This document shows, one piece after another, positions 1 to 64,000 of a stretch of DNA of 64,000 nt. The first letter of the stretch is position 1. Each line of letters begins with the position of its first letter. Position numbers and translations under genes: made by a program. The stretch covers positions 545,849 to 609,848 of the forward strand of contig RDOB01000002.1 in the NCBI GenBank assembly GCA_011364965.1. The letters are read 5' to 3'. Below the pieces are notes generated by a model, which was not told the origin of the DNA, ran no database searches, and saw only the letters and a list, made by a program, of their open reading frames with translations. The stretch is from Candidatus Heimdallarchaeota archaeon (GTDB taxonomy: Archaea; Asgardarchaeota; Heimdallarchaeia; Hodarchaeales; Hodarchaeaceae).

Positions 1-849
1 CCTGGTCTAACCAATTTGATGGTTAAACATGCATATACTAGATTGGATAAAAACTCTCCTATGACCTTTGATATATCATGAGCAGGAGGTGCAGCAGACT
101 CGGAAGGTTTAGCAGTCATCATGCATGTTTTATACGCAATTACAGGGAATTTTCCTTCATATCAAAATGGTTTGTTCATTGACGTTCCTGCAGGAGAAGG
201 AAATTTGAAAATCGATTTTCCTGCACCATTAGGTACTATTGGGGTGTTTGATTGTGGGCATCCAGAGCCTGTAACAATCCCTAAGTTCCTTGATTCTAAT
301 GTTGAGAGAGTTACATTGAAGGGAGGATTGACACCAGATTGGAATAATAAATTTGCTACTTCAATGAAGCAATTACACCTAACTCAAGGGAAAAATCGGA
401 AAAAGATTCTTGCAAAACTTGTACATCTAACCGAGAAAATATTTGAAACAGGAGGGGTCGCTGCTTCCTCTGCTCGAGTTGATATATATGGCTTTAAGGA
501 TAATAAAAGAGTACATTGGGTTTATTGAACACCAAGTATTGTTATGGGAGAATTAACTGGGTATCCTGCGTCCATTGCAGCACAGCTCTTCACTGAGGGA
601 AAAATCCAAGGAGTAGGTATAATCCCTCCTGAATCATTACCTGAGGGAACAGCTAAATTATTTTTTGAGGAGTTAAAGAAGAGAAATATAGAGCTAATAT
701 TTGATGAAAAAGAACCTTTAGAGTGGTTCAAAAACCCAGTTCCCTATGTTCTTGGGTTTTTTTCGAATTATGGATTTATTATTTTGAAACTTATTGGATT
801 ATGCTCCATTTTTGTTATTATATATCAGCTTCTAGCAATTCTATTCTAA
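1..849 (+). pseudogene. Saccharopine dehydrogenase-like oxidoreductase, C-terminal part, 5' truncated by window edge, interrupted by two in-frame TGA codons (79-81, 526-528)
   Basis: Frame 1 is open from base 1 to TAA at 847-849 except for TGA at 79-81 and 526-528. Motifs 'GHPEPVTIPKF' and 'LTGYPASIAAQLFTEGKIQGVGIIPPE' resemble the saccharopine dehydrogenase C-terminal domain and lie on opposite sides of the second TGA. ORFs 121-528 and 544-849 are pieces of this frame. Confidence 0.6.
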
Positions 850-1002
850 GAACCTGTTTCAAACGCTAAATTCGGAAAGAATGATCCATAAAATCAAGAA
901 TTTTAAAGGAGTAGTATTTTATTGTGAATATCCTTCTCTTCCTTTTGAATTCTATATTCAAGATAGAATGGTAATTTAATCTCTTAGTAGGAGTTAAAAA
1001 TC

Positions 1003-3786
1003 ATGGAAAAGCAATATTATTCCCTCGATATCAATAAAATTGCTGAGGAGCTAAATACAGACCTAAATATCGGATTAACCTCAGAGGAAGCTCAACTACG
1101 CATGAAGCAATATGGACCAAATGAGTTGATATCTACCAAGAAAGTATCCCCTTTTATGATGTTCCTTCTTCAATTCAAGGATTTCATTGTATTTCTCTTA
1201 GTCGGTGCAACACTAGTTTCCTTGCTCTTTGGAGATTATATTGAAGCTTTTATCATTATTATAATAGTTTTATTAAACGGATTGTTAGGATTTATCCAGG
1301 AATACCGTGCTGAGGCCGCATTGGAAAAACTAAAGGAATTGACTGGTGACGATACATTAGTTATTAGAAACGGTCAGGAAACCAGAATTGACACGCGAAA
1401 TTTAGTGCCTGGTGACGTACTACTTATGTATGAGGGAGAAATTATTGCTGCGGATGGAAGAATCTACGAAGCAAGTCGATTACGAGTGGAAGAAGGATTA
1501 TTGACTGGAGAATCAATTCCTGTAGATAAAACAATTCAATCCATTGAAGGAGAGTTCCTTCCAATTGCTGATAGAACAAATTTTGTATATATGGGAACCA
1601 CTACTGTAAAAGGAAGAGGTAAAGCCCTCGTTACTGGAACTGGCATGAATACGGAAATGGGAAAAATTGCAAAATCGACCATTGAGTCAGAAGAGCAAGA
1701 TACCCCTCTTCAAGTTCAATTATCTCGTTTAGGAAAATTATTAGGAATTATCGTTCTAGTAGTTGTTGGTATTGTTTTAATTGCACAAATAGGGAGAATT
1801 GAAGAGAATATCTTAGAAGTGATTGAAACAGCAATCGCTTTGGCGGTCTCTGCGGTACCAGAGGGGTTAGCAGCAGCAATAACGCTCACTCTAGCAATAG
1901 GGGTTCAAAGAATGGCTAGAAAGAAAGCTGTTATACGAAAACTCCCTGCTGTTGAGACCTTGGGTTCAGTAGAGGTAATATGTACTGATAAAACAGGAAC
2001 TTTAACCCAAAATAAAATGACTGTGAAGAGAGTATGGACTCTAGATCGGGGTTTAATAGAAGTAACTGGAACAGGTTATATTCCCCGTGGATCCTTCATT
2101 GATATGGAGAAGAATGAAAGAATTAATCCAGGGGAAGATAAAGGAATATATGAAGTTCTTAAAGCTGGATCCCTATGTAATTCAGCTTCCATTAATTACA
2201 ATAGTATATTAGGTGAGTGGGTTGTTGAAGGAGATCCGACTGAGGGAGCTCTAATAGCCCTAGCTATGAAAGCTAATCTTCATTCAAAGTGGGATGAGAT
2301 CTATAACTTTCAAAAAGATGGAGAAATTTTCTTTGATTCCGATCGAAAAAGGATGACCAAGGTTTACAAGACATTGAAAGCTCTTAAAGAAGAAACTTGG
2401 GCATATACAAAGGGTTCTCCTGCAACAATACTTGAAATTTGTACTCATGCCTTAATAGGTGAAAAAGAGGTACCATTAGATAATGAAATGCGAGAGAGAA
2501 TATTGAAATCGAATTCAGCATTAGCAGGAAAAGCAATAAGAGTACTGGCTTTTGCACGGAAACAAATATCTAATGATTTACTCGAATTCAGAGAAGATAA
2601 CATTGAAAAAGAAATGACGTTTGTTGGACTCACTGGGATGATTGACCCTCCACGTGAAAAAGTAGCAGATGCAATCCGAAAGTGTAAAAACGCGGGGATT
2701 CGAATAATCATGATTACTGGAGACCAGAGGGATACAGCTTTAGCGATTGCAAAGGAGCTTGATTTAAAACCCTTTGAGGACGCCCATTATACGGTTGCTA
2801 ATTCTAGTGAACTTGAAAAAATGGATGATGATGAATTTAAAGAAATTTTAAAGGATTTAGATGTTTGTGCCCGTGCTTCTCCTAGTATAAAGAAAAGAAT
2901 TGTAGAAACTTTACAAGAAGAATTTGGATTAGTTGTTGCTATGACGGGTGATGGAGTGAATGATGCTCCTGCATTGAAAAAAGCAGACATAGGAGTAGCC
3001 ATGGGAATAACAGGGACTGATGTGGCGAGAGAAGCATCAGATATGGTATTAATGGATGATAATTTTGCTACAATCGTTGCTGCAGTAGAGGAAGGACGGA
3101 CTATATATGATAATATGAAGAAATTCATCAGGTACCTATTGAGCTCAAACTTCGATGAAATTCTTGTCGTTTTTACCGCAACAGTCTTACTCGGATTGAA
3201 ATCGCCTTATTTAGCTTTAGGAATTCTGTGGATAAATCTCATGACTGATGGGTTGCCAGCATTAGCCCTCTCCGTTGATCCAGGTGATCCTGAAATTATG
3301 AATCGATTACCAAGGGGTAGAAAAAGTGGAATGTTGACCGAAATATTAATATTTTCTATAGCAGCAGGAATTATATCCTTTTTTGCTACTATGATCATGT
3401 TCCTATCATTTCCACTAGATATAATTGGTGTAAATGCAGAAAATAGCGTTCAATTGCAGATCGCTCGTACATTGGCATTAACTGTTTCTGTACTATTTGA
3501 ATTATTCCAGGTATTTGTTTCTAAAGCTCCTGATAATAAAAGTATATTCCAATCCAATCCTATGAACAATCTCTATTTAATTGGGGCTGTTGGATTAGCA
3601 TTTATCCTACATTTATTCATAATTTATGTCAAACCACTCGCGGATATCTTTGGAATGTATGCTTTGTCATTTCAGCATTGGATTTTCATGTTTGTGGTTG
3701 TAATTATTGGAATTATTCTGCTCGATGCAATTAAACTGCTTCAATTTAAAATTATATCAAGAAGAAACTCAAAGAATAGACATTAG
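1003..3786 (+). CDS. P-type cation (Ca2+-type, IIA-like) ATPase
   Basis: DKTGTLTQNKMT phosphorylation motif, LLTGES, GDGVNDAPALKKADIGVAMG, NLMTDGLPALALSVDP, multiple TM segments. Confidence 0.95.
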   Translation: MEKQYYSLDINKIAEELNTDLNIGLTSEEAQLRMKQYGPNELISTKKVSPFMMFLLQFKDFIVFLLVGATLVSLLFGDYIEAFIIIIIVLLNGLLGFIQEYRAEAALEKLKELTGDDTLVIRNGQETRIDTRNLVPGDVLLMYEGEIIAADGRIYEASRLRVEEGLLTGESIPVDKTIQSIEGEFLPIADRTNFVYMGTTTVKGRGKALVTGTGMNTEMGKIAKSTIESEEQDTPLQVQLSRLGKLLGIIVLVVVGIVLIAQIGRIEENILEVIETAIALAVSAVPEGLAAAITLTLAIGVQRMARKKAVIRKLPAVETLGSVEVICTDKTGTLTQNKMTVKRVWTLDRGLIEVTGTGYIPRGSFIDMEKNERINPGEDKGIYEVLKAGSLCNSASINYNSILGEWVVEGDPTEGALIALAMKANLHSKWDEIYNFQKDGEIFFDSDRKRMTKVYKTLKALKEETWAYTKGSPATILEICTHALIGEKEVPLDNEMRERILKSNSALAGKAIRVLAFARKQISNDLLEFREDNIEKEMTFVGLTGMIDPPREKVADAIRKCKNAGIRIIMITGDQRDTALAIAKELDLKPFEDAHYTVANSSELEKMDDDEFKEILKDLDVCARASPSIKKRIVETLQEEFGLVVAMTGDGVNDAPALKKADIGVAMGITGTDVAREASDMVLMDDNFATIVAAVEEGRTIYDNMKKFIRYLLSSNFDEILVVFTATVLLGLKSPYLALGILWINLMTDGLPALALSVDPGDPEIMNRLPRGRKSGMLTEILIFSIAAGIISFFATMIMFLSFPLDIIGVNAENSVQLQIARTLALTVSVLFELFQVFVSKAPDNKSIFQSNPMNNLYLIGAVGLAFILHLFIIYVKPLADIFGMYALSFQHWIFMFVVVIIGIILLDAIKLLQFKIISRRNSKNRH

Positions 3787-3952
3787 AAACAATTCCTTGG
3801 ATATATTCTTCGATAATAAAATAAATTGACTCTAAATTCGATTTCCGAGTTGAAAATGAAACTGATTCAAATACCTTGAATTCTCGAAAATCTCTCCATC
3901 GAACAATAGACTCCTTTACTCCATTCCCTCTTACGATGAGGGTAAATATACA

Positions 3953-4037
3953 GTCGAGTATTATTATTATTAAATATTCGGTCGAGTAGTAGCAACAATT
4001 TTGCGATTCAAAATGTAAAACCTTTTAAACTGTCGAG
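3953..4037. repeat. Repeated GTCGAG(TA) motif upstream of histone gene (3953, 3981, 4032)
   Basis: GTCGAGTA at 3953-3960 and 3981-3988 (28 bp apart), GTCGAG at 4032-4037. Confidence 0.4.
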
Positions 4038-4119
4038 AAAGAGATTCAACTAGACTTTCTAGTTCTAAATAGCGAACTGGAAGCTAACATCCTACATTCA
4101 ATCCATTAACGTCCTAGCG

Positions 4120-4229
4120 TTTATATAATGGCTCCCACGGCCTTTAAAAGCGTTGCTATAAAGAAGGACGTTTAAAAAAAGTTAGAATTAGGAAAAAAAG
4201 TAAATTATAAGGAGAAAAGGTGAAAAATT
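4120..4229 (+). promoter_or_regulatory. Putative promoter and 5' leader of histone gene
   Basis: TATA-like elements TTTATATAATGG (about 4120-4131) and CTATAAAG (about 4155-4162); purine-rich RBS 'aaggag' before ATG 4230; inverted repeat AACGTCC (4108-4114) / GGACGTT (4166-4172). Confidence 0.4.
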
Positions 4230-4652
4230 ATGGGTACTTTTGCTAAAGCCCGAATTGAAGCTATTATGAAGTCGGCTGGCGCCGAAAGAATCTCTGCTAA
4301 CGCAATATCTCGAATGGATGAACTTTGTGCCGAATTTGGTGAGAAAGCTGCGAAAACTGCAATCAACCTTGCCTCAACCGCAGGAAGGAAAACTGTTCAA
4401 GCAGATGATATTAAATTGGCTGTCTCCAAGATAGGAGACCCGAAATATTCTCCCACAAAAGGTAAAGCATTCGCAAAGGCTCGCGTGGAAAAAGTGATAA
4501 GAGAAGCTGGCGCTTCTCGGGTTTCTGCAGACGCTGTCGATTATTTAAACCAAAAAATCGAAGCTCAATGCTATACTCTTGCGAAATCAGCCATTGAGAT
4601 AGCCCGTCATGCCAAACGCAAGACTATTAAAGACACTGACATAATTCCTTAA
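4230..4652 (+). CDS. Archaeal histone doublet (two fused histone folds)
   Basis: Two histone-fold repeats: AKARIEAIMKSAGAERISANAI...GRKTVQADDIKLAV and AKARVEKVIREAGASRVSADAV...AKRKTIKDTDI. Confidence 0.93.
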   Translation: MGTFAKARIEAIMKSAGAERISANAISRMDELCAEFGEKAAKTAINLASTAGRKTVQADDIKLAVSKIGDPKYSPTKGKAFAKARVEKVIREAGASRVSADAVDYLNQKIEAQCYTLAKSAIEIARHAKRKTIKDTDIIP

Positions 4653-4672
4653 GGAAAACTGGATAACCTATT

Positions 4673-4712
4673 TGGTTAGACCATTTTTCTTTTCCTTCTC
4701 TTTTTTCTATAA
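4673..4712 (+). terminator. Pyrimidine/T-rich tract downstream of histone gene
   Basis: accatttttcttttccttctcttttttc directly after the stop codon; typical of archaeal T-tract termination. Confidence 0.4.
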
Positions 4713-4789
4713 GCTTTTTTTTAATCACCTCTCAATCAAATCTGTAAAAGACATTAATAGCTTTATGAAAACTAAATGATTGAAAGGCC

Positions 4790-6736
4790 TTGAAACTCCA
4801 TTCGCTGGCTCAATTTTATACTCCAAGTTGGATCGCGAAATATATTGTTGAAAGCGCTATTAATACATATATTCGATCAAATCCGAAAATTGAGGAAATA
4901 AAGGCGCTTAAAATTTTAGATCCGTCCTGTGGAGAAGGTATATTTCTACATACAGCACTAAAGTATTTGATTCAACAGATTTCGAATCACCCAGACAATA
5001 ATTGGACTTCAAGCAAAATTTCACATCATATTCTAATAAATCAGCTCTATGGAATAGATATCGATCCATCACAGGTGGAAATATGCTGTAAAAACCTCAA
5101 TTGCGAAAAATTTAACTTCAACTTGCGCAAATTCAATGCTCTTATCCCGCCTCCGAATTCAGTTCAACCTGTCCAAAATGCAATTCATGAGAAAGTTCGA
5201 AAAGAAATAAAAATTAAATTCATTAGACAATTTTATTCTGAAGAAGCTGACTCTGACTTTAATTCATTAATGAAATTGGAAAGTCAAATTTTTCGAGATG
5301 TGAGTAGAGATCATCAATTCGCTTTGAGTCTACCTGATAAGTCAATAGCAATCCCTTGGAGAGTGGCATTTCCCGAATGTGAGGGAAAATTTGATATTAT
5401 TATAGGAAATCCTCCTTGGGGAGGAGATTTAGTCCCCTCCCATCTACTGGAGAAATATATAGTTGGTAGTCATCAGGTGGATACTTGGTCGCTCTTCATT
5501 GAGCGATCTATGGAAGCTCTTAAGAATAATGGAATATTAGGATTTGTAATTCCTAATAGTTTATTGATGAATGAGAATTACATAAAAACGCGAGAATTAA
5601 TATTAAAAAGCTCTCAAATTAAAGAAATAATTAATCTAGGTGATGCTATATTCCCTGGAATTACCCAACCCTGCATGATTATTATTCTAGAGAAATTAGA
5701 GGAAGTTACTAAAGGTAATATCAAGATTATTCCACATCTTGGATATGAATTAGTAAACCAAGTCCGTGATGAGAAAACCAATCTATCATCTATAAACTAT
5801 AATTCTTGTTTACAAGAAAGATTCGAAGATAATTTAGATTATTCTTTTGATATATTCAGTATTGGATATGACGATTTCCTGAAGGAAGTTGAAAGAGATG
5901 TTGAATCCACACAAAAACATTGTAAATATTTAGGTGACTTAGTTGAAAATGGAAGGGGGGTTGAAATTAATCGTAATGGTATTATTATAATCTGTTCACA
6001 ATGTGGATGGTGGAATCCCCCCTTTTCTCAACGAAATCTAAATTCCAAAGCTTGTGTGAATCCTAATTGTAAAGGGATAATTTTTCAGGTAGATAAATCT
6101 ATTAATATTGTTTCAGATGAGAAAGTTACTTCTCAATCTAAACCAATTATTTCAGGATATCAGGTGTCAAGATATTATATTAGAGGACATAGGTTCATTA
6201 ATACGAACGGAAAGGGGATTAATTTTAAATCTGAATCTCTTTACCAAGGTAAAAAAATACTTTTACGTAAAACTGGTTTTGGATTTAATGCTGCAATTGA
6301 TTATGATAATCGTTTTACAACTCAAGTTGTTTACATTTTTAAACTGAAGAGAAGCGCCAATATATCCTTAGAATACATTCTGGGCTTGTTAAATTCCAAT
6401 GTCATTCATACCTATTATTATTCGAAGTACGCTGACCTTAACCGTCGTGAATTTCCTCATTTTACCCAAGGAAAAGTATTGAAACTCCCTATTAAAATCC
6501 CTGAATCTACATTAGAAAAAAGTATCGTCTTAAATATTGAACACAGAGTTAAAACCATCACAGACTTGTATAAATTGCAAAATGACTTAAAAGAAGAGAA
6601 TCTTTCAATACTCATAAAATTGAAGCAGCTAGATAAGGAAATTCACGATTTAGTGTTTGATTTGTATGATATTAACGAAAAATACAGAGATTTTGTGTTT
6701 CAAAATTTTCATATTTCGGAAAAACATAAGGGATAG
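4790..6736 (+). CDS. N6-adenine DNA methyltransferase (Eco57I/TaqI-like, type II-like)
   Basis: LDPSCGEGIFL SAM-binding motif; catalytic IIGNPPWGG; central zinc-ribbon-like CSQCGWW...CVNPNC; TTG start. Confidence 0.85.
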   Translation: MKLHSLAQFYTPSWIAKYIVESAINTYIRSNPKIEEIKALKILDPSCGEGIFLHTALKYLIQQISNHPDNNWTSSKISHHILINQLYGIDIDPSQVEICCKNLNCEKFNFNLRKFNALIPPPNSVQPVQNAIHEKVRKEIKIKFIRQFYSEEADSDFNSLMKLESQIFRDVSRDHQFALSLPDKSIAIPWRVAFPECEGKFDIIIGNPPWGGDLVPSHLLEKYIVGSHQVDTWSLFIERSMEALKNNGILGFVIPNSLLMNENYIKTRELILKSSQIKEIINLGDAIFPGITQPCMIIILEKLEEVTKGNIKIIPHLGYELVNQVRDEKTNLSSINYNSCLQERFEDNLDYSFDIFSIGYDDFLKEVERDVESTQKHCKYLGDLVENGRGVEINRNGIIIICSQCGWWNPPFSQRNLNSKACVNPNCKGIIFQVDKSINIVSDEKVTSQSKPIISGYQVSRYYIRGHRFINTNGKGINFKSESLYQGKKILLRKTGFGFNAAIDYDNRFTTQVVYIFKLKRSANISLEYILGLLNSNVIHTYYYSKYADLNRREFPHFTQGKVLKLPIKIPESTLEKSIVLNIEHRVKTITDLYKLQNDLKEENLSILIKLKQLDKEIHDLVFDLYDINEKYRDFVFQNFHISEKHKG

Positions 6737-6808
6737 ACCATTTTGGGGTAATGTTGTGTTTTTGAGTTCTTTAATACTCATTAATTAAGCTAATGAAGGG
6801 AAAAATGA

Positions 6809-7441
6809 ATGACACAAAATAAAAAACCACAGAATCAAATCAAGTCGGCTTATTACTTTGAAACTGTTGATTTAGTAATCATTGCATTATTTGCTGCTCT
6901 TGGCGGGGCCTTCAGCGCTTATATTGGCAATCTAGGGAGAATAATCTTTGGATCTTCCCTCCCAGGTGGAGGCCAGTTATTTTCTGGTTTACATATTTTT
7001 TGGTATGTACTTATCTTTTATTTCACAAATCAGAAGAAAGGCGTTGTAACAACAACAGGAATAATTAAAGGGTTTATAGAAATATTTTCAAGTAGTTCAC
7101 TTGGAATTATGGCTTTGATTATAGCTTTTGCAAGTGCATTGATTTTTGAAGTCTGCTTTTTCGTTTTTTCAAATTTTATGAAGACCAAACGATTAGATCA
7201 TCTCTTAATTGCAATTTCTGCCGGCTTTGCGTCTGCAAGTAACGTTATTATTCAATTGGAAACATTTTTTGCAAGTTTTACTACTAGTAATATTCCATCC
7301 GAATGGATTTTCGTGATGTTCGCGTTTAGCTTCATTTCTGGTGTCGTACTTGGTGGGTATCTAGGATATATAGCATTTAAGTTATTTGAAAATTCAAATT
7401 TGCTAACTTGGAGGAAGATTAAAGAAAATTCACTGAAATAG
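6809..7441 (+). CDS. ECF transporter S-component, YkoE-like
   Basis: Multi-TM protein; 'VIIALFAALGGAFSAYIGNLGRI...PGGGQLFSGLHIFWYVL' resembles YkoE-type S components. Confidence 0.65.
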   Translation: MTQNKKPQNQIKSAYYFETVDLVIIALFAALGGAFSAYIGNLGRIIFGSSLPGGGQLFSGLHIFWYVLIFYFTNQKKGVVTTTGIIKGFIEIFSSSSLGIMALIIAFASALIFEVCFFVFSNFMKTKRLDHLLIAISAGFASASNVIIQLETFFASFTTSNIPSEWIFVMFAFSFISGVVLGGYLGYIAFKLFENSNLLTWRKIKENSLK

Positions 7442-7618
7442 TCACAATTATATTACAAACATTCCCAATGGACAAACGACCCCATTTCCCCATGTATATT
7501 CTTCGCACATATTAATACTTATATAATAGGCCAGATCATATAGTTTTATATTCAAATACAAGGAATCCTTCTCATATTCAAGAAACAAGGTGATTCTTGA
7601 TAGAAATTGTAGGAAAAC

Positions 7619-10606
7619 GTGGGATTGTTGGCTTTCCAAGCACATTTCAACAAAATCGTGGATCTCATCGTCGTTTCGACTGAGGTAGTTTTAGCAGCAA
7701 GACGGATGATTTTTGCAACACTTTTTGGTTTAATCATTGCTCTTACAGTAATTTCTCAAAGTTCAATTCTAATAGAATCTTATCGACAAAAAATATTCGA
7801 GGAACTAATGGATCAGGGGTCTTACTATAGTGATGAGGGTGATGTTACGATATATGTGCCCTATGGAAGCCTTCAATCAGAAGAATTTTCACGAATAGGG
7901 GGATCTAAATTCTTTACTAACTTCACAGAGTTTGATCAATTAATAAATAATAGTTTAACCATTAATAATTATACTGATTATCTAGATGAAAGATTATGGT
8001 TTAGTGAAATCGTAATAGGAGTCTGGTTAAATAGAACTGATTATCGTTATGAATCTTCGGATGTATTTCCCCAGCAAATGCTTTTTTATGCCTCATCAAA
8101 TGATTATTTTTATGAAGTTATCTCATCATTAGTTAAATCACAAGGAAAAGGAAGATTTCCGCAAATTTCATCGGAGCTATTACTTATTCGACCTCGTGGA
8201 TTTCCAGAATATGAATGGGATCGAGATAGAGAAGAGATTTTTGAAAATCTTACTGTTGGAACTGAAATTAATTTAACCTTTACTGAAATTTATAATGATA
8301 ATTCACTTGATTCTGCAAATCAAACAGCTAAAATTGTTGGAGTACTAGAATACAACCGTGAATACATGGATCGGGCATCACCATATAGCGATGATCTCTC
8401 CAATATCATAAAATCATATCTAACTCCTTATTTTCCTTGGGAAGGCTATTTTTTTCTTTATAATCGGACTAACTTCCCGCAAATGATAGATTTATTGCTT
8501 GAAAACGTACATTTCGGTGAATACTTTTCGATTAATGGTGAGGTTAATGGAAGACTCACTTTTGATCGATCCAAATTTAATGTGTATAATATAAACCAAG
8601 AAATAACTCATTTTGAGGATTTTCTCGATTTAGTAGAACGGCAATTATATAGTATAACATCTTATTCTTACATTTTTTCTTCTTTATTACAACAAATGCG
8701 CATGTACGAAGGAAGAATTCAAGAATTGAATATCTTTCTACTACTTATTAGTATTCCAATCCTTGCAATAGCTTTATATTTAGTAAATTTCTCCTTTGAG
8801 TTAATTAAAAGACAGAAACAGGAACATATTGGCATTATTAAGACTCGGGGAGGCTCTTGGGTTCAATTGCTTATAATTTTATTAGGAGAAATGCTTTTGT
8901 CAACATTAATAGCAGTTTTCATCGGATTTCTTTTCAGTACGTTGCTAGCTGAACTAGTGATGCGATCAACAGACTTCCTAGAATTCTTAGGCCCTGGAAT
9001 ACCAGTTATTGCCCCTGTTCAAACCCTGAGGACTCTGATTATGATCGGGGTGGTTATTGCACTCCTCTTGAATTTTCGACGAATTTTTAAAATGAGTAAA
9101 ATGAAGATAACTGATACTTTAGACTCTACAAAGGAAATATCGCCATTTTGGAAACGATTCTACTTGGATGTTGTAATGTTTGCTTTTGGCACAGTTGTTT
9201 GGTTAATCCTTATGAGTCTCTTAGAATCAGTTATGACTCCATCCGAGGAGTTTAATCCCATTATTTATATTCTTTACCCGATATTTTTCCTTCTAGGTAT
9301 TCCTGCACCTTTTCTGATGCTTTTTGGCTCATTGATGATGGTTTCTCGGATTTTTCCGATATTAATTGATCGTATTGGGAACTTTATGTGGAATATCAAA
9401 GGGGGAATAAACGCTTTCTCAGTTCGTAATATAATACGTCATAAACGCGCAGCAAATCAGGCCGTTCTATTGATTACTTTTGCTATTGCTTTTGCTATTT
9501 TATCTGCATCTTTGGTATATTCTCTTGAAGAAACCCAACGATTAAGGTATTACTATGAAGAAGGTAGCGATTTAAGTTTAACTACAGGCCAAGAGTTCAA
9601 TAATAGTATAAAAACAGTATTAGAAGAAAATATATCTGATATTTCCGAGATAACAGAAATTTATCTAGTTCAAGAAAACTCAATGGGATATATTGGAATC
9701 AGTTACACAATGATGTTTTTAGATCCCATTACTTTTCCAGGAACGATTTTTAAGAGTCCAGTTTATGGATTGAGCGATGCCATAAATAACCTAATGGAGG
9801 AATTGCAGGATAACAATTCAATTTTGCTTCTAGAATCCAATTTTCAGAAATCAGTCTCAGTAAATGAGATTGGAGACAACCTCTCTCTCTCTTTCAGTAA
9901 CGATACTGGAGTTATAGCTATTTCACCTCGTATTGCTGGAACCTTTAACTACTGGCCTTCTATGTATCCTACTCCTTGGTTGGATTATGACCGTGAATAT
10001 TTCCTAGTTGGAAGTCTTGGCATGTTTGAAAAATTGGATAGAGCTTATTTTACCGATGTGAGAGCGAAGTATTTAATGAAGCTATCTAGCCAAGGTAATG
10101 TCGAAACTGTTTATGAAGAGATTAAAAACAAAACAGGTATATCTCCAAATTGTCCCTTACTTAAGTTTGAGGAGTATAAAGAATCTTTTGATAGACACTT
10201 CTCTCTTTCGATTCTCAATTCAGATTTAATTGTAACAGGTACTATCTCGATTATTGGGGTAGTCATGTTTGGCTTTTTCACTCTTATAGAACGAAATAAA
10301 GAAATTGGGGTAGAACGTGCTCTTGGTATGACGCGTAAACAAACTGCACAGTCTCTAGTAGTTGAGGCAATTACTATTTTAGATTTTGGTCTAATTATAG
10401 GATGCATTGCAGGCACTTACTTTGTGAGTATGTTTCTAAAAGTTCTCTCGGTTGGATATCTGGTTCCTCCTTCAATTGTGAGCTATCCAATAGAAATTCT
10501 CATTCGATTAATCACTGGTATCGTCTTATTGGCAGTTTTGGGAACAATTGGTCCCGCTTTTTATGCAACTCGTCGAGATATCAGTCGTATTTTGAAAGTT
10601 GAATAA
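7619..10606 (+). CDS. FtsX-like ABC transporter permease (start uncertain; ATG 7706 also possible)
   Basis: About 995 aa with two FtsX-like TM modules; 'ERNKEIGVERALGMTRKQTAQSLVVEA' and 'IGIIKTRGGSWVQLL' motifs, large extracytoplasmic domain. Confidence 0.8.
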   Translation: MGLLAFQAHFNKIVDLIVVSTEVVLAARRMIFATLFGLIIALTVISQSSILIESYRQKIFEELMDQGSYYSDEGDVTIYVPYGSLQSEEFSRIGGSKFFTNFTEFDQLINNSLTINNYTDYLDERLWFSEIVIGVWLNRTDYRYESSDVFPQQMLFYASSNDYFYEVISSLVKSQGKGRFPQISSELLLIRPRGFPEYEWDRDREEIFENLTVGTEINLTFTEIYNDNSLDSANQTAKIVGVLEYNREYMDRASPYSDDLSNIIKSYLTPYFPWEGYFFLYNRTNFPQMIDLLLENVHFGEYFSINGEVNGRLTFDRSKFNVYNINQEITHFEDFLDLVERQLYSITSYSYIFSSLLQQMRMYEGRIQELNIFLLLISIPILAIALYLVNFSFELIKRQKQEHIGIIKTRGGSWVQLLIILLGEMLLSTLIAVFIGFLFSTLLAELVMRSTDFLEFLGPGIPVIAPVQTLRTLIMIGVVIALLLNFRRIFKMSKMKITDTLDSTKEISPFWKRFYLDVVMFAFGTVVWLILMSLLESVMTPSEEFNPIIYILYPIFFLLGIPAPFLMLFGSLMMVSRIFPILIDRIGNFMWNIKGGINAFSVRNIIRHKRAANQAVLLITFAIAFAILSASLVYSLEETQRLRYYYEEGSDLSLTTGQEFNNSIKTVLEENISDISEITEIYLVQENSMGYIGISYTMMFLDPITFPGTIFKSPVYGLSDAINNLMEELQDNNSILLLESNFQKSVSVNEIGDNLSLSFSNDTGVIAISPRIAGTFNYWPSMYPTPWLDYDREYFLVGSLGMFEKLDRAYFTDVRAKYLMKLSSQGNVETVYEEIKNKTGISPNCPLLKFEEYKESFDRHFSLSILNSDLIVTGTISIIGVVMFGFFTLIERNKEIGVERALGMTRKQTAQSLVVEAITILDFGLIIGCIAGTYFVSMFLKVLSVGYLVPPSIVSYPIEILIRLITGIVLLAVLGTIGPAFYATRRDISRILKVE

Positions 10607-10687
10607 GCTTCATCCAAACATTTATTTAACTTGAGTGTCATTTTAGCTATTGAAATATAAGTCCCTGAAGATTAGGATTCAAAAAAA

Positions 10688-10840
10688 ATGGGAGAAACAC
10701 TAGGACCATGTCGAAGGTGCGGAAAACTTATGATCCAACCTCATCCGACTGGATTATGTCGTGAATGTCGTGAGAAAAGTGGTTTAAGAGCACCTCCAGA
10801 CAATCCTGATATACCAGAACCATTAAGATTTGAAAAATGA
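10688..10840 (+). CDS. Small zinc-ribbon-like protein (50 aa), not in ORF track
   Basis: MGETLGPCRRCGKLMIQPHPTGLCRECREKSGLRAPPDNPDIPEPLRFEK; CxxC...CxxC, ATG start, TGA stop. Confidence 0.55.
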   Translation: MGETLGPCRRCGKLMIQPHPTGLCRECREKSGLRAPPDNPDIPEPLRFEK

Positions 10841-10940
10841 TATTGTGGTATTTTGTATTCAATTCTTAATATCACAAATCTTTTCATCCAATTCATTTAT
10901 GATTCCAGTTAAATAAAATTATGCTTAAGGAGATAAAAAT

Positions 10941-12278
10941 ATGAAAGATGATATTTTTTCACAATATGATCCTCTAGAAGAAGCTTTGCAAGAGGGTATC
11001 AATCCTGAGGAGTATATTATCGGGAGTTACATGGTTCAACTTGGTCCCAGAATGGATCCATGGTACCTGGGTCGTGCAGCAGCTTGTGAACAGTCTACAG
11101 GTACTTGGGTTCCTGTACCAGCTAATACTCCTGAGCTTCGTGCGAGATTTGGAGCAAAAGTTATCGGAATTTACGAAGTTCCCAGTTATGAATTTGAAAT
11201 CCCTAAAGATGTTGAAGAACGTAATTATATTTATCAAATTGCATTTCCTGCGCTGAATCAGATTAATTCTATAGGTTTAATGTTAACAGCGGTTCATGGA
11301 AACATCAGCATGGGCGGAAAACTTAAATTATTGGACATACGTTTCCCTAAAAAATGGATAAAACAATTTCAAGGTCCAAAATTTGGTATTGAGGGAATTC
11401 GAAAACTTTTGAAGGTACCTGACCGTCCATTACTTAATAACATGATAAAACCTTGCTCTGGTTGGACCCCAGAAGTGGGAGCCCAACTTTTATATTCTGC
11501 TGCGTTAGGAGGCTGCGATGTAATAAAGGATGACGAATTAATAGCTGATATGGATTATAACAGGATTATAGATCGTGTACCACTGATGATGGAGGCAATA
11601 GACAAAGTTAGAGATGAAACTAATGAAGAAACTCTGTACACGTGCAATATTACCGACAATTTAACCAAACTCAAACAGAATGCACTTGCTGTTCAGGATG
11701 CAGGGGGCAATGCACTCATGCTTAATTATCTTGTTGTCGGACTTCCTGCCTTACGTATGCTAGCTGAAGATCCAGATATTAAATTACCGATTCTAGCTCA
11801 TATGGATTTTGCAGGAGCTTTTTATGAAAGTCCATATTCAGGTGTTTCTTCTTTTCTAATCATGGGAAAATTTGCTCGACTTGCAGGAGCAGACATTGTT
11901 GTTTATCCCGCCCCATATGGCAAAGCACCTTTTTTAAAAGAAAAATACATGGGTTTAGCAAAAGCGCATCGTTATCGAATGCACCATTTAAAACCAACCC
12001 TACCAATGCCCTCTGGAGGGATTACACCTGGGATGGTCTTACGAGTGATGCAAGATCTTGGAAATGATGTCATGATAGGCTCAGGTGGAGGAATACATGC
12101 ACACCCAGATGGACCAGTAGCTGGCGCAAGAGCATTTCGGCAAGCTATTGAGATTGGGATGAATGACATGGTCAAAGCGAGTGAGGATTTTGAGGATTAC
12201 GTTGAGGATCATGAGGATAGCTACCCTGAACTAGCTCGAGCGATGGAAACTTGGGGAGTCGCAGATACGAGATTCTAA
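10941..12278 (+). CDS. RuBisCO-like protein (large-subunit superfamily, probably form IV)
   Basis: EQSTGTW, MIKPCSGW, GGCDVIKDDE, PSGGITPGM, GSGGGIHAHPDGP; substitutions at several catalytic positions. Confidence 0.9.
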   Translation: MKDDIFSQYDPLEEALQEGINPEEYIIGSYMVQLGPRMDPWYLGRAAACEQSTGTWVPVPANTPELRARFGAKVIGIYEVPSYEFEIPKDVEERNYIYQIAFPALNQINSIGLMLTAVHGNISMGGKLKLLDIRFPKKWIKQFQGPKFGIEGIRKLLKVPDRPLLNNMIKPCSGWTPEVGAQLLYSAALGGCDVIKDDELIADMDYNRIIDRVPLMMEAIDKVRDETNEETLYTCNITDNLTKLKQNALAVQDAGGNALMLNYLVVGLPALRMLAEDPDIKLPILAHMDFAGAFYESPYSGVSSFLIMGKFARLAGADIVVYPAPYGKAPFLKEKYMGLAKAHRYRMHHLKPTLPMPSGGITPGMVLRVMQDLGNDVMIGSGGGIHAHPDGPVAGARAFRQAIEIGMNDMVKASEDFEDYVEDHEDSYPELARAMETWGVADTRF

Positions 12279-12279
12279 G

Positions 12280-12300
12280 CTTCATCCTTTTTTTCCCTCT
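12280..12300 (+). terminator. T-rich tract after the RuBisCO-like gene
   Basis: gcttcatcctttttttccctct. Confidence 0.35.
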
Positions 12301-12377
12301 CATGATTCAATAGGAGAAGCATTGATAAATATCACTAATGATTAAGTAAACAGTATTAAAATTCCGTTTCACTAAAG

Positions 12378-14141
12378 GTGAATTTAATTTTGAGATTTAA
12401 TGGTTACATTTTGTTTGGAATAACGTTAATTTTACTTTCAAATATATCCATGAATTCATATATAGAAATATCTGATGATTCATTTTCTAAATTTCACGTT
12501 AACGGTTATATTTCGTCTGAAACGATAGCACCAAAGGTTGAAATCGAAATTGCTCTGATAGATCAGGAAACCAACCAAATTATGGCTGAACCAACAGTAG
12601 TTAAGGTTCTAGTAATTAATGTTCAAGATAGTGGAACAGCTAATGATTGGATTGAAATCGCCAAAATCGAAAATGCTGATATAATAATTGCTGATGAAAC
12701 AGGATTATGGGGAAAAGATAACGATGCAATGCTTAATGAAATCCTTGCAGAACTGAATGCCAATTTTCCTACAGAAACACCCTATACTGGATATGCTTTG
12801 CATGGTCAAGAACGAGCAAGTGAGGGTGAGGCTGTTATTACGCGTTTTCCTATTGTGAGAGCTACGGAAGTTAAAGAATTTATTGCAGACGATGGAACCA
12901 TAATCAATCCATATTATCATGTTATTGATGTTGAAATTAATATCAGTGGTGTCGTTACTCACGTAGTGGGGGCTCGATTGCAGTGTTGTGGAGATGAAAG
13001 AGGTTATATGGATAGTAAAGATCCTCCCAAACGCCGTGCTATAGATCATGAGGGATATGTAAACTATCTTGACTCGCTTGGCTCAGTGCCAATTCTCTAT
13101 GGTGGGGATTTAAATTCTTATTCACCTTATGATGTTGGTGAGATTGCGCCTAGCGAAGCAAATTTAGGAGCTGCCCCAATATCAATGCTTGTTAATTCTT
13201 CATATCCAACTGCATCTGAAAATCATTCTTGGGTAGATGTATATCGTGAGACCAATCCTTACGATAAAGGGTATACTTATGTTGATTGGCAATATCAGAG
13301 TCGCATAGATTATCTTTTTGTTAATGATTTCTTTCACGATAAACTAATCAACTCCACTGTTTTACCCTTTCCTCCTGATATTACTCCTCCTGATCATTTT
13401 CCTCTTGTCGCATTCTTTAATATGAATCCTGAGCTAGCAGATCTACGTCCCCCTATTAAAATACATAATATTAGGGGAACAATAATTAATAGTACGAGTA
13501 TCAATATAACCTGGGATTCTAATCCTGAAGTAGATTTAACTGAATATATTATTCATAAAGATGATTTAGAAATCGATCGGGTGACAACTCCTAACTATGT
13601 TGATAGCACGCTAGTTCCTGGTCAAATTTACCGATTTCGTGTATCTGCAATAGATACTAGCAATAATATTGGAGCTAAATCCATTCTTTTCATTCTTAAT
13701 ACGACTTTCGGGATTTGTCGGACACCTGGACCCCCTGTATTAACAGCTACAGGAGGAATAAATAACAATACGTTATCTTGGATTTTGAATGATAATGGAG
13801 GTCTTCCAGTAACAGGATATCAACTATACAGAATTTATACATATCCCTCATCTGGTTATGAATTGATTCATCGTTATCCTACTGGTATTTCCGCTGGAAT
13901 CTTCCCACCTGAGCAAACTACTTTTATTGATACAGGAGTTGCACCAGGAAGGACGTATCGCTATTTAATTACTGCTCTCAATGAGCTGGGAGAAGGAGTA
14001 AAATCTGAGATTGCCTTTGGGACAGTTTTAACCTCCCCTACGACAACAACGACTGATGGGGCTCCTACATTTGGTTTCAGTATAATTCCGATTGCTTTTA
14101 CACTAACTTTGATTACGATTTATAGAAAAAAAAGAATTTAG
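12378..14141 (+). CDS. Secreted, membrane-anchored endonuclease/exonuclease/phosphatase-family protein with fibronectin type III-like repeats
   Basis: N-terminal hydrophobic signal; 'ILYGGDLNSYSPYD', 'SRIDYLFVND', 'PPDHFPLVAFF' EEP motifs; two FN3-like segments; TTTTTDGAP linker + hydrophobic + RKKRI tail. Confidence 0.75.
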   Translation: MNLILRFNGYILFGITLILLSNISMNSYIEISDDSFSKFHVNGYISSETIAPKVEIEIALIDQETNQIMAEPTVVKVLVINVQDSGTANDWIEIAKIENADIIIADETGLWGKDNDAMLNEILAELNANFPTETPYTGYALHGQERASEGEAVITRFPIVRATEVKEFIADDGTIINPYYHVIDVEINISGVVTHVVGARLQCCGDERGYMDSKDPPKRRAIDHEGYVNYLDSLGSVPILYGGDLNSYSPYDVGEIAPSEANLGAAPISMLVNSSYPTASENHSWVDVYRETNPYDKGYTYVDWQYQSRIDYLFVNDFFHDKLINSTVLPFPPDITPPDHFPLVAFFNMNPELADLRPPIKIHNIRGTIINSTSINITWDSNPEVDLTEYIIHKDDLEIDRVTTPNYVDSTLVPGQIYRFRVSAIDTSNNIGAKSILFILNTTFGICRTPGPPVLTATGGINNNTLSWILNDNGGLPVTGYQLYRIYTYPSSGYELIHRYPTGISAGIFPPEQTTFIDTGVAPGRTYRYLITALNELGEGVKSEIAFGTVLTSPTTTTTDGAPTFGFSIIPIAFTLTLITIYRKKRI

Positions 14142-14313
14142 TGATGTGATCCTGAAAACAAATCTTTTTTTTTATTTTATCAATAATGAGACTAAATTAC
14201 CTTCTCACGGATTAGGATTCGCTAAGTTGATGAATTACGAGACGTAGTGGAATTTAAACCCCATTTTTTGGTAAAAACAATTCTAACACTTATTTAACTC
14301 TAAAGGGATCGAG

Positions 14314-14759
14314 ATGAAGAAAAACATAAGATTAACTCTTCTACTCAATTTAATGGTTATCATTTTGCTCTTTTCGAGCTCAATTGATAATCCTTATGGT
14401 GCACGTGTGAATATTGTTGAAACTAATTCCCTTTTAACTATGTTTTTGCTAATAATATCGATGAAGATCCTGATTGGCGGACTAATACCCTTTTCGATAG
14501 AAGAATTGCTTGTTATATTCGCAAGGATGATATTTACGTTAGAGATATGCTCCTTTTAAGTGAGGTTATAGAGCGATTAAATGCTACCTGAAGATTTCCT
14601 TTTATAACACCAACAATTCCAAGAATAAAAAATCCTAGTCCTCCCAGAGACTCAACATCAGTAACCAATAAAACAAATGAGCCATCTCCGGGGTTTCTGG
14701 TGATATTAACTGCCATTAATTTAGTTATTGCGTCAAAGAGGAAGAGAAAAGGAATTTAA
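14314..14759 (+). pseudogene. Degraded gene for a secreted/anchored protein (signal peptide plus C-terminal anchor tail)
   Basis: Signal-like MKKNIRLTLLLNLMVIILLFSSS in frame 1, then a frameshift near 14440-14447 into NNIDEDPDWRTNTLFDRRIACYIRKDDIYVRDMLLLSEVIERLNAT, TGA at 14589, then the same frame continues as RFPFITPTIPRIKNPSPPRDSTSVTNKTNEPSPGFLVILTAINLVIASKRKRKGI*. Confidence 0.6.
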
Positions 14760-14776
14760 TAAATAAATTCACACTC

Positions 14777-15070
14777 TCATTCTCTCCCTCCTGCAACTGG
14801 GGGAAAAATTGATATAATATCATTATCTAGTATGACAGTGTTTAGTCCTTGAAGATATTTAATATTTCTCCCGTTGATTAATATATGATTCCATTCTTTG
14901 AGGGAATAGTCTTCATTGACTAGAATATCTTTTATTTCGGGTAATTTATAACAGATTACTTTCAATAAATGCAAAATGGTGGAATTTTCGTCTAATGCCA
15001 AGGTTAACTGGTTATTTTTAGTAAGGTGTCTAAAAGTAGCAAAAAAATTGACTTGAACCAGAATGCTCAC
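14777..15070 (-). CDS. MoaD/ThiS-family ubiquitin-like sulfur carrier
   Basis: Beta-grasp-like 97 aa protein ending ...DNDIISIFPPVAGGRE; adjacent to AOR. Confidence 0.85.
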   Translation of the reverse strand: MSILVQVNFFATFRHLTKNNQLTLALDENSTILHLLKVICYKLPEIKDILVNEDYSLKEWNHILINGRNIKYLQGLNTVILDNDIISIFPPVAGGRE

Positions 15071-15103
15071 AATTAATTCTCTCTGAATATTTTTTTCAAC
15101 GAT

Positions 15104-16807
15104 TTAGCTTTCTGATTTTGCTTGCTCTTCTCGTCTTAGTTTTTTCTTATCAAGCTTCATGACTGATGTTAGGGGTAATTGATTTCTAAACTCGACGCTT
15201 TTTGGAATTGCATACGGAGGAAGTTTTTCTTTGCAGTAATTAATAATATCCTCTTCAGTAACCTGATCGTGATCGGATTTTAAAACTAAAAATGCTTTCA
15301 CTCGTTCACTCCCAGGTCGTTCTGGATCTGGAATACCTATAACTCCTGCGACATTAACAGCTGGATGAGCATATAACACATCATCAACTGTTTGAGAATA
15401 AACTTTCATTCCAGAAACATTAATCATGTCTTTGATCCGATCTACGATATGAAAGTATCCCTCTTCGTCAATTTTTCCGATATCGCCTGTAGCAAGCCAA
15501 CCTGCGTCATCTAAACCCGATCCTGGAGTCGGCCAGTAACCTTTCATCACCTGAGGTCCGCGAATCCATAATTCTCCTGGATTTCCAGGACTACATTCTT
15601 CTCCAGTATCGGGATCAATCAACTTTACTTCAGTATCTGGAATAGGAATTCCAATTCCTACTTTTACCTTGGGGATAAATCCAGTAACCTTTGACAATCC
15701 AGATAGATTTAAATGAGTACATGCAGTCGCTTCACTCATTCCATATCCTTCTCCTAATGGAATCCCAATTTTCTTTTCCCATTGTTTTGCGACGTCTCTC
15801 GGAAGAGCTGCTGCTCCAGAAAAAAAGAAAACAGGCATTTTTGGGAGATCTGAATTTAAGAGAAGGGTATAATGGGTAGGAACGCCTCCAACCATGAATG
15901 GGCGATATTTTTTGATGGTTTGAGTAATTGTATTTAAGTCTCTTGCGTCAACAAGTAAAATCCTCAATCCCCATGATATACACGCATGCATCATCCAATG
16001 TCCCATTTGATGGAATATTGGAACCATGATCACAACAGCAGCTTTTCCAATAACTCCAGTCCGTAAGGGATGAACCATCCAATGGAATGCTTGTACAACA
16101 TTGGTCGTAACATTTGCGTGAGTCAACATTGTTGCTTTTGGCATTCCTGTTGTACCCCCAGTAAAGGGTAAAAGGGCTAAATCTTCCTGAGGAATAATTT
16201 TTAAAGTGGGTGGAGGTAATTTGTCATAATACTTTTCTGTTAACTCTTTCATTGAATGCAAATTGCTTATACTCGGTAAGACAGTAGTATCTGGTATTGT
16301 ATAATCAGGAAAACTCGGAACTTGTGTATAAATTACGTGATCGATCTGGATTTGTTCTTGTATTGCTACAATTCTATCCAATCGCCTATAAGAACAAATT
16401 ATTATCCTAGATCTCGTTTGTTGTACTTCATATAGCAATTCAGGAGCCTGATGCAATATACTTAATGGAGCATGGATTCCACCAGCTTTCATTATTGCAT
16501 AATCAGCAATTATGAATTGGGGGCAAGAGGGAAGAATTGTAATAACTATATCTCCTTTTTCTACTCCGATGTCTACTAAAGCTGCAGTAAAAGCATCAAC
16601 TTCATTCTTTAGCTCTTTATAAGTCATTTCGGACAGAAAATTTTCTCCTAAGAATGTACATGCGATATTGTCTGGGTAAGTCTTTGAAGAATCATCTAAA
16701 AATTGATAAACTGGGATATTGGGGTAAGGAGCCATTGAATGTGGCAATTTAAAAGGGCCAATTTTATAATTTTTTAACCAAGGTTTCTCAACAGACAAAA
16801 ATTTCAC
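15104..16807 (-). CDS. AMP-dependent acyl-CoA synthetase/ligase
   Basis: LLPFTGGTTGMPKATMLTHANV, GYGMSEA, GWLATGDIGKIDEEGYFHIVDRIKDMINVSGMKV. Confidence 0.93.
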   Translation of the reverse strand: MKFLSVEKPWLKNYKIGPFKLPHSMAPYPNIPVYQFLDDSSKTYPDNIACTFLGENFLSEMTYKELKNEVDAFTAALVDIGVEKGDIVITILPSCPQFIIADYAIMKAGGIHAPLSILHQAPELLYEVQQTRSRIIICSYRRLDRIVAIQEQIQIDHVIYTQVPSFPDYTIPDTTVLPSISNLHSMKELTEKYYDKLPPPTLKIIPQEDLALLPFTGGTTGMPKATMLTHANVTTNVVQAFHWMVHPLRTGVIGKAAVVIMVPIFHQMGHWMMHACISWGLRILLVDARDLNTITQTIKKYRPFMVGGVPTHYTLLLNSDLPKMPVFFFSGAAALPRDVAKQWEKKIGIPLGEGYGMSEATACTHLNLSGLSKVTGFIPKVKVGIGIPIPDTEVKLIDPDTGEECSPGNPGELWIRGPQVMKGYWPTPGSGLDDAGWLATGDIGKIDEEGYFHIVDRIKDMINVSGMKVYSQTVDDVLYAHPAVNVAGVIGIPDPERPGSERVKAFLVLKSDHDQVTEEDIINYCKEKLPPYAIPKSVEFRNQLPLTSVMKLDKKKLRREEQAKSES

Positions 16808-16879
16808 CCCAAGAAGATAATTCTCGTAGTTTATTAATTTAAAACTTTGCAGATAAAAAGAATGGGATTAGGTTTTTGT

Positions 16880-18736
16880 TTAAATCTTTACCCAATCCAA
16901 ATTAAGTCTCTCGAGGGTGGCTGAGGTTGGTTTACCATCAATATCCCACCCTCGATATTCATAATAGGAGTCTAAAAGGGGCTCTAAATCTACAATATGG
17001 CCCTTTGCAGGCCCTTCGGGAAGAGGTTCCTCAAGTAAACGCTTTGGGAGGGTATCGTTAGCTCTAGTTAAACCTTCACGTATATTGTATAGTCTCTGAA
17101 GATTAAAAATACGTTCGCCCAATATCCTAAAATCAGATTCCGAAAATTCATATCCCATAAGTGTTTCAATCATTTTAGCCCAATCCTCTCCAGTGAGGAC
17201 CATACCCATGAATTTACATCCCCCTATGGAATCAAATACACCAAAAGCGTTTTCATAATCCATAAGAATTTTTGTATCTTCTTTGCTTGCTTCTAACTCA
17301 TCACTAAGTTCTGCGTCTACAATCAGAAAAGGCATTGAAAGAAAAGTTGGGCCTTCTATAAAAGAAGTCATGTGATCTCCCCCTCGATTCGCTGTTGCAA
17401 AACCCAAACCAGTAATTTTTGCTGCTCGGCTATCATATGCAGGTAGTTCTAAACCTTTTACATGCATAGCAAAAGCTTCTGAACCATGACCGAGTTTTTC
17501 AGACATTTTTTTAGAACCTTCTGCAAGTAAGTTCCCAATTCCTTCTCTCTTGGCTATCAAATGTACCATTTTAATTAAAACATCCGAATCACCAAATTTA
17601 ATCTCTATATTCTCTGTTTCTTTGAGAGTTAAGATTTTTTTCTCAAAACATTCCATAGAGAAAGCAATTGTCGCACCTGCAGAGATAGTATCTAATCCAT
17701 ACTCATTACATAAGAAATGGGCGAATGTTATAGCTTCTAGATTATCAATATCACACATACTTCCGAGGGAGCAAAGAGATTCATATTCAGGTCCTTCACC
17801 TTTGCTTTGATAGGTACCTTCCTTAATCTCTGATATACGGCCACAATGAATTGGACAAGCGAAACAAGGTTTTTGATCTACTAAAATATTATCATTAATT
17901 GCAGTACCATTTATATTGTCAGCTCCTTTAAACACACCAGTTTGAAAGTTTCGTGTAGGGAATCCTCCTTTAACATTTACCATATCAAGCATAGTTGCTG
18001 TCCCAAAAACTTCCAAACTCATTTTTAGCAGACTTTGGTTCACCCAATCAAATCTTAATTTAGCTTCCTCACGATATTTTTCATTATCAGCCACCTCAAT
18101 CTTCGCAGTCCCTCTAACAGCAATTGCTTTTAATTTTTTGGATCCCATTACTGCTCCTAAGCCACATCTACCCGCAGCACGTCCCCAATGTGGTTCATCA
18201 GCGTCATTAATAATTGCAGCATATTTTACTAGGTTTTCCCCGCCAATCCCGATTGTCGCAACATTAAATTTTCCTCCTAATTCCTGTCTAATTAATTTAG
18301 TAGTTTCAGAAGTATTTTTTCCCCAAAGGTGACTAGCATCCATTAACCTGGCTTTTCCTTCATCTAATACTAGAAAAACTGGTGTTTCTGAAATACCTTC
18401 AAAAATCACTCCATCAAATCCAGCTCTTTTAAAATCACGTCCCCAATAGCCTCCTGAATTTGCGTGCCCCCATAGTCCAGTGAGAGGGGATTTGGCCACG
18501 ACTGAATATCTCCCTGTGCTAGGAGCTGATGTTCCCGTCATTGGACCAGTCATGAATATCAATTTATTTTCAGGACCCAATGGGTCAATTCCTGCTTTTA
18601 CCTCATCGAATAAATATTTTGTGGCTAACCCACATCCCCCTAGATACAGTTTTAACGTTTCTTCGTCAGGAAATTCCTCTGTTATAGTTCCAGCGGTTAG
18701 GTTTACACGTAATAATTTTTTCATATAACCATACAT
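16880..18736 (-). CDS. Aldehyde ferredoxin oxidoreductase family (tungsten/pterin)
   Basis: GYMKKLLRVNLTAGTITEE, GRYSVVAKSPLTGLWGHANSGGYWGRDFKRAGFDGVIFEG, AAGRCGLGAVMGSKKLKAIAVRG, CFACPIHCGR. Confidence 0.95.
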   Translation of the reverse strand: MYGYMKKLLRVNLTAGTITEEFPDEETLKLYLGGCGLATKYLFDEVKAGIDPLGPENKLIFMTGPMTGTSAPSTGRYSVVAKSPLTGLWGHANSGGYWGRDFKRAGFDGVIFEGISETPVFLVLDEGKARLMDASHLWGKNTSETTKLIRQELGGKFNVATIGIGGENLVKYAAIINDADEPHWGRAAGRCGLGAVMGSKKLKAIAVRGTAKIEVADNEKYREEAKLRFDWVNQSLLKMSLEVFGTATMLDMVNVKGGFPTRNFQTGVFKGADNINGTAINDNILVDQKPCFACPIHCGRISEIKEGTYQSKGEGPEYESLCSLGSMCDIDNLEAITFAHFLCNEYGLDTISAGATIAFSMECFEKKILTLKETENIEIKFGDSDVLIKMVHLIAKREGIGNLLAEGSKKMSEKLGHGSEAFAMHVKGLELPAYDSRAAKITGLGFATANRGGDHMTSFIEGPTFLSMPFLIVDAELSDELEASKEDTKILMDYENAFGVFDSIGGCKFMGMVLTGEDWAKMIETLMGYEFSESDFRILGERIFNLQRLYNIREGLTRANDTLPKRLLEEPLPEGPAKGHIVDLEPLLDSYYEYRGWDIDGKPTSATLERLNLDWVKI

Positions 18737-19015
18737 AAATTATGCACCTTTTGTCAAATTTAACAGTTAATTTTTGTGTGATTTTCGTTTTGAGTTTATT
18801 AACATTCCTGTTACAAATATCGCTTTAGATTTCCCTAATCTTGGTAATATATTATCAAGAGGTAGATTTAAGATCGAATTTCTAAAGCTCTCTCTAGCAC
18901 TAATTCACAAAATTATCTCAATGTCTCGGTGATTCTAGTGCCGGGAAACGATAATTATGGGATTAATTCTAGGAAAACAATAGTACATGAACAAACCAAG
19001 GTAAAGATGATTAAT

Positions 19016-19453
19016 ATGAGTGAAAAAGTAATATTTCCATCCAAAGAATGGGTAGCTAAATTTAAGGATGTCGTTAATTCTAGTAAAGATTATGAAGAAG
19101 CAGCTAAAACTTGGGAAGGTGATTTCATTTTTGAGATCATTCCTGATGGAACTAGAAATTTATCCGAAAAACATCAATTATATTGTGATTTATGGCATGG
19201 AAAATGTCGTGATGCGTTTCTAGTATCCACTGAACAACCAGCTCCTGAAAAAGTAGAATATATATACTCTGGAAAATATAATAATTGGCTAGCTCTCTTT
19301 GATGGAAAGGTGGGCCCTCTAAAAGGAATTATGCAAAGAAAATTTACAGTAACTTGCTCTCCTGGTGCAATGGCAAGATTAATGAAGGCTTTAAAAGCAG
19401 CTCAAGAACTGGTTAAATGTACTACAATGGTAGAAAATGTGGAATATATATAA
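19016..19453 (+). CDS. SCP2 sterol/lipid-transfer-like domain protein (ORF could start at 18929)
   Basis: Pattern 'YIYSGKYNNWLALFDGKVGPLKGIMQRKFTVTCSPGAMARLMKALKAAQELVKC' typical of SCP2 domains. Confidence 0.7.
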   Translation: MSEKVIFPSKEWVAKFKDVVNSSKDYEEAAKTWEGDFIFEIIPDGTRNLSEKHQLYCDLWHGKCRDAFLVSTEQPAPEKVEYIYSGKYNNWLALFDGKVGPLKGIMQRKFTVTCSPGAMARLMKALKAAQELVKCTTMVENVEYI

Positions 19454-19468
19454 CGGAGAAATTTTGAC

Positions 19469-20647
19469 ATGTGGGATTTTACATCTCCGAGGAAAGTTAT
19501 TTTCGGAGAAGATGCATTAGAATACTTGTCTGAGTTATGTTTCGAAAATGTATTCATTGTTACAGATCCTACGATTAAAACCATGCATCTAGAAAAAATT
19601 TTGGCCCAATTAGGAGACTCAAAAGTAACTGTTTTTGACAAAGTATCAGGTGAACCCTCCCTTGATACAGTAAAAGATGGGGCGTGTTCCATGATTGAAG
19701 CAAAACCAGATGTCATTATTGCTCTAGGTGGTGGTAGTGTACTCGATTCTGCTAAGGGAATGTTTCCTATCTATTCACAACCCGACATCCTGATAGATGG
19801 CTTGTCTCCTTTTGAAGTCTTGGACATGCGGAAGAAAACAAATTGCATTTTAATTAACATTCCTACTACAAGTGGAACAGGAGCTGATGTGACTTGGGCG
19901 ATTGTTCTAACTGATTTATCTGAAGGTACTCCTAGGAAGATATCCCTAGCAAATCGCGAATTGGTAGCTGATATTACTATCTTAGATCCGGTATTAACTA
20001 AGACAATGACACCCCGTTTGATTGCAGGAACTGGTATGGATGCAATGTGTCATGCTATAGATGGTTATCTCTCAACATGGAGAAATGATTTTTCTGATGC
20101 ATTATCATTGCATGCTTTCAAACTTTTATGGAATAATTTACCAATAGCATTCGAGCAAGCAAAAGTAGGAGAGGTAGATTTCGCAATTCGTGAAAAACTC
20201 CATAATTCTGCAACTATGGCTGGTTGGGGTTTCGGGAATTCCCAGATTATTCTTTCTCATTCATTAGCACATACAATAGGAGCTGTTTTCAAAATCCCTC
20301 ATTCTGTGTGTATTGGTGCAATGTGCTGGTATTCTCTCATGTTCAATCAAAATTATGAATCCGAACGAATCTGTGATCTTGCGAAATTGGTTGGATACAC
20401 TGGAACAGCAGGAGAAATAGTTACAAATTTCGTCAGTTCTTTCAAAGAACTTTTGTTGAATTTGGAACTTCCGTTATCATTACTTGAAATGAAAGTCACC
20501 GAAGAAGAATTTCAATCGAATCTTGAAGATCTAATTGCTTTTGCAGAAAATGATTCTGGAACGCTATCCAATCCGAGATCTATTGCTCATGATGATTTTA
20601 TCACAATCTTCAAATGTGTTTTCGAAGGAAAAGATATCGATTTTTAA
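19469..20647 (+). CDS. Iron-containing alcohol dehydrogenase
   Basis: DVIIALGGGSVLDSAKG, PTTSGTGADVTWAIVLTD, GTGMDAMCHAIDGYLS, HSLAHTIGAVFKIPHSVC. Confidence 0.93.
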   Translation: MWDFTSPRKVIFGEDALEYLSELCFENVFIVTDPTIKTMHLEKILAQLGDSKVTVFDKVSGEPSLDTVKDGACSMIEAKPDVIIALGGGSVLDSAKGMFPIYSQPDILIDGLSPFEVLDMRKKTNCILINIPTTSGTGADVTWAIVLTDLSEGTPRKISLANRELVADITILDPVLTKTMTPRLIAGTGMDAMCHAIDGYLSTWRNDFSDALSLHAFKLLWNNLPIAFEQAKVGEVDFAIREKLHNSATMAGWGFGNSQIILSHSLAHTIGAVFKIPHSVCIGAMCWYSLMFNQNYESERICDLAKLVGYTGTAGEIVTNFVSSFKELLLNLELPLSLLEMKVTEEEFQSNLEDLIAFAENDSGTLSNPRSIAHDDFITIFKCVFEGKDIDF

Positions 20648-20753
20648 CCCGTATTACTTTGAAATTTGGCAATATACTTCATTAGACTTATAGATATAAA
20701 AGAATAATCCAAAATTGATGTAATTGATTCATCTTTAGGAGTGTTTAATACAA

Positions 20754-21131
20754 ATGGTAAATGAGGATCTATTAAGAACATTATTTGTTAAAAAATCGCT
20801 TAAAAATACCGAAAATGGTTTCCAGATGCAGATGCAAAACAGTATTAGTGATGCTACTATCATTGAACCAATAAAAGTTGAAATTTCAGGTGAAGGAGTA
20901 GATAAAGAGAAGTATAAGGATTTTATAATCGATTTAAATGGCGAGAAAGTCGAGAATAAAACAATTAGCGAATCCAATCCCGCTAAATTCTCAGTTAAAG
21001 CTCTAGCGACTTTAATATTCAATAGAGACAGTCCATTGCCAGAAGGGAAATATAAAATTCGGTTTACAAAGCTTCTGACTGAAGAATATGGTGATATTCC
21101 TTTCACAATGAAGGAAAGAATACGAGACTAG
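20754..21131 (+). CDS. Hypothetical protein, 125 aa
   Basis: ORF with ATG start filling the gap between neighbouring genes; no recognised motif. Confidence 0.5.
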   Translation: MVNEDLLRTLFVKKSLKNTENGFQMQMQNSISDATIIEPIKVEISGEGVDKEKYKDFIIDLNGEKVENKTISESNPAKFSVKALATLIFNRDSPLPEGKYKIRFTKLLTEEYGDIPFTMKERIRD

Positions 21132-21330
21132 CTAATCTCTTTATTCTATTTTTTTATTTCAATTTACTTGATCCTTTTCAACTTCAATAAGCAGAAATTC
21201 TAGATAAAAATCTTGAATTTTGATTTATTCATTCAAATCTTAGATCCCTAGAAATATTCTTAAGACTAGACTCCGTGTTCATCCTTCAATTTATTATATT
21301 ATTTTTAGTTTCAGAGGTTGAATTATTAAA

Positions 21331-22707
21331 ATGGACCACAAGCAAAAAAGATTATTTTCAGATGAAGAGATTTTATCTTGGATCGGGGAAGTTACTGATC
21401 AAGAAATAAATGAGGTACACCAAAAATCATTAGTTCCATTTTATGATCAGATTTGGGAATCTGGAGATAGCTCTTATCTTAAGCAATATAAAACAGACAA
21501 AGAGTTTCTTGATTGCACTTCCCAAGCATGGACATCAAATATCGGTTTCTCTAATCCAGATGTTGCGTTTGCAGTGAGCCATCAACTAAAAACGTTAAGT
21601 CATGTTCGTTATGGATTTGCTACAAAACCCCGAATTAAATTCATCCATAAAATCACAAGTTTAACCCCAGGTAACTTGAAAAAAGTAGCAGCGAATGCCA
21701 TGGGTGGTGGAGCTAGCATAGAGGCTGCATTGAGGTTAGCAATGATAAATAAACCTGGAGCTCAACAGTTCTATACCTATACAAGAAGCTACCATGGTAG
21801 TTCCTTAGCGACAATGTCTCTTTCAACACGTTTTGCAGGAGTAACTAGATTCAAACCCTGGGGTCTTGATAGAGTGGCAAAAATACCTTTTCCCTATTGT
21901 TACAGATGTCCTATGGGACAAGAAGGTGAGAATAAGTGCAATTTAGAGTGTTTAGAATTAGCTCAAAATTTAATTGAATATGGATCTGTGGATAAAGTTT
22001 GCGGAATTTTAATGGAACCTATACAAGGCCCAGGAGGACATGTTCCAGCTCCGAAACGATATATCAGAGAGTTGCGAAAATGGACTGAAAAAAACGAGAT
22101 TTTCTTTATCTGGGATGAAAGCCAGCTATTCACTCGGATTGGCCATTGGTTTACTTCTGAATATTATGAAGGTGTGACTCCAGATATAACATGTCTAACG
22201 AAGGCAATAGGAGGATCCCTTCCAATGGGGGTTACAATAGCTCGTGAAGACATCAATGGTTTTAATTCTGCCGAGGAACATAGTACATTTGGAGCGAATC
22301 CTTTAATGTTTGCTGCTAGTATGGTTTTTATGAATTATGTAGAGCGAGCAGACTTATTGAAAAACACTCGTGAACAAGGAGATTACATAACTTCTAAACT
22401 TCGAAATTTACAGAAAAGATATGATTATATTGGGGATATACGGTGCCCCGGATTAATGATTGGGATAGAGCTAGTAAATGATCCAGAAACTAAAACTCCT
22501 GGAAATACTCTGGCAGCGGACCTAGTAGAAGAAGCTATGGATCAAAGGGTAATTTTTGGACTTATGGCTCCAATATCAACTGATTCAGGCAAATTATTTA
22601 GGAATGTGGTCAAAATTAAACCCCCTCTAATAATAACTCGTGAAGAGTCAGATCACATTCTGAATGTCTTTGAATCTTCCTTAGAAGAAGCCATTGATTA
22701 TCTTTAG
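21331..22707 (+). CDS. Class III PLP-dependent aminotransferase
   Basis: Class III signature; 'ILMEPIQGPGGHVPAPKRYIRELRKWTEKNEIFFIWDESQLFTRIGHW...TCLTKAIGGSLPMG'. Confidence 0.9.
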   Translation: MDHKQKRLFSDEEILSWIGEVTDQEINEVHQKSLVPFYDQIWESGDSSYLKQYKTDKEFLDCTSQAWTSNIGFSNPDVAFAVSHQLKTLSHVRYGFATKPRIKFIHKITSLTPGNLKKVAANAMGGGASIEAALRLAMINKPGAQQFYTYTRSYHGSSLATMSLSTRFAGVTRFKPWGLDRVAKIPFPYCYRCPMGQEGENKCNLECLELAQNLIEYGSVDKVCGILMEPIQGPGGHVPAPKRYIRELRKWTEKNEIFFIWDESQLFTRIGHWFTSEYYEGVTPDITCLTKAIGGSLPMGVTIAREDINGFNSAEEHSTFGANPLMFAASMVFMNYVERADLLKNTREQGDYITSKLRNLQKRYDYIGDIRCPGLMIGIELVNDPETKTPGNTLAADLVEEAMDQRVIFGLMAPISTDSGKLFRNVVKIKPPLIITREESDHILNVFESSLEEAIDYL

Positions 22708-22731
22708 TAAAATTTTTTTGAGGTGATATAA

Positions 22732-24336
22732 ATGAGTAATGGATTGTTTTTATCTTATGATTTAGGTACCACTGCAACAAAGGCTGTTCTTATATCCAAT
22801 AATATCAAGTTTCTTGCGTCTTCAGTTGCGCAATATGATACAATTTTTCCTAAACAAGGTTATGCAGAACATGACCCGAAGGATTGGTGGCGTACGCTGA
22901 AATCTACAACTATCGATCTTGTATCAAAGACAAACACCAATCCTGAGGATATTGCAGCAATAACTTTTAGTTCTCAAATGCAAGGTCTGTTACCAGTTGA
23001 TAGAAACTGCAATCCTTTGATGAATGCAATGATCTGGCTTGATGGTCGTGGAGTGAAATATTTAAAAAAGGTATTTCCATGGCCAAGAATAATGGGATAT
23101 AATCCTTATCGTCTATTCCTTAAATTCCTTAAAATAACTGGTGGGTCTCCTGGGTTATCTGGAAAAGATCAGATTCCCAAAATTATATGGTTAAAGCACG
23201 AAGCACCCGACATATACGATCAAACGTACAAATTTTTGGATGTAAAGGATTATATCATATACAAACTGACTGGCGAGGTAGCTACTTCAACTGATCTTGC
23301 ATATGTCTGGTGGTTAATGGATTCTCGCAAAAAAGATGGTAAGCCAATTAATGAATGGTCAAAAAGTTTATGTGAAATGTATAAAATCGACATGGATAAA
23401 TTACCTGAGATTAAAAGGCCTACCGACATTATAGGTAATGTATCAGCTTCAGCTGCCCAAGAATTAGGGCTCAGTACAGGTATTCCAGTTGTCTGTGGCG
23501 CAGGGGATATGACTTCAGGTGCAATTGCCTCGGGTGCTTGTCTAGATGGAGAGCTACATTGTCAGATTGGCACATCAGGTTGGGTTGCAGGTCATGTTCG
23601 TGAAAGAAGAGTAAATATCACCGCATACACTGGATGTGTGGGTAGTGCGCTTCCAGATCAATTTTACCTAGTTACTGGCCATCAAGAAATCGCAGGTGCA
23701 TGTTTGGAATGGGTAAAAAACAATATTCTATATTTTAAGGAGCAATTAGAAGAAACAGAGAAGAAAGAAGTATATCAGATCTTTGATAATCTTGTCTCAG
23801 AATGCGAACCTGGTGCCAAAGGAGATGGTGGAACCTATTTAATGTTCCTCCCGTGGTTGCATGGAGAAAGATGTCCTTTAGATGATGATAATGTAAGAGG
23901 TGGTTTGATTAATCTCAGTTTAGATCATGATCGTCGTCATTTACTTAGAGCAGTTTTTGAGGGAGTAGCAATGAATGCTCGATGGGCTTTAGATACTGTT
24001 GAAAACCTATATTCCTCCGTTGATTGGCTTGCGATTATTGGAGGAGGAGCTAAATCAGATGTTTGGTGTCAGATATATGCAAATGTCATGAATCGCCAAA
24101 TCAAACGTGTTGAAAATCCTCAAGAAGCTGGAGCATTAGGAGCTGGGATAATTGCTAAACTCGCACTTGGAGAAATACGTGATGTGTCCGGGATCAAAGA
24201 ATATTGTCATTATGATCATGAATTCCGACCTGATCCTAAGTATAGAGACCTTTATGATAATCTTTACAAAGAATTTAAACAAATATACAAACAGAATAAA
24301 AATTGGTTTAAGAGGATGAATAAAAACAAGAGTTAA
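22732..24336 (+). CDS. FGGY-family carbohydrate kinase (xylulokinase-like)
   Basis: YDLGTTATKAVL, AITFSSQMQGLLPVD, WLDGR, GAGDMTSGAIASG, IIGGGAKSDVWCQIYANVMNRQI. Confidence 0.9.
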   Translation: MSNGLFLSYDLGTTATKAVLISNNIKFLASSVAQYDTIFPKQGYAEHDPKDWWRTLKSTTIDLVSKTNTNPEDIAAITFSSQMQGLLPVDRNCNPLMNAMIWLDGRGVKYLKKVFPWPRIMGYNPYRLFLKFLKITGGSPGLSGKDQIPKIIWLKHEAPDIYDQTYKFLDVKDYIIYKLTGEVATSTDLAYVWWLMDSRKKDGKPINEWSKSLCEMYKIDMDKLPEIKRPTDIIGNVSASAAQELGLSTGIPVVCGAGDMTSGAIASGACLDGELHCQIGTSGWVAGHVRERRVNITAYTGCVGSALPDQFYLVTGHQEIAGACLEWVKNNILYFKEQLEETEKKEVYQIFDNLVSECEPGAKGDGGTYLMFLPWLHGERCPLDDDNVRGGLINLSLDHDRRHLLRAVFEGVAMNARWALDTVENLYSSVDWLAIIGGGAKSDVWCQIYANVMNRQIKRVENPQEAGALGAGIIAKLALGEIRDVSGIKEYCHYDHEFRPDPKYRDLYDNLYKEFKQIYKQNKNWFKRMNKNKS

Positions 24337-24358
24337 TCGTTAATTATTTGTTTTTATT

Positions 24359-25378
24359 TCATATGCTAGCTTTTGCTAAATCGTTTGGAAATTTCATCTG
24401 TAAATATCCATGTATTTCCGAGCTATCCACGATCTCAGGTTTTATATCAAAGTCAGGGAAGTGCATCCTTGTCCAAAGGACAAGATCTTTTCCGATTTGA
24501 ACACTTTTTCTCATTGAATCTGATTCCTCAACAATTAAAATCACTGAGAAATCAGCTTCTTCGACTCTTACTAACTTATAATTGTCCGAAACTTCATCAT
24601 CACCAGCACTTTCACTGCGTTTCATTAGAATTTCTCTAACTCCAGCTCCAAGACTTGCTTGTGCGAATGTATTTACTGCAGAAAACATGCTAGTAATAAG
24701 AGAGGGATCTTCCATGAGATGTCCGTGGTTTGAATTTGTAGAGCTGCTTCCTACTAATAATCCAGATTCAGTTTGATAAATGCAAACATTATGGATGTTA
24801 ATTGTGGGTAGAATTATCTCACCTGTCATTGTTTCAATAAGCCAATCAAAAGCTTGGTACAGGTTACTTCCAGTCTTTGCGCTCATATGAAAAATGTTAA
24901 CAGCTCGGAATCTACCTTTTTGTTGAATATCGTACAGATCAAAATGCTTTAAAAGTAATACATAAGGGTCTACACCAGATATGTCTGCTTTATTCGCAGC
25001 TATAAGAAGAACTGCTTTTTCAGGAATATCTGGAAGTGCTTTATATAGCGCCGTTTTACTCTCTTCAAAATCCTCCGGTCTTGAACAATCTACAACAAAT
25101 ACAACAGCTCCTGAAAGCCTTACGTAATCTGGCCAAATTTCTTGAAATGTAGTCTGCCCACCTAAGTCGAACGCTTGAAATATGATATTTCTGTACTCAA
25201 ATCGTTCAACGTTCAGTCCCATGGTTCTAAGAGAATCGGCATAAAACTCTCCCGTACGCAATCGGTGGAGAATGGTAGTTTTACCTGCATAAGCTCGACC
25301 GATGAAAGTTATTAGCTCGTTCTTTCCTGCATTAGAGGATTGGATTTTTTTAGAATGTCGGCGGAATAACCTTTTCAG
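24359..25378 (-). CDS. Arf/Rag-like small GTPase with C-terminal longin/roadblock-like domain; ORF extended upstream of the supplied TTG start to include the P-loop
   Basis: Upstream in-frame translation ...LKRLFRRHSKKIQSSNAGKNELITFIGRAYAGKTTILHRLRTGEF supplies G1 (GRAYAGKT); G3 FDLGGQ; G4 NKAD; G5 SAKTG; C-terminal about 150 aa 'NVCIYQTESGLLVGSSS...DFSVILIVEES' longin-like. Start codon unresolved (CTG candidate; in-frame TAA at 25388-25390). Confidence 0.75.
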   Translation of the reverse strand: MKRLFRRHSKKIQSSNAGKNELITFIGRAYAGKTTILHRLRTGEFYADSLRTMGLNVERFEYRNIIFQAFDLGGQTTFQEIWPDYVRLSGAVVFVVDCSRPEDFEESKTALYKALPDIPEKAVLLIAANKADISGVDPYVLLLKHFDLYDIQQKGRFRAVNIFHMSAKTGSNLYQAFDWLIETMTGEIILPTINIHNVCIYQTESGLLVGSSSTNSNHGHLMEDPSLITSMFSAVNTFAQASLGAGVREILMKRSESAGDDEVSDNYKLVRVEEADFSVILIVEESDSMRKSVQIGKDLVLWTRMHFPDFDIKPEIVDSSEIHGYLQMKFPNDLAKASI

Positions 25379-25642
25379 TAATGAGATTTATTATTCCTCC
25401 TTGGAGGTTTCGAAAATTTCAGATTTCTTTGCATGTAGTATTCAATCATCATTTTCTATAATTGTTTCTAGATATTCTGTCTGTATTTTTATAGTAGGTT
25501 CATCCTATATAAGGCGTGGGGAAAGGATTGAAGAGGTAATTTAAATAACAATAGATAAGTTGCGCGAAATGAATTTGATTGACATCATTTCAAACTTTTT
25601 TTTGCCAGTAATTGAAAATTGCAACAGCTAGACGGTGTAAAA

Positions 25643-26434
25643 ATGCTAAAAATTGAGAATCTAAAGGTTGAAGTTACTGATGAACCTGATAAGGTGATAT
25701 TGGATGATTTAAATCTAAATATACCCGAAGGAGAAGTACATGTACTATTTGGGCCAAATGGATCTGGCAAATCGACTCTTCTACAAACTATCATGGGTTT
25801 CCCAGCATATAGAGTGCTTGAGGGTTCTATTCTATTTCGAGGTGAGGATATTACAAATAAATCAATTACAGAGAGAGCAAAGCTCGGACTAGGAATCAGT
25901 ATGCAAAGACCTCCAAACATTCCTGGATTAAAATTACAAAAACTTGCTGAATTCTTAGTCAATCAGCGAAGAGAAACTACTGCTGAAATCGGATACATTG
26001 CTAAAAAGTTGGAAATGCGAGAATTTCTCTCTCGAGATTTAAATGTACACTTCTCAGGAGGTGAAATTAAACGTTCGGAGTTATTACAACTCCTTTTGCA
26101 AGCACCTAAATTCATTCTCCTAGATGAACCTGAATCAGGAGTTGATATTCAGGCACTTAAGCTAATTGGGGAGATGACCAATGTTCTTCTTGGTACTTCT
26201 CCAAGACAACCCACTTATCCATGGGATAAAAGTCGAGGGGGACTAGTTATTACTCATACAGGTCATATTCTGGATTATATTCATGTTGATCGAGGCCATG
26301 TAATGTGTCATGGTCATATTGGTTGCTCGGGAACACCATCGCGACTTCTAGACGATATTCGTAATTTAGGTTACCCTGAGTGTGCTAAATGTCATCGATT
26401 CACATCTAAAGACTTAAGTTTAAAAATAACTTGA
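25643..26434 (+). CDS. sufC: Fe-S cluster assembly ATPase SufC
   Basis: ABC ATPase: FGPNGSGKSTLL, FSGGEIKRSELLQLL, FILLDEPESGVD; adjacent SufB. Confidence 0.92.
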   Translation: MLKIENLKVEVTDEPDKVILDDLNLNIPEGEVHVLFGPNGSGKSTLLQTIMGFPAYRVLEGSILFRGEDITNKSITERAKLGLGISMQRPPNIPGLKLQKLAEFLVNQRRETTAEIGYIAKKLEMREFLSRDLNVHFSGGEIKRSELLQLLLQAPKFILLDEPESGVDIQALKLIGEMTNVLLGTSPRQPTYPWDKSRGGLVITHTGHILDYIHVDRGHVMCHGHIGCSGTPSRLLDDIRNLGYPECAKCHRFTSKDLSLKIT

Positions 26435-26446
26435 AGAGGAATTTCA

Positions 26447-27664
26447 TTGGATCCAAAAAACAGCTTTAAGCAAAAAGCAAAAGAAGCTAGAGATAAAAAA
26501 GCAATTTACGGTGATGATATTGATCTTACAAAGTATTCTAATCCTCAACCTCATATCCATAAGGAAATTGACGACCTTTCCGATTTAAAAAGCCATAAGA
26601 ATCTCAAAATCCTCAGAAAATCTGGATTTTCAGAGAACGATAGCCGTGTATCTGGTAGTTATCTGCAATATGATTTTGATACAATTTGTCATAAAAATAA
26701 TGATTCTGGAGTTGAAGTTTTACCTATTGATGTTGCTCTTGAGGAGTATTCAGATTGGATCCAGGATTATTGGTGGAAAAATATTGCTATTGATACTGAT
26801 AAATTTACAGCTAACACCGAATTAAATATGACTCGTGGCTATTTTATCAGAGCTAAGGCTGGTGCTAAGATAACATATCCGTTACAGTCATGTCTTTTTA
26901 TATCCCGTAACTTTGGAGCTCAAAATGTTCACAATATTGTTATTGCAGAGGAAAAAAGCGATATACATATAATTACTGGATGTGCAACTTCAGCAAAAGC
27001 AGGTTTGCATATTGGTGTATCAGAATTTTATGTAAAAGAGGGAGCAGCATTAACATTCACAATGGTTCATAATTGGGCTGAGAATTTTTATGTTCGCCCA
27101 CGAACGGTAACAACAGTCGCTGCTGGAGGGAAATTTAATAGCAATTATATCGCTCTTGAGCCTGTGAAGTCTTTACAACTTTTTCCAACAACAATACTCA
27201 AAGAGGACGCCACAGCTCGATATAATAGCATATTATATGGACATCCAAATACTATAATGGATGTGGGTGGTAAAGTAATTTTGGAGGGAAACGGAGCCCG
27301 TGCAGAAGTTCTTTCTCGAGCGGTAAGTGCTGGAGGGAAAATTATAGCGAGAGGGATTCTTGATGGAAAAGCTTCAGGTATAAAAGCCCATTTAGCATGT
27401 GATGGATTAATATTGGCCGAAAGCGGAATTATCCATGCTGTTCCTGAATTGATTGCTGATAGACCTGACCTTGAAATGTCTCATGAAGCTTCAATTGGTA
27501 AGATTGGAGAAGATCAGTTAAATTATCTAATGGCTCGTGGAATGACTGAAGAAGAAGCAACTGATGCGATTGTAAGGGGATTTCTAAGCATTGATATAAC
27601 AGGATTGAGACCCGAAATAGCAGCAGAACTTGAAAAGATGACAACATTACCTAAAGGATACTAA
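26447..27664 (+). CDS. sufB: Fe-S cluster assembly scaffold SufB/SufD
   Basis: C-terminal 'HEASIGKIGEDQLNYLMARGMTEEEATDAIVRGFL'; beta-helix core; TTG start 12 nt after sufC stop. Confidence 0.92.
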   Translation: MDPKNSFKQKAKEARDKKAIYGDDIDLTKYSNPQPHIHKEIDDLSDLKSHKNLKILRKSGFSENDSRVSGSYLQYDFDTICHKNNDSGVEVLPIDVALEEYSDWIQDYWWKNIAIDTDKFTANTELNMTRGYFIRAKAGAKITYPLQSCLFISRNFGAQNVHNIVIAEEKSDIHIITGCATSAKAGLHIGVSEFYVKEGAALTFTMVHNWAENFYVRPRTVTTVAAGGKFNSNYIALEPVKSLQLFPTTILKEDATARYNSILYGHPNTIMDVGGKVILEGNGARAEVLSRAVSAGGKIIARGILDGKASGIKAHLACDGLILAESGIIHAVPELIADRPDLEMSHEASIGKIGEDQLNYLMARGMTEEEATDAIVRGFLSIDITGLRPEIAAELEKMTTLPKGY

Positions 27665-28938
27665 TTATTTCTCTGTTGAGATGTTATTTTCCTAAATATT
27701 ATCATGAATAGAAGGATAAGAAGCCAACAAACAATTGCAACAATACTCAGAAAAAGAAAACTTGCATTGAATCCAATTTCATCTGCTAAATAACCAAAAA
27801 TTGTTGGTGCAATCGCTCCTGTAAGCGTGGCGCCTGAAAACAAAAGACCAAAAGCTGCTGCCATTCCATGTGATGTCCCTGTAATTTCTGCTAAAATTGT
27901 TGGCAAAATTGCAGCCCCCAAAAAAAAGAAAAAGGTTAAAGTAACATATTCCGCCAATAGTAGAGGTGATTCGTGTGTGGGAGTGAGAATTAAGAGAAAT
28001 AGTAAAAATGCGGCAACTGTGTTCGAAATAAAGATGGTTTTCGCTCGAAATTGAATTCGTTGATTCCTAGTTGCTCCACGAAGAGCTTTTCGATTATTTA
28101 AAACACCAATTATGAAGGTTGCGAATGCTCCTATACCTAAAACAACACCTGAAAACAGTGAAGCTTCAATATTAGAAAATAAAAATGCATCAGAGAAAAC
28201 AACTGTTGTAAAATAGGAAAGCGATCGAAAGACTGGTGCCCGCGCGGCTGAAATAAATACCAGCAATAAACTTAGAATGAGTACCTGTTGATTTGTGAAT
28301 TTTATTTCATTTATTTGTTCGTTTTTAGTATAGTTATTCAAAGATTCATGAAGTTCTGGGGAATTAGGGAATATGAAACCAAACAAAAATCCTGCTATTA
28401 ATTGGTAAATTGAGAATAGTATAAATGCAATTCTCCAATTAAATAGAACTGCAAAAACCATAGCAATAACTGGAGTGATGGCAGATCCCATATTGCCAGA
28501 TACTGCATTCACCCCCATATTTCGATCTTTATTGGGCATGGTATTCAAAAAGTTAAATGCAAGTGGATGATATGATGAAAGTGCCACCCCTAAAATAATT
28601 GTTGCTATTGCTAGGTCAGTGAAAGAGTTAGCTAGCGACATCAAGAATCCAAAGAATCCAATCAAAATCATTCCAATCCAAATTAAATGCTTTCTCCACA
28701 CTGGTCGATTATCCCCAATATACCCTATAGCAGGTGACAGAAAAACAAGCATGATCATAGGGATTGATCCTAGTATTCCCCGTTCTGTTTGAGTAAGAAG
28801 AATATCTGTTTGAAGATATATCAACAGAGCTGGTGTGAGATAATTTCCAACGTGATTAGAAAAATGCCCTATGCTCGTCCAAAGTAGAATATGCCTTTCC
28901 ATTGAATGAGAAGTTTCCGAACTCTGTGTTATTGCCAA
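27661..28938 (-). CDS. Major facilitator superfamily transporter
   Basis: 12-TM-like hydrophobic profile; motif 'PAIGYIGDNRPVWRKHLI'. Confidence 0.85.
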   Translation of the reverse strand: MAITQSSETSHSMERHILLWTSIGHFSNHVGNYLTPALLIYLQTDILLTQTERGILGSIPMIMLVFLSPAIGYIGDNRPVWRKHLIWIGMILIGFFGFLMSLANSFTDLAIATIILGVALSSYHPLAFNFLNTMPNKDRNMGVNAVSGNMGSAITPVIAMVFAVLFNWRIAFILFSIYQLIAGFLFGFIFPNSPELHESLNNYTKNEQINEIKFTNQQVLILSLLLVFISAARAPVFRSLSYFTTVVFSDAFLFSNIEASLFSGVVLGIGAFATFIIGVLNNRKALRGATRNQRIQFRAKTIFISNTVAAFLLFLLILTPTHESPLLLAEYVTLTFFFFLGAAILPTILAEITGTSHGMAAAFGLLFSGATLTGAIAPTIFGYLADEIGFNASFLFLSIVAIVCWLLILLFMIIFRKITSQQRNN

Positions 28939-29145
28939 ATTAGATCCACTCTAAGATACTGAATATTCATATATCAAGTTTAAAATCGAAAACGACACTT
29001 TAAGAAAGGTTTTAAAAAAACACTGCGTGTTTATGCAATGAATTTCTTTTATTCTGTTGCTTAAATGATTGGTTCGATTAAAATAACCGTAAAAAATACA
29101 CAAAATTGAATTTTTGCTATTCTAACATTTTAGAGCGAGGAAAAA

Positions 29146-29847
29146 ATGAACAAAGGAAGAGCTTTAGCTACCATAATGGTTATATTGGGCGTTTTATGTT
29201 TAATTTTTGGTATTCTTAGCATTACTTTTCTTCAGGTGTCAATAGCTGAAGTAGATGCGACTGAATCTAACACATCTGATTATTTCTATCTAAGAGGAAA
29301 AATTAGTTATTATATAACAATAGTTGGTTCAAAGTCACCGTGGGGATATGGTTCTGGTAATCTTGAAATAATCTCCACAACCAGGATTTATTCTGAAACT
29401 ACATTAATTACCTACAGTTTCGATGGTACAGCAGATTTGTCAATCATTACTATTGGATCGATAACTGTACCGATATCTGGCCAGTATCAGCTTATTTTTA
29501 CTCCTCTAGAAACATATCTTTCAGGGGGAAGTGTAAAAATAGCGATTCAAGAATCCTTAATCCATTCATTAATCGGAATTGATGATATTCAGCTGATAAT
29601 TCTCGCATTTCCTTTAATTATTGGCGGATTAATTTTAAGGTTCGCTATAGGGAAAAATATTTCTACTTCAGAAGTTCATTATACACATGATATCAACAAT
29701 GAAGATAAACAAACATGGGATAATGATATTGACTTAGATTTCAATCATAAAGAACTGATATTTAAAAAAGTAAAGTGTCCAACATGTGGAATCCCATCTG
29801 ACAGTCTTTACTGTCATAATTGCGGTACTCAAGTAAGGGAATATTAA
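29146..29847 (+). CDS. Membrane protein with C-terminal zinc ribbon
   Basis: Two hydrophobic segments; KCPTCGIPSDSLYCHNCGTQV at C-terminus. Confidence 0.65.
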   Translation: MNKGRALATIMVILGVLCLIFGILSITFLQVSIAEVDATESNTSDYFYLRGKISYYITIVGSKSPWGYGSGNLEIISTTRIYSETTLITYSFDGTADLSIITIGSITVPISGQYQLIFTPLETYLSGGSVKIAIQESLIHSLIGIDDIQLIILAFPLIIGGLILRFAIGKNISTSEVHYTHDINNEDKQTWDNDIDLDFNHKELIFKKVKCPTCGIPSDSLYCHNCGTQVREY

Positions 29848-29869
29848 ATGACAGGTTTACTGAAATCAA

Positions 29870-30913
29870 TTAGAAAAAATCATCAAGCTTTCTATCTTCA
29901 AACTTCTCTAGATTACTACAATCCGAGAAATACCTGTTTAAAATGGGTAGATTTAAATCTAATTCCTTTAACGTCTCTTTTAGAATCTCTAACTCAACTT
30001 GTTCTTTTTTTGTGAATTTAAAAGTGCATGATTCCTTTAAAAAGTCATAATCGAGTTTTTGACACAACTTTGTCAAAATTGAAGCTGTTAATTCTAAATG
30101 AGGAAGTAGAATCGTAGGTGTTAATCTTGGTTGAGCATTCAAAACTGTATTTCGTATTATATTTTTTCTTGGATATTTTTCATAACCAAAAGATACTTTT
30201 CCTAAACTATTTGCCGCTGCAAGTGTGCTTCCCGTTCCTGCAAATGGATCGAGGACAGTTTCCGCGTTAGTTAACTGAATGCATTTATAAGGGAGCTCTA
30301 TTGGGAAGGGAGCTTCATGTCCCTTCTTTATTGTAGATCCTGTAGTCTGTAAATATGGAATTAACCACACATTTCCCGGATCACGGAGGTTCTCTTCAGA
30401 ATATCTTCCGATATTTGAACGATCTGCGTAAGGAATTCCGATTGCTTTTGGATATAAACGGTACTTTTTCTTGTTTTTGACTAAGAGAAAAATACTCTCC
30501 CAAACATTATTTAATCTTCTATTTCCTCCTGATGGGGTGTAATGGCCTTTTCCAAGTAATGATTTAACCCAGATTATTGTTTGAATTCGGAAAAACCCAA
30601 CGTTTGAAGTGAGGTTGACAACTTCCTCACTTAAGCCTTGATCATTAGCTGAATCACCAATATTGAGAAAAAAAGTTCCCTCAGGTTTCAAAACTCGAAA
30701 ACACTCTGTCCAAACATTGGTTAAAAGTTGATAGTATTCGCTTTTAGACTTTTTATCGTTATAAATCCCCCCTGAATCGTCCGAGTAAACTTTCCCTCGG
30801 TTATAGGGAGGGGATGTAATTATTACATCTATTGAATTGTCTTCTAGCTCTGACATCTTTTCTGAGCTTTTAAAATATACCGTTGATTTACCTAATTTCT
30901 CAAGGTTGACCAT
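29870..30913 (-). CDS. Site-specific DNA methyltransferase (N4-cytosine/N6-adenine beta-class)
   Basis: DVIITSPPYNRGK catalytic motif and VLDPFAGTGSTLAAA SAM motif. Confidence 0.9.
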   Translation of the reverse strand: MVNLEKLGKSTVYFKSSEKMSELEDNSIDVIITSPPYNRGKVYSDDSGGIYNDKKSKSEYYQLLTNVWTECFRVLKPEGTFFLNIGDSANDQGLSEEVVNLTSNVGFFRIQTIIWVKSLLGKGHYTPSGGNRRLNNVWESIFLLVKNKKKYRLYPKAIGIPYADRSNIGRYSEENLRDPGNVWLIPYLQTTGSTIKKGHEAPFPIELPYKCIQLTNAETVLDPFAGTGSTLAAANSLGKVSFGYEKYPRKNIIRNTVLNAQPRLTPTILLPHLELTASILTKLCQKLDYDFLKESCTFKFTKKEQVELEILKETLKELDLNLPILNRYFSDCSNLEKFEDRKLDDFF

Positions 30914-31200
30914 ACTTAACTACTCGAGTGTTTATATCGCCAATTTGCTAGCTTTTAGGGAGAAAAGGATCTAAAATTTCCAGTAATAGAGGAGGATAGA
31001 AATAATTTTGAATCCTCCGTATAGCTATTTCAGATTAAATATCAATATTATACAATAAGGTTAATATTTTCAATTTTTTCTTGTTTGAACTGCATCGTAA
31101 GTGTATGATTATTCAAGATAACAGTTAAAACACTTGTTTTTCTTGTCTTTAGTAATACAGTTACGAATATTGCACTGTAAACATCAATAACGTGAAAAAA

Positions 31201-31668
31201 ATGTCTGAATCTCAACCTGAAGAATATACAACAAAAACTATAAGTGATTTGACCCCCTTTGATAGGAAGCTTCAAGTCTCGTTTGTGGTAATTGAAAAAG
31301 GTGAAACTCGATCAATCACCAGTAAAAAAACTAATGAGGAGCATCATCTCGCTGATGTCAAAGTGGGCGATGGCACTGGAACCATTATTCTGACCCTCTG
31401 GGACGAAACCATTGACAAGGTCACGGAGGGTGAAACCTATGTCATAAAAAATTCCTATGTCAACGTATTTCAAGAACATATGCGTCTTGCACTCGGAAAA
31501 TGGGGAACTTTGGAAGATTCCGAGGAAAAGATTGGATTAGACTCTGTGAACATGGAAAATGATCGCTCATCTGAGACTCATCAAGGTAGACCCCGACGAA
31601 GACGGTATGGTGGTCGACGAGATGATCAAAGAGGTCGATCCTTCAACGAAGAGAAGTATAGATACTAA
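31201..31668 (+). CDS. OB-fold single-stranded DNA-binding protein (SOSS-B/RPA-like) with Arg/Gly-rich tail
   Basis: ISDLTPFDRKLQVSFVVIEKGETRSI...LADVKVGDGTGTIILTLWDE; tail RPRRRRYGGRRDDQRGR. Upstream GTG (31192) is an alternative start. Confidence 0.85.
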   Translation: MSESQPEEYTTKTISDLTPFDRKLQVSFVVIEKGETRSITSKKTNEEHHLADVKVGDGTGTIILTLWDETIDKVTEGETYVIKNSYVNVFQEHMRLALGKWGTLEDSEEKIGLDSVNMENDRSSETHQGRPRRRRYGGRRDDQRGRSFNEEKYRY

Positions 31669-31674
31669 ATATAT

Positions 31675-31712
31675 CCTTCTTCATCATTTTCCCTCCTTTT
31701 TATTCTTTTTTC
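31675..31712 (+). terminator. T-rich tract downstream of ssDNA-binding protein gene
   Basis: ccttcttcatcattttccctcctttttattcttttttc. Confidence 0.35.
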
Positions 31713-31870
31713 GAATACTCCAAATCCTTAGTTTTTTGACTCCAAAGTATTTATTATTATTGGGATAAAAATTTTTCAATAAGCAGTCATTTGGGCTAAT
31801 TGTCAATTAGGCTACATATTTTTGTATTCAATTGGAATATCTCTCATATAATTTCTAGTAGGTTTTTATA

Positions 31871-33193
31871 ATGTTAAATATTTTGGGAATGAGGCTTGAA
31901 GATAAAAATAAGTGGGAACGAAGAGCTCCTTTGATACCAAAACATGTCAAGGAATTAGTAGAAAAACATGAAATACAATTCATAATTCAATCTTCCTATA
32001 TTCGCATTTTTGAGGATCAAGAATATCTTAATGCAGGTGCAGACGTATCTACTAGCCTAGATAAAGCAAATATTATTTTTGCTATCAAAGAAATCCCCTT
32101 ACCGACTTTGAAGGAGAACAAAATATATATCTTCTTCTCTCATACTATCAAAGGGCAACGACGCAATATGCCAATGTTAAAACATATTTTGAACTTGAAT
32201 TCGACATTAATAGATTATGAAAGAATAGTAAATAGTAAGGGGTTTCGTTTAATATTCTTTGGGAATTACGCTGGATTAGCAGGCATGATAGAAACCTTAA
32301 GGGGTTATGGTCAAAGAGTTTTGGCAATTGATGGTGTAAAAACTCCTTTCCTCAAACTTAAACATACATATGAATATTCCGATTTAAGCGAAGCAAAGCA
32401 AGCAATTTCAAATATTGGGAGCGAAATTCAAAAAAATGGACTACCAGAAGAAATTATTCCAGTTGTTGTAGGTTTCGCAGGTTATGGCAATGTTAGCAAA
32501 GGCGCCCAATCTATTTTAGATCTACTTCCTGTAATTGAGATTTCTCCAACCGAATTGGAAGATTTTTGGAAAACCAAAGACTTCTCTTTTAACCATATTT
32601 ACAAGAGCGTTTTTAAAGAAGAGCATATGGTTCAGCGTAAGGATCAAGGAAAATTTGACCTTCAAGATTATTATAAATCAGGATTATCGAATTATGAGGG
32701 AATTTTTTCAAGTTATACTCCCTATTTAAGTATACTCGTGAATGGAATATATTGGAGTGAAAAATATCCTCGATTACTTACAAAAAAACACATTAGAGAC
32801 ATGTTTCAATCAAAAATGCCTGTTCATTTACGAATTATTGGTGATATTTCATGTGATATCGAAGGAGGAATTGAGGCTACTATTAAAGTAACAGAACCAG
32901 ATAATCCTATGTTCATCTATGATCCTTTCACGGAAAAAGCTAGCCATGATGGAAAAAATGAAGGATTAGCTATAATTGCTGTTGATAATTTGCCGTGTGA
33001 ATTACCTCGAGAATCCTCTACGAATTTCAGTAACACATTAGTTCCTTTTATCCCAATAATTGCAAAAACTGATTTCAATAAACCATTCGAAGATTTAGCT
33101 CTTCCACCAGAACTTAAAAATGCAATTATCGTCCACCAAGGTAAACTAACTCCATATTTTCAATATCTAGATAATTTTCTGAGAGAAATCTAA
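31871..33193 (+). CDS. Lysine-ketoglutarate reductase (saccharopine-forming), AASS LKR-domain-like
   Basis: KWERRAPLIPKHVKEL, IFFSHTIKGQRRNMPMLKHIL, FFGNYAGLAGMIETLRGYGQRVLAI, GYGNVSKGAQSILDLLPV, YLSILVNGIYWSEKYPRLLTK, VDNLPCELPRESS, as in the N-terminal half of eukaryotic AASS. Confidence 0.9.
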   Translation: MLNILGMRLEDKNKWERRAPLIPKHVKELVEKHEIQFIIQSSYIRIFEDQEYLNAGADVSTSLDKANIIFAIKEIPLPTLKENKIYIFFSHTIKGQRRNMPMLKHILNLNSTLIDYERIVNSKGFRLIFFGNYAGLAGMIETLRGYGQRVLAIDGVKTPFLKLKHTYEYSDLSEAKQAISNIGSEIQKNGLPEEIIPVVVGFAGYGNVSKGAQSILDLLPVIEISPTELEDFWKTKDFSFNHIYKSVFKEEHMVQRKDQGKFDLQDYYKSGLSNYEGIFSSYTPYLSILVNGIYWSEKYPRLLTKKHIRDMFQSKMPVHLRIIGDISCDIEGGIEATIKVTEPDNPMFIYDPFTEKASHDGKNEGLAIIAVDNLPCELPRESSTNFSNTLVPFIPIIAKTDFNKPFEDLALPPELKNAIIVHQGKLTPYFQYLDNFLREI

Positions 33194-33267
33194 AGAATTT
33201 TTAAATCTGCCATAAAATTAAAACTATAATTGAATAAAGTAAGAGATCCTAAAAGGAGAATTATATA

Positions 33268-34623
33268 ATGAAAAAAATATTGGTACTTGGCGCTGGAATG
33301 GTTGCAGGGCCCCATATTAATTATTTGCTTGATCATAACTTTCGAGTAACAGTTGCTAGCCGAACTCTCTCCAAAGCAGAAGCTCTGATTAAGAATCATC
33401 CAAATGGATTTGCTGTAAAGTTCGATATCACAAAAACACCAGAAAACTTGGAGGGTCTGATAAAAAATTGTGATCTTGCAGTAAGCTTGCTTCCATATGT
33501 ATATCATGTGGATGTAGCCCGAGAATGTATCAAACAAAAAAAACACATGGTAACTACTTCTTATGTCAGCCCAGAAATGAGAGAGTTGGATAAAAAAGCC
33601 AGAGAAGTTGGAATTACCATTTTAAATGAAATAGGAGTCGATCCTGGGATTGACCATATGAGTGCAAAAAAAATTGTTGATAAGGTTCACAAAGAAGGAG
33701 GAGAAATCTTATCGTTTAAGTCTTATACAGGAGGACTTCCCGCTCCAGATGCTAATACCAATCCTTGGGGTTATAAGCTATCGTGGTCTCCACGAGGGGT
33801 GATTTTGGCAGGACGAAACCCTGCTAAATACTTAGAGAACGGAAAAATTGTGGAAATTCCAGGTGAGGATCTATTTGATCATTATATTCCATTCTATATC
33901 CCTGAGAAAGGCCCTGGAGACGAGGAAGAACTTGGAATGTTAGAAGGATATCCAAATAGAAATTCTATAGAACCTTATATTGATGTTTATGAGATCCCTG
34001 AAACTAAAACGATAATAAGAGGAACTCTTAGAAATACCAGCTGGTGTCGGACAATGAAAAAAGTGGCAGATATAGGGTATCTCAATTTAAATGAAGAAGA
34101 ATTTCCAATTACTTTAACATATGGTCAACTAACTAATAAGCTTCTAGGTAAACCTTTAGATGCCGATACCAAATCAGAATTTATGGACCAATTTGACTAT
34201 AATGAGTCGGATGATGTAGTGAAAAGATTTGATTGGATGGGTTTATTCGGAACTGATTCTTTACCATCTAATAAGATATCACCACTAGATGCTTTATGTC
34301 ATCAATTCGAACAACACTTACAGTATTCTCTCGGAGAACGAGATATGTTAATAATGGTTCATGAATTCATATACAAAGAATCTAACGGTAAGAAAAAAAA
34401 GCATACATCAACTATGATTGATTATGGGCTTAAAAATGGCCCGAGTTCAATGTCTAGAACTGTTGGTCTTCCAGCTGCTATTGGATCTCGTATGATACTG
34501 GAAGGAAAGATTAAAGATAAAGGAGTTCTCATTCCAGTGAAAAGCACCATTTATGAACCAATTTTAAAGGAATTACAAGAGCATGGAATTGGATTCATTG
34601 ATAAACTGGAAGATATCAAGTAG
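33268..34623 (+). CDS. Saccharopine dehydrogenase (glutamate-forming), AASS SDH-domain/LYS9-like
   Basis: KKILVLGAGMVAGPHINYLL, DLAVSLLPYVYHVDVARECI, NEIGVDPGIDHMSAKKIVDKV, SYTGGLPAPDANTNPWGYKLSWSPRGV, MLEGYPNRNS, TVGLPAAIGSRMILEGKI. Confidence 0.93.
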   Translation: MKKILVLGAGMVAGPHINYLLDHNFRVTVASRTLSKAEALIKNHPNGFAVKFDITKTPENLEGLIKNCDLAVSLLPYVYHVDVARECIKQKKHMVTTSYVSPEMRELDKKAREVGITILNEIGVDPGIDHMSAKKIVDKVHKEGGEILSFKSYTGGLPAPDANTNPWGYKLSWSPRGVILAGRNPAKYLENGKIVEIPGEDLFDHYIPFYIPEKGPGDEEELGMLEGYPNRNSIEPYIDVYEIPETKTIIRGTLRNTSWCRTMKKVADIGYLNLNEEEFPITLTYGQLTNKLLGKPLDADTKSEFMDQFDYNESDDVVKRFDWMGLFGTDSLPSNKISPLDALCHQFEQHLQYSLGERDMLIMVHEFIYKESNGKKKKHTSTMIDYGLKNGPSSMSRTVGLPAAIGSRMILEGKIKDKGVLIPVKSTIYEPILKELQEHGIGFIDKLEDIK

Positions 34624-34670
34624 TATCTATTTTAACTCTATAATTTTTCCTTTTTATTATTCCGTGATTA

Positions 34671-35477
34671 TTAGAATTTGCAATCACAGTATGTTGCTAA
34701 AAAGCTACTTTCGGTCTTGAATCCAAGCTTTTCATATAATCTACGAGCGCCAAAGTTACCTTCATCTACCCACAATACGATATTTTTCACCTCTAGCTGG
34801 TTGAAAAGATATTGGATGAGTTTCCCTACAGTTTGTAATCCAAGACCTTTTTTCCTCTCCAAGAGTTTTGTCTCAACACTTCTAATTATAGCAAATGAAT
34901 AATTTTGTTTAATTAATATATAAGGAGCAGCTGCAAAACTGATTATTTCATCACCCTGAAGCACTCCATAGTTAATTCCCCCATTAAGGTGTTTATATCG
35001 CTTAGGAAGGTCAGTGTTCTGTTTGGGTAATCGGATGGTATTGATTTCTTCTTTTTCTAAAAAAGAAAAATCATTAGGGGTTAACCGGAGTGTTAAATAA
35101 GTATTAAAGACGTCACTTGATTCATTCGTTTCTAATGACCTAAAATTTTGAAATTTTGAATGGATCAAATCATCAAATGAGCTGTCTTCAAACATTACCA
35201 CAATATTTGTTTTGAGCCATTGGATTTTCCTGTATTGCTTCCATGCATTTTGGCCATATAAATAGTATTTATTTTCAAATCTATATATAAAATTTAGAGT
35301 GGGCTTTAATTTATACGAGAATTCAATGTTTTTTTCATTTCTATGGTGATTCCATAGAATATAAGCTACTTTGCTAAGAGGAAACTGATCTATATTCTCA
35401 ATGAATTTTTTTTCAGAATTATTTTTATTAAAAATATAAAGCCATCTTTTCCTCATGAAAGTTACAGATCCAGACAC
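34671..35477 (-). CDS. GNAT-family N-acetyltransferase
   Basis: C-terminal 'VETKLLERKKGLGLQTVGKLIQYLFNQLEVKNIVLWVDEGNFGARRLYEKLGFKTES'. Confidence 0.8.
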   Translation of the reverse strand: MSGSVTFMRKRWLYIFNKNNSEKKFIENIDQFPLSKVAYILWNHHRNEKNIEFSYKLKPTLNFIYRFENKYYLYGQNAWKQYRKIQWLKTNIVVMFEDSSFDDLIHSKFQNFRSLETNESSDVFNTYLTLRLTPNDFSFLEKEEINTIRLPKQNTDLPKRYKHLNGGINYGVLQGDEIISFAAAPYILIKQNYSFAIIRSVETKLLERKKGLGLQTVGKLIQYLFNQLEVKNIVLWVDEGNFGARRLYEKLGFKTESSFLATYCDCKF

Positions 35478-35557
35478 TTTTGATATTAAAATTCCTAGAA
35501 AGTATTTAATTCTATCTCAATAATTTATAATCTGAGGCTTCAGATCTGGAATAGAGC

Positions 35558-36451
35558 TTATTCCACGAAAGAAAATTCCTTATTTTGGTCAGATAGCGGG
35601 TGTCCGAGATCATATGATTTCCTTAGATGTTCTAACGAGACATGGGTATATAATTGTGTAGTGGATAGTGAAGAGTGACCTAGTAATTCTTGAATAACTC
35701 GAATATCAACTGAATTTGAGAGTAAATGGGTTGCAAAGGCATGCCTTAACGTATGAGGTGTTAATTTCTTACCTGTTAATCCAGCTAATTTCTTATATTT
35801 ACTAACTAGCCTCTGGATCGATCGTGTAGTCATTCTCGTGCCTGATTTATTCAAAATGAGTGCTTTTTCCATAGATGTTTTATTATGATTATTCAAGAAT
35901 TCTTCGAGAAGAGGAATTAATTGCCCAGGTAATGGTATAATACGATCCTTATTTCCTTTTCCTCCCTCAACCCTTAAAATTCTCTCCTTTATATTGATAT
36001 TCTGAATATTTAAGTTACTTAATTCTGACACTCTCATCCCTGTCGCGTAGAGTAGATAAAGTATGGTTTTATCACGTATATTTTGAGGAGTATTTAGGAG
36101 TAAGGCGGCTTCTTTAACTGTGATAGTTTTTGGAAGTGATTTAGGTATTTTGGGGGATTCTATTCCCTCTGCTGGATTAGATGTTATATACCCTTCTTTT
36201 TTAATGAATTTATAAAATGACTTCAGACAACAGATTTTTCTATGTAGACTTCGTGGGGCATAATCTTTATCCCTCTTGAGATGTAAGAAAAAACGGCGTA
36301 AATCAGCTGTTTTGGCTTTTTCTAGGTTCTTGGCGTTAGTAAATCCTTCAAACATCTTCAAGTCGTATGTATATTCACGAATTGTTCTAGGGGAATAACC
36401 TTTCTCAATTTCCAGATATGTAGTAAAATCATCAATTAAAGTGCTATTCAT
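35558..36451 (-). CDS. xerA: Tyrosine recombinase XerA/XerC-like
   Basis: N-terminal SAM-like domain; catalytic ATGMRVSEL, TPHTLRHAFATHLL, IQELLGHSSLSTTQLYTHV. Confidence 0.9.
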   Translation of the reverse strand: MNSTLIDDFTTYLEIEKGYSPRTIREYTYDLKMFEGFTNAKNLEKAKTADLRRFFLHLKRDKDYAPRSLHRKICCLKSFYKFIKKEGYITSNPAEGIESPKIPKSLPKTITVKEAALLLNTPQNIRDKTILYLLYATGMRVSELSNLNIQNINIKERILRVEGGKGNKDRIIPLPGQLIPLLEEFLNNHNKTSMEKALILNKSGTRMTTRSIQRLVSKYKKLAGLTGKKLTPHTLRHAFATHLLSNSVDIRVIQELLGHSSLSTTQLYTHVSLEHLRKSYDLGHPLSDQNKEFSFVE

Positions 36452-36543
36452 TGTAGCTAAGTTTGACGACTTTTAATCCTAAATGAGATAATATCATGCA
36501 AAGAATATCCCAATTAGAGAGTAGCGTGCAATATTTCGATTTA

Positions 36544-37095
36544 CTATTCGTATATACGATTAGTTAATGTAGCTTGTCCAGTCTCTTCATTGTAAGAAAC
36601 GAGTTCAGCTCGATTTAATTCATGGAGTGAATGTAATATAATCGCTGGAGCAAAACCAGTTGCTTTTGTTAGTTCCTCTCGGTTCATTGCATTCTTATCT
36701 CCGTGAAGAATGTATAATATTTTTGCATGAGGTTGAGCTGCGAATACTTGTTCGAGTAAAGTAATATAGATGCTCAAAAGTTGTTTGATATCTAATGTAA
36801 CTTCTTGTTTCCCTGACATTTCTTTGAAGAGATCCGAAATCCGTTTGAATTCCGCTTCTAGGGACATATAATCGAACTCTAGCTGTTGTCGTTTAAGATT
36901 GGCTTCATCCAACTCTTTGGATGCCTTATTCAACTTCTCTTCTCTTTCTGTGAGTAATTTTTCCTTTTGCTCCAGTTCCTGTGTGATAGCTTCTATAGTG
37001 TTTTTTACTTTCTCAATTGTTGGCACTATTTCCTCTATTGAGATTGTTTTTCCTTCCATAAAATTCACCAATGTATCATAAACTGAATATAACAC
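36544..37095 (-). CDS. Coiled-coil protein with C-terminal winged-helix-like region
   Basis: Long heptad-rich coil, then 'ILYILHGDKNAMNREELTKATGFAPAIILHSLHELNRAELVSYNEETGQATL' wHTH-like. Confidence 0.55.
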   Translation of the reverse strand: MLYSVYDTLVNFMEGKTISIEEIVPTIEKVKNTIEAITQELEQKEKLLTEREEKLNKASKELDEANLKRQQLEFDYMSLEAEFKRISDLFKEMSGKQEVTLDIKQLLSIYITLLEQVFAAQPHAKILYILHGDKNAMNREELTKATGFAPAIILHSLHELNRAELVSYNEETGQATLTNRIYE

Positions 37096-37185
37096 AATTT
37101 TATAATCTTAAGAAAAAGAACTTTATAAATTATGAGTAATTTTTAGATTTCTTTCTCAGATCGAAATCAACATTTAAATAATAAA

Positions 37186-38127
37186 TTATTTATTGAATAA
37201 AGTTAAATATCCATAAGTATCAAACAGATCAGGTAGATTCCTAATTGAATCTTGTTCCCAGATTCTGCGTCTCTCATTTTTTATTACTAAGGCTTCTCTA
37301 AAGTGAAGATTCTCCTTTAAGGTTTTTACTTTGTCTAAAATGCTAATATTATCTCCAGGAGAGTGAAAAAATTTTGATAATTTATAAAATGTAATTAAAA
37401 CCACAGGAATTTGAAAAATTTCTATAATATGTTGAACTGTTTTGATAATCGATGTTTTATATGCATTGAACTCCAAAGATTCCCTCTTTGGCCGATTTGC
37501 AAAGATTTGATTATATTCAACGAAATCTCCTAAATTAATACGCAATATATCAAATTTCAAAGGTGCAAAATCAATTAATGATCGAACTGATCCTACGGCA
37601 ATTGTATTCTTTGTGATGGGAATGATTGGTTGGGTGTATAATTCAAACTGCGGCGGCAAAGTTACAGATTTTGACTCAAATCCACTTTCGTCTAAGGATG
37701 CATGATAATGTACATCCGAGCTAAAGATTGCAATTGGATCAAACTTCGAGACACTAGAACCTTTAATTATCGAATATCTTAATTTTGGGATCTCAGTGAA
37801 ATCTAGTCTTGTTCCCACAACAGATAAATCTAATTGCTTTGAAAGTGGAAAATAAAAAGGAGCATTATTAAGTGCAGTGGAACCGTCAACGACAAAAAGA
37901 GTCTTTAAGGTGCAGGATTTGCTATAAACTTCTAGGTCGTCTGCATCTTCATCCTCATCTACCTTATCAGTTATCTTTCTAGCAATAATTGAATATCTTG
38001 GAATCCCAAGAAATTCTCGGTATAATTTTTGGGAATGTGTTCTAAAAAAAAGATAGTCTGGAAAGGATAATAGCCCTATTCTGGGAGTTACGATTATATT
38101 TTGATTTCGAAGAAAAATCTCAAGCAT
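37186..38127 (-). CDS. Hypothetical protein
   Basis: 313 aa uninterrupted ORF; no family recognised. Confidence 0.55.
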   Translation of the reverse strand: MLEIFLRNQNIIVTPRIGLLSFPDYLFFRTHSQKLYREFLGIPRYSIIARKITDKVDEDEDADDLEVYSKSCTLKTLFVVDGSTALNNAPFYFPLSKQLDLSVVGTRLDFTEIPKLRYSIIKGSSVSKFDPIAIFSSDVHYHASLDESGFESKSVTLPPQFELYTQPIIPITKNTIAVGSVRSLIDFAPLKFDILRINLGDFVEYNQIFANRPKRESLEFNAYKTSIIKTVQHIIEIFQIPVVLITFYKLSKFFHSPGDNISILDKVKTLKENLHFREALVIKNERRRIWEQDSIRNLPDLFDTYGYLTLFNK

Positions 38128-38239
38128 GAATTATTCATAGCAACAAGCAGGTATTAATTTGTTGCGTATAATTATTAGTAACACATACATAGATTTCTTA
38201 ATTAAAGATAAAATAAAGAGATCACCCAGCTGATATGTT

Positions 38240-39241
38240 ATGGAATTTCAATACGATTTAGAGCTTAATAAGATTGAAAGTATGATCAAGAATAAAAACA
38301 TTAAGCGAATTCTAATTCAAATGCCTGAAGGGATGTTAGATACTCCCTTAAAATCTATTATAACTAAATTTTCTGATTCTAATATTGAAATTTTTCTTGC
38401 TGGCGATGCTAGCTATGGAATATGTGATATAGCAATAGAGAAAGCCAAATTTCTTGACTGTGATCTATTGATTCATTTTGGTCATACAGATTTTGCGTTC
38501 GCTGATCGGATTCATTCGACAGTAGAAGGGATTAATATATTGATTATCCCCGCTTTGGTAACTTTTAACATTTCAAGCTCGCTTAATAATATCAAGAATA
38601 AGCTAGATGAATTAAGGTGGAGAAAAGTAATTATTACAGCTACTGCTCAACACTTAAACAATTTAAAAGAGTTAAAAACCTTCCTAGAAAAACAAAAGAT
38701 AATAGTTTCTAATGAGACTCAAATAATAGGCTGTCACATAGGTTCATTACGAACGCCAACTCAAAATGATGGAATTATCTCCTTACATGCTGGGGAATTC
38801 CATACTCGGGGATTATTACTAAATTCCTCAATACCAGTGCTTCAAGTTAACCCTTATACCTCTAATATCAGCTATTATTCATCTGATGAACGAGAAAGGA
38901 TAATCAAACAAAGACTTAATGTAATTACCAAAGTAAAATCCGCTCAATATTGGGGAATAATTTCTAGTTCAAAAATTGGTCAATATAACCCCACAAATAT
39001 AGAAAGTATAAGACAGAAGTTATCAAATGCAAAAAAGAGGCATCTTATAGTAATTGCTGAAAATATTGATACTCAAGTTTTATTTAATATGACTTGGGTT
39101 GATGCGTGGGTGAATACAGCATGCCCCCGGTTAATCGACGATCAAGAGCGTTTTTTTAAGCCTATAATAACCTTTAAAGAATTTCTATATTTATTTGGAG
39201 ACGTTACTTGGGAAAATTTGCTTGAAAAGGGGTTTATATAG
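38240..39241 (+). CDS. dph2: Diphthamide biosynthesis Dph2 (2-(3-amino-3-carboxypropyl)histidine synthase)
   Basis: IQMPEGMLD, GDASYGICDIA, HFGHTDF, IGCHIGS, and ACPRLIDDQ: three cysteine positions of the Dph1/Dph2 [4Fe-4S] site. Confidence 0.9.
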   Translation: MEFQYDLELNKIESMIKNKNIKRILIQMPEGMLDTPLKSIITKFSDSNIEIFLAGDASYGICDIAIEKAKFLDCDLLIHFGHTDFAFADRIHSTVEGINILIIPALVTFNISSSLNNIKNKLDELRWRKVIITATAQHLNNLKELKTFLEKQKIIVSNETQIIGCHIGSLRTPTQNDGIISLHAGEFHTRGLLLNSSIPVLQVNPYTSNISYYSSDERERIIKQRLNVITKVKSAQYWGIISSSKIGQYNPTNIESIRQKLSNAKKRHLIVIAENIDTQVLFNMTWVDAWVNTACPRLIDDQERFFKPIITFKEFLYLFGDVTWENLLEKGFI

Positions 39242-39363
39242 TATCAAACGGCATTCTTCATTATTTATTCGAATTCTTTCTCTAGTTTACCTTAAGAATT
39301 AGTCAAGGATATTTTATTTATTGTAAGATAGATTAAACTCGTTTATGCAGGAAGTCATAATTA

Positions 39364-40314
39364 TTGACTCGGGAACAATCCGATGAGATTTCGTATGAAA
39401 AGGTGACTTCCGGGCCAATTACAACTGGTAAATCATCAATTAAAGGGAGTAATCTGGTTGTTGTTCTTGCAGATGAAGGTGGATTACCAGTTTATACAAG
39501 ATCAATTCATATTGACAAATCAGGTTATATTCATGAAAGAGAAAACGAAACATTTGATCCAAAAAATGAAAGCGTAGTTTTGATATCTGGGCTAATTGAA
39601 GCCATTATGCAATTAAAAGAAATCGTTCGGCCAACATTAATTGATATCACTCTTGATAAAGAATCAGATAAACCAATATATGTGGATTATGCAAAAGCTC
39701 CTGACGGAATTTCCCTCCTCTCCTTATCAACTTCACCTGAGTTTCAACAGCTTCCAATTAACTTGCTTAAGTATTATACTCCTCTTAGAGGAGAATTTGA
39801 CAAATCCATAGCAAATTGGAACGAGAGATTTGTAGAAATTGTTGAAGATCCTATTAATGAAGATGCTGCCATCTACTGGAGAATTTTATCACAAATTAAG
39901 CGAGAATTATCTGAATTTGTTTCATTTATCTTGGTTTATGATCCAGATGGTAATTATCTTTTTTCAACCGCACGAAATCAGGAACGAGGAAGCCTACCGG
40001 ATCCATTATTGGATTCGATTTCTAAATATATAAAACAAGAATATCTTCTTCGGAAATATCGGAATAATGTTTCCCTGATTGGAGCAAAGCGCTTACGTGA
40101 TTCTGTTATATGGCATTTCAAATGTTTTGACAAAATTTTTGTATTCTTCACTTATCGTGTTCCTGACCTTCATACTTTCTCTACTTTACAATCTGAAATG
40201 ATTACTTTTATTTCTAATAACTTGGAGCGATTCATTGAAACAGCTAACGTTCATTCCCTTTCAAGTAGTATTAAAAAGAACTTTAATTCTACTAGGTTTA
40301 TTTTTCTATCCTGA
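39364..40314 (+). CDS. Protein with two longin/roadblock-like segments
   Basis: 'NLVVVLADEGGLPVYTRSIHIDKSG...ESVVLISGLIEAIMQLKEIV' and 'FVSFILVYDPDGNYLFSTA...FDKIFVFFTY' follow a longin-like beta-beta-alpha pattern; TTG start. Confidence 0.5.
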   Translation: MTREQSDEISYEKVTSGPITTGKSSIKGSNLVVVLADEGGLPVYTRSIHIDKSGYIHERENETFDPKNESVVLISGLIEAIMQLKEIVRPTLIDITLDKESDKPIYVDYAKAPDGISLLSLSTSPEFQQLPINLLKYYTPLRGEFDKSIANWNERFVEIVEDPINEDAAIYWRILSQIKRELSEFVSFILVYDPDGNYLFSTARNQERGSLPDPLLDSISKYIKQEYLLRKYRNNVSLIGAKRLRDSVIWHFKCFDKIFVFFTYRVPDLHTFSTLQSEMITFISNNLERFIETANVHSLSSSIKKNFNSTRFIFLS

Positions 40315-40399
40315 TTGGGTAAAATCAGCTTTCTAAAAGATTTTAATAGTATTTTATGTAGGAAAGTCCTTAAGCAGGTTAAATCCCTTAGTTTTTTAA

Positions 40400-41176
40400 T
40401 TGATAAAAATGTCAGAATCAGATAAATCCCCAATATTAGAAGCAGCAAAATCAAGTAGATCAGCATGTAGATTATGTCATCAAAAAATAATGAAGGGAGA
40501 GTATCGAATAGGTATCCCTTACGACTTTACCACTTCTGATGGTAATATAGTGACTTCTTATCGTTATCACCATCCAAAATGCGTTCCAGTTAGAAATATC
40601 GACTTGGTAACAAAATTAATTAAAAATAACACCACAATTGAATCAGCTATCAAAGAATTAATATTTAAAGAACTAGATGAAGCGAAAAAGGCGCAAAAAG
40701 ACAGATCATCTTCTCCTTACATTGAGGAATCTAAGAGTTCAAGAAGTACATGTCGACTTTGTGAAGAAAAAATTCAAAAAGAGACATACCGCGTTGCAGA
40801 ACCAGAACAAGTGGAATTGGAGGATGGAAGGTCTTTTTCTTCACATAAATATTTCCATATAAACTGCTATTTAGACCATCAGAAAAATCCGAAGGAAATT
40901 TTTGATAAACTTACACAAGTTTCCATAAACAGAAATATTTTTACAAGATCTGAAGCTGCGCTTTTAGAAAAGAAGTTAGATCAAATTTTATCATCAGATA
41001 AATTGAGTTCAGATATTCTATCAATGATTTCAGATAAACCTATTGATTTAGATCAGTTAAAGCACCGTGCACAAGAATTGGGAGTTTCTAATGAAACATT
41101 AATGAAAAGTATCGAAAGAGGTTTGCTTCAGGGAATTTATTTTGAACCTTCACCAGGAAAAATTCAAAAATTATAA
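40400..41176 (+). CDS. Tandem PARP-type zinc finger protein
   Basis: Two copies of the zf-PARP pattern: AKSSRSACRLC-x31-HPKC and SKSSRSTCRLC-x31-HINC, both CX2CX31HX2C with basic K/RSSR lead-in. Confidence 0.8.
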   Translation: MIKMSESDKSPILEAAKSSRSACRLCHQKIMKGEYRIGIPYDFTTSDGNIVTSYRYHHPKCVPVRNIDLVTKLIKNNTTIESAIKELIFKELDEAKKAQKDRSSSPYIEESKSSRSTCRLCEEKIQKETYRVAEPEQVELEDGRSFSSHKYFHINCYLDHQKNPKEIFDKLTQVSINRNIFTRSEAALLEKKLDQILSSDKLSSDILSMISDKPIDLDQLKHRAQELGVSNETLMKSIERGLLQGIYFEPSPGKIQKL

Positions 41177-41180
41177 TTTT

Positions 41181-41741
41181 CTACTTTGAACTGTAATTAG
41201 TCGATTCTCTAGCGTGTTTTGTCTGGATTCGTTTAAAAATAATCGGGATTAGAGTTAGAGCGGAATTTTCATTCTGAAAAACGTGTACAATTAAGTCTGC
41301 AGCGAGAGCATAATCTTCTAGGCACACATGGGTTGATAAATTAATTTGTTGCTGTAATTCAAACAATTTTTGAAAAACTACAGTAATTTCTCGCAATTTA
41401 GTTCTAAAAAAAGAATGAATACATTTAGTTATCAATACAGAGATTAAATTTTCATATTCCTCAATTAAAACTTTCTTCTCCCCTAGATCAATTAATTTAA
41501 GTGAAACAGATGAATCTACAACTTCTTTCATCATTTTCGACATTGCAGTGAATCCCATCCCTATTAGCTGATTTTCAATTGCTGATATTTCTCCGATTTG
41601 AAAATAATGAGAGAAAAGACAAATTCCATCTAAGCTTCTTATGATATACAAAGCGATAATATCATTTTTCCAGTTTTCTGGAGTTTTAACGGGGTTTTTT
41701 ACCCTTTTCCTTGTTTTAAAAGAGTACTTCAGATTCTGCAT
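41181..41741 (-). CDS. Longin-like small-GTPase-associated protein (hypothetical)
   Basis: 'IIALYIIRSLDGICLFSHYFQIGEISAIENQLIGMGFTAMSKMMKEVVDSSVSLKLIDLGEKKVLIEEYENLISVLIT' resembles archaeal longin/roadblock-like proteins. Confidence 0.5.
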   Translation of the reverse strand: MQNLKYSFKTRKRVKNPVKTPENWKNDIIALYIIRSLDGICLFSHYFQIGEISAIENQLIGMGFTAMSKMMKEVVDSSVSLKLIDLGEKKVLIEEYENLISVLITKCIHSFFRTKLREITVVFQKLFELQQQINLSTHVCLEDYALAADLIVHVFQNENSALTLIPIIFKRIQTKHARESTNYSSK

Positions 41742-41859
41742 TATTTTTCAATTATTTTAACATAAAACCTTTATAACCACCAGAAAACTCCCAGAAAATT
41801 CAAATAGTCATTTATGTAATGATTTATAGGATGGAGTATAATTCGTAAATGCATAACCT

Positions 41860-42462
41860 TTATAGAATCTCTAGTATAGCTTGGTGAATAACCGTCGCAA
41901 TTTGTTTATACCCTTGTATGGATAGATGAACTCCGTCCCCTGAATTAAAGCTTCGATTTAAATAACCATTTTCCTTTAAAGCAGTATGAATATCAACAGG
42001 GATATAATTGCTGGTCATTTTTAAATTCATTATATTGTTGTTAATCTCCATCAGCTGATCAAAAGTATCGCTCCAATTCATAGGAGGTATAGTTAATAAG
42101 AAAAATTTTATATTCAGGTCATGAATGGTCTTTAAAGCTTCTTCCATATTTTTCCATATTTTATCAACACTATAACCCATTGCTATATCATTCGCTCCCC
42201 CGCAATAGATTATCATATGATATCTTCTATTTGATACAAGTCCCTTAAGTCTAAGAGTAATTTCTTTTGTTGTTTGCCCACAGATACCTTTATTATCAAT
42301 TTCAAATCTTATATTAGGATATGAAGAATTCAATAACTCACTTAACCAGTATTGATATGAACTTTTAGGATTTCCTCCGTACAACGGATCATATAGAGGA
42401 AACCCCGCGGTATGAGAGTCTCCAATACACAATATTGAATATAAAGTAATCATAGGTTTCAC
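41860..42462 (-). CDS. SGNH/GDSL hydrolase-type esterase
   Basis: CIGDSHTAGFPL, IIYCGGANDIAMG, SGDGVHLSIQGYKQIA blocks. Confidence 0.88.
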   Translation of the reverse strand: MKPMITLYSILCIGDSHTAGFPLYDPLYGGNPKSSYQYWLSELLNSSYPNIRFEIDNKGICGQTTKEITLRLKGLVSNRRYHMIIYCGGANDIAMGYSVDKIWKNMEEALKTIHDLNIKFFLLTIPPMNWSDTFDQLMEINNNIMNLKMTSNYIPVDIHTALKENGYLNRSFNSGDGVHLSIQGYKQIATVIHQAILEIL

Positions 42463-42466
42463 AGTT

Positions 42467-43249
42467 TTAGTTTTGCGGAGAATCCAGAATATTTAATATT
42501 GTATTTATGTCAATTTTCTTGAATTCGATTTTCTGAGAATATATTAAAGCACCTAGAAGAACTCCAGCATATAAGGCCACATTAAAATACACCATCCAAT
42601 CAAGGAGATTCCAAGTTACGATATCAAGGGAGAAAGCTGGAATTCCTTTGAACAACAACCACAAAAAGACGCTAATAAAAGTGAAAATAAGACAGCTTCC
42701 TCCAACGATAAATAAGCGCTGAGTTAATATTAATAAGCTGAGTTCTTCTCCATCAAAGTTACCAAGAACCATATTGATTCGATTGTAAGCCATTATGAAA
42801 AGATAGAAGACAGCAAAAATCGAAATAATATATATTCCTGCTTCGATTCTTAAAGGGTTGATTATTAGATATACTTCTGGATTTAGCGCGTTAAAAAGTG
42901 AAATTCCTATAGCTGCACCGAATATAGGAAGAACATATCGTTCTAATGCGTTTGTACGATTCATAAATGCTGAGAGATAAGAATTCCCGATTTCGAGGAA
43001 TAGAAACCAAACAACAATATTAACAATGAATATGAGAGATAATTGGGTGGTTGAGGGAGAGAACCACGCAATAAGGAATAAAGAAAAGATCCCACCTGAA
43101 GAGAGGAAAACAAGAGCAATATGAAATAAAGTTGCTTCAGCTTCTTGTCTATACAATCTGAAGAACGAAAGGAAATTCAAAAATGATAATATTGTAGTGA
43201 TGAATAAAGGAATAGAAAGAAAGAGGGTTTCAATTAATCCCATTGTCAT
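42467..43249 (-). CDS. Multi-TM membrane protein, unknown function
   Basis: About seven hydrophobic segments. Confidence 0.6.
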   Translation of the reverse strand: MTMGLIETLFLSIPLFITTILSFLNFLSFFRLYRQEAEATLFHIALVFLSSGGIFSLFLIAWFSPSTTQLSLIFIVNIVVWFLFLEIGNSYLSAFMNRTNALERYVLPIFGAAIGISLFNALNPEVYLIINPLRIEAGIYIISIFAVFYLFIMAYNRINMVLGNFDGEELSLLILTQRLFIVGGSCLIFTFISVFLWLLFKGIPAFSLDIVTWNLLDWMVYFNVALYAGVLLGALIYSQKIEFKKIDINTILNILDSPQN

Positions 43250-43449
43250 TCACCTCCGTTTACATCTCGTTCTAACCCGAGCTCGTAATAAATTCGAGAC
43301 GCATACTCTTTCGACCAATCATCGGTTTTATCTTCTAGAACTTTAGCTGCTAACACTGAAAGCTTTAGGTTCAATATTTTAGCATTTCTTTCAAGTATCT
43401 CTTGAGTATTTTTGTTGATTCGGATAGAAATTACACGAGTTCGAGCCAT
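43246..43449 (-). CDS. Small ribbon-helix-helix-like protein, overlaps start of downstream membrane protein gene
   Basis: MARTRVISIRINKNTQEILERNAKILNLKLSVLAAKVLEDKTDDW; ATGA overlap at 43246-43249. Confidence 0.55.
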   Translation of the reverse strand: MARTRVISIRINKNTQEILERNAKILNLKLSVLAAKVLEDKTDDWSKEYASRIYYELGLERDVNGGE

Positions 43450-43575
43450 ACCAGTCACCTGATCTAATATAAATGCTGATGTAAACACTGTAACTTATTG
43501 TAAGCACAAGAATATGAATATATCTTTTAAATATCTCTTCGTAGGTTTTCTTCCCTTAAAGGAGATTTAAATTCA

Positions 43576-44541
43576 GTGGTCGACCAGAATATAAACCTCT
43601 ATACCCCAAAGACTTCCTCACAGATGTCTCAACGCAGTAAATTACTCATTTGGATTCAAGCTATTAGAGCACCATTCTTCACTGCAAGTATAATACCTCT
43701 ACTCCTTGGTTTGGCTCTTGCATGGTATGAAACCAATATCTTTGATCCATTGTTAGGATCTCTAGTTTTAATTGCAGGAGTTGCGGTTCATGCAGGTACA
43801 AACTTGCTAAATGATTATTTCGACCAAGAAACTGATCAAATGAACAATTTCTACTCTCCTTTCAACGGAGGATCCCGAATGATTCAAAACGAGGTCATTC
43901 CTCCTCATAAGATTCTCTTTGCTGCAATTGGATCCTATTTCATAGCTTTCGTGACAGTTCTAGGAATAATTGTTTTAACCCGAGGTATTTTCCTTGTTTT
44001 CCTTTTATTTATTGCTATAGCTTTAGGGGTTTTTTACACTGCGATCCCCGTTAAATTAAGTTATAGAGGATTAGGAGAATTTGCTGTATTTGTGGGATTT
44101 GGACCTCTCGGTGTCATCAGTGCATATTATATACAAACTAATATTCTAAATCTCTCCACTGCAATAATTGTTTCTATACCTATAGCTTTTCTAATCGCAA
44201 TGGTATTATTCCTAAATGAATTCCAAGATTTCGACGCTGATAGTCAAACTGGCAAAAAAACCATGGTTGTTCTTATTGGGAAGGAAAATGCAGTAAAAAT
44301 TTACGTATTAGGTATAATTTTTTCTTATTTAGCTCTCTTCATTTCAATTCTAATATCAGCTCTACCTTATCAAACTATGTTAATGTTCTTATCATTTCCA
44401 TTGTCTATTAAGGCAATCCAAATAATTAAAGAAAATTGGAATGAAATCAACGAGCTTTTACCTGCTAATAAATTAACTATCATGATACATCTATTATCAG
44501 GTTTACTTCTCTCCCTCTCGCTAATTCTTGCGAATTGGTAA
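43576..44541 (+). CDS. UbiA-family prenyltransferase (MenA-like)
   Basis: NLLNDYFDQETDQMN and NEFQDFDADSQTGKKTMVVLIG aspartate-rich motifs; multi-TM. Confidence 0.9.
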   Translation: MVDQNINLYTPKTSSQMSQRSKLLIWIQAIRAPFFTASIIPLLLGLALAWYETNIFDPLLGSLVLIAGVAVHAGTNLLNDYFDQETDQMNNFYSPFNGGSRMIQNEVIPPHKILFAAIGSYFIAFVTVLGIIVLTRGIFLVFLLFIAIALGVFYTAIPVKLSYRGLGEFAVFVGFGPLGVISAYYIQTNILNLSTAIIVSIPIAFLIAMVLFLNEFQDFDADSQTGKKTMVVLIGKENAVKIYVLGIIFSYLALFISILISALPYQTMLMFLSFPLSIKAIQIIKENWNEINELLPANKLTIMIHLLSGLLLSLSLILANW

Positions 44542-44544
44542 ATT

Positions 44545-45294
44545 TTACCAATCAAAATGAGAAATCAAATCAGGGAGCTCAATTAGGTCACAGATTTCTA
44601 GATTTGGTTTTAATGAATCAGGAAGTCTGTGTCGTCGATTTTGAAAAAAACCAGTCTTCAAATTTGCCTCTTTAGCTCCAATAATATCAGTTTTTGGATT
44701 GTCTCCGATATGCAAGATTTCTTGAGGATTATCAATACTTAATTCTCGCATAGATGCATCAAAGATGAGACTATGGGGTTTTAAAAACCCTATTTCATTG
44801 GAAAAGACCATCGAATCAAATATCGATTGAAAACCAAGATTAATTATAACAAATTCACGAAATGCATCTCCAGATGAAAAAAGTGTGTTCACAATTAAGC
44901 CCAGCTTAAATCCCTCTCTTTTCAGATGTTCCAAAACTGCGTATGATCCTTCCCGAGGGGCTAGTTGCAAATTAAAAATCGAATCATTGAATAATTGTTC
45001 TATCATTATTCTTGTAGCATATTCTGGAACTAGTGAGAGATTTGTGAGTAATAAGTGGGTAATCCTGGCAATTCCATAATCGAAGCAGCGGTTCTCCCGT
45101 TCAAATTCGATTGTAGAGAACGTAGACTCGACAGCTTTGTCAAATTGAGGACGAGTGATATCATATTTTTCAACCAATAACTCAAATATCCTATATTCAC
45201 GCCTTTCTTTTTCAAATAATAAAACTTCAGGTTGAGGAATAGATGTTAAAACTCCAATCATGTCAAATGTGATAGCACTCATGAGAGATCTCAC
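44545..45294 (-). CDS. HAD-superfamily hydrolase
   Basis: TFDMIGVLTSI, LGLIVNT, SNEIGFLKPHSLIFDASMRELSI, HIGDNPKTDIIGAKEANLKTGFF. Confidence 0.85.
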   Translation of the reverse strand: MRSLMSAITFDMIGVLTSIPQPEVLLFEKERREYRIFELLVEKYDITRPQFDKAVESTFSTIEFERENRCFDYGIARITHLLLTNLSLVPEYATRIMIEQLFNDSIFNLQLAPREGSYAVLEHLKREGFKLGLIVNTLFSSGDAFREFVIINLGFQSIFDSMVFSNEIGFLKPHSLIFDASMRELSIDNPQEILHIGDNPKTDIIGAKEANLKTGFFQNRRHRLPDSLKPNLEICDLIELPDLISHFDW

Positions 45295-45463
45295 TTTACA
45301 AAGTTTAAGGTCATATTCTTCTTCTTTGTTTATAACCTTTATTCGCTAGATGCCATTTTTTGATAAATCATTAATAAAGCTTTTATCAGCAAGGGAATTG
45401 AGTAATGAGTAAGACCGTTCTTCAATAATTCTTTTCAAATAAGTTGGAAATCCCATAACACTC

Positions 45464-47512
45464 ATGAAACTAAGGGTGATACATGTGCGTTGTCTTGGAA
45501 TAGATATAGGTGGCACTTTTACTGATTTCATTGTAATAAATGACGAGGGGGAAGTATTTCTAGAGAAAATATCTTCCACTCCCAAAGATCAATCACTAGG
45601 CGTAAGAAATGGTTTAATCCAGTTAAAAAAAAATACAATAATATCAGATCTTAACATATTAGTTCATGGAACCACAGTTGCCACTAATGCAATCCTTGAA
45701 AGAAAAGGAGTTAAAACTGCTCTACTAGTTACTGAAGGGTTTTCCGATGTACTAGAAATCGGACGGCAAAATCGAAGTAAGATTTATACGTTATTTCCAG
45801 ATAGAACTGAACCATTAGTTCCAAGTAATTTACGATTTGGTATTGAGGAGCGAATTGATTCTACTGGGAAAGTTATTATTCCATTAAATCTCCTTCAATT
45901 ATCGAATATCCTAGATGAAATTGCTAAGAATGATGTGAAGTCAGTAGCTGTATCATTTCTATTTTCTTTTTTTAATTCGAATCATGAGAATAGAGTTTAT
46001 GAAGAAATTAAAAGCTTTATGCCTAATCTTCATGTTTCAACGTCAAATTGGGTTTTACCGATTTTTCGTGAATACGAGAGAACCTCAACGACCGTTTTAG
46101 ATGCTTACGTTGCTCCAATCATGCAGAGCTATTTCACTTCATTTACCGAGAAAGTTGCTACAGAAGGAATTAACATTCCACCACTTGTTTTACTATCTAC
46201 AGGTGGAGTCACTCAAATGAAAAATGCTGCTGAAAGATCCGTAGAAACAGTTCTCTCAGGTTTAGCAGGAGGGGTTTTAGGCGGTTTATATTCATGTCGA
46301 GAATTGGGGATGACTAATGCTCTAACTTTAGATATTGGAGGAACCTCAACAGATGTTGCTGCTATCTTAAAGGGACAAGTGGAAATATCCTCCAATAATG
46401 AAATAGGCACCTTACCCTTACATATTCCTGCAATTGCAGTCAGAACGATAGGAGCAGGTGGGGGCTCTATTGCTAGATTTGAACATGGAATATTGCGGGT
46501 TGGACCAGAGAGTGCAGGAGCTGATCCAGGACCTGCGTGTTATAATCTTGGAGGAAATTTACCAACTGTTACGGATGCAAATCTCGTTCAAGGTTTTTTA
46601 AACCCCAACTATTTCGCGGGAGGAACATTACCAATTTTTCCAGATTTAGCTAGAAAAGTGGTTCAGAAGTTATCTGAAGAATTAGATTTCGATTCCGTTG
46701 AACAGTGTGCTGCTGGGATTATCGAAATTTTTGAAAATAACATAGCTTTGGCTCTACGAAAAGTTTCCACTGAAAAAGGATATGATAGCAGGAATTTTGC
46801 ACTTGTTGCCTTTGGTGGCGCTGGTCCTTTAAGTTCCTGTTCATTAGCAGACCGATTGGCAATGAGCACAGTTATAATTCCTCCATATCCTGGCGTTTGG
46901 TCTGCTTACGGCTTAATTACAGCGGATATTCGCCACGATCTATCAAGTTCTTATCTTAAACCCCTACTGAAAAATGATCAAAAATCAAATCAAATTTTGG
47001 AGGAAGCTTTCTCATCTCTCGCACATCGAGGAATTCAGATGTGTGTGGACGATGGATTTGCAGAGAAAGATGTTTTAATTGCACGACAGCTTGATATCCG
47101 ATTGGAAGGACAATCACACGAGCTAAATGTCCCATATTATGGTAATCTTGTTGCAGCATCACATAATTTTGACAGAGCACACGAACTGGCTTATGGTTAT
47201 TCTTCTCCAGATGAACCACGAGAGATAGTTAACCTGAGAGTATCAGCAATGGTCCATCTGCCGAAATTTTCACTTCCTGCTTTAAAAGAAGGAAATATTG
47301 CTATTAATGATGGATTCATTGGCACTCGGGAGGTGTATCTAAGGGGGGGTTATAGGGAGGTAAATATTTATCAAAAATCCCATTTAAAAGCAAATAATGT
47401 AATAATAGGCCCCGCTATAATTGAGCAAACTGATTCCACAACTCTTGTGGATATTGGTTGGAAAGCTCGTGTGAAATTGGACGGTCATCTCTTGATTACT
47501 AAAATAAGGTAG
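45464..47512 (+). CDS. Hydantoinase/oxoprolinase A subunit
   Basis: LGIDIGGTFTDFIVI, HGTTVATNAILERKG, LDIGGTSTDVAAI, GAGGGSIARF...GPESAGADPGPACY. Confidence 0.94.
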   Translation: MKLRVIHVRCLGIDIGGTFTDFIVINDEGEVFLEKISSTPKDQSLGVRNGLIQLKKNTIISDLNILVHGTTVATNAILERKGVKTALLVTEGFSDVLEIGRQNRSKIYTLFPDRTEPLVPSNLRFGIEERIDSTGKVIIPLNLLQLSNILDEIAKNDVKSVAVSFLFSFFNSNHENRVYEEIKSFMPNLHVSTSNWVLPIFREYERTSTTVLDAYVAPIMQSYFTSFTEKVATEGINIPPLVLLSTGGVTQMKNAAERSVETVLSGLAGGVLGGLYSCRELGMTNALTLDIGGTSTDVAAILKGQVEISSNNEIGTLPLHIPAIAVRTIGAGGGSIARFEHGILRVGPESAGADPGPACYNLGGNLPTVTDANLVQGFLNPNYFAGGTLPIFPDLARKVVQKLSEELDFDSVEQCAAGIIEIFENNIALALRKVSTEKGYDSRNFALVAFGGAGPLSSCSLADRLAMSTVIIPPYPGVWSAYGLITADIRHDLSSSYLKPLLKNDQKSNQILEEAFSSLAHRGIQMCVDDGFAEKDVLIARQLDIRLEGQSHELNVPYYGNLVAASHNFDRAHELAYGYSSPDEPREIVNLRVSAMVHLPKFSLPALKEGNIAINDGFIGTREVYLRGGYREVNIYQKSHLKANNVIIGPAIIEQTDSTTLVDIGWKARVKLDGHLLITKIR

Positions 47513-47513
47513 A

Positions 47514-49118
47514 ATGAATATGGAGACTAGGAAGTATACATCTGAAGATATTATAACTCTATCAGTAATACAGAAAGCACTTGAAAACATTGCAGAGGAG
47601 ATGGGGATAGTGTTAAGGAGAGCTTCTTTTTCTCCAAATTGTAAAGAACGCTTAGATTTCTCATGTGCAATTTTCAACAAAAATGCTGAACTAGTAGCAC
47701 AAGCTGAACACATTCCTGTTCATATAGGAGCAATGTTTTCTGCTATATCTTCAATTCTTGATGAATTTCCACTTGAGACTATAAAACCTGGAGATATTAT
47801 AATTCTAAATTCCCCATATTATGGAGGAACTCACCTTCCAGATATCACTTTCCTAATGCCTGTATTCATCGATGAACAACTCGCTTTTTTTGTTAATAAT
47901 CGTGCTCATCATGCTGATATTGGTGGTTCTGTACCTGGTTCTATGCCAGGAATTTCTTCAGAATTATATGAGGAGGGATTGATTATACCTCCAATTAAAC
48001 TGTATAATGAAGGGAAAGAAGTTACAGATGTAATGAATTTAATACTTTCTAATGTCCGAGTGAAAACAGAAAGATTAGGAGACTTTAGAGCTCAGAGAGC
48101 CGCCCTTCTCAGAGGTGAAGAGAGATTACGGGAATTAAGTCAGAAATATGGCTTAGATTTTTTACTAGATGCTGTAAATAAATTAATGAATATTTCTGAA
48201 AAGTCATTTCAAGAGGAATTGAATAAGATCCCCGATGGGACGTACCAATATGAGGATTTTCTTGATTCAAATGGAATCACTTCAGATCTAGTGAAAATAT
48301 GTGTTAAGATAACAAAAACATTTAATAAAATTTTAATATCATTTAATGGTACAGATCCCGTTCAAGAAGGCAATGTTAATGCTCCACACAGTGTTGTTTA
48401 TTCCTGTGTATATTTTGTGTTTCGAGCATTAACTGATTCCTCCATAATGACAAATGCAGGTTTATTTAGAAATATCGAAATTGAAATACCTGAGAATAGC
48501 ATGTTGAATCCTCAAAATCCGTCTGCAGTTTCATCGGGCAATGTTGAAACTTCCCAAAGATTGGTAGATGTAATATTAGGTGCTTTGGCTCAATCATTGA
48601 ATCAAATACCAGCAGCATCACAAGGAACAATGAATAATGTAACAATCGGTTCAAAAAAGGCAAAAAATGCCTTTACTTATTATGAAACCATTGGAGGTGG
48701 AGCAGGAGCATCGGGTGTTAAGAACGGAACATCAGCTATTCATTCACATATGACTAATACTTTAAATACACCTATTGAAGCATTAGAGCTTACTTATCCA
48801 CTTCGAGTTAAAGAATATTCTATAAGGAAAAATTCTGGTGGAGAAGGTCGTTATAAAGGGGGTAATGGAATTATTCGGGCAATCGAATGTTTAGTGGATT
48901 CGATAGTATCTTTACAATCCGAAAGACGAACAAAACCTCCGTATGGTCTCCATGGGGGAAAACCAGGCAAAACTGGAGAAAATTTCAAGATAAATATCAA
49001 GGGAGAAGTTCAAAAACTACCTGGTAGAGCGACTGTTGAGTTCTATGCTGGTGAAACTCTCGTTGTGAAAACTCCTGGTGGCGGGGGGTATAAATTGAGT
49101 GAAAATTCTGCTGATTGA
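47514..49118 (+). CDS. Hydantoinase/oxoprolinase B subunit
   Basis: ILNSPYYGGTHLPDITFLMPV, RAHHADIGGSVPGSMPG, ETIGGGAGA, TPGGGGYK. Confidence 0.94.
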   Translation: MNMETRKYTSEDIITLSVIQKALENIAEEMGIVLRRASFSPNCKERLDFSCAIFNKNAELVAQAEHIPVHIGAMFSAISSILDEFPLETIKPGDIIILNSPYYGGTHLPDITFLMPVFIDEQLAFFVNNRAHHADIGGSVPGSMPGISSELYEEGLIIPPIKLYNEGKEVTDVMNLILSNVRVKTERLGDFRAQRAALLRGEERLRELSQKYGLDFLLDAVNKLMNISEKSFQEELNKIPDGTYQYEDFLDSNGITSDLVKICVKITKTFNKILISFNGTDPVQEGNVNAPHSVVYSCVYFVFRALTDSSIMTNAGLFRNIEIEIPENSMLNPQNPSAVSSGNVETSQRLVDVILGALAQSLNQIPAASQGTMNNVTIGSKKAKNAFTYYETIGGGAGASGVKNGTSAIHSHMTNTLNTPIEALELTYPLRVKEYSIRKNSGGEGRYKGGNGIIRAIECLVDSIVSLQSERRTKPPYGLHGGKPGKTGENFKINIKGEVQKLPGRATVEFYAGETLVVKTPGGGGYKLSENSAD

Positions 49119-50521
49119 AATTGAAAATTACCAATTATTCAAGATTAACACAATTTCCTCAATCTAAAGGAAGAAAGCTACTTTTAAATCTATTCGAAAT
49201 CGGTGTTAATGCTGTAGATCCTTATTTATCTGTTCTTAAGAATGTCGAGGTAAATCAAGAAAGAGAACAATTAAGAATCAATCAAGACTTATATTCAATT
49301 CAGAACCGAAAAGTATGGGTAATAGGCGCAGGGAAGGCAGTTGGAAGAATGGCTGAAGCAATTGAAAAAATTTTTTTCAAAAAGTCTTTATCTGGGATTA
49401 TATGTGTACCGGAGGGGCTAAAGAAGGAAATTAAAACTACTAAAGTTAAAGTTTACGAATCTACTCACCCTTTACCATCATCTATAAATGTTCAAAACAC
49501 CAAAAAGATTTTTGAAATGCTTAAACAGGTTAAATCAGAAGATTTAGTTATTGTGCTGATTAGCGGAGGTGGCTCTGCTATTTGGGCAGCTCCAATTCCT
49601 CCAATAACCATTTCTGAATTTGTTGAACTTAATAAATTACTTATACATTCAGGTATGACAATTCAGGAGATAAATACTGTTAGAAAACATGTTTCATTAA
49701 TAAAAGGTGGAAAATTGGCAAGAAGAATCCCTTGTGAAACAATAACCTTTGTTTTGTCAGATGTAATTGGTGATTCATTAGAAAATATTGCATCTGGACC
49801 AGTATCTCCTGACTCCACTACTTTTACAGAAACTAAAAATATATTAAAAAAATATGATCTATGGTTTGATGCTATACCAGAATCTATTAAGACTATTATA
49901 AGAAAAGGGGCGAATGGACAAATTGAGGAAACCCCGAAACCAACAGATGATATATTTAGGAATAAGAAGGGATATATTGTCGGTTCAAATAAAATTGCGT
50001 GTGACGCAATTATTAACGAATGTAATAAGCGACAAATCGATAATTTATTTTTAACGGATAAAATCGAAGGAGATGCGCGATGGATTGGAAAAATCTTTGC
50101 TAGAATTGCTATTGGACTAATAAAAGGAAAATCTAACCCATTCCTCATCATTAGTGGAGGAGAACCCACAATGATGATTAAAGGCACTGGAAAAGGAGGA
50201 AGAAATCAGGAAGTAGCTGTTGCATTCTTACAGGAGTTATCAAAAATAGATTATACTTCAGATATCACTTTTCTTTCTGCAGGAACTGATGGTATTGATG
50301 GAAATTCTCCTTATGCTGGAGCTATTATTGATAGAAATATTTTAGAAGCTCTTTTGACCAGAAAATTGAATATACAGCAATATCAAGAAATGAATAATAC
50401 TTCAAGTCTTCTTTCTGAATTAGACGAATCTTTGATAGAAACAGGACCAACGGGAACTAATGTGATGGATATACATCTGATCATTTTGAATTCTGATCAA
50501 ATAGAAAATAATAAATTATAA
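49115..50521 (+). CDS. Glycerate 2-kinase (MOFRL/DUF4147 family)
   Basis: VIGAGKAVGRMAEAIE, ESTHPLPSS, VLISGGGSAIWAAP, LISGGEPTMMIKGTGKGGRNQEVAVAF, AGTDGIDGNSPYAGAIID. Confidence 0.9.
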   Translation: MKLKITNYSRLTQFPQSKGRKLLLNLFEIGVNAVDPYLSVLKNVEVNQEREQLRINQDLYSIQNRKVWVIGAGKAVGRMAEAIEKIFFKKSLSGIICVPEGLKKEIKTTKVKVYESTHPLPSSINVQNTKKIFEMLKQVKSEDLVIVLISGGGSAIWAAPIPPITISEFVELNKLLIHSGMTIQEINTVRKHVSLIKGGKLARRIPCETITFVLSDVIGDSLENIASGPVSPDSTTFTETKNILKKYDLWFDAIPESIKTIIRKGANGQIEETPKPTDDIFRNKKGYIVGSNKIACDAIINECNKRQIDNLFLTDKIEGDARWIGKIFARIAIGLIKGKSNPFLIISGGEPTMMIKGTGKGGRNQEVAVAFLQELSKIDYTSDITFLSAGTDGIDGNSPYAGAIIDRNILEALLTRKLNIQQYQEMNNTSSLLSELDESLIETGPTGTNVMDIHLIILNSDQIENNKL

Positions 50522-50604
50522 TCCATATATCAAAATATATCAAAAGTATTATGAAAACATATAAGAAAAAGTACTAAATAATATATTAAATAAGGTGAAG
50601 AAAT

Positions 50605-51318
50605 TTGGAACTCCAAAAAACTGGCCTTCCTGGATTGGATAAATTACTTAATGGGGGTATTCCCAAAGGTTGGACATGTATCGTATCAGGTGAACCTGGC
50701 GCAGGAAAGACATGTTTATCCGTCGGATTTTTGGTTGAAGGCATTAAAAAATTCAATGAACCGGGGATATTTGTCAGTTTTAATGAAGCGAAAAAAGAAT
50801 TGTATATGACTCAGGAATCTTTTGGTTACAATTTGAATGAGCTGGAAAAGGAAGATAAGTTTTTATTTCTTGATTTTTCTTATGGAAGGGCTTTGGGGCA
50901 AGGTCAATTTGCACTTCAGCAAAAAAAATTTGATTTACCTGCACTCACGAAAGCATTAAAAGATGCAATAAACAAGATAGATGCGAAACGTCTCGTGATT
51001 GATCCTTTGACAATAATATCGCTTCTCTTTGATAATGAACGGGAAATTCGTTATAATTTTCTTCGATTCTTTGATATTATCCGTCGTTTTGGTGTTACGA
51101 CAATAGCAATTGTAGAGAAAGGAGTAAACTCTTATAGCGTTGAAGAATTCTTAGCTTCAGGTATCATTAGACTTTATAACGAAAGATCAGGAGCAAAAAG
51201 GCAAAGAGGGATTGAAGTGGTGAAAATGCGTGGAGTAAATCATAAACGAGGTGTATTTCCACTATCAATTACAGGAAAAGGAGTGGTAATCTCTCCTGAT
51301 GTAGAAATGCCCTCATAA
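50605..51318 (+). CDS. KaiC-like/RadA-superfamily ATPase (RAD55-type)
   Basis: TGLPGLDKLLNGGIPKGWTCIVSGEPGAGKTCLSVGFLVEG Walker A; RLVIDPLTII Walker B-like. Confidence 0.88.
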   Translation: MELQKTGLPGLDKLLNGGIPKGWTCIVSGEPGAGKTCLSVGFLVEGIKKFNEPGIFVSFNEAKKELYMTQESFGYNLNELEKEDKFLFLDFSYGRALGQGQFALQQKKFDLPALTKALKDAINKIDAKRLVIDPLTIISLLFDNEREIRYNFLRFFDIIRRFGVTTIAIVEKGVNSYSVEEFLASGIIRLYNERSGAKRQRGIEVVKMRGVNHKRGVFPLSITGKGVVISPDVEMPS

Positions 51319-51428
51319 TGTTTATCTGAATGATATTATATAATATTGAAGATCACATAGTGAGTAATGGAACTTCCTTCCCACTCTAAATAAATCCATA
51401 GGACGTGAAATTTGGAAATTGCGTCCAA

Positions 51429-51569
51429 TTACTCTTCCTTTGGTCCAGTAGGAATTTTTCCTTCCAATTTTTTCTTAGCATCCTCAATGGAATGATAACC
51501 ATCTTCTGATGTTTTTTTTAACAATTCTTTCTTCAAATCATCTGGTATCTTCTTTTCTTCGTCAGTCAT
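51429..51569 (-). CDS. Putative small charged protein (46 aa), not in ORF track
   Basis: MTDEEKKIPDDLKKELLKKTSEDGYHSIEDAKKKLEGKIPTGPKEE from ATG to TAA on minus strand in an otherwise empty 477-bp intergenic region. Confidence 0.4.
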   Translation of the reverse strand: MTDEEKKIPDDLKKELLKKTSEDGYHSIEDAKKKLEGKIPTGPKEE

Positions 51570-51795
51570 TCTAGTTTCCTCAATTTTATATGAGCAGAAA
51601 TTGTGGTAATTTCTTTAATCTAACCTAATACATCTCTCCCCCTTAATATATATTTTTTTATTATTTGTTTATAATGAAAACGAATCCAGATCTTTTTGAC
51701 TTATTACTCACAATAAAATTGAGTAATATATAATAACAATTTTTTGTCGGATCGAGATTAGGTAAGCTCCTTCCTTCTTAAAAAGAGGAATAAAT

Positions 51796-52830
51796 GTGAC
51801 TACTCGAATTATCATAGAATCGTCCTTTCTTAGTGAAATTCCCCCTAAACCCGGTTTATATAGATTATATGATACAAATAATGAATTACTTTACATAGGA
51901 GCATCATCGAATCTTCAAAATCGAATAAAACAACATTTCTCCCATAATAGTACTAAGGAACGAAAACGAGGGGTAATTAGGCAATATACGAGCTATCTAG
52001 AATTTGAAAGTTATGATTCGGTTGAGAGGGCATTTGAGGAGGAACGTATCGAGATTTGGACGAAGCAGCCTCCTTATAATAAACGTGGGATTACAGATCT
52101 GAGTTATTCCTTCATTATTTTTCGCAAAAAAGGACAAATAAAAACTCTATGCTTATCTAATAGAGAAGCGGATAAATTAGATCAGGATGACGAATTTTTC
52201 AGAATGAATATGTCAAAAAAATATGTTTTAGACGCTTTAAATTCGATTAGAAAATATTATCCATTTTGTTTTCCCTCATCTACCACGAAATGTTGGGATC
52301 ATTTAATTGGTCTGTGTTATGGATCATGTATGCAAGATGACCTTGATCAGAGTACTTATTGGAAAAATTCTCTAAATTTAATGGACGCAATTTCAGGTAA
52401 AAATAATGCATTAGTTAACGAAATTCATGATGAGTTGACAAGCTTGATCATTAAAATGGAGTTTGAAAAAGCTCAAAAAATATCTAATGCTTTGGAATCG
52501 TTAAAAACTCTTAGATTGAAATATGGAGGACAAGGTGTAATAAGAGACCTTGATATATTTGAATTTAAGAAGAAAAATGATATATGGGTTGTGAAAATTC
52601 ATTTTCTTCGTAAAACATCCCTTATTAAAGAGGAATTGATGGTTATTAAAGGTACAGAGAGAGATGAAGCGGAATCTTATACCTTTCTCAAATTTTTATT
52701 GAAATTTTATCGTTTTACTGGTTTTCCTCCAATCAAAATTAAAATAAAAAATTATTTTCCTTCCCCCTATTATCATATTTTAAAGAATTGGTTCCAACAT
52801 TATTTTGGGGTTCCAATCATCATCATCTAA
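51796..52830 (+). CDS. UvrC-like protein: GIY-YIG domain, Cys-rich segment and UVR-like helix, lacking the C-terminal RNase H-like nuclease
   Basis: PGLYRLYDTNNELLYIGASSNLQNRIKQHF (GIY-YIG); KCWDHLIGLCYGSC; LIIKMEFEKAQKISNALESLKTL (UVR-like); ends at '...WFQHYFGVPIIII'. Confidence 0.8.
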   Translation: MTTRIIIESSFLSEIPPKPGLYRLYDTNNELLYIGASSNLQNRIKQHFSHNSTKERKRGVIRQYTSYLEFESYDSVERAFEEERIEIWTKQPPYNKRGITDLSYSFIIFRKKGQIKTLCLSNREADKLDQDDEFFRMNMSKKYVLDALNSIRKYYPFCFPSSTTKCWDHLIGLCYGSCMQDDLDQSTYWKNSLNLMDAISGKNNALVNEIHDELTSLIIKMEFEKAQKISNALESLKTLRLKYGGQGVIRDLDIFEFKKKNDIWVVKIHFLRKTSLIKEELMVIKGTERDEAESYTFLKFLLKFYRFTGFPPIKIKIKNYFPSPYYHILKNWFQHYFGVPIIII

Positions 52831-52831
52831 T

Positions 52832-54733
52832 TTATTTGCCCTCAAAAAATGATGGGAGAAGCACATTGGCACCAAATTTGGCTTTCGCTTCCAAAAGGCG
52901 TTTCTTTTGATTATTCAATTCGTTGAAGAACTCCTGTGGCATAGAAGCTTCTCCAGTATAGGCTTCTTCAACTCTATCCATTTTAGCAAGATATTTTTCA
53001 ATACGAATTGCGAATTCATTCTCGTACCGTATTTTTGTATAATCACTTTGGAAAACGTGTTTGAATAGGTCTTTAATATCTTCATAACGCGGGATGTAGC
53101 CGATTGGAGTCATATATGCGTCAAAATCACCATGAATCCTTCCTTCGGCCCACAATAACCAAATTTTTTTATCGACTTTGTCATCATAGTATTTACCCGC
53201 TGAATTTTTTAGGAAATAATTTGTACCAAAAACCTTGGGAACTCTTGAACATTGAATTCCAAAATCAATATGGTGTTTGATATAATTACCCAAAGGAACA
53301 ACAATGAAATCCAAATTAGCAAAAGGATTAAATTTTCGTACTCCTTCCGCTCCTAATGTCGCAAAAGTAGTCTCCGATTCAAGAGTTGCTCCTATAAAAA
53401 CCCCATGATTCCATGATAATGCCTCTACTATCGGAACAGACGTATCTGAATCTCTTCCGCCATATAGGATTGCATGAAATTCCAACCCAATCGGATCTTC
53501 CAGTGCCTCCATATCAGTATTCTCAATATCGCGAAGATGGACAGTAAAACGGGCGTTTCCATGCGAAAGAAGTAATTCTTTCCCAGTTTTCGGATCTGTT
53601 TTTCCTTCATGCCATTCTCCATAAATTGAACTAGTCCAGTTGACACCATGATTAGGAGTATCAATTCCCATGCCTAGCCAGTAAGGTTTACCCTCATGGA
53701 TCAAAACATTTGAAAAAATTATTTCCATAGGTTCATTAAGAGTTTTATAAATTAATGGGTCGTCTATCGCATTTACATCTTGAATGATACCAAAAATGCC
53801 CACTTCGATATTAACAGCTTTTGGGATCCCATCAATTATACGTAAATAGGCAATATCATCACCGACAATCTGATTTCCAGGAATCATTGCTGTACTTGTT
53901 TTTCCACAGGCTGATGGAAAAGCACCAAGGAAATATGTCTTTCTATCTCGTTTTAATGGTATGGTAGCAGCTATATACATATGTTCAGCCCAAAAATCTC
54001 TATCCCTTTCAACAGCTTTATTCACAGCTAATCTAAGAGCCAGTTTTTTTAATCCAATACTATTCCCAGCATATTGATTATTTACACTAAGAACTCTGTC
54101 TTCTTCCAGATCGATGTAAATTCTTCTATCTTTAACATTTTTCGTAACCTGCTTATCTGTGAGTTCACCAGCAGAATGGATAAAATAGAAAAAATCTGGT
54201 GACCCTTTCAATCGTTTGAACTCCTCGTAACCAGATCTATAAAGTAAATCTTCTGAATGGGCAACGTAAGCACTGTCTGTAAGTTGAAGGGCTGGGATTG
54301 AGAAAAGAGAATTAGTTGGACCGAGGCAATAGAAGCGGATTAAGCATTCTTTTCCCTTCATTGAGCCATCAAAAATCCCCATGATATCTTCAAGGCCTTC
54401 TTCACGTTCTTTTTGATTTATGTGCTTGCCTAGGGTTTTTCCCTTGGGAAGGAGGACGCAAGTGTTTTCTTTATCTCGAGCTTGGTCAAAATACCCATCA
54501 AAATGTATAGTATGACCCTCCATCTCTAATTTGGCTTCTTCTTTATTTAAAAGAGCTAAATTTCGAATATAATCTATATCTTCAGTAGAATCCGTGATTA
54601 CTGTTACTTTCGATGGTTTACAAAGTTTCACGAACTCTTCAATGATTTTTTCGGCCTTGGGGTTATTAATCGCTTCAATCTTAACACGATTTTCTTCATC
54701 AAGAATTTTAGGATCAAGATCCATTTTTTCCAC
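52832..54733 (-). CDS. pckG: Phosphoenolpyruvate carboxykinase (GTP)
   Basis: FPSACGKTSTAMIP kinase-1a motif, GDDIAYLR, LLSHGNARFTV, FGTNYFLK. Confidence 0.93.
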   Translation of the reverse strand: MEKMDLDPKILDEENRVKIEAINNPKAEKIIEEFVKLCKPSKVTVITDSTEDIDYIRNLALLNKEEAKLEMEGHTIHFDGYFDQARDKENTCVLLPKGKTLGKHINQKEREEGLEDIMGIFDGSMKGKECLIRFYCLGPTNSLFSIPALQLTDSAYVAHSEDLLYRSGYEEFKRLKGSPDFFYFIHSAGELTDKQVTKNVKDRRIYIDLEEDRVLSVNNQYAGNSIGLKKLALRLAVNKAVERDRDFWAEHMYIAATIPLKRDRKTYFLGAFPSACGKTSTAMIPGNQIVGDDIAYLRIIDGIPKAVNIEVGIFGIIQDVNAIDDPLIYKTLNEPMEIIFSNVLIHEGKPYWLGMGIDTPNHGVNWTSSIYGEWHEGKTDPKTGKELLLSHGNARFTVHLRDIENTDMEALEDPIGLEFHAILYGGRDSDTSVPIVEALSWNHGVFIGATLESETTFATLGAEGVRKFNPFANLDFIVVPLGNYIKHHIDFGIQCSRVPKVFGTNYFLKNSAGKYYDDKVDKKIWLLWAEGRIHGDFDAYMTPIGYIPRYEDIKDLFKHVFQSDYTKIRYENEFAIRIEKYLAKMDRVEEAYTGEASMPQEFFNELNNQKKRLLEAKAKFGANVLLPSFFEGK

Positions 54734-54927
54734 CTTATTCTGCTGGTTTTATGGATAAATTTTCGCTGGTTCTCTCTTTAATTAGCATATTACAACATTA
54801 AATCATGATTTATTAGCTAATTCAAGATTGGAGTGAGTAAGGGCAAAATTCAATGAGTTCTTAAATTTCATGGATTGTATGGAATTCATTAAAAATGAAA
54901 TTTATTACAAGTAAATGTGATCTACTA

Positions 54928-55665
54928 TCATTTATTTATGAAAGAATAAATTAATCTTTCTTTGTTTTTCCCTTTATTTTTCATCTCGATAAATTTAACA
55001 AATCCGATCTCAGAAGTATTACGTACATGGGTTCCTCCGCATGCTGCCCAATCATAACCCTCCACTTCCACAATGCGGAAATCAATTACAGATTTCGGCA
55101 CCATTTCAAGATATTTGGTTTGGTACTTTTTTGATTGTAAAAATGCGATAGCTTTTTCACGGGGAAGAAAATTAATGCAAACTGGAAGATTCTGGGAAAA
55201 TATCTTATTAATTTCAATGTTTATTTCTTGTAGTTCTAATTCAGACATTTTATCGATGGGATGAAAGTCTAATCTGCTTTGATTTTGTCTTATTTGAGTA
55301 CTGACTGTTTCAGCATTAAGCTCAATCTGAAAATACCTACTAATTACATGTTGAGCTGTGTGTGCTTTCATATATTGATAACGAAGATTCCAATCTAGTT
55401 TCCCATGAATTTTGGTTCCTTTTTCGAGCCCAATTGTATTATTCAACAAATGTATTATGTTTTCCTTCGCTTGTTTAGTGTCTTTAACCTCATAAGCTGT
55501 ATTTCCAGCGTAAAATGTCCCCTGATCCCCTGGTTGACCCCCGCTTTCTGGAAAAAAGACTGTTTGAGTTAAAATCACAGAATTATTGGGAAAATCAGTG
55601 ACATCAATAATTTCTGCGTCAAATTCCTGAATATAACAATCATGTAAATATAGTCTATCGGTCAA
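54928..55665 (-). CDS. alaX: Alanyl-tRNA editing protein AlaX
   Basis: FFPESGGQPGDQGTF, KAHTAQHVISRYF (HxxxH), CGGTHVRNTSEIGFVKF. Confidence 0.9.
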   Translation of the reverse strand: MTDRLYLHDCYIQEFDAEIIDVTDFPNNSVILTQTVFFPESGGQPGDQGTFYAGNTAYEVKDTKQAKENIIHLLNNTIGLEKGTKIHGKLDWNLRYQYMKAHTAQHVISRYFQIELNAETVSTQIRQNQSRLDFHPIDKMSELELQEINIEINKIFSQNLPVCINFLPREKAIAFLQSKKYQTKYLEMVPKSVIDFRIVEVEGYDWAACGGTHVRNTSEIGFVKFIEMKNKGKNKERLIYSFINK

Positions 55666-55682
55666 ATTGATCCCTGTTTGAT

Positions 55683-56066
55683 TTATTTTGAGGCTTCTCG
55701 ATTTTCCTGTTCTAAGAATTTGTCTAGAGGAACTACACGTTTATGATGTAGAATTTTCTTTTTAACAATCTCTGTTGCTAGTTCTTCTCTTTCTTTCAAT
55801 GTTTTTTCAGGAAATCTTTCTCGGATGCTAATTCTTGCATCATTATACCATTGAGCTACTGTTTTTTCCTCTAAGGAAGGAGGGAAATATATTTTATGAG
55901 ATTTCCGATATGCACGTAATTTATCGTCAAAATGATGTTCAATCAATTTCATCTGATTTTCTTTTGATTCATGTGGATAGGCTAGTTTTACATTCGTTTC
56001 AGCCTCCTTCCACCATTTGACTAAATCTAACGGATCTAGTTCGATGTTGTATCTTCGCCTATTCAT
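55683..56066 (-). CDS. Hypothetical charged helical protein
   Basis: 127 aa ORF upstream of alaX; two similar W-containing helical segments (LVKWWKEAETNVKLAYP / VAQWYNDARISIRERFP). Confidence 0.5.
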   Translation of the reverse strand: MNRRRYNIELDPLDLVKWWKEAETNVKLAYPHESKENQMKLIEHHFDDKLRAYRKSHKIYFPPSLEEKTVAQWYNDARISIRERFPEKTLKEREELATEIVKKKILHHKRVVPLDKFLEQENREASK

Positions 56067-56119
56067 GACGTCAAAATGTATAATGCAATTCTATAAATCT
56101 TTTCCCCTATGGAAATGGA

Positions 56120-56155
56120 ACTTCGGTTTGCCAGAGATCAGGTTCAAACCAAAGT
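56120..56155. other. Intergenic hairpin
   Basis: ACTTCGGTTTG (56120-56130) pairs with CAAACCAAAGT (56145-56155): 10 of 11 bp, 14-nt loop. Confidence 0.45.
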
Positions 56156-56576
56156 CATTTTTCCTACTATAATGGAGTTATAGACCATGTGGGATCACCA
56201 AATATATAACTAGTACATTTTCTGCATTCTTGTCTTCTTTAAATATGATAAACTCTATAAAACTCTTTTCAAATATCTTATTGTCTCCAGTTCAAGACTA
56301 TTTGGAAAAAAATTGCTTTCTATTGTCGAGGTAAATAGGATGGATCACAAAATTTGATGATAAACCTCGTGAGTGATCAGTTAAGTAAATTTATGCAGCT
56401 ACTAAAATACCAAACTTCTGGAAAAAGAAAAAACTCCAATTTTTCAATTAAAACTTTATTAGAGTTGGAGGAGGTTATATTGAATTTTAGAGAAACTCTT
56501 AAAATTTCCTTTTTTTAAAATAGAAATCTATAAAAAAGGATTTTTCTCACTCTTCGGCTATTGGATTATCTTCTTT

Positions 56577-57977
56577 ATGGAGGAAATACCAGCTTTATTT
56601 AAAATGGGGATCTTTATGGTAAAAATTGAACGAATATCACGAAAGCATGGCTTAATGCTTGTTGATCCTGAAGAACGTGATTTCTTCCATTGCTGTAATA
56701 GATGTGAGGTAGCCTCTTCGCTAGGGTCTGTAGAAGAATGTCCTCAGCGAATTCACACGGGTAATAGCTGTTGTCCTTCCTGTAGTTCATTTATAGAGCA
56801 CGGGATTGAAGCGTTATTATCCCACTGGGGGGATCAGGGACAATTTCTTGTAGGATTTCAAATTATTGTTCCCTTAAATTCTGGAATAACTGAAGATATT
56901 TTACGAGCAGCATTCCATCTATATAAAGTACCTCTGAATCAGCTGCATTTACTATACGAATGGCAAGACACTAGAACTCTTGATATTTCCTTTGAATTTC
57001 ATACTTATTGGACGATGATAATTCGACATATTTATTGGCCATTGAACCTAAACGTTCCTTTTCTAAGAGATGCTTTAATCTATGCATTAACGGGTTTTCC
57101 TGATAGAGCTGCAGCCACAGTTTACTCTCACCTTCGTGATCTGTTTGCTGATTTTTCAGATTGGGTAAAAGATAATTACAGCATTGATCCACTGGAAATA
57201 TTCAATGTCACTGTTAAGAGTAATCGGAGTACAATCTCTTATTATGCTTCTTATTTTCTAAGGGTCGAAAATGCAGAAAACATCACAATAGATATTCTTT
57301 CTCCTGATTATGAGAGATCCTCAGATCCAGAAGCCTGCATTGTTCGCTTGGGGAGTTCTCAAATACCTGTAATCTCATTTCAAAAAGTAAGTTCTGCTTT
57401 AGTGATGAGAAAGGGTCTTGAAACTGCTTGGGGTTCTATTGAACTTTCCCTGCAAAGAATGTTAGAGGAATTGAGTAATATTACATCAGAGATGCGTAGT
57501 TCTAAGCCAGTGTCAGCTAAACAAGTAGGAGATCTACTTGATCGAATTCAGACAATCCAAGTTCAATTTCTAAAGTTGAAACCTATTATCTCAAACATGC
57601 AAGGAGCAATCTCTCCTTTAGTACCTCTTCTCTCTGAATCCTTAATTCAACAATTACTGCCTACTTTCAATCTGAATTTAGTGAATTCATGGTTTGAATT
57701 CTCTAAGTCTGTTGAACGATCTATTGATGGAGCAAACTCATATATTCGCGGAAAAATGAATATTTTGGCCATAGAGCAGGAGAAAAGAACTACCAAACGC
57801 TTGAATCTATTAACTGCTTTATTTGGATGTTTATCTGGCCTAAATTTGATAGTCGCATTCCTATCATGGGGTACCCCTGAGCCCAATCCAGAATTATTGA
57901 TATTATCGGGTAGTTTAATAGTATTTCTAATATTACTTACATTGATCATAGTTGGCGGAGTGCTTTCAAGAGATTAG
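56577..57977 (+). CDS. Hypothetical protein with Cys-rich N-terminal region and two C-terminal TM helices
   Basis: FHCCNRCEVASSLGSVEECPQRIHTGNSCCPSCSSF; C-terminal hydrophobic pair; start uncertain. Confidence 0.6.
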   Translation: MEEIPALFKMGIFMVKIERISRKHGLMLVDPEERDFFHCCNRCEVASSLGSVEECPQRIHTGNSCCPSCSSFIEHGIEALLSHWGDQGQFLVGFQIIVPLNSGITEDILRAAFHLYKVPLNQLHLLYEWQDTRTLDISFEFHTYWTMIIRHIYWPLNLNVPFLRDALIYALTGFPDRAAATVYSHLRDLFADFSDWVKDNYSIDPLEIFNVTVKSNRSTISYYASYFLRVENAENITIDILSPDYERSSDPEACIVRLGSSQIPVISFQKVSSALVMRKGLETAWGSIELSLQRMLEELSNITSEMRSSKPVSAKQVGDLLDRIQTIQVQFLKLKPIISNMQGAISPLVPLLSESLIQQLLPTFNLNLVNSWFEFSKSVERSIDGANSYIRGKMNILAIEQEKRTTKRLNLLTALFGCLSGLNLIVAFLSWGTPEPNPELLILSGSLIVFLILLTLIIVGGVLSRD

Positions 57978-58095
57978 TCATTACTAGACCTAGTGTATTA
58001 TCCCAATACCAGTAGTCGCAATTAAATTCCCAAATACTTAAAAGAAATAAAAGAGATCAATTTTCATTGACATTCTAATATAGGATGAAATTAAA

Positions 58096-58422
58096 ATGGC
58101 ACGAGTAAGAGCAATGAGTAAACCTGCACCATTATTGGATCGCTGTATAGCATCATTAATAGATGGATTTATATGCAGCCCCTTATCAGTTATTTGTTAT
58201 CCAGTGTGGAAAGACGGAATTAGAGATGGGCATAGTTTTGGCAAAGGATTGATGGGCTTACGCGTTGTAAAATATGGTACAAGACAAGGAGCATCAGTCT
58301 CTAATTCATGTTTAAGAAACTGTTGTCATTTTGGAGTCGGTCTCTGCCTGCTCTGCTTCAATGGTGATCGACGTCACCTTGGCGACTATATTGCAGGAAC
58401 AATGGTTGTAAAAGATAGATAA
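58096..58422 (+). CDS. RDD-family membrane protein (short)
   Basis: LLDRCIASLIDGF...VWKDGIRDGHSFGKGLMGLRVVKY...LGDYIAGTMVV. Confidence 0.75.
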   Translation: MARVRAMSKPAPLLDRCIASLIDGFICSPLSVICYPVWKDGIRDGHSFGKGLMGLRVVKYGTRQGASVSNSCLRNCCHFGVGLCLLCFNGDRRHLGDYIAGTMVVKDR

Positions 58423-58484
58423 TAAGTTAAAATGGACTTATTAAAATATTTCTTCTTTTTTTTTGATTTAAAAGAGTATAGCTC

Positions 58485-59096
58485 TTAGTCATCCATCTGT
58501 TCTGGAGGTAAAGAAAAAGGATCTTTTATTCCTCCATGAATGAGTTGAGAAACGAAAATCTGTTCACGATCCACATAAATCTGATAACCTGAACAATAAG
58601 GGATATTACCATACTCTGGGCATAGGTGGCAAATTTCTTCATTCTTTTTAGCTCGTCTTCTATTTAAATAAAGATAACCTGGAATAAAGTTAAGAACAAT
58701 CCATATTTTAATGAAGACGTTAGGAGTGAATATAAATTGAATTATTGCTATAGTAAATGAAGCTCCAAGCATAAAACGGGCAAAATCTTTCATCTTTCTA
58801 TTTTTAATTATAAATGCAGTGATAAAGGTTGGTAAAATCATTAAATAAATTATTAAACCAACCTCTATTTCGTTTAGTCGATTCCACAATTGTAAGGACG
58901 GTAGACTTCCAAGTAAAATGATAAATAAAGATAAAATCATACCTGAATATTGCATAAAACACCCTCGACATACTTTTCTGCTATTAATATTATAAGTATG
59001 ATCAGAAAAGTTATTACATAATGGATGATGAGAAATCCTATATGGGCCAAGTATTTTTTTAGATAGGTTCTGGGGAGTTTTCATATGCTTTCTCAT
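58485..59096 (-). CDS. DUF2085-like multi-TM protein
   Basis: HHPLCNNFSDHTYNINSRKVCRGCFMQYSGMILSLF resembles DUF2085 Cys/His pattern; several TM segments. Confidence 0.5.
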   Translation of the reverse strand: MRKHMKTPQNLSKKILGPYRISHHPLCNNFSDHTYNINSRKVCRGCFMQYSGMILSLFIILLGSLPSLQLWNRLNEIEVGLIIYLMILPTFITAFIIKNRKMKDFARFMLGASFTIAIIQFIFTPNVFIKIWIVLNFIPGYLYLNRRRAKKNEEICHLCPEYGNIPYCSGYQIYVDREQIFVSQLIHGGIKDPFSLPPEQMDD

Positions 59097-60617
59097 CTAG
59101 AATTGGCTTTCTATCAGTTTTAAGAATATTTTGTGCTCTTTTTCAAGTTTTTGGCTTAAAGACGGAGACAGTGTAGGAATACTTAGCATTGGAAGTTTAA
59201 ATGAGGGCTTGATATCTCTCTTATTCTTGGACCAAAGGTTCAAAGCACTTTCTGAATTACCAATTAAATGTTGAATAAATGCTAATTCAAAAATTGCTTG
59301 ATTTTTAATTTCATCATTCTTCATTTTATTAATTGTAGGAATTAGATATTTTTTAAGAACGGAAATCACTGCTGAAAACGCTTCTAGTTCAACTAAACCA
59401 TCACGATAATTCGAACAGACTATCAAAAATTCATCGAAATCTTTGATTTTCCAATAGAATTTTTTAGTCTCTTCCAGAATGTTTAATGCAAAATTTATCT
59501 CTTTAAGTTTAAGAAAGATATATCCCAAATTAGCCTTAGTAGCATGCAAACTCGCTTCATCTAATGGTTTCATTTTTTCTAGAACTTCAATTAGTTGAAT
59601 GAAAAGAGATTTCGCTTCTTGATATTCTTTTGTATCTATAGCAATTTTTGCTAGTGAGTCTAAGGCAAAAACTACTCCCTTATCACTTTTATTTGAAAGA
59701 TTTAAAATTTGCTCAAATGCATTCTTTGCTTCTCCTAATTCCGAGTTTAATAAATAGCAGTTACCTAACTCTAGTAACACATCTTCTGATAAAATCTGGG
59801 GTTCTTCTTCAAGAATACACTTTAGTGTATTAATTGCTTCCTCAATTTTATTATTAGCTTTCTGAATCCTAGCTAGCGTTTTTAAGCTAACTATTGTCCC
59901 TGCGGAGTTGATAATCTGAGTGTACAGTTCAACCGATATTTTTGCACATTCCTCTGCTTTTGCCATATCATTCCTCAATATATACACCTCAGCGAGATTC
60001 AGGTTGACTGTAGCTAGAGAAGGAAGGTCATTTATCTCTTGAAAATGGTTATTTGCTGTTTGGAAATATGAAAGTGCCTTGTCAACTTCTCCATCTTGAT
60101 AATAAAGGCTTCCAATATTCAAATGAGAGCTAGCAATTGCAGGAACATCTTTCAACTTCTCTGCTATCTTCAATGATTCAAAATGATAAGTTTTTGCCTT
60201 TTTTATATTCCCAAATAGCAAGTAGATATTTCCAATGTTATTATAAATTTTAGAAAGCCCTATTGAATGATTGATGGTTTTGAAGTACTTTTCTGCTTGT
60301 TTGTAATGCTTTAATGCCTCTTCATATTTCTGATAAATCCGAAAAATTTTACCAAGGAGATTTTCAACATCCCCCTTCAATTCAAAGTCATCAGTATCAC
60401 TTAAATTCGATAAGATCATTTCTGCTTCGCATTTTGCTCTTTTAAAGTCTCTTTTCCCATAATAAGCCTCTGCCATAAGATGTCTTATTTTTTGCTTCTC
60501 CTCATGACTTGTAGATGAAGAAAAGCTTTCATTTAGCATTTTTAATATTATCGAATATTTCCCTTGATTAAATAGCTCATACAATTCCTCTTGAAGGGCA
60601 CTCATATTAATAGACAT
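59097..60617 (-). CDS. Tetratricopeptide repeat protein
   Basis: Multiple TPR units (e.g. LLGKIFRIYQKYEEALKHYKQAEKYF; NIGNIYLLFGNIKKAKTYHFESLKIAEKL; NIGSLYYQDGEVDKALSYFQTA). Confidence 0.9.
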   Translation of the reverse strand: MSINMSALQEELYELFNQGKYSIILKMLNESFSSSTSHEEKQKIRHLMAEAYYGKRDFKRAKCEAEMILSNLSDTDDFELKGDVENLLGKIFRIYQKYEEALKHYKQAEKYFKTINHSIGLSKIYNNIGNIYLLFGNIKKAKTYHFESLKIAEKLKDVPAIASSHLNIGSLYYQDGEVDKALSYFQTANNHFQEINDLPSLATVNLNLAEVYILRNDMAKAEECAKISVELYTQIINSAGTIVSLKTLARIQKANNKIEEAINTLKCILEEEPQILSEDVLLELGNCYLLNSELGEAKNAFEQILNLSNKSDKGVVFALDSLAKIAIDTKEYQEAKSLFIQLIEVLEKMKPLDEASLHATKANLGYIFLKLKEINFALNILEETKKFYWKIKDFDEFLIVCSNYRDGLVELEAFSAVISVLKKYLIPTINKMKNDEIKNQAIFELAFIQHLIGNSESALNLWSKNKRDIKPSFKLPMLSIPTLSPSLSQKLEKEHKIFLKLIESQF

Positions 60618-60763
60618 TCCCTATGACGCAATTATAGAATAACAGATAATTACATACTTCTTCAAGAAGTACAAAATTATTTCTCTTTGAAAATCAACTC
60701 AAATCTGCTTTTATATTCCTATTAGAGAAAAACGTGGAATGAGGACTAGAGATCGTGATTATT

Positions 60764-61297
60764 TTACTGATCAAGTATTACGACAGTTCCTGCTATTTGA
60801 TCGCCTATTCGCCGTCCGTTTCCATCAACTAATGCTACCAAATAACAGCAAAGAGTATCTAACCAACCACACAGACAATTTCGAATACAAGATTGGCCAA
60901 TAGTTGCAGGTTCACCAGTACGATAATCAATCACCCTTAAATTCATCAATCCTTTGCCAAAAGATTGGCCATCTCTGATTCCATCTTTCCAAACGCCATA
61001 ACAGAGACAAGCCAAGCCAATACTGGAAAGAAAATTGTCAATACATAATGCCACCAATCGTTCTGCAATAGGCGCCTTCAATCTTGGATGATAAGGTCTA
61101 GATCGGTACTGGGGGCTATAAGCTTGTTGAGGCTGGAATTTTGGTGATGGAGGAGAAGCTTCCCATGAACTAGTCACTCTCTTAGGGGAAGGGTGAGATT
61201 CAGGAAGTTTTTTGCCACAGTTTAAGCAATAGATACTATCCCGATCAACTTCTGCTCCACAGAAAGGACAATAACTTGTCATTATTTTTCGCTCCAA
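60764..61297 (-). CDS. Zinc-ribbon + RDD-family membrane protein
   Basis: N-terminal CPFCGAEVDRDSIYCLNCGKKL; RDD motif VWKDGIRDGQSFGKGLMNLRVIDY; paralog of 58096-58422. Confidence 0.8.
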   Translation of the reverse strand: MERKIMTSYCPFCGAEVDRDSIYCLNCGKKLPESHPSPKRVTSSWEASPPSPKFQPQQAYSPQYRSRPYHPRLKAPIAERLVALCIDNFLSSIGLACLCYGVWKDGIRDGQSFGKGLMNLRVIDYRTGEPATIGQSCIRNCLCGWLDTLCCYLVALVDGNGRRIGDQIAGTVVILDQ

Positions 61298-61488
61298 TTT
61301 TAATTTAATTACTCTACAAATTCCAAGTCTATTATTAAAAACTTATGCTCATCAGAGGGTATTCGTTATAATATTGTATTTAATTCTTAATTATCTAAAT
61401 ATTCATACATAATCTTTAAGTTAGAATCAATTTACAATTTAGAATACGTTGAAGAACGATATTCATTTGATAAATCTTAATCCAGAAT

Positions 61489-62646
61489 GTGGCAGTAAAC
61501 GTGAAGAAATTCCATCGTCCTAAATTTGTGGATATTACTCCTGAGACCGAAAGGTTGAAAGATCTTGACCATTTTTGGATCTTACTTGATCATTGCCGAG
61601 AACTAGGGATGTGGAGATTCTCTTATGTTTCAGAAGATGAAACGGGAGAATATATACCTTCGCGACAGGTTCGATTTACAGAACCTATTTTGATGATTCA
61701 TGGTGAAGGAACTTCTCATACTTTGTTTAATTGGACTGCGCGCGAATATTGGTTTTCAGGATTTAGGTTTCTCTTTGCATTAGATGTTGAGGATGTTTCT
61801 GATATTCAGCGGTCTGCAGATAGAGTTGCGCGAGCCATAGAAGAGATAAAAACTATTACAAATGCTCATAGAATCTCTGTTATTGCCCATTCCGTAGGAG
61901 GGGTTATAGCACGATATTATACTAAATTCACAGAAGGAGCTGATAGTAACATCCGAATATTGGCAATGATTGGCGCTCCTCATGATAAATCACAGTTTTC
62001 TAAGAAATTGCAGAGCTCTCACCATGATAAACCTGAAATACTTCGTGCTTTAGATTACTTAGAAGATATTAATTCAACTATTACTGAAAAAGAGCTATAT
62101 TATCTCACGCAAGTTAATATTGGCGGGGGACCTTGGACCATCAAAGATAAATTCGGAGAATCACGTTTTATTCCTTTATCTGACGCTTTGAATATCATGG
62201 TAAGTCAAACTCACATGAGAATCCATAGACATAAGGTAACATTTCAAACCTTGAAACCTTACCTCATTCCAACAGTTGCAGTTTTTAAAGTCCGCTTATT
62301 GGCAATTTCAGGAATAAAGGATCCATTAGTATTCCGAATTCATTATAAGGGTAATATTACACAAAAATATCCTAAGAATGGCGCGATTCGCACCCCAACA
62401 GATCAATCTGGTCCATTTTTATTAGAGATACCTATTATAATGTTTATGAATTCCTATTCTCTCTCTCAAGAAGCACAACCTAAAATTGCCATTTATCCTT
62501 TTTTAACTGATGGAGTCAAACAAAAAGGGTTGGGTAAGATCGAAATGACTATTGATTGTCAAAAACTGCCATGTGTTAGTTATTTTACATTTGTAGGTGA
62601 AAACCATGAAAGGGTGGATTTTGCAGTTTACAGTTACATTCCTTAA
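61489..62646 (+). CDS. Alpha/beta hydrolase, lipase-like
   Basis: PILMIHGEGTSHTLFNW; nucleophile elbow VIAHSVGGVIARYY; GTG start. Confidence 0.75.
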   Translation: MAVNVKKFHRPKFVDITPETERLKDLDHFWILLDHCRELGMWRFSYVSEDETGEYIPSRQVRFTEPILMIHGEGTSHTLFNWTAREYWFSGFRFLFALDVEDVSDIQRSADRVARAIEEIKTITNAHRISVIAHSVGGVIARYYTKFTEGADSNIRILAMIGAPHDKSQFSKKLQSSHHDKPEILRALDYLEDINSTITEKELYYLTQVNIGGGPWTIKDKFGESRFIPLSDALNIMVSQTHMRIHRHKVTFQTLKPYLIPTVAVFKVRLLAISGIKDPLVFRIHYKGNITQKYPKNGAIRTPTDQSGPFLLEIPIIMFMNSYSLSQEAQPKIAIYPFLTDGVKQKGLGKIEMTIDCQKLPCVSYFTFVGENHERVDFAVYSYIP

Positions 62647-62661
62647 AAAGGAGCAGCGTGG

Positions 62662-63426
62662 TTGAATCAACTAGTACGCAAAGCTGCAGAATTAATTGCA
62701 TATTCACATAATATTGTAACATTAACAGGAGCTGGAGTAAGTACAGAATCAGGAATATCCGATTTTAGAAGCCCTGGGGGTCTTTGGGAGAGATTTGATT
62801 CTTCTGAATATGCTGAATATTCAGCATTCTTGACTCATCCTGAAAAATTTTGGAGCATGCATCGGGAATTATCAACAGTTATATTGAGGGCGGAACCTAA
62901 TGATGCGCACAAGGTATTAAGTGCCTTAGAAATCGAAATGAAAAAGAATATGGTTATTATTACTCAAAATGTGGACTTTTTACACTCCAGAGCTGGCAAT
63001 TCCCGAGTTTTGGAACTTCATGGATCAGGAGAAACATCCAAGTGTCTTGATTGTGGAAAAATCTTTCATTATCTCGAACTAGCTCAATTTCTTGAGAAAA
63101 ATACCACTGTCCCACGGTGTGATGTTTGTAATGGACTAATAAAACCAAATGTGGTTCTTTTTGGAGAATCCCTTCCAACAGGGGTATATATAGAGGCTCG
63201 TGAAGCTATATCATCAGCTGATTTATTGCTTATTATTGGTAGTAGTCTAACCGTAACTCCTGCAGCTTTTCTTCCTCACATTGCATTAGAAAGAAAAATT
63301 CCAATTATTATAATAAATCGTGAACCTATACCAATGGATGATTTTGCAGAAGTCGTTATCCATCGGACTGCGGGTATAGTTCTAAAAGAAATTTATAATG
63401 AGATAAAGAATATTATAATTAAGTAG
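62662..63426 (+). CDS. cobB: Sir2-family NAD-dependent protein deacylase
   Basis: LTGAGVSTESGISDFRSPGGLW, ITQNVDFLHSRAGNSRVLELHGS, zinc CLDCGK...CDVCNG, KPNVVLFGESLP. Confidence 0.94.
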   Translation: MNQLVRKAAELIAYSHNIVTLTGAGVSTESGISDFRSPGGLWERFDSSEYAEYSAFLTHPEKFWSMHRELSTVILRAEPNDAHKVLSALEIEMKKNMVIITQNVDFLHSRAGNSRVLELHGSGETSKCLDCGKIFHYLELAQFLEKNTTVPRCDVCNGLIKPNVVLFGESLPTGVYIEAREAISSADLLLIIGSSLTVTPAAFLPHIALERKIPIIIINREPIPMDDFAEVVIHRTAGIVLKEIYNEIKNIIIK

Positions 63427-63445
63427 CTATTGTTCGTGGATCAAG

Positions 63446-64000
63446 GTGAAAATACAATTCAGATGTATTGCTTCTGGAAGTAATGGAAATTGTGCTTACA
63501 TATCTACTCCAGAAGGTGTTTTATTGGTTGATGCGGGAATAAGCACGAGAAGAATTCTTAATGCATTATCAGAAGATAAAATTCGATCAAAGGATATTTT
63601 GGGCATCTGCGTCAGTCATGCTCATTCTGATCACATAATGGGGCTTCCAGTTTTATCTACTAGACTTAAAGTTCCCGTATTATGCTCAACAGAAACCAAA
63701 ACAATACTTCAACGATTTAATAGATATGATAGGCGATGGAATGCAATAGCTCAACATTCAATCAATTTTGATTTCAATAAAGCCTTTTTTATAGGCCCAT
63801 TCACTATTAAAATGATAAAAACAATTCATGATGTTGAAGGATCTACTTCTTTTCAGATTGGATACAATGACGAATTTATTACGACTCTCACAGACACTGG
63901 TCAACTCCTGTCTCACCATATTAAATCTATGGCTGAAAGTTTCCTTGTTCTTCTAGAAATGAATCATGATATTCCATCTTTAATCGCTTCTCGAAGGCCA
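63446..64000 (+). CDS. MBL-fold metallohydrolase, 3' truncated by window end
   Basis: GTG start; MKIQFRCIASGSNGNCAYISTPEGVLLVDAGIS...CVSHAHSDHIMGLPV (HxHxDH); open to window end. Confidence 0.85.
   Translation, partial: MKIQFRCIASGSNGNCAYISTPEGVLLVDAGISTRRILNALSEDKIRSKDILGICVSHAHSDHIMGLPVLSTRLKVPVLCSTETKTILQRFNRYDRRWNAIAQHSINFDFNKAFFIGPFTIKMIKTIHDVEGSTSFQIGYNDEFITTLTDTGQLLSHHIKSMAESFLVLLEMNHDIPSLIASRRP

Follow-up and report, generated by a model that had tools for sequence, protein, structure and literature searches.

Single-strand-break repair in eukaryotes has a hallmark in the zinc fingers of PARP1 and DNA ligase III (LIG3). In PARP1, Arg18 of the first finger (F1) and Arg122 of the second (F2) insert into the minor groove at the break, and the exposed bases are contacted by Phe44 and Val48 of F1 and by Leu151 and Ile154 of F2 (PMC4678113). 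A survey from 2014 reported that PARPs are absent from archaea (PMC4245714). No description of archaeal PARP-type fingers was found in the open-access literature; database annotations of such archaeal proteins probably exist. A further module relevant here is the winged helix of archaeal Rpa2, which serves mainly in protein-protein contacts, with primase and PolD as partners (PMC11686378). We analyzed a stretch of 64,000 nucleotides (the window) from a member of the Hodarchaeales, a proposed sister group of eukaryotes (PMC10307638), in which one gene encodes two PARP-type fingers and a predicted winged helix (Table 1).

Table 1. Positions of the finger-protein gene, its domains and two other genes in the window.
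Feature	Position	Strand	Remarks
SSB-type OB-fold gene	31192..31668	+	same conserved neighbourhood as finger gene
Conserved upstream gene, uncharacterised	39364..40314	+	identity within the genus 51-62%; most species have it paired with the finger gene
Finger-protein CDS	40409..41176	+	255 aa: zf-PARP, helical linker, zf-PARP, helices, winged helix
PARP-type zinc finger 1	40439..40654	+	PF00645 48.2 bits, invariant residues, fold; ligands C20, C23, H55, C58
Helical linker between fingers	40655..40723	+	predicted helices 61-73 and 79-101
PARP-type zinc finger 2	40724..40900	+	PF00645 40.7 bits, fold; ligands C115, C118, H150, C153
C-terminal helix and winged-helix domain	40955..41173	+	fold nearest to P. 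abyssi Rpa2 winged helix

The open reading frame at 40400-41176 of the forward strand is a real gene, with 37-53% identical orthologues in nine further genomes of its genus. It is near-universal there, zf-PARP being found in 10 of 12 genomes. The predicted frame begins with a TTG at 40400, but the conserved N-terminus (MSSDRSDDPKVEFAKSGR and similar) favours the ATG at 40409 as the start; the gene stops at 41176, and the protein ends in a conserved QKL. An origin of the finger motifs by chance or artefact was ruled out by the Pfam scores and a shuffle control, in which a degenerate finger pattern matched twice in the window and never in 100 shuffles. A mobile origin of the gene was likewise ruled out, as there was no phage or plasmid match and species of the genus share a conserved neighbourhood.

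Both fingers have the form C-X2-C-X31-H-X2-C and are preceded by AKSSRSAC and SKSSRSTC, respectively, as read in the preliminary description. The assignment to the PARP type made there was borne out by Pfam: zf-PARP (PF00645) matches the whole protein with an E-value of 2.6e-23 and 83 bits. When the genome was searched, either finger by itself exceeded the Pfam cut-off of 39.3 bits. No further zf-PARP locus was found by this search in the 2.97-Mb assembly at E <= 1. The matches cover positions 1-70 and 1-59 of the 87 in the profile, so that the C-terminal part of the canonical finger (profile positions about 70-87) is divergent or missing; it is not recognisable in either Hodarchaeal finger. 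This part is not needed to pass the cut-off. Among solved structures, the PARP1 fingers and the LIG3 finger are the nearest on sequence alone. An AlphaFold2 model built on 14 relatives (mean pLDDT 88.9; pTM 0.54, so that the relative placement of the domains is unreliable) agreed with the expectation of a PARP-like structure, as its best 28 Foldseek matches in the PDB are all PARP1 F1F2, Zn1 or Zn2, the LIG3 finger or a plant PARP finger, with a probability of 1.00. Thus, profile, sequence match and predicted fold identify the two fingers as genuine zf-PARP domains.

With F1 and F2 of PARP1 the protein shares the tandem zf-PARP arrangement, the CCHC ligands, the KSxR lead-in, the minor-groove arginines and the predicted fold. 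The zinc ligands are invariant in 14 tandem proteins, as are Arg17/Arg112, Lys29/Lys124 and Arg33/Arg128. Arg17 aligns with Arg18 of PARP1, and Arg112 with Arg122. Between the second and third ligands the spacing is X31 in both fingers, whereas the PDB sequences of PARP1 have X28 in F1 and X30 in F2. The finger hairpins are 1-3 residues longer than those of PARP1, and the base-stacking positions therefore cannot be mapped onto them with confidence. Unlike PARP1, the protein lacks PADR1, WGR, HD and catalytic domains and ends in a winged helix. The LIG3 finger belongs to the same domain family and matches in sequence and fold, but LIG3 has a single finger and a ligase domain. In the window protein Pfam detected neither the PARP catalytic domain (PF00644), whose absence had already been noted, nor an ATP-dependent ligase domain. 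No PF00644 match exceeded the cut-off in 224 Asgard genomes either, where one sub-threshold fragment was found.

The C-terminus had been described as novel and helical. This holds for a helical stretch, but the remainder is predicted to be a winged helix. Winged helices are a common fold, and a sequence-profile search of the domain against the PDB returned nothing relevant; the weak sequence matches include MCM, RuvB and other winged helices and do not single out Rpa2. RPA_C (PF08784) was rejected as a test because it is unspecific, with matches in 14 of 14 control genomes. By fold, the domain is closest to the winged helix of Pyrococcus abyssi Rpa2, which was matched in both the primase complex (9f26) and the PolD complex (9f2a; probability 1.00, TM 0.80 to the target, 1.8 A over 62 columns). 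It is the sole non-PARP match at probability 1.00 among the best 50 Foldseek matches. On the basis of the fold, the domain would be of the Rpa2 type, with OB-fold fusions of its relatives as circumstantial support. By fold, the window protein may share the C-terminal winged helix with archaeal Rpa2 and eukaryotic RPA32, and a sister species (G049) combines it with an OB fold; the window protein differs from them in having two PARP fingers and no OB fold.

Among Asgard archaea, zf-PARP is present in 58 of 228 genomes, in several architectures. The arrangement in Hodarchaeales is zf-zf-winged helix, and their matches in a DNA pattern scan include Ca. Hodarchaeum mangrovi and Hodarchaeota MAGs. 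In G049, one species of the genus, it is zf-OB-zf-winged helix. The inserted OB fold is of the SSB type (2e-13) and 56-65% identical to Hodarchaeal SSBs, including 56% to the SSB gene in the window. Proteins of other Heimdallarchaeota (family f6) have the order zf-OB-zf, with profile matches to archaeal replication factor A (4e-6), SSB and PARP1, and a further family (f5) has one finger and a possible OB fold. As the OB fold is SSB-like in G049 and more RPA-like in f6, this suggests that OB folds joined PARP-type fingers more than once. Thor- and Heimdallarchaeota also have proteins with an uncharacterised beta-rich N-terminal domain and one finger, in which the canonical C-terminal finger part is present; this single finger matches the whole of PARP1 F1 (TM 0.83, about 30% identity).

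Several other Asgard proteins were noted. A simpler relative from the same order (G054, L035:1968-2462; 165 aa) has a single zf-PARP finger and a possible winged-helix C-terminus. In a protein of the Thorarchaeota-type family f28 (G184, L063:8208-8981) the finger scores 29 bits, which is below the cut-off, and the N-terminal domain shows a weak match to PD-(D/E)XK nucleases (E 0.12), making it a possible break-directed nuclease. A 613-aa protein (G008, L033:1993-3831) carries an N-terminal PARP-type finger followed by about 550 residues without a Pfam match.

Outside the Asgard phylum, matches were obtained by the DNA pattern scan, and their numbers are lower bounds. Among the matches listed, proteins of about 180 aa that consist of two fingers alone are common, mainly in Myxococcota and also in Planctomycetota, Melainabacteria and others. 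They share with the window protein the two fingers, a similar spacing, P-[FY]-x-E before finger 2 and the lack of a catalytic domain; they are shorter and have no winged helix. Because bacteria have such stand-alone versions, a two-finger layout without a catalytic domain is neither specific for archaea nor evidence of a PARP1 ancestor. Other contexts were also observed: at two Myxococcales loci (L073 and L129) DUF4132 proteins end in a zf-PARP finger, and in an Anaerolineae protein (L078) two fingers are fused to ankyrin repeats. A 1373-aa protein encoded in a record titled Euryarchaeota archaeon CPC89 (L159:2278-6396) combines zf-PARP with SNF2 helicase domains, and its finger groups with those of eukaryotes; the contig is possibly a contaminant from a eukaryote or a virus. 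Small ORFs (67-93 aa) on three IMG/VR contigs (L181-L183) contain a finger-like KSSR/KSGR...CxxC motif, whose last pair of ligands differs from that of PARP-type fingers.

The preliminary description regarded the protein as predating or parallel to PARP1 and LIG3, which is not supported as stated. The finger trees contain few alignment columns and only three eukaryotic fingers. Bacterial F1 and F2 separate in them, and Asgard F2 tends to join bacterial F2. A quick tree places archaeal F1 with bacterial F1 and archaeal F2 with bacterial F2, as would be expected if a bacterial two-finger protein had been acquired horizontally and the winged helix added later, the finger duplication being older than the split between the archaeal and bacterial families. 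The frequency of stand-alone proteins in bacteria fits such an acquisition, but the support values of 52 and 80 are weak and a grouping of Asgard F1 with Asgard F2 was not rejected. The quick tree is also not optimal, since each of the five constrained trees scored higher than this unconstrained one, and AU tests rejected none of the five alternative groupings. A bacterial acquisition is thus possible, though doubtful. Still less likely is descent of the Hodarchaeal two-finger protein, as a direct relic of the PARP1/LIG3 sensor, from the ancestor to which the PARP catalytic domain was later added. It would agree with the proposed position of the Hodarchaeales beside eukaryotes, with one FastTree run that places eukaryotic fingers among Asgard single-finger proteins (SH 0.556) and with the match of Thor/Heimdall fingers to entire PARP1 F1. 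However, the closest match of PARP1 is that single-finger family and not the family of the window protein, the AU tests reject no alternative, and human F1, human F2 and the plant PARP finger form one group (95), hinting that the PARP1 pair may have duplicated independently. A combined scenario, in which Hodarchaeales have a PARP-like sensor with an RPA-type winged-helix output in place of a catalytic domain and the eukaryotic PARP1/LIG3 finger was inherited from such Asgard proteins, also appears unlikely, if marginally less so than the direct relic.

The surroundings of the finger gene are a stable neighbourhood with no obvious repair operon. The order dph2, uncharacterised gene, finger gene is kept in 8 of 9 neighbourhoods examined in the genus; in G051 one extra gene is inserted and in G049 the neighbourhood is rearranged. 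The preliminary description placed the finger gene beside dph2 rather than known repair genes; besides dph2 and many metabolic genes, the conserved neighbourhood also includes the SSB gene, a Xer-type recombinase and a GIY-YIG nuclease. The longin-like character ascribed to adjacent proteins found no support, as the two neighbours of the finger gene have neither a Pfam nor a PDB-profile match. Among Asgard archaea, only Hodarchaeales are reported to combine dph genes with a single canonical EF-2 (Eme et al., PMC10307638), and the dph2 gene beside the finger gene is consistent with this. Also noted in the window were a GIY-YIG nuclease at 51796-52830, for which there is a weak UvrC RNase H-like match, a 140-aa protein at 4230-4652 that contains two histone folds (two stretches matching PF00808), and a RuBisCO large-chain homologue (10941-12278).

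In our view the protein is somewhat more probably than otherwise a sensor of DNA breaks or single/double-strand junctions that acts as a recruiting adaptor. The two fingers would each cap a nick, gap or end from one side, in the manner of F1 and F2 of PARP1, with the arginine of KSSR entering the minor groove and hydrophobic hairpin residues facing the exposed base pair. In place of poly(ADP-ribose) synthesis, the winged helix would then recruit a partner, as its counterpart does in the RPA of archaea and eukaryotes; the most plausible partners are primase, PolD and repair enzymes. In the relatives with an OB fold between the fingers, single-strand binding would be added, giving an RPA-like protein with PARP fingers. 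Signalling by poly(ADP-ribose) itself is unlikely, because no PARP catalytic domain exceeded the threshold in the 224 Asgard genomes. A different role of the fingers, for example in binding intact duplex DNA, RNA, protein or structured chromatin, is rather improbable: the missing canonical C-terminal finger part and several prokaryotic fusions that are not specific for repair (ankyrin, DUF4132) would fit such a role, but the arginines of the minor groove do not vary, and damaged or single-stranded DNA is suggested by the fusions of fingers to SSB/RPA-type OB folds and to a possible nuclease.

The occurrence of a PARP-type finger without the enzyme, joined to RPA-type modules, in a proposed sister lineage of eukaryotes makes it testable whether break sensing existed before ADP-ribose signalling. 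Its wider spread, including the two-finger proteins of Myxococcota, provides a set of small proteins with which nick sensing in prokaryotes may be tested.
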